Below are positions 1-20,056 of a stretch of DNA of 20,056 nt, one piece after another. The notes under the pieces are model-generated. The model was not told the origin of the DNA, did no database searches, and saw only the letters and a program-made list of their open reading frames with translations. Source of the stretch: a virus; the IMG/VR virus record IMGVR_UViG_3300035698_003416, positions 1-20,056 of that record; one strand, 5' to 3'. Numbering within the stretch: the first letter of the stretch is position 1; each line of letters begins with the position of its first letter. Both the position numbers and the translations under genes were made by a program.

Positions 1-210
1 GTGTATCAGCTAAAGATATTGTTGGATTTACATTAAGATTTAAAACTGGATTTACTTTTATAAAGTGTGTATCAGCTAAAGATATTGTTGGATTTACATT
101 AAGATTTAAAACTGGATTAGCTTGGATAAAGTGTGTATCAGCTAAAGATATTGTTGGATTTACATTAAGATTTAAAACTGGATTAGCTTGGATAAAGTGT
201 GTATCAGCTA
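1..210 (-). repeat. 66-bp in-frame tandem repeats (3 full copies plus a partial, continuing off the left edge)
   Basis: The motif gtgtatcagctaaagatatt begins at 1, 67 and 133, and its first 12 bases recur at 199, giving an exact period of 66 bp (22 codons). Copies 67-132 and 133-198 read identically. Copy 1-66 differs only in a short stretch that changes the encoded IQAN to IKVN. Identity at synonymous sites points to recent duplication or ongoing homogenisation. The array probably continues beyond base 1. Confidence 0.95.
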
Positions 211-661
211 TACTTATAGTAGCAATAACACTTTGAGCATGCCAACCATAATCACCTGTTGTAAATGTCACTTGTGCTAAACCAGAATAAACACCATCAT
301 AATATGTTCTAGCGTATAGGATGTATTCTGTATTATCTGTTAAGCCTTTAATTTGAACTATGCCTTTTTCCTCTTGAGAGTTAATTTGTTTTTGGTATGT
401 TATTGGTTCTACATTTTCTATTTCATAATAAATTCGTTGGTTGGCAAGTGCTTTCCATACATTATTATTTTTTAATCTAAATTGTACTATTGTTCTGTAT
501 TCTTTAAGATCAACAAATGAAGGTGCTACCATTTTACCAAAAGTAATAACACCATCTTGTACTAAACAATCAAGTGCAACATCTATTCCTGTTTCTGGAT
601 CTCGCATAACAACATCTGTTAAATTATCTGAACCTATATTAAATTTTAGATAGTCTGCCAT
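1..661 (-). CDS. Tail/baseplate-associated protein with FnIII-like segment and 22-residue tandem repeats (partial, 3' end outside window)
   Basis: The reading frame opens at the ATG whose first base is 661, after a TTAGGTG ribosome binding site, and runs off the left edge, so only about 220 N-terminal residues are seen. The protein starts MADYLKFNIGSDN. A middle stretch (roughly residues 90-145), containing GLTDNTEYILYAR and VTFTT, resembles a fibronectin type III strand pattern, which is common in phage tail proteins. From about residue 150 it turns into 22-residue repeats with the core ADTHFI(Q/K)(A/V)NPVLNLNVN, matching the 66-bp DNA repeats. The gene follows the hub and spike genes, so a baseplate-peripheral, fibre or adsorption role is plausible. 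That role is inferred from position and repeat content. The family itself is not recognised, and because the C-terminus is missing no receptor-binding domain can be judged. Confidence 0.75.
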   Translation of the reverse strand, partial: MADYLKFNIGSDNLTDVVMRDPETGIDVALDCLVQDGVITFGKMVAPSFVDLKEYRTIVQFRLKNNNVWKALANQRIYYEIENVEPITYQKQINSQEEKGIVQIKGLTDNTEYILYARTYYDGVYSGLAQVTFTTGDYGWHAQSVIATISIADTHFIQANPVLNLNVNPTISLADTHFIQANPVLNLNVNPTISLADTHFIKVNPVLNLNVNPTISLADT

Positions 662-682
662 GCAATCACCTAATTTCTTTTA

Positions 683-1483
683 TTATATAACGGTATACGT
701 TGCTGTAACTGTAACTTTTGTTGCTGGCATTAGTGAAGGCACTTCAGTCCACCCACTAAATGTATACCCAGCTCTTGTTGGATCAGCTGGTGCTGTAACA
801 CCACTTAGATCTGAATCATAGTCATAATCTGCAGTTTGAAGAACTACAGCATCCCAATCAACAAACTCTAATGTATACTGATTAATTATATAAGTTGCTG
901 TAACTATGACATCAGTTCCAGGCATTATTGCAGGAACTACCGAGTCCCATGCATCAAATGTATGTCCAGTTCTTGTTGGGTCAGTTGGTGCTGTAATACC
1001 ACTTAAATCTGCTCCTAAGTCATAATCTGCAGTCTGTAGAACTGTTCCATCATAGTTTATATATGCTACAACAGTTTGATGATCTGTTGTAAATATGTAT
1101 CCTGTTGTTCCTACTACTTTTGCCCTTATTACACCTTTTGTAGTTTCAGTTGCATAAGGTAAATCAAATACTGATGTATCAAGTGTGGTTAGATCAACAC
1201 TCAAACCAAAATATATCGGTGATGATAAGTCCCCACGATCAAATATAACATATAGTACTGTGTCTATTGGTGTGCTAGTTTCAAAGCTTGCTTTATTCAT
1301 AATTGAACCGGGGATCATCATAGGTTTAGCTATTGGACAATCTGTGTCTGGTACTCCTCTTTCAGTACTACCATGAATTGACGGTACTCTTACACGGAGT
1401 CCATATGTTGCTACATCTGATTCATCTTTCATAATCTCTATAACTTTAGCAAAGTAAAATTTATTTTGATGTTTTTGTGCCAT
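683..1483 (-). CDS. Baseplate spike / hub OB-fold protein (gp5/gpV-type N-terminus) with two C-terminal InlB-like B-repeats
   Basis: The 266-residue protein has an N-terminal segment (about residues 8-95) with YGLRVRVPSIHG followed by DTVLYVIFDRGDLSSPIYFG. This is the strand pattern of the OB-fold found at the start of T4 gp5-type and gpV-type spike proteins, which cap the tail tube tip. The C-terminal half holds two repeats, about residues 137-202 and 203-266. Each has LQTADYD, then DLSG(I/V)TAP, DPTR(T/A)G(H/Y)TF and MP..... VTATY, the signature of InlB B-repeat / Listeria-Bacteroides repeats. No lysozyme domain and no long beta-helix is present. It lies directly after the hub-like gene (8 bases between them), with a GAGGAGTAAGTGG ribosome binding site at the end of that gene. 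The OB-fold call is by pattern; the repeat call is stronger. Confidence 0.65.
   Translation of the reverse strand: MAQKHQNKFYFAKVIEIMKDESDVATYGLRVRVPSIHGSTERGVPDTDCPIAKPMMIPGSIMNKASFETSTPIDTVLYVIFDRGDLSSPIYFGLSVDLTTLDTSVFDLPYATETTKGVIRAKVVGTTGYIFTTDHQTVVAYINYDGTVLQTADYDLGADLSGITAPTDPTRTGHTFDAWDSVVPAIMPGTDVIVTATYIINQYTLEFVDWDAVVLQTADYDYDSDLSGVTAPADPTRAGYTFSGWTEVPSLMPATKVTVTATYTVI
686..1075 (-). repeat. Two diverged direct repeats encoding InlB-like B-repeats
   Basis: Bases 686-877 and 878-1075 encode homologous modules of about 65 residues. DNA similarity is clear around the shared cataatctgcagt and ccacttaaatct/ccacttagatct stretches but is well diverged elsewhere. The duplication is therefore older than the 66-bp array at the left end of the window. 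Confidence 0.8.
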
Positions 1484-1491
1484 TGTACCAC

Positions 1492-2754
1492 TTACTCCTC
1501 TATTACTATGTCATAAGATTCTCTTACGAGATTTAATTTAGTTATAAAGCCACTTAGTCCTATGCTCTCTTTAATAAGTACAACTTTCCATAGTCCTTTT
1601 ATAATATTGTCAATGCCATCTTTATTCTTGACTTCTAGGTCTATAATATCTTTTGGCATTATTTTATGATTACCTACTACTTCTAGTTCTATAGAATTAA
1701 TAGCATATATTGCTTGTCTAATTTCATTAAATATTCTAACATCTAAGTCTTTATCTGATGCTTCTTCCATATCTACGAATTCTATTACTAAGGCAAATTG
1801 ATCTTTATCTGGTACCGGAAGATTTGCTTCTTCAAAGTATCCTGTTATAGCTTCCCATTTGTTTAGTACTTTAGTATTGTAGTACTCAGCTAAACTGACA
1901 TCATCTAGTGCTAAGTATGCTGATGCTGGTGCAGCTACTTCTATAGTTAAACCTTTTATAAGAAATGTATAATCAATTGTATTTGTTAAACTGATCACAT
2001 TACTCTGTTCAGATACACCATATTTATAATTCCAAACACGTCTCTTAGTTGTACGATCAGCATATTTATTGAAATAAAACTTAGTTCTTTCGTCCCCTGG
2101 TGGTTTAAATAGTGTAACGTCCCAGAAGACAGTCTCTGCAGACCATGAACTTGTTACTGTTGTTTTACATATTGGTAATATTTTATTATATATAAACTCT
2201 GCATCTGGTTCATCTGGTAAAAGGTGAAGTGGCCATGGTAATTTAAGATCCCCAACATCTATGTTTTCATATAAATAGTGTGTACCTCTCGTATTTGTTT
2301 GACTTCCCATATCCCAGTCATTACGTTTTCCCATGCGAATGAGGATATCATTTATACTTGAGTCAACTTTGTATATTTCTGGCCCAAATTTAGTAAGTGA
2401 TTCCCTACCTATAGCACCTACTGATGAGATACTACCTAAGTTATTAAATGTTGATTTAAACTTAACTATATTTAAAACATATGTTGCTGATAAATCATTT
2501 TCAAAGCCATACTTAATCTGTAGTTTCCCACCGTTAGATTGAAACATTGTGAGTAACGCGAGACCTGTTTTATCAAACATGGTTAAGTCAATGCTTGTAA
2601 GTACACCAGCTTCAGTTTTACTATTGAATCTGTTAAACGTTAAATTTAGTAACCCTTGCTGATTAATATCTATTTCTTCTTTATTACCAAGGCTGTCTGT
2701 GTATTCAAGAATAACATTAACTGCTCTTACTGATCCACTAGTTGCTTGCGCCAT
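1492..2754 (-). CDS. Baseplate hub-like protein (gp27/gpD-type)
   Basis: This is a 420-residue soluble protein. The N-terminal region (residues 30-115) has LLNLTFNRFNSKTEAGVLTSIDLTMFDKTGLALL and alternating strands ending in GKLQIKYGFEN, a pattern seen in hub proteins that form the gp27-like trimer at the tail tip. The C-terminal third (about residues 375-415) contains GNHKIMPKDIIDLEV and LWKVVLIKES, like the second barrel domain of hub proteins (PGD.I.V..... YRV.....). It overlaps the upstream paralogue gene by 17 bases, with its own AGAAGGTG ribosome binding site inside that gene, and is followed at once by the OB-fold spike gene. The hub-then-spike order is usual for contractile tails. Function rests on fold-like patterns and gene order rather than clear sequence identity. 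Confidence 0.6.
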   Translation of the reverse strand: MAQATSGSVRAVNVILEYTDSLGNKEEIDINQQGLLNLTFNRFNSKTEAGVLTSIDLTMFDKTGLALLTMFQSNGGKLQIKYGFENDLSATYVLNIVKFKSTFNNLGSISSVGAIGRESLTKFGPEIYKVDSSINDILIRMGKRNDWDMGSQTNTRGTHYLYENIDVGDLKLPWPLHLLPDEPDAEFIYNKILPICKTTVTSSWSAETVFWDVTLFKPPGDERTKFYFNKYADRTTKRRVWNYKYGVSEQSNVISLTNTIDYTFLIKGLTIEVAAPASAYLALDDVSLAEYYNTKVLNKWEAITGYFEEANLPVPDKDQFALVIEFVDMEEASDKDLDVRIFNEIRQAIYAINSIELEVVGNHKIMPKDIIDLEVKNKDGIDNIIKGLWKVVLIKESIGLSGFITKLNLVRESYDIVIEE

Positions 2755-3799
2755 ACTTGTACACCTTCTCCCACATTTCTAACATATCATTTACTGTTAG
2801 TGTGATATCATCTATTAGTGCATCTTTCTCACTCTCTAACATATTTTTATCTACATTATCATAGTAACCTTCTATGTAGTCTGTGAAATCCTCTAGAAGG
2901 TCATCTAAATTCTGTTTAATAGTTTCATAATCTGAGAATCTGGATCTAGGAACACTAAAGTCTGTTCTTCGTCCCTGTGTTAGATCTAAGAATTCTATAT
3001 TATCTAAATTTGCTACTGCTGTTTTGATGTTATACATATCTTCTGAACTAGGATCTAGACCACTTAACATAGTAAGTAGACTACCAAATCTAGACTGGGC
3101 ATTATCAAAGTATAGCTCTGTATAATTTATATTACTTTGTTTTTCTATATCTGAAATATTATCATTAAGTATAAAATCTGAAATAACCATGTCATACCCT
3201 ATGAAACTTGATAGAGCTGTAATAATACCTGTAGTAGATTCATCTATTCTAGTAGTATCATGATACACTGCAAAACTAACTTCATCATCTGCTATTTCGT
3301 CCCCTGTTACCATTATGGCTACAGGATATATTTCTTCTACTGTAATAGTAAATGCAATATCTGCCATAATGTATCTACCATTTCTAAATGGTTTCTTCCA
3401 ACTTATACTTACATTTACATAGCCCCAACCTGTTATCTCCCCTATTTGAAAGTACACACGTTGTGCTCTCATAATACCTGCATCATCTATATAGGGGTAT
3501 GCTAATGCTTTAAGATCATCAACAAATTTACTAATGTCAGTATATTCCTTTTGATCTAATGCATCTTCATGCATGCTTAATGTAAATGCATAAGTCATGT
3601 CTGATCCACCTGTGTAGAGTTGTATAGGTGACATTCTACCTAGAACTTGCTGAGCTGTATACAGTGGTGTATAGGCATAACTAAGTTCTTCTGGTATAAC
3701 ATCTTTTACTATTATTGTTTTTGATTCCGTACTATCATCAAGTCCTTGACGATCATATGGAACAAATGTAAATAGTAATGTTTGTAAACTATTAGTCAT
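2738..3799 (-). CDS. Baseplate / tail-tube-tip protein, CIS-tube-like, paralogue 2
   Basis: The protein has 353 residues. Residues 8-158 match the neighbouring upstream gene in order: SPIQLYTGGSDMTYAFTLSMHED, then a helix with FVDDLKALAYP, then RVYFQIGEI, then KKPFRNGRYIMADIAFT. The plan (a P..L..GG strand, a helix with D.L..L..P, a strand, then a domain-closing strand) resembles the CIS-tube family of contractile injection systems and the baseplate proteins that start the tail tube (T4 gp48/gp54 role). The C-terminal half is largely helical and acidic, with DYETIKQNLDDLLEDFTDYIEGYY. Two bases separate it from the preceding stop codon, so translation is probably coupled. The paralogy is directly seen; the tube-initiator role is inferred. 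Confidence 0.6.
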   Translation of the reverse strand: MTNSLQTLLFTFVPYDRQGLDDSTESKTIIVKDVIPEELSYAYTPLYTAQQVLGRMSPIQLYTGGSDMTYAFTLSMHEDALDQKEYTDISKFVDDLKALAYPYIDDAGIMRAQRVYFQIGEITGWGYVNVSISWKKPFRNGRYIMADIAFTITVEEIYPVAIMVTGDEIADDEVSFAVYHDTTRIDESTTGIITALSSFIGYDMVISDFILNDNISDIEKQSNINYTELYFDNAQSRFGSLLTMLSGLDPSSEDMYNIKTAVANLDNIEFLDLTQGRRTDFSVPRSRFSDYETIKQNLDDLLEDFTDYIEGYYDNVDKNMLESEKDALIDDITLTVNDMLEMWEKVYKYGASN

Positions 3800-3801
3800 T
3801 G

Positions 3802-5145
3802 TTATCCACCTGCTCCTGAAAAGATTTCATATGTATATATATATGTTTCTAATTGTGTTTCTAGTCCTACGTTATCTTTTTGATATCCTATTATTTCATC
3901 AAAAACAGCGATCTCATCAGCAGTCATGATTAGAACTGCTCTAGCTAGTGGGGTAAGTTCAAAGGCATCATATGTGTATACACCACGTTCTGGTACAGGA
4001 AAATCTGTGCCGTTTTGGTCATTAATATTGTCCCAGTATATTTTAAAGTTTTCTGATGGATTCAGGTATTTATCTACTAATTCACGAAGATCATCTAATC
4101 TATCTCTAATATTGGCTACTGCATCTCTATAAGAAAGTGCATCTACTAATGATATTATATAATAGTATTGTCGTAGTATTTCCATTAAACTTGTTATATA
4201 AGGGTGGATTTTGTATCTTAATGTATTTTGATCAGTGGTATAACTTAACTGTTCTAAATATCTTTCATAATCTACTATTTCATCATCTGCTACTCTAGTT
4301 TCTAGGTACCACTCAGCTAGTCTATCGAAGAAGACATTTTCACCAGGTTCTACTTTTGTACCACCTGCTGATGTTGCTGTAAATGGTGAATCACCATTAA
4401 ATGTAACTGCAGGTAGATTACTTGCAGTTAATGTAGATTTCCATAACATTGATAATTTCTCTTTAGTATAATTGTATTCATTTAAGTAGTAGTCATCACT
4501 AAGAAAGTCAGATACTAAGTCTGCTACAGGCTGATCTAACTCTGATGTATCTAGTATCATACTATTCCCATAGTCTTCAGAGAAAACTTGTCCTCTGTCT
4601 GTTGCAAAGATCTCTGTACTTTGATTATCAAATAGTTCATGGAATATAAATGTTATTGAAACATTTGCCATTTTGTATCTACCATTAGAAAATGGTTTTT
4701 TAAATATTATATTTGTTTTGATGTGACCTTTACCGGCAAATTGTGTACCTAGCTGCATATATACAGAAGGTCCTTCAATAGATTCACCTGATATATCTGG
4801 ACGACTCATATCTTTTAGTCTGTCTATGAATCTATATAGATTACCATAAAGTTCTGCATCTGAGCGTTTAAAAACATCTTCATGTATATCTAAACTAAAA
4901 CTAACCGTTTTTTCTGATCCACCTACATAAAAATTAAGTGGGTGCAGTATTCCAAATGGTCTCTGTTTAACTATTGTTTGTGAATACTGTTCACTAAGTG
5001 TATCTGGTATTAATGGTAGTCTTATACTTCTCTTTGTATGAAAATTAAACATGTATAATTCTTGCTCTGTATCTAGTACAGTTAAGCTGTCATGCATGAA
5101 TTTCTGATTAGCAGACCAAGGTTTGTATAGATAGTCTTGTGACAT
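3802..5145 (-). CDS. Baseplate / tail-tube-tip protein, CIS-tube-like, paralogue 1
   Basis: I place the start at the ATG at 5145 (MSQDYLYK, 447 residues) and not at the upstream TTG at 5166. The bases AAGGAGGAT, an excellent ribosome binding site, lie inside that longer reading, about 6 bases before the ATG. Residues 29-153 carry HPLNFYVGGSEKTVSF, SLDIHEDVF, a helix FIDRLKDMSRP, SVYMQLGTQFAGKG and KKPFSNGRYKMANVSITF, shared with the next gene downstream and with CIS-tube-like proteins. The rest is helix-rich. The gene follows the tape-measure gene and precedes the hub, where tube-initiator or baseplate-closure proteins normally lie. No catalytic motif is seen. Confidence 0.6.
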   Translation of the reverse strand: MSQDYLYKPWSANQKFMHDSLTVLDTEQELYMFNFHTKRSIRLPLIPDTLSEQYSQTIVKQRPFGILHPLNFYVGGSEKTVSFSLDIHEDVFKRSDAELYGNLYRFIDRLKDMSRPDISGESIEGPSVYMQLGTQFAGKGHIKTNIIFKKPFSNGRYKMANVSITFIFHELFDNQSTEIFATDRGQVFSEDYGNSMILDTSELDQPVADLVSDFLSDDYYLNEYNYTKEKLSMLWKSTLTASNLPAVTFNGDSPFTATSAGGTKVEPGENVFFDRLAEWYLETRVADDEIVDYERYLEQLSYTTDQNTLRYKIHPYITSLMEILRQYYYIISLVDALSYRDAVANIRDRLDDLRELVDKYLNPSENFKIYWDNINDQNGTDFPVPERGVYTYDAFELTPLARAVLIMTADEIAVFDEIIGYQKDNVGLETQLETYIYTYEIFSGAGG

Positions 5146-5158
5146 GTTATAATCCTCC

Positions 5159-7195
5159 TTAATCAATAGACGCTTTCGTAGCTTCTATTGTTTTTCCTAA
5201 TACTATTACTCTTCTATTTTCTTCATAGTTATCATCTAATGTTCTTTTTAGTACATCTGTTTGTGCATTAATTGCATCAACTATTGGTTCTCCTGTTAAG
5301 AATGAAGCTCCTGAATTTGCTCTAGCTGATTCTCTTCTTTGTGAGTCTAATTCTGATATTGCTGATTTACGATCTTCAGCACCTTTTATTGTATTAGCAA
5401 TACCAATACCAGCACCAATGATTCCACCGATTGCCGCACCAGGTATTCCACCAGCCATAACTCCGGTTAATGCTCCGCCACCTATGCCTCCTACAATGTT
5501 CATTGCTCCGCCACCGATGTTTGCTTGGCTATTAGTTAAATTTTGATTACCTTGTATCTGTCTACCTGCATAATTAGCTCCACCAGCTATTGCTAAACCA
5601 GCAATACCTCCACCTAGTCTTGCACCATTAGATAACATCATTGGGTTTGTAGCCATCATGCCACTTTGTCCCATCTCTGTTCCACTAATACCACCTAAAC
5701 CTTTAAGTAGAGAACCTGCTTTACCTCCACCTAGTGCATTTTGTCCTATAATTATGTTTAATTGTTTTGTAATAGTTCCTAGCATTCCACCTAATCCATA
5801 TAGACCAAATTCCTGCATTGTAGCTCCAGCTGCTTGAGATCCCCATGAGTTTTCCCACCAGTTGTCTAATCGATCAGTAACTGCCATTTTTAAGTTAGCT
5901 AACTCATCTCTCATAGATGTATCAGCACCAGCTAACTTACTCAAAGTACTATCATTATATTCCTCTAAATTATCTCCATGTGTAGTTATACGAAGTAACT
6001 CATCATCAGATAATCCAAATGTTGATCCAATACGACTCATATACTCAGCTCTTACATAATGATCATCTATACCATTCAAAGTTTTCTGAATACCAGAGAA
6101 TAAATCTTTAGTAGCTCCAGCATAATCTTGGCCTATCATTTTTTCTTGGAAATTACCTGTGTCAAATCCATCTAATAAAGCTCCACCTTCATAAATACCT
6201 GCCATTTCTTCCATGGTACCATACTGAGATGTCTTAGCTAGATCTGTAATAAATGTAGCTGATGTCAATCCTATATTTGCAGACAATGCTGCAGCTCTCA
6301 TAAGACTTTCATTTGCTGTAATCTGTGCACTCATGTTACTTCTTGAAATGAAGTTATTTGAATCCATCATATCTGCTACAGAACCTTGAAGCATACCTAA
6401 ACTAATACCGAATGTATCAGAAAAAGCATTCATTCGGTTACCAAGTGCGGTTACAAACGTATCTGTTTGTGCACCAAATATACGATAACTGTTTTGGAAT
6501 GCTGTTAGTAGTCTTGAATCCATAGCTCCTAATGTTTTAGATAGGGTCATTACAGATCCTGCAACACTATTAAGAATTGATGGATCTATGTCACGCCAAC
6601 CCTCACTTAAGAGTTTCTCTTGAGAGTTAATTAAGTCTCTTACATTATGAACTGATTGACCTATTTGGTCATTCATTCTACGTGTAGCTTCATAACCTTC
6701 TTTATATAATTGTCTATAGTTTTCCCAAGTCACGTTTGATTCAAGTTGCATTTTGTGTGAAATTTCAAATATCTTTTCATTACTTTTTATAGATTTGTCT
6801 AGTAGTTTAAGTCCTAATACTTTAGCAGCATTAATTTTCTTTAAAACTTCTACTTGTTTCTGCTTAGTAAGTAATACTTTATTTTCTTTATCAATTGCAT
6901 CTTGTAAAAGATCTCCATTTTCTTTAGAGAATTTTTTATTCTTTTCAGCAAAAGTTAAAATAGTTTTTAAAACTTTAGCACGGTTTTCTTCAGACTTTAC
7001 AAGCTTATTTACTTTCTTTATAACAGCTTCTATCTGACCTGGTGTTGCTATACCAGACCATGTATGGAAATTTGTAACTGCACTTTTCTTATTTTTCTTT
7101 CCGGCTTCCATTACATAATCAATAAATTTTGGTGCTAAAGTTCTTAGTGTCATATCAAGTTCTGCCATTTGTTTTTTACCACTACCTGTTGCCAT
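5159..7195 (-). CDS. Tape-measure-like protein
   Basis: The protein has 678 residues. The first 150 are Lys/Glu-rich and helical (for example NKLVKSEENRAKVLKTIL and KQKQVEVLKKINAAKVLGL), consistent with coiled coil. Residues about 460-600 are rich in Gly/Ala/Ile and hydrophobic (GGGIAGLAIAGGANYAG, GGIGGGALTGVMAGG, IGGIIGAGIGIA), like the membrane-active segments of tail tape measure proteins. These proteins set tail length and pass into the host envelope during DNA ejection. It sits just after the candidate chaperone pair and before the baseplate genes, the classic place. The start ATG follows AGAGGTG. If it is the only tape measure, its length would predict a fairly short tail (roughly 100 nm by the usual 1.5 angstrom per residue rule). 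The family call is inferred from composition and position. Confidence 0.7.
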   Translation of the reverse strand: MATGSGKKQMAELDMTLRTLAPKFIDYVMEAGKKNKKSAVTNFHTWSGIATPGQIEAVIKKVNKLVKSEENRAKVLKTILTFAEKNKKFSKENGDLLQDAIDKENKVLLTKQKQVEVLKKINAAKVLGLKLLDKSIKSNEKIFEISHKMQLESNVTWENYRQLYKEGYEATRRMNDQIGQSVHNVRDLINSQEKLLSEGWRDIDPSILNSVAGSVMTLSKTLGAMDSRLLTAFQNSYRIFGAQTDTFVTALGNRMNAFSDTFGISLGMLQGSVADMMDSNNFISRSNMSAQITANESLMRAAALSANIGLTSATFITDLAKTSQYGTMEEMAGIYEGGALLDGFDTGNFQEKMIGQDYAGATKDLFSGIQKTLNGIDDHYVRAEYMSRIGSTFGLSDDELLRITTHGDNLEEYNDSTLSKLAGADTSMRDELANLKMAVTDRLDNWWENSWGSQAAGATMQEFGLYGLGGMLGTITKQLNIIIGQNALGGGKAGSLLKGLGGISGTEMGQSGMMATNPMMLSNGARLGGGIAGLAIAGGANYAGRQIQGNQNLTNSQANIGGGAMNIVGGIGGGALTGVMAGGIPGAAIGGIIGAGIGIANTIKGAEDRKSAISELDSQRRESARANSGASFLTGEPIVDAINAQTDVLKRTLDDNYEENRRVIVLGKTIEATKASID

Positions 7196-7208
7196 AAATT
7201 TTCACCTC

Positions 7209-7493
7209 TTATTTTTTAGAGCGATCGTTTTCCTGGTTCTGTTCTATCTGTCTCTGTTTTTTAAGTAATGTAAACCAGTTCTTAAGCTCAAACAGTGACA
7301 TGTTGTCAGTGTCTTCTTTGCTAATATTGCCAGCATATGACAACACAAACTGCAACTCCATCAAATCGAGAACTTCTCTTTCTCTCTGTTCATAGAAAGA
7401 GGTTTGAAGCTTTTGTGATAATCCATCTAATGTGTCAAAACCATATTTATATAATTCTATTATACTAACGAAACATATCGGCGTTAATGCCAA
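7209..7493 (-). CDS. Small protein between gp26-like gene and tape measure; candidate downstream half of a tail assembly chaperone pair
   Basis: The frame is open from a TTG at 7493 and encodes 94 residues, Lys/Glu/Gln-rich at the end (LLKKQRQIEQNQENDRSKK). It contains no ATG close to its beginning. The first internal ATG is near residue 40 and would cut off well-formed sequence. It overlaps the upstream gene by 29 bases in the +1 frame. It could start at the TTG, because an AGGAGG lies only 2 bases before it, a poor spacing. It could also be made as a C-terminal extension of the upstream protein by +1 frameshifting. Its place between tube and tape measure is where tail assembly chaperone frameshift products lie in many phages. 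The sequence itself is not recognised. Confidence 0.65.
   Translation of the reverse strand: MALTPICFVSIIELYKYGFDTLDGLSQKLQTSFYEQREREVLDLMELQFVLSYAGNISKEDTDNMSLFELKNWFTLLKKQRQIEQNQENDRSKK
7465..7493 (-). promoter_or_regulatory. Candidate +1 programmed frameshift site in the gene overlap
   Basis: Upstream-frame codons at the end of the overlap read GAT ATG TTT CGT TAG. A peptidyl-tRNA-Phe on TTT (7473-7471) can slip forward by one base to TTC with perfect wobble pairing, bypassing the TAG at 7467-7465 and continuing GTT AGT ATA ATA GAA in the frame of the small downstream ORF. The fusion would be about 311 residues. No -1 heptamer fits, since the downstream frame is +1. An AGGAGG lies about 20 bases upstream, farther than the stimulatory Shine-Dalgarno of prfB. 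Confidence 0.4.
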
Positions 7494-8145
7494 TACCTCC
7501 TGTAATATCTAATTTGCATTTTTTACATGGTACTTTGTATGTTGTGTCTAAACCAAATTTTAGTACCAACTTTTCTGATAAGCGTACCAAGTCATTGCCT
7601 GGTAAGTTCTCTAATAGTCCTACAAGCTCCCCTATGGACATTCTTTTCCCATCTATAGTTTTTATCTTACTTGCTATTAATAAGATGAATGAGTACTCTG
7701 GGGGTAGGTTACGTTTCTCTTTGTGACTATTTATAGCATTCCATGTAACTTTTGTAGCTACTTGTCTAGTTACTTTCATACCATTATCTAGTTCGATAGT
7801 AATATCTAGATCTTCAAGTTCTAAAGATTTACTTTCAAAGTTTGCATAACTTACATCATGTTCTTCTATGTTACCACAGAAAGGACATTTTAATGTTTGT
7901 TTAATATCATCACCAAATGTTAGTGTTCTAGTTTTATGAAGAATATAATACTTATCTTCATCACATAATGATGCTGGATCTAAAGATGGGTCTGTTACTG
8001 TTTTAATGATTGCTTCTATTGCAGGTTCATTCAATGAACTGTATAAGGTAGATATTTCTTTACCTTTCATACCTCTTATAACAACTTCTGCAGGTGTTCC
8101 TAATAATCCGTTAGATGGTAATTTTACTCTATCAATGTTATCCAT
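7465..8145 (-). CDS. T4 gp26-like baseplate/tail assembly protein with two CxxC zinc motifs
   Basis: The protein has 226 residues. It opens with VKLPSNGLLGTPAEVVIRGMKGKEI, which matches the beginning of the T4 gp26-type 'T4 baseplate' family (LPS.G......V..R.MT..EE). Cysteine pairs at C87/C90 (CPFC) and C207/C210 (CKKC) would form a zinc ribbon. The region between is strand-rich, then helical (PPEYSFILLIASKI, GELVGLLENLP). In T4, gp26 is a minor baseplate-hub assembly protein. In other myoviruses relatives of this family sit between tube and tape measure as chaperone-like proteins. The gene follows a 168-base spacer after the tail tube gene and is preceded by AAAGGAGAAG. Its end overlaps the small ORF that may be reached by frameshifting. 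The family call is moderately strong; the chaperone role is inferred from context. Confidence 0.65.
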   Translation of the reverse strand: MDNIDRVKLPSNGLLGTPAEVVIRGMKGKEISTLYSSLNEPAIEAIIKTVTDPSLDPASLCDEDKYYILHKTRTLTFGDDIKQTLKCPFCGNIEEHDVSYANFESKSLELEDLDITIELDNGMKVTRQVATKVTWNAINSHKEKRNLPPEYSFILLIASKIKTIDGKRMSIGELVGLLENLPGNDLVRLSEKLVLKFGLDTTYKVPCKKCKLDITGGIGINADMFR

Positions 8146-8176
8146 TTTTTACTTCTCCTTTAACTAATCTTATTTT

Positions 8177-8207
8177 TTGTGCATCAGCACTTTATACTTG
8201 TGCATCA
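8177..8207. repeat. 10-bp direct repeat TTGTGCATCA, 21-bp period, in spacer after tail tube gene
   Basis: TTGTGCATCA occurs at 8177-8186 and 8198-8207, about two helical turns apart, in the non-coding spacer upstream of the gp26-like gene. It could be a protein-binding site or a chance repeat. Nothing else in the window shares it as far as I can see. Confidence 0.5.
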
Positions 8208-8247
8208 TTACATGTTATATGATGTACTAAACCCTTATATAATATAA

Positions 8248-8276
8248 TTGGGCACTTGCAGTTAACAAGTGCCCAA
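8248..8276 (-). terminator. Hairpin downstream of tail tube gene, terminator- or attenuator-like
   Basis: On the minus strand TTGGGCACTTG (8276-8266) pairs perfectly over 11 bp with CAAGTGCCCAA (8258-8248) around a 7-base loop. An AT-rich run, TTATATTATAT, follows and is not a pure U-tract. It stands 37 bases past the tail tube stop. It may terminate part of the transcripts or stabilise the 3' end of the abundant sheath/tube mRNA, so that tail assembly genes downstream are made at a lower level. The stem is certain; termination efficiency is unknown. Confidence 0.7.
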
Positions 8277-8313
8277 GCTATGGGTGTTCTTTATTGTCAA
8301 CTAAACTAACTAT

Positions 8314-8859
8314 TTAATCTTCTACAGGATATTGTTCATATGTAGGAGCAAAACTTCTTGATGGATCGATTTGAATAGTAAATGAAATTTGTTTCAATTC
8401 ACCTTGTGTAGCATCTAGCTCACCAGGATCAAGATCGGAAATCCACATACCTTCAACTAACCATTTTCTAATGAATGCTCCATTAGAACCATACTCTGTA
8501 ATAAATCCTTTTTTCTTATAACCACTAGAACCTTCAGCATAACCAATGTTTCCTTCTTCCCAGTCATAAGTAATTTTAAACCAAGCAAGCAATGCACTAA
8601 GTTCATCCTGATTAAGTGTGTCAATAATAGTAACTTGTCCACCTTCCCAAGAAGCAACTCCTGCAAATTTCTTTGCATCATTACCATGTCTTAGTTCTAA
8701 TACATTTAAGCTTACTTTAGGAAGGAAAGCTTTTTGAACTATTAATTCTAATGAGTTGTCTGCAGTCATTACACCACCAATACTTAGTATAAAGTTATTG
8801 GTACGTCTAACATCACCTAGTAAATTTGTTAAATTCTTAGTTGATATGATTTTGCCCAT
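8314..8859 (-). CDS. Tail tube protein (T4 gp19-like)
   Basis: The protein has 181 residues, close to the usual size for contractile-tail tube subunits. Key stretches are FLPKVSLNVLELRHGNDAKK, GQVTIIDTLNQDELSALLAW, FITEYGSNGAFIRKWLVEGMW and ISDLDPGELDATQGELKQIS followed by FTIQID. Together they give the strand order and the K.W.L.GAW.....GELD....D..QI..TI..D end of gp19-type tube proteins. These subunits stack in rings inside the sheath and form the channel for DNA. The start codon overlaps the sheath stop codon by one base (TAATG), so the two major tail proteins are translationally coupled. A CAGGAGGTGT ribosome binding site lies within the end of the sheath gene. A terminator-like hairpin follows. 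Confidence 0.85.
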   Translation of the reverse strand: MGKIISTKNLTNLLGDVRRTNNFILSIGGVMTADNSLELIVQKAFLPKVSLNVLELRHGNDAKKFAGVASWEGGQVTIIDTLNQDELSALLAWFKITYDWEEGNIGYAEGSSGYKKKGFITEYGSNGAFIRKWLVEGMWISDLDPGELDATQGELKQISFTIQIDPSRSFAPTYEQYPVED

Positions 8860-10076
8860 TATAATACACCTCCTGTAATATTTACATTGTAGATGTTATT
8901 AGTCTCACTAATTGTTACATTGAATGTAATATTTTCTACAACGTTAATTGGATTAAAGCTTACTGCTATTTTTAATGTTCCTGCTTCAATTTCTTCAGCA
9001 GTCATTGTGATACCTTTACCGATAGATACAACATATGTTGTAATACCTTCACTTTGTTTCATATCAGATAGATATGCTTCAAGTTGTAATTGTAGGCTAT
9101 CCCAAGTCTTTTGATTATTTGGTAGGAATTCTGTTGATAAACCACTTGTAATCAGATAACGTTTAACCGCTAATGCTGTTGTTACTGCATGACTTCTCAT
9201 CAGTGTATCATCTGCAACACCATATTGTGTATTTTGTGAAACAAATAATGGACCAATACCAACTCTTGAAATCATTACATTAACATAACCAGCTTGGAAT
9301 AATTCTTTTTCCACAGTTGTAAGTGATCTTTCAAGTGATGTAAACTCAGGTACTTTACCATTTCTTTCACCAGCTACAGGAATCCACGGTTTAGCTTCTT
9401 TCATTAGTTTTACTTTTCTTACTAATGCTGCAAGTGATGCAGGAATACCTGTGAATAGAGACTCATTGTCTGCACCGAAATCTATAGTAGACGTAAATCT
9501 ACTACCTTCACTTGTAAATCCAGAGTTAATAAATAGTTCAATCTTAGGTGAAGCATCAGCTAATGTTATTAATGGAATATCTGTTGCTGCTGCAAGTGGT
9601 GTAAGATCCAAGAATAGTTGTATGTCCCTAACACTATCATATGCAACTGCTTCAGTTACTGTAGTATTAGCTACAAAAGCTGTTAACACATCTTCATCAT
9701 CATCTGCTGCGACATATGAGAATGGTGAAACAATGAATTTGTAACCTAATTCTGTAACATCTACAATGTTTGGAATATCATCTGCTAAAGTGAATGCTGT
9801 CCTATTTTCTACGAAGTATACTAATACGCTTACCCCACGATTAATTAGATATTCAAGTGCATATATTTCCTGCGCTTCTGCCAATAGGGTATCTCCAGTT
9901 GCTGGAGTTGTTAATATTGCATCTAATGCGGATACATCATATGCATCTACCTTAACTATGTCCCCTGCTACTGTTGGAGACTTTGGCACTGCATTTCTTA
10001 GTATAACTAACGCAAGTCCTTCATCATTTACTTGTGGTACTGCGCGTTCTGTTTGTACATTTACTATAATTGCCAT
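8859..10076 (-). CDS. Contractile tail sheath protein (T4 gp18-like)
   Basis: The protein has 405 residues, short beside T4 gp18 (about 660) but within the range of compact sheath proteins. The C-terminal core shows PWIPVAGERNGKVPEFTSLER, SLTTVEKELFQAGYVNVM, a long segment ending in RSHAVTTALAVKRYLITSGL, and STEFLPNNQKTWDSLQLQLE. This is the sheath-like fold in which extended termini link neighbouring subunits. The N-terminal half has an inserted domain (TLADDIPNIVDVTELGYKFIV). It stands directly upstream of, and overlaps, the tube gene, which supports the call. The start ATG follows an AAAGAGAGG ribosome binding site. Contraction of this protein drives the tube through the host envelope. Confidence 0.85.
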   Translation of the reverse strand: MAIIVNVQTERAVPQVNDEGLALVILRNAVPKSPTVAGDIVKVDAYDVSALDAILTTPATGDTLLAEAQEIYALEYLINRGVSVLVYFVENRTAFTLADDIPNIVDVTELGYKFIVSPFSYVAADDDEDVLTAFVANTTVTEAVAYDSVRDIQLFLDLTPLAAATDIPLITLADASPKIELFINSGFTSEGSRFTSTIDFGADNESLFTGIPASLAALVRKVKLMKEAKPWIPVAGERNGKVPEFTSLERSLTTVEKELFQAGYVNVMISRVGIGPLFVSQNTQYGVADDTLMRSHAVTTALAVKRYLITSGLSTEFLPNNQKTWDSLQLQLEAYLSDMKQSEGITTYVVSIGKGITMTAEEIEAGTLKIAVSFNPINVVENITFNVTISETNNIYNVNITGGVL

Positions 10077-10091
10077 TTACATTACCTCTCT

Positions 10092-10493
10092 TTATCTTAA
10101 TTTCTTAAATAATTTGTTTAAATCTATATCTTTAGCAATACCTTGCTTGATGAGAGCAGAGGCATTGGGTGGTAATCTGTTACCTGATATTAAATCCAGA
10201 TTTGCCATTTTGAAGAATGCTTTAATGAAAGCTAAATCATTATTAGAGATTGCTTCATTTAAGAAATCTATGTCAAACCAAGTCACTAACCTAGATAGTG
10301 TGTCTACGTTCTCATTCTGAAGCTCTATATTCTTATGTATCCGTTTCTCTAACTTTATTTTGTAGTATTCATTTACTGTACTAGTATGTCCATCTCTATA
10401 AGCATGTATAACATAGGTTGGTGCTTTACGTACATCTTCTAATTGTCGTAAAGATTTCATGTACTTCTGTCTGTCAAATACTATTAGTTTCAT
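10092..10493 (-). CDS. Hypothetical protein between tail terminator candidate and sheath
   Basis: A 133-residue basic protein, mostly helical, beginning MKLIVFDRQKYMKSLRQLEDV and ending DIDLNKLFKKLR. I see no signal peptide, membrane segment or enzyme motif. The ATG follows AAAGGAG with a short spacer, and 18 bases separate it from the preceding stop. In T4-like gene orders small neck or tail-completion proteins occupy this slot before the sheath. A role in joining head and tail, or in sheath stabilisation, is therefore possible but rests only on position. Confidence 0.7.
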   Translation of the reverse strand: MKLIVFDRQKYMKSLRQLEDVRKAPTYVIHAYRDGHTSTVNEYYKIKLEKRIHKNIELQNENVDTLSRLVTWFDIDFLNEAISNNDLAFIKAFFKMANLDLISGNRLPPNASALIKQGIAKDIDLNKLFKKLR

Positions 10494-10511
10494 ATGGTTG
10501 CTCCTTTACTG

Positions 10512-11120
10512 CTATAGGTTGTCAGGGTCTGAACCCTCAACATCAATAGTTGTTTCTATAGTTTTAATAGATGGTGTTGTTTTAAAGTTAATTAATCTTG
10601 CGTTCTCTACATTATATAATAATGAATAGTGATACACACGATCTCCATCTGTGAACTCACTCATCTCTGATGGTCCACTATCATATATTATGTCATATGC
10701 TTCATTATAATTTTCTTCAGTTTCTTCCTCAGTTTGAATAACCATAAACTTCTGATCAAGATTAAGCGCATGCATAATCTGTTCTGTAATATCATCTAAG
10801 TCTTCAGGTTTCTTTGTGTATATATCAAGTTGATATGGAAGTGTAACAACTAAGAATCTTGCCATGATTCTATCTTTTGTAGTATCATCTGATGTTAATA
10901 TAATACCACGTTTTCTAGCTGCGAAATTTTGATTAGGATTAAGCTTAAATCCGCTTGGTCTATAAATAGAAATAAGTGGAAAGCTTAATGCATTTTCAAG
11001 TGACTTATCATCTACTAGATTAAATGCTACATTATATACAATGTCTGTGGCTGCATATATTGTATTAGGATACCATGCTTTAATTTTATCTGTAAATGCT
11101 ATATCGAAATCTTTAAGCAT
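10512..11120 (-). CDS. Neck / tail terminator-like protein
   Basis: The protein has 202 residues. The middle contains FPLISIYRPSGFKLN, then after a loop FLVVTLPYQLDIYTKKPEDLDDITEQIMHAL. The pattern (a strand with 'FPLIS', a second strand 'LPYQLDI.T...EDLD', then a helix) resembles tail terminator or tail completion proteins (T4 gp15, gpU-type), which cap the tail before head joining. The final 30 residues are strand-rich and polar. The ATG follows GAGAGGTGATC. Its position two genes before the sheath fits the neck. An alternative is a gp13/gp14-type neck protein. Family assignment is tentative. Confidence 0.5.
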   Translation of the reverse strand: MLKDFDIAFTDKIKAWYPNTIYAATDIVYNVAFNLVDDKSLENALSFPLISIYRPSGFKLNPNQNFAARKRGIILTSDDTTKDRIMARFLVVTLPYQLDIYTKKPEDLDDITEQIMHALNLDQKFMVIQTEEETEENYNEAYDIIYDSGPSEMSEFTDGDRVYHYSLLYNVENARLINFKTTPSIKTIETTIDVEGSDPDNL

Positions 11121-11142
11121 TGATGATCACCTCTCTTGATGA

Positions 11143-11694
11143 TTACATAGCTCCCATTATATACTGAATAATATGTTTAATCATTTTAATAGCTACATTA
11201 TATTCTGTAATGTTAGCACTAATATTATCGTAGAATGGTCCTTTGTCACCTTTTTTATATGATACTGCTTTTTGTTTGCTATTAAAACCAAAACCATACT
11301 CTTTACCTTCATACTTAATGGTAACAACTATATGAGCTACAACTATAGTTGGAGGAGTACTATCTTGAACATACTCTGGATTTCTTTCTAGTATCTCAAA
11401 TATAGAGAAATTTACAAACTCTAACTGTGAGAAGGTAGAATTGTCTTTTGCAAAATCAATAGCCCCTTGGCGAGTCCCAAATGTTGGGTAAATGAGTTCT
11501 GCTAATTTACTAATGTCTGCTAGCAAGTCTGAACTGTTTTCTGCGACTTCAAATAGTAAGTCTTCAACATCATTAAATCTATCTTCATTTGATTTTACTA
11601 TTAGGTCTTTAAATACTTTTGCTTCATTGGCTAATATAAAACCATTTTCTCTAAATGATTTTACTAACTCAAATAATTCTTTTCTTGTTTTCAT
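11143..11694 (-). CDS. Hypothetical neck/head-completion candidate downstream of capsid gene
   Basis: I start this at the ATG at 11694 (MKTRKELFELVKSF, 183 residues). The longer reading from the TTG at 11709 would include GGAAGGTGA, the ribosome binding site for the ATG. The first 80 residues look helical and charged. The second half is strand-rich (PPTIVVAHIVVTIKYEGKEYGFGFN), and the C-terminus is helical and hydrophobic (NVAIKMIKHIIQYIMGAM). No family is recognised. It is the first gene after the hairpins that follow the major capsid gene. Head-completion or neck proteins often lie there, so that is the likely module, with no direct motif support. Confidence 0.65.
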   Translation of the reverse strand: MKTRKELFELVKSFRENGFILANEAKVFKDLIVKSNEDRFNDVEDLLFEVAENSSDLLADISKLAELIYPTFGTRQGAIDFAKDNSTFSQLEFVNFSIFEILERNPEYVQDSTPPTIVVAHIVVTIKYEGKEYGFGFNSKQKAVSYKKGDKGPFYDNISANITEYNVAIKMIKHIIQYIMGAM

Positions 11695-11751
11695 TAGTTC
11701 ACCTTCCAAATAATAGAGTAATAACGCACTGTGTGCATTTTGAATCAGTAG

Positions 11752-11808
11752 TTATTTGTATAGATAACACAACTATGTGTTTATATAATATGTTATCTAT
11801 ACAAATAA
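11752..11808. repeat. 18-bp perfect inverted repeat in spacer between capsid gene and next gene
   Basis: TTATTTGTATAGATAACA (11752-11769) is exactly complementary to TGTTATCTATACAAATAA (11791-11808) across a 21-base spacer. The spacer edge can also form a smaller stem, AACACA with TGTGTT (11766-11771 and 11776-11781), mutually exclusive with the inner part of the long stem. It lies downstream, in the direction of transcription, of the UUCG hairpin and about 57 bases before the next start codon. Possible roles are an RNA processing or stability element, a second terminator, or a DNA-binding site for a dimeric protein. Confidence 0.9.
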
Positions 11809-11814
11809 ACATTA

Positions 11815-11840
11815 CCTCAGAGATCCGAAGATCCCTGAGG
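11815..11840 (-). terminator. UUCG-capped hairpin downstream of major capsid gene
   Basis: On the minus strand CCTCAGGGATC (11840-11830) pairs with GATCTCTGAGG (11825-11815), 11 bp with one G-U pair, closed by C(UUCG)G, an exceptionally stable tetraloop. A fairly U-rich AATGTTTATTTG follows. It stands about 42 bases after the capsid stop codon. This is a likely intrinsic terminator or mRNA 3'-end stabiliser that lets capsid protein be made in excess over the neck genes downstream. Confidence 0.8.
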
Positions 11841-11882
11841 AATGTATATTTTTATTATTGTACTTTGTTCAGTCAGTAATAC

Positions 11883-13559
11883 TTAGTCAGTAATTACAAA
11901 TGGATCTGTTCCGATACCAGCATCAGTTTCGATAGTACCATATTCAACAGTTCCAGCAGTACCGTCTTTAGCGATCATGTAGATAGGCATAGCCATTGGA
12001 TCGTTAACGATTGAACCAAGAACGAAGTAATCAGAGTTAACAACTAATTTACCATAAGACATTGTATAAGCTCTACGGATTTGGAAGTCATCAAGTGTTA
12101 CTGGTTGAGTTGCAACTACAGGAATGTAAGGTGCAAAGATAATACCAGCATCAAGATTATCTTGTTCATTTTTATAGATTACTGCCCAGTCATTTTCGCC
12201 CAATGAAGGAACGGCAATAACTTTAAATTTCTTAAGCTTACCTACTACAGCAGGTCCACCGATTTGAACTCCTGATTCAATTCCAGTGAATCCAGGTAAT
12301 GTTTCTACAACTGTTAATGCGTTAACACCAACGATTAAGATATTACCACGAACGCGTTTAGAAATTTTGTAAATATGATTAGATGCACCAATAACAGCAT
12401 CCATGAATGATTGTTTGTGCATTTCGTATAAACCGTTTGCAACTCCACCAGCTTTGTTCCATACTACTTTAGCTTCTGCAGATTGCATAATTTCAAATAC
12501 GAAGTCTAAATCTGTTTCACGTTTCAATTCAAACATTGCAGCTTCAGCAAGTTTGTCTTCTAATTTCACACCGAATTGAGCTTCGAAACCATAACCAGCT
12601 TGGAATGAATAATTAGTTTTGACAGTACGTGCCATAGCAGTAATATCTCTTGAGTCAACGTCAGCATTTAATTCAGGTACTTCAGTTGGAGCATACTTAT
12701 TGTCATAGCTATAAGTAATTTCTAAGTCGCCTACAAATGGATTACCTGTAGTTAATGCAGTTAAGAAATTCATAGTTACTTGAATAGTAGTTGCGCCAGC
12801 AGTTACTATACCTGTATCGAATGTTTGTTCAGTTCCAGCAGCATTTGTATAAACACCATGGAAAGTTGTAGCTGTATCCCATACAATTACACAATCTTCA
12901 ATTAGTAATGAACTTGCAACGTAAGGTGCCCAAATTGGAACTGCACCAGAATCATAAGCGAATTCAACACCTGTGTCAAGTGTCATTTGTGCATCAGCAA
13001 CAGGAAGTAAGTTTACTAAATAACTAGTAAAGTTCTTATCTGTGTTGATTGCGAATGGAGTGATTAGTGCATCGCCTTTGGCAGTGCTACCTTTTGCTTT
13101 TCCTGCTACAGTGTTGTAGTAGAAGATCATTGCTTTTTCAGTTTTAATCGGTTGTGTAGACGCGATTTCTGTAGCAATAAGATTTGGGAAATATCCGAAG
13201 AATATATCGAAATAAGTCTTCATTAAGCCAACACCAGCACCGGCACCTGTTACACCGTAACTAGCTGCACCAGCTTGAGTTGCTTCATTAATTATTCTCT
13301 GAGCATTAACCATATTTTCCGCTAAAGTTTTATATAGATGAGTTTTTGCATCATCGAAGCCTTTAGTACGTCTGGAAATGTCTTCAGTAAGAGTTCTAGG
13401 TTTTGCAACTGCACGAGTGCTTTCTTGTTTAACAATTACTTTTTTATCCTTAGCTTTTACACTTTCGGTAAATACAGGTTGTTTAACAGCTTTGTCTGCA
13501 GCTTCTCTTTCTGCTTTACGTTCTTGCAATTTCTTTAAAATTTGTTCTCTTGTTACCAT
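11883..13559 (-). CDS. Major capsid protein (T4 gp23-like)
   Basis: The 558-residue protein forms the head shell. The N-terminus (residues 1-60) is charged and helical (MVTREQILKKLQERKAEREA), as expected for a delta/propeptide region facing the scaffold. L-T-E at residues 57-59 fits the (L/I)-x-E cleavage rule of gp21-type proteases, and L-A-E at 79-81 is an alternative. Later stretches match gp23-type capsid proteins in arrangement: PNLIATEIASTQPIKTEKAM, then near the C-terminus DAGIIFAPYIPVVATQPVT and FQIRRAYTMSYGKLVVNSDY. The ATG follows AAAAAGGAGAAAC. It lies directly after the protease/scaffold gene, with a 117-base spacer before it, and is followed by two hairpins. The size and C-terminal FAPYIP segment make this call strong, although overall similarity to T4 is low. 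Confidence 0.85.
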   Translation of the reverse strand: MVTREQILKKLQERKAEREAADKAVKQPVFTESVKAKDKKVIVKQESTRAVAKPRTLTEDISRRTKGFDDAKTHLYKTLAENMVNAQRIINEATQAGAASYGVTGAGAGVGLMKTYFDIFFGYFPNLIATEIASTQPIKTEKAMIFYYNTVAGKAKGSTAKGDALITPFAINTDKNFTSYLVNLLPVADAQMTLDTGVEFAYDSGAVPIWAPYVASSLLIEDCVIVWDTATTFHGVYTNAAGTEQTFDTGIVTAGATTIQVTMNFLTALTTGNPFVGDLEITYSYDNKYAPTEVPELNADVDSRDITAMARTVKTNYSFQAGYGFEAQFGVKLEDKLAEAAMFELKRETDLDFVFEIMQSAEAKVVWNKAGGVANGLYEMHKQSFMDAVIGASNHIYKISKRVRGNILIVGVNALTVVETLPGFTGIESGVQIGGPAVVGKLKKFKVIAVPSLGENDWAVIYKNEQDNLDAGIIFAPYIPVVATQPVTLDDFQIRRAYTMSYGKLVVNSDYFVLGSIVNDPMAMPIYMIAKDGTAGTVEYGTIETDAGIGTDPFVITD

Positions 13560-13676
13560 TTTTTGTTTCTCCTTTTTAGTTAATTTATTTTTATGTTCTA
13601 ACTTATGGTAACTACAAACTATACTACTTTATTTTTAACCTCATTTGTTTAGAGATTTGTTTAATTATTATTATTA
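13560..13676. other. Non-coding spacer upstream of capsid gene, with five tandem in-frame TAA codons
   Basis: This 117-base AT-rich spacer begins, in the direction of transcription, with a TAA microsatellite. Counting the protease stop itself (13677-13679), there are five consecutive in-frame TAA codons down to 13665. No convincing hairpin is visible. A TATAGT sits in the middle without a good -35 partner, so I do not call a promoter, but this is where a separate promoter for the capsid gene would be expected. Confidence 0.55.
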
Positions 13677-15764
13677 TTATTCACCAGGTTTTAAATCTGC
13701 TAAGTATCCTAATTCTTCATCTGTTAATTCATCTAGATCTTCATCTGTTAGATTTTCTAAATCAATAGCTTCTTCTTCATCTGTTAGATCATCTTCTAAG
13801 TCATCTTCAAGATTATCTTCAAGATTATCTTCTAAGTCGTCCCCAAGGTCCTCTAAATCAATTTCAGATTCTTCAGCGGGTATTAAATATTCTTTAAGTT
13901 CTGTTAACAGCGCGAATACTTCTTTAATAGTGGGTTCTGGTTCTTCTTCGTCATCTTCATTTTCTTCGTCTTCAACGTCATCTTCATTTTCTTCGTCTTC
14001 ATTTTCTTCGTCTTCATTTTCTTCGTCTTCAACATCATCTTCATTTTCAACATCATCATCAGTTAACTGTAATTCTTTTTCTTTTTCTTCATCAACGAAA
14101 TCTTCAATTGCATTACCTTCAACAATTACATGATTGTGATTAATACGAAGCAGTTTAGTTTCAGTTAATTCTCTTAGCTGTGCATTAATAAGAACACGCT
14201 CTGCAATATTACATTTTACATCAAATCTGATTTTTTCGCCATATTTGTCTAATTCATAATATATACCATTCTCTTTTAATACTTTGATCATTTTCTTAGC
14301 ACGAGCTTCTGTTAAGTTCATTCTATAGAATTTTCTATCTGTTGACATAATATCCATTTTACTCTCTCCTAACACGCTTAGTGCTGATTTATTTTTCTCT
14401 AGTAACTCAACTACTAGTTGAATTGAGTTATCTTTTTGTGATGCTAAATAGTTTACTAACTCTCGAGGATCCATAGTATAAATGAAATCTACATTATCTT
14501 TTACTAATAGGTGCGCAATTTGTTTCATTGTAACCGCTAATAAATCAGTGAACTTATCATTATCAATATAGGCTATTGCAACTTTAGCTTGTAATCTTAG
14601 GTTTGCATTATTATACTTTGCATATACTTCAGGATTTGCTTGCTCAAGTCCATCTTCAAACGTTGTCATAAGACCACTAAGTGAGATGAATCCAAGATTT
14701 AATAATTGATTAGCATTAGCTTTTGTCCACAGTTTCCTATTTTCTTCCTTACTAGTTTCTGTAAGGACTTCTGTGTGTTCTACTGTTACAGCTTCATCAA
14801 TTTCTATTGGTTTTTGATCAATATCTTCAAGTTCTGCTTGAACTTCATATAATGCATCTTTAATTTGTTGAACAATTTTTTCACGGTTTCCACCATATTT
14901 TTTCTCAAACTCTTCATCAGACATTTTATTTGCATTATATAAACCATTTTGATACTCATTTTCTTTATCTCTTAATGCATCTACATATTTTTTCTTAGCA
15001 TCTTTAACAGCATTAGCTTCGAATTTGAATGTTTGGGTTTTTTCCTCTTCTTCAGGTTTATCTAAGTTTTCAGCAAATTTAGTATAAACTTTCTCATGCT
15101 CTTTATCATCTTTAGCTAAGTCTTTGATTGATTCAGTTAGTGGTCTTAATTTCTTAGACCCCTTTTTTGATTCATTCAAGTTTGCGACTGCTGTTTGGAA
15201 TGAAGGGTTATAAACAAAGTCAAATGACATAAGTTGAAAACTCTCAGGTATGATTGCTTCTACGTATCCATCTGCTTCTTCAAGTGTTTCAGAATCACCA
15301 AGTGCTCTTGACGATACACCAAGTAAGTCTCCTCCACCTTTTAGTTTTGCATATTCTAAGAATGTTTTAATTATCCTACCTTGAGGGTTATTTAGAATGT
15401 CTGCTGAACCATCCCATGAACCATCGTCATTTCTATGTACATCAGACCAAGCAATAGCAGCTTCGTTTAGTGTGAGCTCCGCTCTATCATCTAATGGGTG
15501 ATCAACACTACCAAATAATGATGTAGGTTTTAGTTTACCACTTTCGTCAATAAACTTACCACCTTTACCAAATGAGTCATGTTGTGCCCATACAGCTTCA
15601 GAATATCTAGTACGATTCTGTGAGATTTGACCTTCAATTGTCATGCCTTTAACATTAAATGCTCCTAATATAGGACTATCAGTATTATATCCTTTGTCCG
15701 ATTTCTTATAAGATTCTACAATCCCTACATTAAAACTCGTTTCTTTAATTAGTTTTTTAGCCAT
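13677..15764 (-). CDS. Prohead protease (T4 gp21-like) fused to a long acidic scaffold-like region
   Basis: The protein has 695 residues, while T4 gp21 has about 212. Residues 38-190 match the gp21 plan: VKGMTIEGQISQNRTRYSEAVW, with GSVDHP giving the catalytic His (H89), then LLGVSSRALG giving the catalytic Ser (S151 or S152; T4 has GVSSRGLG). Residues 195-345 are helical and highly charged. Residues 470-555 look like a small folded domain (MDIMSTDRKFYRMNLTEARA). Residues 555-690 are extremely acidic, with repeated NEDEE and DLEDNLED units. L-(N/T/G)-E motifs at 196-198, 209-211, 334-336, 465-467, 484-486, 533-535 and 620-622 fit the (L/I)-x-E cleavage rule, so the protein may cut itself. It directly precedes the capsid gene. 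The protease assignment is strong; the scaffold role of the rest is inferred from composition and context. Confidence 0.8.
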   Translation of the reverse strand: MAKKLIKETSFNVGIVESYKKSDKGYNTDSPILGAFNVKGMTIEGQISQNRTRYSEAVWAQHDSFGKGGKFIDESGKLKPTSLFGSVDHPLDDRAELTLNEAAIAWSDVHRNDDGSWDGSADILNNPQGRIIKTFLEYAKLKGGGDLLGVSSRALGDSETLEEADGYVEAIIPESFQLMSFDFVYNPSFQTAVANLNESKKGSKKLRPLTESIKDLAKDDKEHEKVYTKFAENLDKPEEEEKTQTFKFEANAVKDAKKKYVDALRDKENEYQNGLYNANKMSDEEFEKKYGGNREKIVQQIKDALYEVQAELEDIDQKPIEIDEAVTVEHTEVLTETSKEENRKLWTKANANQLLNLGFISLSGLMTTFEDGLEQANPEVYAKYNNANLRLQAKVAIAYIDNDKFTDLLAVTMKQIAHLLVKDNVDFIYTMDPRELVNYLASQKDNSIQLVVELLEKNKSALSVLGESKMDIMSTDRKFYRMNLTEARAKKMIKVLKENGIYYELDKYGEKIRFDVKCNIAERVLINAQLRELTETKLLRINHNHVIVEGNAIEDFVDEEKEKELQLTDDDVENEDDVEDEENEDEENEDEENEDDVEDEENEDDEEEPEPTIKEVFALLTELKEYLIPAEESEIDLEDLGDDLEDNLEDNLEDDLEDDLTDEEEAIDLENLTDEDLDELTDEELGYLADLKPGE
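13930..14060 (-). repeat. Short tandem repeats encoding acidic NEDEE-type runs
   Basis: On the plus strand, units of about 15 bases built from cttcgtcttcattttcttcg recur with minor changes, giving the repeated ENEDEE/ENEDDVED blocks at protein residues about 572-607. A second run at 13790-13845 (variants of cttcaagattat and cttctaagtca) encodes DLEDNLED-type units. Such runs expand and contract easily, so length differences between relatives are likely. Confidence 0.85.
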
Positions 15765-15789
15765 ATTCTATAACCTCTTTACTTTTATT

Positions 15790-16254
15790 TTATTTGAAGA
15801 AGCTGTCAAGCTCAGACTTTTTACGAGCTTTCTTTTCTTCTTCAGTTTCTGGTGCATTATTATCTTTTATTTTTTTGTTAACTTTAATTTTACCATGTTT
15901 TACAAACACGTTATTGTCGTCGTGATTGCCTGTTAAGTGACTGATATCTACATTAGATAGATATGTATTGTCATCTTCAAATTTCTCTAAAGCTAAATCT
16001 ACAATATATTTACCTTCGAGAATAACCATACCGAAGTCGTTAACAAAAAATTCAATGAAATCTACAATGTCATCTTCCATGGAGCTTGTGTCATTTATTT
16101 TCTTTTTATCCCATACATTTATGATATCTTTGATATTTGATGTAAGAACACTTATAACATCTGGATTCTTTGACATAACCATAAGATTTTCATCAATTGA
16201 ATTCACATCTAATATCAAGTATAATCCATATAGTTCTGTATATGTTTCTGCCAT
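15790..16254 (-). CDS. Hypothetical acidic protein upstream of prohead protease
   Basis: A 154-residue protein, acidic overall, with a lysine/glutamate-rich tail (APETEEEKKARKKSELDSFFK). The N-terminal half is hydrophobic/acidic and probably helical (SVLTSNIKDIINVWDKKKIN, DIVDFIEFFVNDFGMVI). No family is recognised. It stands just before the protease-scaffold gene, 25 bases away, where T4 carries small prohead core proteins. An accessory core or portal-associated role is possible by position only. Its start region (AAAGGAATGATACA then ATG) is the third copy of a repeated unit that also creates a tiny upstream ORF, suggesting translational control. Confidence 0.7.
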   Translation of the reverse strand: MAETYTELYGLYLILDVNSIDENLMVMSKNPDVISVLTSNIKDIINVWDKKKINDTSSMEDDIVDFIEFFVNDFGMVILEGKYIVDLALEKFEDDNTYLSNVDISHLTGNHDDNNVFVKHGKIKVNKKIKDNNAPETEEEKKARKKSELDSFFK

Positions 16255-16309
16255 TGTATCATTCCTTTTCTGCCATTGTATCGTTCCTTTGCTACTATAT
16301 CATTCCTTT
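16247..16309 (-). repeat. Triplicated ribosome binding site / start codon unit
   Basis: Plus-strand units 16247-16268 and 16269-16290 are 22-bp tandem copies of the form tctgccattgtatc(a/g)ttcc followed by ttt. They differ at one base. A third, shortened copy (about 16291-16309) differs more. On the minus strand each unit contains AAAGGAA(T/C)GATA followed by a start codon or its remnant. Two full copies therefore carry the sequence for ribosome binding plus ATG GCA GA. Confidence 0.85.
16259..16276 (-). CDS. Possible 5-codon leader ORF (MAEKE) upstream of the hypothetical acidic protein
   Basis: The middle repeat copy supplies AAAGGAACGATACA followed by ATG GCA GAA AAG GAA TGA. This tiny ORF ends 4 bases before the ATG of the downstream gene, and its last codons are the ribosome binding site of that gene. 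Ribosomes finishing it could reinitiate at once. The third copy gives an even smaller ATG ATA TAG (16303-16295). It could equally be a harmless by-product of duplication. Confidence 0.35.
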   Translation of the reverse strand: MAEKE

Positions 16310-16319
16310 GTTAATGTTA

Positions 16320-16559
16320 CTAGATCTTTTTAACTTGGTAAGCTCTCAATCCATTTTCTTCAAATTGCTTGTAAAGAAATTCTACTTGATCTCCTACGCT
16401 TAAGGTTTTCTTACCTTCCATAATGATGGCTGAATAATGCACATAAATATCTCTGTCTAAATCATCTTCACATGATATAAAGCCATAACCATTCACAGAA
16501 TTGAAGCTCTTAACTACTCCACGTCCTTGTTTTGCAATTGTATTGTCTTCTGTATTCAT
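16320..16559 (-). CDS. Cold-shock-domain protein
   Basis: A 79-residue protein with one cold-shock domain: GRGVVKSFNSVNGYGFISCE (RNP1 at 24-31), RDIYVHYSAI (RNP2 at about 39-44) and the C-terminal GDQVEFLYKQFEENGLRAYQV. Such domains bind single-stranded RNA or DNA and melt secondary structure. The usual W in the first strand (VKWFN) is S18 here, so one stacking aromatic is missing while the RNP aromatics remain (Y25, F27, Y39, Y42). An eight-residue charged N-terminal extension precedes the domain. The ATG follows AGAAGGAGAAAAGTT. The gene lies between the reverse transcriptase and the head genes and has its own upstream spacer with a possible promoter. Either a general RNA chaperone for the phage or a partner for the neighbouring reverse transcriptase would fit. 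The family call is secure. Confidence 0.92.
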   Translation of the reverse strand: MNTEDNTIAKQGRGVVKSFNSVNGYGFISCEDDLDRDIYVHYSAIIMEGKKTLSVGDQVEFLYKQFEENGLRAYQVKKI

Positions 16560-16619
16560 AACTTTTCTCCTTCTGTCTTTTCGACTAACTATTCTTGATG
16601 TGTATTACACCCCTGTAAA

Positions 16620-16648
16620 AAAATATGCTTACACATATTAATATACAA
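16620..16648 (-). promoter_or_regulatory. Possible sigma70-type promoter upstream of cold-shock gene
   Basis: On the minus strand TTGTAT (16648-16643) and TATTTT (16625-16620) are separated by 17 bases, inside the 115-base spacer between the reverse transcriptase and the cold-shock gene. Both boxes are imperfect and the region is very AT-rich, so chance is a real possibility. It would give an untranslated leader of roughly 50 bases. Confidence 0.25.
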
Positions 16649-16674
16649 CTTCCATGTTTTTTTCGCGCGCAAAG

Positions 16675-17868
16675 TCAATGTTTTTGTTTTCTGATCTTAT
16701 AATATTCTGCAACAAGGCTCTTATAGCCCATGTGTTTGATGTCTTTGTATGATAATCTATAGAACTTTTTACCACGGTGCCATGTTCCAGAATCCAAAAA
16801 ACGAATACAAGTAACGAAGTATAGATCTAAATACTTGAGACTTTCAGTTGTTGAGATATTGGGTAAATACCAACGGCTCCAATTGATTGAATCGTCTTGA
16901 TCTGAGTAAAGTTTTTGATTAATAAGGCTAATATAGTTTCTAAGAGCTTTATACTTAGGAACTCTTTTCTTTTTCATCCATATACGATACCATTTAGCAC
17001 GACGTTTGAAACGACTTTTCATTTTTGCTAATGCATCTTCTGAAATGTCTGTTATATTTCCCTTATGTTTAAATCCTAAGAAGGTGATCCCAGTTCTTAG
17101 TGTCATAGTCTTCATCTTTTTGGGATTTAATCTTACTCCTGCTTCAGCTACACCTTTTTTGAAAGCTTCCAAAGCCTCTTCGCCATGTATCAAAGTATCA
17201 TCTGCGTAACGTATATAATGATACTTGCGCTCATACATCAGCGTATCTACTTTGTGCATAAAGACGTTTGCTAAGATGCCGGCTATTGGTGAACCAGCCA
17301 TAACTCCTTTAGTTTCTACAGTTTCAATCTTGTCTCCCACGAATACTTGTTGTTCACGTAATAGCTTCATGATAAAAATATGGAGATCTTTGTCCTCTAA
17401 ATCTAGAAAGTCAATTAGTTTAGCATCTAGTAGATTAATATCTATAGAGTTAAAATAGTCTGAAAAGTCATTTTTATATACAAGATCATCTGGTTTCAGA
17501 TGAAAGCTTCCTAATATGCTAAAAGCCGATCTCACTGAACGGCCTTGTGTATATGCAATACTATTTTTACAGAATGAATTATTATACTTTGACAACATAT
17601 ATTTTCCTACTACTTTTAGTATTGATCTATATGGTTCTGGGTACACATACACAATTCTCTTCTTGCTCGTATTGTAGTGGCTTATCTGAACTAATCTAGA
17701 TAAACTAAATGTATCCATAAACTCCTTATCAAATTTTAAATATTGTTCATCTTTAATAATCTTCTTAACTGTCTTTATTGTTTTGTGATCTGGATAGTCC
17801 TTTTCTTCTTCTAATGCTAAAAATTCTTCCCAGGTCTCTCTTTGTGTTACTAACTCGTATAAACTCAT
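16675..17868 (-). CDS. Reverse transcriptase of uncertain class (YADD active site)
   Basis: The protein has 397 residues. Fingers/palm motifs appear in order: KKRIVYVYPEPYRSILKVVG (residues 69-88), AYTQGRSVRSAF (105-116), motif A KNDFSDYFNSID (132-143, catalytic D134), GVMAGSPIAGILANVFM (188-204), motif C YIRYADDTLIHG (218-229, catalytic D223/D224) and ITFLGFKHKG (261-270). A basic helical segment (KMKSRFKRRAKWYRIWMKKK) and about 90 C-terminal residues follow, possibly a thumb plus a family-specific domain. The SP in GSPIAG argues against a diversity-generating element, where SQ is usual. No HNH domain or intron domain V is visible, and the upstream gap of 38 bases leaves no room for a retron RNA. 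The start follows an excellent AGGAGGTAG site. It lies between the holin and cold-shock genes. A group II-like or unknown-group RT is my best guess. RT activity is strongly predicted; its role is unknown. Confidence 0.88.
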   Translation of the reverse strand: MSLYELVTQRETWEEFLALEEEKDYPDHKTIKTVKKIIKDEQYLKFDKEFMDTFSLSRLVQISHYNTSKKRIVYVYPEPYRSILKVVGKYMLSKYNNSFCKNSIAYTQGRSVRSAFSILGSFHLKPDDLVYKNDFSDYFNSIDINLLDAKLIDFLDLEDKDLHIFIMKLLREQQVFVGDKIETVETKGVMAGSPIAGILANVFMHKVDTLMYERKYHYIRYADDTLIHGEEALEAFKKGVAEAGVRLNPKKMKTMTLRTGITFLGFKHKGNITDISEDALAKMKSRFKRRAKWYRIWMKKKRVPKYKALRNYISLINQKLYSDQDDSINWSRWYLPNISTTESLKYLDLYFVTCIRFLDSGTWHRGKKFYRLSYKDIKHMGYKSLVAEYYKIRKQKH

Positions 17869-17906
17869 AAACTACCTCCTAAAGTATGTGTAAGGCTAAC
17901 GTGTGA

Positions 17907-18284
17907 TTATTTTATCTGTCTTCCAATAATTGCTTCAATTTGATTTGTAAGCCAAACTTCCACATCTCCGAAATACTTTGCAATTAGTGCTTTAGTATGT
18001 GCGGACATAAGTGATAGTGCTTGTACTTTAGCTGCGTACAGTGCTCCTTTAGCTTCTTCTTTGTTGAAGTTACCATCTTTCTTAAGTTCTTCAACAACTG
18101 TTTGTTGAATTGTCATTACTACATCTTCAATGATTCCTACTGTAGCATTTGATACTTCTCTAAGTTCTTCATTCTTAATCTTAGAACTTAGCCAAGCTCT
18201 TAACATAATAAATCCATAACCTATTGCTCCTGTTAATACTGTTCCTAATGCTGTGTATAATATTTCTAATAATTGATCATTCAT
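17907..18284 (-). CDS. LLH-type phage holin
   Basis: A 125-residue protein with one N-terminal membrane segment (about residues 6-29, ILYTALGTVLTGAIGYGFIML), then a cytoplasmic helical part with VSNATVGIIEDVVMTIQQTV VEELKKDGNF in sequence, and KEEAKGALYAAKVQALSLMS. This is the layout of the LL-H phage holin family: one transmembrane helix, then VV..VEQ....K....K...A......L. Holins collect in the host membrane and trigger lysis by releasing or activating the endolysin. The ATG follows TTAGAGGAGAC. No endolysin is seen next to it: the upstream neighbours are unknown proteins and the downstream neighbour is a reverse transcriptase. The endolysin is probably outside the window. Confidence 0.8.
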   Translation of the reverse strand: MNDQLLEILYTALGTVLTGAIGYGFIMLRAWLSSKIKNEELREVSNATVGIIEDVVMTIQQTVVEELKKDGNFNKEEAKGALYAAKVQALSLMSAHTKALIAKYFGDVEVWLTNQIEAIIGRQIK

Positions 18285-18331
18285 AATTTTTAGTCTCCTC
18301 TAACTTCTCTTATTTTTTATTTATTTGTTTG

Positions 18332-19192
18332 CTATTTTAATTTCCCTGTGGTGTTGTGTGGTTTACTTTTTACATGTGATCTACTTGCTAATTCTTTATC
18401 TATCTTAGTAAGGTGATCTTTTACATATCTTATCATTAGATCTTGTGCTTCTTGATAGTCATTACTGCTTAATAAGAATCCACCTCTTCGACCTACACCT
18501 GTTTCATAATAGTACCCTTGCTTTATAAAAGAGTCTATAATCTTATCTGATATTTCATACACTGGTCCTGGTCCTATAGCGTCTTCTGAGTATCCTTCAA
18601 GTTCAAAGTTAGTTACAATATCTGCATAAATATCGAGAACTTCTGTATCTGCACCTTTGCTTAAGTTAGTATAAGCTTCCATAGTAGCTCGTACTACTTC
18701 TAAAGAACCTTGTTCTTCAATAAATGCAAACATATCTGGATCTGTGATACCAGCTATAGTCAATGATCCTGTGTGTTCTTCATCAGTACTAATAGTGTAC
18801 TCCACAAAGTTTCTACCTTGTGATTTTTCCGTTAAAGTAAAGTCCACTTTTTCCATTGCATTAAACACCTCTAATGGTGATATCTCCACAGTATAATTAG
18901 TATCTTTTAATAGATTCATATTTTCAACAAGTGCTAGATAGCATATGTTATTTTCAGATTCTACAAAAGACATATCTAAATAGTCTCCAAATGCCTCTTT
19001 ATCAAAGTGTGAGTACTCAGCTCTTTCAAATTCTAAGATCTGATCTTCAGATGCTAGAACGCTCTGATCATTTCCAATAGCAGATTCCTTTAATGAATCT
19101 GTGTAGGCTTCGTGTACATCTTGTAATGGTACATTATACATTTTAAACTTTGTTGTAATATCATGTACTATACTGTGCATAAATTTTCCCAT
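18332..19192 (-). CDS. Hypothetical protein, 286 residues
   Basis: A soluble, acidic protein starting MGKFMHSIVHDITTKFKM, mixed helical and strand, with a basic tail (SRSHVKSKPHNTTGKLK). Neither a membrane segment nor a recognised enzyme motif is visible. The short run GVGRRGGFLLSSNDYQEAQD is the only distinctive part. The ATG lies two bases after the preceding stop codon, with GAGGAAATAGG as ribosome binding site, so it is translationally coupled to the membrane-anchored gene upstream. It precedes the holin gene, which puts it in the lysis or late accessory part of the operon. I do not recognise the family. Confidence 0.75.
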   Translation of the reverse strand: MGKFMHSIVHDITTKFKMYNVPLQDVHEAYTDSLKESAIGNDQSVLASEDQILEFERAEYSHFDKEAFGDYLDMSFVESENNICYLALVENMNLLKDTNYTVEISPLEVFNAMEKVDFTLTEKSQGRNFVEYTISTDEEHTGSLTIAGITDPDMFAFIEEQGSLEVVRATMEAYTNLSKGADTEVLDIYADIVTNFELEGYSEDAIGPGPVYEISDKIIDSFIKQGYYYETGVGRRGGFLLSSNDYQEAQDLMIRYVKDHLTKIDKELASRSHVKSKPHNTTGKLK

Positions 19193-19194
19193 TC

Positions 19195-19764
19195 CTATTT
19201 CCTCGATTCTTTAATTTTTTGTTTAGCTTCTTCTGCGTCTATTTTGTCTCTTCTATCTCTAAATTTCTCTAGTGCTACCTCTGTATAGACTTTACATACT
19301 TCTGCGTACTTAGCCTCTATGTCTGAGTTACCACCGAGAGCTTTATACTTAGGAAAGATTTTATCTATATATGCTTTATCTACATCTGTAATCTCACCTG
19401 TTTTACTTAGTTTATAATAGATATCTCTGATAGATCTTTTAAATTTTTCTATTACTGATCCTTTAAGTAGACTTGTAGCTTCTCTACTTGCTTTATTAAA
19501 TTTAGTTTGTGTGCTAAAAAATCTCTCAATACTACCTTCAATCTTCTTAATTTCTTGTAGGAGTTCTCTGTTAGATTCTCTTACTGCTTTTTCAATCTTA
19601 TGATCTGTATCTTTAGAATAGCTATCTAACACAGCATTAACGATCTCTATAATATTCTTCACTCGTTCTTTTTTTACTCTGTTTGATAGATTCCAAATGA
19701 CAAGTATGGTGCTTGCTACTCCACCAATACCTAAGATGGCTGCTACTATTTCTACTATGCTCAT
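19195..19764 (-). CDS. Membrane-anchored coiled-coil protein of unknown function
   Basis: I choose the ATG at 19764 (MSIVEIVAAILGIGGVAST, 189 residues), because GAGGAG sits 8 bases before it. The longer reading from 19806 would translate through that ribosome binding site and begin with a basic leader. Residues 2-24 form one transmembrane helix, followed by basic residues (NRVKKERVKN), so the long helical remainder probably faces the cytoplasm. The body is rich in K, E and R and suits coiled coil (for example ESNRELLQEIKKIEGSIERF). The end is EEAKQKIKESRK. It is coupled to the next gene. Spanin-, holin- or antiholin-like roles are conceivable near the holin, but there is no motif support. Confidence 0.72.
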   Translation of the reverse strand: MSIVEIVAAILGIGGVASTILVIWNLSNRVKKERVKNIIEIVNAVLDSYSKDTDHKIEKAVRESNRELLQEIKKIEGSIERFFSTQTKFNKASREATSLLKGSVIEKFKRSIRDIYYKLSKTGEITDVDKAYIDKIFPKYKALGGNSDIEAKYAEVCKVYTEVALEKFRDRRDKIDAEEAKQKIKESRK

Positions 19765-19829
19765 GTCATTTGCTCCTCTGTTTTTTAGTTTTATACCTGC
19801 TAACATGTATAAATTATGTTTACATAATA
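19765..19829. other. Short AT-rich spacer with repeats before the membrane-anchored gene
   Basis: The spacer and the adjoining end of the broken ORF hold a 10-bp direct repeat, AAACATAATT on the minus strand, and the palindrome ATAATATTAT (19824-19833). TATAAA occurs shortly before the gene start, but no good -35 box goes with it, so I do not call a promoter. Confidence 0.4.
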
Positions 19830-19978
19830 TTATATACAGTAATTATGTTTTATTTGATTCCAAACTCCTGGTTCTAAAACTTTAACAGAATCAAGATTAT
19901 AATGATCTTCTAATAAGTTTAGCTCATCTAGTACTTTAGTATGAACAGTGTTTTATTAAATAGTGTTTTATTAAACAT
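19830..19978 (-). pseudogene. Possible broken or frameshifted small ORF
   Basis: GGAGGTG (19994-19988) precedes an ATG at 19978 that opens only 16 codons (MFNKTLFNKTLFILKY, stop at 19928). Those codons contain a 15-bp tandem duplication of TTTAATAAAACACT(A/G). In the -1 frame the following DNA (19946-19830) reads like ordinary protein, VHTKVLDELNLLEDHYNLDS then VKVLEPGVWNQIKHNYCI and stop, but has no start codon. A single-base frameshift near the duplication would join them into about 49 residues. This may be a decayed gene, a sequencing error, or a recoded one. No standard -1 slippery heptamer is present. Confidence 0.4.
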
Positions 19979-19993
19979 TTAAGAAAACACCTC

Positions 19994-20056
19994 CTATTTT
20001 AATAAATCATCCATTTGTTCTTGTGTTAATATTCCACTATCTACTAATAATTGTAA
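19994..20056 (-). CDS. C-terminal end of an unidentified gene (partial, begins outside window)
   Basis: From the right edge one frame reads LQLLVDSGILTQEQMDDLLK followed by TAG at 19996-19994. This looks like the helical C-terminus of a real protein, and the spacing to the next ribosome binding site (GGAGGTG, overlapping the stop codon) is typical of this operon. Too little is visible to name it. Confidence 0.6.
   Translation of the reverse strand, partial: LQLLVDSGILTQEQMDDLLK

Follow-up and report, generated by a model that had tools for sequence, protein, structure and literature searches.

The window, a 20,056-nt stretch of a virus record, carries on its minus strand genes for a gp23-like capsid protein, a tail sheath and a tail tube, followed by a 226-aa gene, a small ORF and a 678-aa ORF (Table 1). 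The 226-aa gene matches PF12322, and the sheath and tube genes upstream of it, with the gp23-like capsid protein, correspond to a contractile-tailed phage. The 678-aa ORF starts with ATG behind a normal Shine-Dalgarno sequence (AGAGGTGA) and had no Pfam matches above the cut-off; by position and character it is probably the tape measure protein. Elsewhere in the window, a reverse transcriptase ORF (16675-17868, minus strand; RVT_1, E 6e-19) lies inside the region of phage structural genes, with a cold-shock domain protein (16320-16559, minus strand; CSD, E 4e-19) directly downstream. A 695-aa ORF (13677-15764, minus strand) with no Pfam match has a long acidic (E/D/N) repeat run near its C-terminus, and the ORF at 683-1483 (minus strand) contains Listeria-Bacteroides (Flg_new / InlB B-type) repeats in its C-terminal part.

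Table 1 Features at the predicted chaperone locus and neighboring structural genes (positions in the window).
Feature	Position	Strand	Basis or remark
gp23-like major capsid protein	13559-11883	-	Upstream of the tail sheath gene
Tail sheath protein	8859..10076	-	PF17482, E 3e-7; PHROG 23, E 3e-11
Tail tube protein, directly upstream of the 226-aa gene	8314..8859	-	PHROG 4542, E 1e-14
Predicted short chaperone form (TAC-N, T4 gp26-like), 226 aa, TAG stop	7465..8145	-	PF12322 T4_baseplate / PHROG 150
Stop-to-stop +1 ORF	7209..7508	-	Overlaps the upstream gene for 41 nt before its stop codon
Rival start: AGGAGG 7501-7496, 2-nt spacer, TTG 7493-7491	7491..7501	-	Not conserved
Candidate slip site TTT_C	7470..7473	-	TTT 7473-7471 in P site, C 7470 skipped; 0-frame continues CGT, TAG
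Predicted +1-frame extension, TAC-C domain, 86 aa + TAA (VSIIELYK...SKK)	7209..7469	-	hhalign with shuffled controls
Predicted fusion, 311 aa (TAC-NC, gp51-like)	7209..8145	-	Single +1 step, at F225
Putative tape measure protein, 678 aa, directly downstream	5159..7195	-	Position, length, glycine-rich hydrophobic stretch

The 226-aa protein (hereafter, the hub) matched PF12322, the family of T4 gp26 and gp51, over residues 1-211 (40.7 bits, cut-off 24.5; Pfam E 2.7e-10), as well as PHROG 150 (E 5e-14). Its cysteine pairs C87/C90 and C207/C210 are invariant across 22 aligned loci, and its AlphaFold2 model was confident (mean pLDDT 87.6). An earlier reading, made from the sequence only, had called this protein gp26-like, which agrees with the PF12322 match but is too narrow, as gp26 and gp51 would be the T4 counterparts of a short and a long form of one protein.

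The small ORF is in the +1 frame relative to the hub gene and overlaps it on the minus strand, as that sequence-only reading had stated. Its open frame begins at 7508, after a TAG at 7511, and ends with TAA at 7211-7209, and the hub gene ends, again as described there, with ATG(7476-7474) TTT(7473-7471) CGT(7470-7468) TAG(7467-7465). The absence of an ATG near the start of the small ORF was likewise borne out: the first is about 110 nt beyond the candidate slip site, within the encoded domain, and the only early start codon is the TTG at 7493. The window's long minus-strand ORFs contain 4,534 codon starts, and at none of them was an 86-codon +1 opening seen (mononucleotide expectation, 0.0007). 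A small overlapping ORF in another frame, just before the putative tape measure gene, is the arrangement of a frameshifted tail assembly chaperone. The predicted fusion was translated with TTTC read as F, a four-base step used once only, and its expected junction-spanning peptide is ADMFVSIIELYK.

The frame relation was compared across 28 loci, i.e., the window, three isolates, 21 non-redundant complete-end loci and three later phages. The isolate phages GXN1 (Streptococcus), LIS04 (Listeria) and SP-15 (Bacillus) have a +1-frame ORF at the same place (24-26% identity), which is unannotated or only partly annotated. Single-protein scans of viral contigs with the hub or the tape measure protein gave no matches, whereas scans with an alignment query, covering viral contigs and one bacterial genome contig, did, and 21/21 of these loci were +1. 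The other three are Microcystis phage Mel-JY01, Streptomyces phage BRock and a 484-kb phage. In all 28 loci classed as +1, the window included, the extension overlaps the hub gene, and an ordinary non-overlapping gene starting with ATG, a possibility the sequence-only reading had raised for relatives, was found in none from the window's branch. In one of these loci (L007, 3662-3838) the extension stops after 47 aa, unlike that of its close relative L039, which we attribute to local frame loss or a sequence error. Outside the counts, a bacterial genome contig carries a divergent copy of the PF12322 gene (L069, 1340-1560) that also has a +1-frame ORF, with TTT_CGC within the overlap; this locus was excluded because this TTT_CGC is about 25 codons ahead of the stop codon, off the usual motif.

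The loci also share a site, GAR-TTY-TTT-C, at a C-terminal EFFR motif. In the window, C follows the P-site UUU and the +1 frame is open, which makes this a UUU_C-type site; the GAR-TTY codons that are usual ahead of TTT are absent there. At this motif, 23 of the 28 loci have TTT_C, three CCC_A, one TTT_A (LIS04) and one TTT_T (L040). The CCC_A loci form a clade (L033, 3692-3946; L035, 3692-3952; L037, 3710-3985) in which TTT_C is lost and a CCC_AGT two codons on leads into the +1 frame; the Phe slip site has apparently been replaced by a Pro slip site. In a diverged set, comprising 14 of the 25 fully analysed loci with <50% mutual identity, TTT_C was present at the motif in 13/14, compared with a background of 8% of TTT codons followed by C in the coding sequence of these loci (log10 P -12.8, nominal because loci are treated as independent). 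The arginine codon behaves similarly: it is CGN in 18/18 of the fully analysed loci that have Arg at the motif, while upstream in the same genes the ratio is 45 CGN to 215 AGR, usually with AGA dominant (log10 P -9.1 for 13 diverged loci, nominal for the same reason). At <50% mutual identity, such shared synonymous sites are not expected through descent alone. Both the TTT-C stretch and the frame relation, whose conservation the sequence-only reading had proposed to check, are thus retained in distant relatives.

Given the conserved frame and site, the homology of the extension and the single gene copy (both described below), the two ORFs very probably constitute one tail assembly chaperone gene, predicted to be expressed as a short and a long form via +1 frameshifting. 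Joining the two ORFs in this way had been put forward as a candidate in the sequence-only reading, and conservation in the 27 further loci was decisive for accepting the overlap as real. The same conservation bears on whether the frame break is an artefact. In a 20-kb virus record of metagenome type such as the window, an assembly error or a decayed gene might be suspected, but the same break with the same codons occurs in the 27 other loci, including the isolates GXN1, LIS04 and SP-15; as independent genomes share it, this explanation is in practice refuted and has a negligible probability.

The sequence of the site also discriminates among ways of changing frame. Slippage of the RNA polymerase on a T run might do so in the many relatives with T6, or in L040 with T7, a run that allows other explanations of that locus. 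The window has only TGTTTCG, with three T, on which ground transcriptional slippage was rejected for it, and six loci (L002, L008, L012, L013, L014 and L028) have TTCTTTC, again with three-T runs; we regard a transcriptional origin of the frame change as scarcely credible. A -2 rather than a +1 shift, which the sequence-only reading had left as an option, reaches the same frame with one extra residue (ADMFFVS; expected junction peptide ADMFFVSIIELYK). It has been reported for phage Mu (PMC5009743), and re-pairing would be possible in loci with TTT TTT. In the window, however, tRNA-Phe would sit on TGT, and in the same six loci on TCT, so a -2 shift does not fit these seven sequences and is highly unlikely, leaving the +1 part of the earlier proposal as the supported one. 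For a +1 shift, tRNA-Phe can re-pair from UUU to UUC at every TTT_C locus; the TTT_A locus (LIS04, L003) offers poor P-site re-pairing.

The extension might instead be a separate protein, started at the TTG with its AGGAGG, in which case the product would begin MALTPICFVSIIELYK..., or re-initiated past the upstream stop codon. The TTG and AGGAGG that the sequence-only reading had offered as the rival do exist in the window, at a spacing of just 2 nt, but they are private to it and conserved nowhere else, and were rejected on that account as a general mechanism. Re-initiation is possible in L016, L029 and L037, which have an ATG 10-16 nt beyond the motif. On the other hand, the +1 ORF of L010 contains no ATG, GTG or TTG anywhere, so internal initiation cannot be general; several other loci have no start codon ahead of the conserved domain, and in most loci other than L010 the first start is inside that domain or unconserved. 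A separate start would also leave the conservation of TTT_C and CGN unexplained. In the Vibrio phages K448 (L056) and VAP7 (L057), the extension overlaps the hub stop codon as TAATG, with no slippery heptamer, and may be a separately started gene; these two phages belong to the other branch of the tree. Overall, we consider separate initiation very unlikely, and +1 frameshifting remains our reading of the window and its relatives.

Single-sequence searches with the extension gave no match in phage records, Pfam or PHROGs, so profile comparison was needed. The +1 extensions matched the -1 extensions of cyanophage-type genes (hhalign score 41.3; shuffled maximum, 12.5), and the latter matched the C-terminal region of Tevenvirinae-type gp51 (48.2; shuffled maximum, 16.9). 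Compared directly with gp51, the +1 extensions scored lower, though above the control (25.4; control, 12.2), and in the same register, and whole +1 fusions aligned colinearly with gp51. By these profile alignments, the +1 extension and the C-terminus of T4 gp51 (TAC-C) are homologous via the -1 extensions; gp51 itself consists of the family domain followed by this C-terminal domain. AlphaFold2, run on hub and extension separately as plain translations, modelled the extension as a helical hairpin (mean pLDDT 85.7).

An extension in the -1 frame was found in the phages S-CAM9, S-8S53, S-MS29, P-SSM2, Syn19, phiM19 and OspM_OC, and also in phiAS5, Moby, PhiW-14, IG49, PA5oct and a 595-kb phage. 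These genomes carry a phased T_TTT_TTC or T_TTT_TTT (T_TTT_TTY) at the same xFF codons, and in several of them the extension is annotated as a short separate gp51. The window differs from this group, as its extension is in the +1 frame and its site, ATG TTT CGT, is not a phased X_XXY_YYZ heptamer. Cyanophage gp51 was noted to be without about the first 200 residues (Sullivan 2010; PMC3037559), which under a frameshift reading would be because gp26 supplies them. T4 has two copies of PF12322, and the 15 frameshift-type records that were counted, including a bacterial MAG, have one apiece. In the phylogeny, the -1 users together with T4-type separate genes are divided from a branch of all +1 users plus two -1 users; the main branch is fully supported, while some long branches make single placements, the window's included, unsure. 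The two -1 users in this mostly +1 branch, the 595-kb phage (L041) and Pseudomonas phage PA5oct (L045), have T_TTT_TTC and long branches, and their placement is unsure.

From these comparisons we infer the P-site mechanism, the efficiency of the shift and the binding partners of the products. Most ribosomes would end at the TAG and release the 226-aa short form (TAC-N, like T4 gp26). In some ribosomes, while CGU waits in the A site, the peptidyl-tRNA-Phe paired with UUU in the P site would slip one base forward and re-pair with UUC, and reading would resume at GUU AGU AUA to give the 311-aa long form (TAC-NC, gp51-like) with its helical C-terminal domain. The TTT_C and CCC_A sites have UUU and CCC, respectively, in the P site, and these two codons are quoted as ranking just behind CUU in +1 slipperiness at prfB (PMC10885494). 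No conserved RNA structure was found downstream of the site, where most loci, except L034, fold no better than shuffles, so the efficiency may be low; likewise, no conserved Shine-Dalgarno element was identified upstream. By analogy to lambda gpG/gpGT, the expected role of the short form is to coat the tape measure protein and that of the long form is to recruit subunits of the tail tube, and neither form need remain in the virion; T4 gp51 is reported to be absent from the final particle (PMC3004832).

The likeness to lambda gpG/gpGT is one of layout, with a short and a frameshift-extended form encoded before the tape measure gene (PMC5009743), while the lambda shift is -1, unlike the +1 of the window. 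Wide conservation of lambda G-T-type frameshifting has been described for long-tailed phages 'except T4', the direction being -1, -2 or +1 depending on the phage (PMC5009743). T4 has two genes and no frameshift, whereas the window type has one gene. As represented in papers that cite it, the study of Vladimirov, Gautam & Davidson 2022 (doi 10.1016/j.virol.2021.11.003) identified the chaperone genes of T4-like phages, some of which have a separate fused long gene and others poly-T -1 sites (PMC10885494; PMC12846349). Those TAC-N and TAC-NC products are likewise short and long forms, cited as made by -1 shifts, while the window and its branch have +1 at UUU_C. The cyanophage-type gp26 with short 'gp51' (S-CAM9, P-SSM2, Syn19, phiM19) is closer, with a homologous hub and extension, the same location before the next large gene and the site at the same xFF codons, again in the -1 frame at T_TTT_TTY. 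For the +1 site itself, the nearest likeness is UUU_CGU of influenza PA-X (Firth 2012, in PMC5009743), with the same P- and A-site codons, the same direction and no evident stimulator; the gene is unrelated and the ribosome eukaryotic, so this is a resemblance of mechanism only. Among phages, the Listeria phage PSA/A118/A500 sites (CCC_U; PMC5009743) show +1 shifting in tail genes and recall the CCC_A of L033, L035 and L037, although they lie in tail shaft and capsid genes, and the tail chaperone of haloarchaeal myovirus HSTV-2 is also +1 (PMC5009743).

A +1 shift here was judged unusual in the sequence-only reading, which is right insofar as the published T4-like cases are -1 and less so for phage tail genes at large, where +1 is known; the +1 shift is therefore a variant and not a first. 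The open literature searched, in which Vladimirov 2022 is represented by its citing papers, yielded no description of a UUU_C +1 site for the gp26/gp51 family. As far as these sources go, frameshifted T4-like chaperones are already published (as -1), and what they do not report is the conserved +1 UUU_C variant.

Taken together, it seems fairly probable that a T4-related branch ranging from Firmicutes phages (SP-15) to metagenomic megaphages makes its chaperone by a stimulator-poor +1 shift at UUU_C (in one clade, at CCC_A) that has hitherto gone unreported, and that its sister branch shifts -1 at the same Phe-Phe codons. This fits the published view that gp26 and gp51 represent, in T4, a single chaperone in its short and its long form, and would call for re-annotation of the small ORF, for which these genomes have a partial annotation or none. 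It would also provide, in bacterial viruses, a conserved natural +1 site that works in most members of the family without a stop codon in the A site. Since homologues shift -1 at the same place, the choice of shift direction is testable with matched natural sequences, among them those of SP-15 and LIS04, which can be propagated on the laboratory hosts Bacillus subtilis and Listeria innocua, respectively. If true, one homologous chaperone has switched the direction of its frameshift, with the product kept and the decoding changed.

What the first reader, a model, noticed from the sequence alone, without database searches (positions are those of the whole stretch)
16675..17868. Orphan reverse transcriptase in a phage late operon, of no standard class I can assign
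All core RT motifs are present (D134; YADD at 221-224; GSPIAG; FLGF). No domain V, HNH, retron-sized non-coding RNA or template/variable repeat pair is visible beside the gene. The motif GVMAGSPIAGILANVF is nearer to group II-like RTs than to DGR RTs. The C-terminal 90 residues (with NWSRWYLPNIS and YKSLVAEYYK) may be a family-specific domain. Cargo RTs in phages are often anti-phage, template-dependent or independent polymerases, or repair enzymes, so this could be a new element or a superinfection-exclusion system.
Basis: partly seen in the sequence, partly recalled or inferred. Interest (0 to 1): 0.75.

Follow-up and report, generated by a model that had tools for sequence, protein, structure and literature searches.

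The report
UG26 reverse transcriptase, core phage gene
A tailed bacteriophage carries an intact reverse transcriptase of a recognised but unstudied class (UG26), and every relative whose DNA covers the spot has the same gene at the same place beside the capsid genes, so it looks like a regular phage gene and not passing cargo, though what it makes is unknown.

Summary
The ORF and motifs are as described. The RT can be classed: it matches the whole PADLOC model RT_UG26 (307 bits, 1-397 of 398; next family 109 bits). The tests available do not support DGR, group II intron, retron or G2L4. It is not loose cargo: in 7 of 7 related phage contigs that cover the place it lies directly before a cold-shock protein (CSP) gene, then a presumed prohead protease/scaffold gene and a Gp23-type capsid gene. 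Its pairwise identities track those of the capsid protein (r 0.75) and protease (r 0.74). No ncRNA is conserved beside it; the conserved block in the RT-CSP gap looks like a phage promoter. YADD is invariant, and so are two tyrosines near the C-terminus that recall DRT9's priming tyrosines. Best reading: a domesticated UG26 RT, probably making DNA as DRT enzymes do, kept for a late lytic-cycle function; defence against competing phages is the main rival. UG26 in viruses was already reported, role unknown (PMC10504277). New here: the fixed core position and the CSP neighbour.

The parts
16675..17868 (-). UG26-class reverse transcriptase, 397 aa
   Evidence: PADLOC RT_UG26 4.4e-92, full length; RVT_1; AlphaFold2 pLDDT 86.8
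17197..17208 (-). YADD catalytic motif, residues 221-224
   Evidence: invariant in seven homologues
16699..16704 (-). Tyr389-Tyr390 near the C-terminus, a possible protein-priming site (hypothesis)
   Evidence: invariant in seven homologues; analogy to DRT9 Y496/Y498
16560..16674 (-). RT-CSP intergenic region with a promoter-like AT-rich block at about 16624-16643
   Evidence: conserved block in the alignment; related motif repeated in the sense direction in the 82-kb relative; not structured in the window (z -0.5)
16320..16559 (-). cold-shock (CSD) protein, 79 aa, first gene after the RT
   Evidence: Pfam CSD 4.1e-19; present after the RT in 7 of 7 phages
17907..18284 (-). holin-like protein, directly before the RT
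   Evidence: phrog_13712 holin 5.8e-19
13677..15764 (-). presumed prohead protease/scaffold protein (inferred from position and conservation)
   Evidence: no profile hit; same place as the annotated protease in Listeria phage LIS04 and Maribacter phage Colly_1; conserved in all seven phages
11883..13559 (-). Gp23-type major capsid protein
   Evidence: Pfam Gp23 1.1e-30

Best explanation
The gene encodes a catalytically intact UG26-class reverse transcriptase that has become a core gene of an uncultivated clade of T4-like myophages. Shown: the class, intact motifs, the fixed place ahead of the cold-shock protein and capsid genes, and divergence that tracks the capsid genes. Inferred: it is transcribed with the genes upstream of it, ahead of the promoter that starts the CSP/capsid unit. 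Inferred and least certain: it works like its DRT cousins, synthesising DNA during infection, possibly primed from its own C-terminal tyrosines and either without a template or on an RNA that is not encoded next to it, in service of the phage's own late lytic cycle, with the phage cold-shock protein perhaps handling the RNA or single-stranded DNA.
For: UG26 model matched end to end in the window (307 bits) and in four relatives (310-327 bits), with controls going to their own models. RT-CSP-protease-capsid order in 7 of 7 contigs that cover the place. RT identity tracks MCP and protease (r 0.75 and 0.74; MCP with protease 0.79). Catalytic and C-terminal residues invariant. Fold nearest to GsI-IIC (TM 0.67), G2L4 (0.56) and DRT9 (0.55). 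Promoter-like motif repeated in the 82-kb relative.
Against: No product, template or phenotype is known. No conserved cis ncRNA, whereas the class 2 DRTs studied have one. The promoter-like block between RT and CSP suggests separate transcription units, which weakens the idea of an RT-CSP pair. In the model the two tyrosines lie in a helix, not in a free tail. Seven contigs is a small sample, and relatives were sought with queries that favour the same lineage.
Confidence: 0.5

Rival explanations
1. The RT is a phage-carried defence system of the DRT type that blocks competing phages (superinfection exclusion), which happens to be fixed in this lineage.
For: The related UG groups with a known function (DRT2, DRT9, DRT10 and others) are anti-phage systems (PMC12483538, PMC12632851, PMC13174585); the match is to a PADLOC DRT model.
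Against: Defence cargo usually varies between close phages; here it is present in 7 of 7, at one place, and diverges in step with capsid genes. No effector or conserved cis ncRNA beside it.
Confidence: 0.28
2. The RT is a repair or replication polymerase for phage DNA, working like the G2L4 RT in microhomology-mediated end joining.
For: The fold is close to GsI-IIC and G2L4 RTs; no RNA partner is conserved beside it.
Against: YADD instead of the YIDD that marks G2L4 RTs; it sits in the late structural module and not with replication genes; the sequence goes to UG26.
Confidence: 0.12
3. It belongs to a DGR, retron or intron whose RNA or repeats lie elsewhere in the unseen part of the genome.
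For: The window is a 20-kb fragment. The 82-kb relative has a strongly structured RNA directly after the RT, with a second copy elsewhere.
Against: No A-biased repeat pair in the window or the 82-kb contig (two short pairs of 49-60 bases in one other relative do not include the RT region and were not taken as a DGR); no Rfam intron; retron and group II NCBIfam scores far below cut-off; the structured element is absent from six of the eight RT-CSP gaps.
Confidence: 0.07

Closest known systems
UG26 reverse transcriptases (PADLOC RT_UG26; reported in cold-seep viruses, PMC10504277)
   Same: Full-length profile match including the C-terminal region; found in viruses
   Different: The function of UG26 is unknown; the fixed place beside CSP and capsid genes is not described in the papers that could be searched
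DRT9 (UG28) and other class 2 DRTs
   Same: RT fold (TM 0.55); conserved tyrosines near the C-terminus
   Different: Only about 70-84 bits to the Drt9 model; no conserved cis ncRNA; the gene lies in a phage core module
Group II intron RTs (GsI-IIC) and G2L4 RT
   Same: Palm and thumb fold (TM 0.67 and 0.56); YADD as in group II RTs
   Different: No intron RNA; 88.7 bits against a 300-bit NCBIfam cut-off; not the YIDD of G2L4

Membership tests
UG26 RT | full-length match to the UG26 profile, well above other RT profiles | tested here: met
   307 bits over 1-397/398 against 109 for UG27; relatives 310-327; control RTs of other classes at most 142 and only over the RT domain
UG26 RT | position inside the UG26 clade of a tree with reference UG sequences | not tested
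   reference UG sequences not at hand; the classification paper is not held
Class 2 DRT (DRT2, DRT9, DRT10) | cis-encoded ncRNA beside the RT | tested here: not met
   upstream gap about 10-40 nt; RT-CSP gap unstructured in the window and most relatives; no Rfam hit; a structured RNA in two phages only
Class 2 DRT (DRT2, DRT9, DRT10) | protein-primed, RNA-templated DNA synthesis and anti-phage activity | not testable with these tools
   needs biochemistry and plaque assays
Diversity-generating retroelement | TR/VR pair with adenine-specific differences | tested here: not met
   none in the window or the 82-kb contig; the window's own genome is incomplete
Group II intron | intron RNA (domain V) around the ORF | tested here: not met
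   no Rfam match; NCBIfam group_II_RT_mat 88.7 bits against a cut-off of 300
Retron | retron RT profile and msr-msd RNA beside the RT | tested here: not met
   St85 model 47 bits against a cut-off of 235; no structured RNA beside the window RT
G2L4 RT | YIDD active site | tested here: not met
   YADD in all members; feature from PMC12337344

The most novel reading that the evidence does not exclude
UG26 is a reverse transcriptase that serves the lytic cycle of a dsDNA phage as a core late gene, making a DNA product that the phage itself needs (for instance in late gene control, head assembly or host takeover) and not for mobility, diversification or defence.
Probability: 0.3. Interest if true: 0.85.

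Novelty: new member of a known kind. Interest (0 to 1): 0.52.

Why it matters
The UG/Abi RTs with a known function are defence enzymes. A UG class fixed beside the capsid genes of a phage lineage, with an intact active site, would mean either that phages use such an enzyme for their own development or that a defence enzyme has become a permanent phage gene. Either can be tested once the protein is expressed or a member phage is cultured.

Tried and rejected
DGR (no TR/VR). Group II intron, retron, G2L4. A cis ncRNA in the RT-CSP gap: the conserved block is better explained as a promoter, because in the 82-kb relative the same motif also occurs at other places in the sense direction. More UG26 relatives by DNA patterns for KGVMAGSP, RYADDTL and NWSxxWYxPN: only the same phages, chance matches and unrelated RTs. 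UG26 in 125 Cloacimonadota genomes: one true member, on the phage contig already found; the other hits that I read are group II or DGR-type RTs. Plasmids and cultured phages: listed hits are at most about 30% identical. CTTACACATA/TATGTGTAAG as inverted flanks of the window's RT: no counterpart before the RT in relatives with 9-nt upstream gaps, taken as chance plus promoter. The 63-nt core of the structured element in the 82-kb phage: found nowhere else in IMG/VR by exact match.

Full report
Observation. The ORF 16675-17868 (-) encodes 397 aa. Pfam RVT_1 matches residues 67-267 (E 6.4e-19). The surroundings are late genes of a T4-like myophage: Gp23-type major capsid protein, sheath, tube, baseplate hub, holin. 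The window is a 20,056-base virus record, so the rest of its genome is not known.

Class. PADLOC's RT_UG26 model matches the whole protein (306.9 bits, 1-397 of 398); the next model (UG27) gets 109 bits. Four relatives score 310-327 bits. Controls in the same search: a DRT9 from another phage contig goes to Drt9 (644 bits), and a group II RT and a DGR-type RT go to the generic RT model, with UG26 at 142 and 120 bits over the RT domain only. The assignment to UG26 is therefore specific. NCBIfam's group II, retron St85 and Drt2 models are far below their cut-offs.

Relatives and synteny. Protein-guided scans found UG26 RTs in four IMG/VR contigs (L001-L004) and in one contig binned in a Cloacimonadota MAG (L005); a capsid-protein scan added an 82-kb contig (L007, G002). 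Identity to the window protein is 53-64%. In all seven phages the next gene is a cold-shock protein of 74-83 aa, followed, mostly after variable small genes, by the presumed prohead protease/scaffold gene and the capsid gene. Capsid relatives without an RT (L009, L010, L012) are contigs that begin downstream of the place. The nearest cultured phages by capsid protein that I opened (Listeria LIS04, Maribacter Colly_1; 25-28% identity) have no RT there, and no cultured phage has a close homologue. Across the seven phages RT identities (mean 60%) correlate with those of MCP (r 0.75) and protease (r 0.74), about as well as those two with each other (0.79); the small trees are not fully congruent, and many of their splits are weakly supported. 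Third codon positions differ more than first and second ones, as expected under purifying selection. The RT thus behaves as a core gene of this lineage.

Flanks. Upstream gaps are about 10-40 nt where they could be measured, too short for an ncRNA. The RT-CSP gap is 84-283 nt in the seven phages. Its conserved part is an AT-rich block close to TATATTATAT.TATGTAAG or TATAATATAGTGTAAG. In the 82-kb relative the latter occurs seven times in the sense direction (up to 3 mismatches; two antisense) against 0.2 expected, and in the window a related copy lies before the 203-aa gene. A phage promoter for the CSP/capsid unit explains this best. The window's own version in the RT-CSP gap is a weaker match. 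The gap is not structured in the window (z -0.5), Rfam finds nothing, and no DGR-like repeat pair was found. In two phages (G002 and L010, the latter without RT coverage) the region before the CSP does hold a strongly structured RNA; G002 has a second copy before a head-tail adaptor gene with the same core and hairpin loop but changed, still pairing stems. The other members do not share it, so it is left as an open lead.

Structure. AlphaFold2 with seven sequences gives pLDDT 86.8 and pTM 0.79. Foldseek places it nearest to the group II RT GsI-IIC (TM 0.67), then G2L4 (0.56) and DRT9 (0.55). The C-terminal 120 residues are helical, as in RT thumbs. Tyr389-Tyr390 are invariant close to the C-terminus; DRT9 primes DNA synthesis from two C-terminal tyrosines (PMC12483538, PMC12489045). 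In the model the UG26 pair lies in a helix, so the analogy is only a lead.

Mechanism. Shown: an intact, conserved RT of class UG26 at a fixed late-gene place. Inferred: it synthesises DNA during infection. Class 1 UG/Abi RTs work without a template and the class 2 RTs studied so far on a cis ncRNA (PMC13174585, PMC13275509). No cis ncRNA is conserved here, so either template-free synthesis or a template encoded elsewhere is implied. The constant linkage to capsid genes favours a role in the phage's own cycle over defence against competitors, but that is inference. The cold-shock protein could bind RNA or single-stranded DNA, yet it seems to start its own transcription unit, so a functional pair is not shown.

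Novelty. UG26 RTs in viruses were noted in cold-seep data with roles unknown (PMC10504277). I found no paper that links a UG RT with a cold-shock protein or with a fixed place in a capsid module, but only an open-licence library could be searched and the main UG classification paper is not in it. I rate it a new member of a known but functionally unknown kind, in a new and testable context.

Noticed in passing
L060:10910-11075 and L062:4834-4990 (82-kb contig IMGVR_UViG_3300042271_000539): Two copies of a strongly structured RNA (z -5.7 and -7.7), one directly after the RT and one before a head-tail adaptor gene; about 60 identical core bases and a shared hairpin loop UCACUUCCGUUA, while the stems differ in sequence but still pair.
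   Followed up: partly
L010:55-250: Strongly structured RNA (z -9) just before the cold-shock protein gene of a further relative; the contig starts too late to show the RT.
   Followed up: partly
window 11710-11882 (- strand) and the same place in related phages: Two strong hairpins directly 3' of the capsid gene in the window and in its relatives, with stems of unrelated sequence; probably a terminator or mRNA stabiliser of the capsid message.
   Followed up: partly
L063:5214-11706: 26 tRNA genes and a tmRNA gene in the 82-kb relative.
   Followed up: no
L058:4657-6174 (- strand): A full-length DRT9 RT (644 bits to the PADLOC model) in an IMG/VR phage contig.
   Followed up: no
window 1-230: Tandem repeat with a 66-base period at the window's edge, copies 93% identical.
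   Followed up: no
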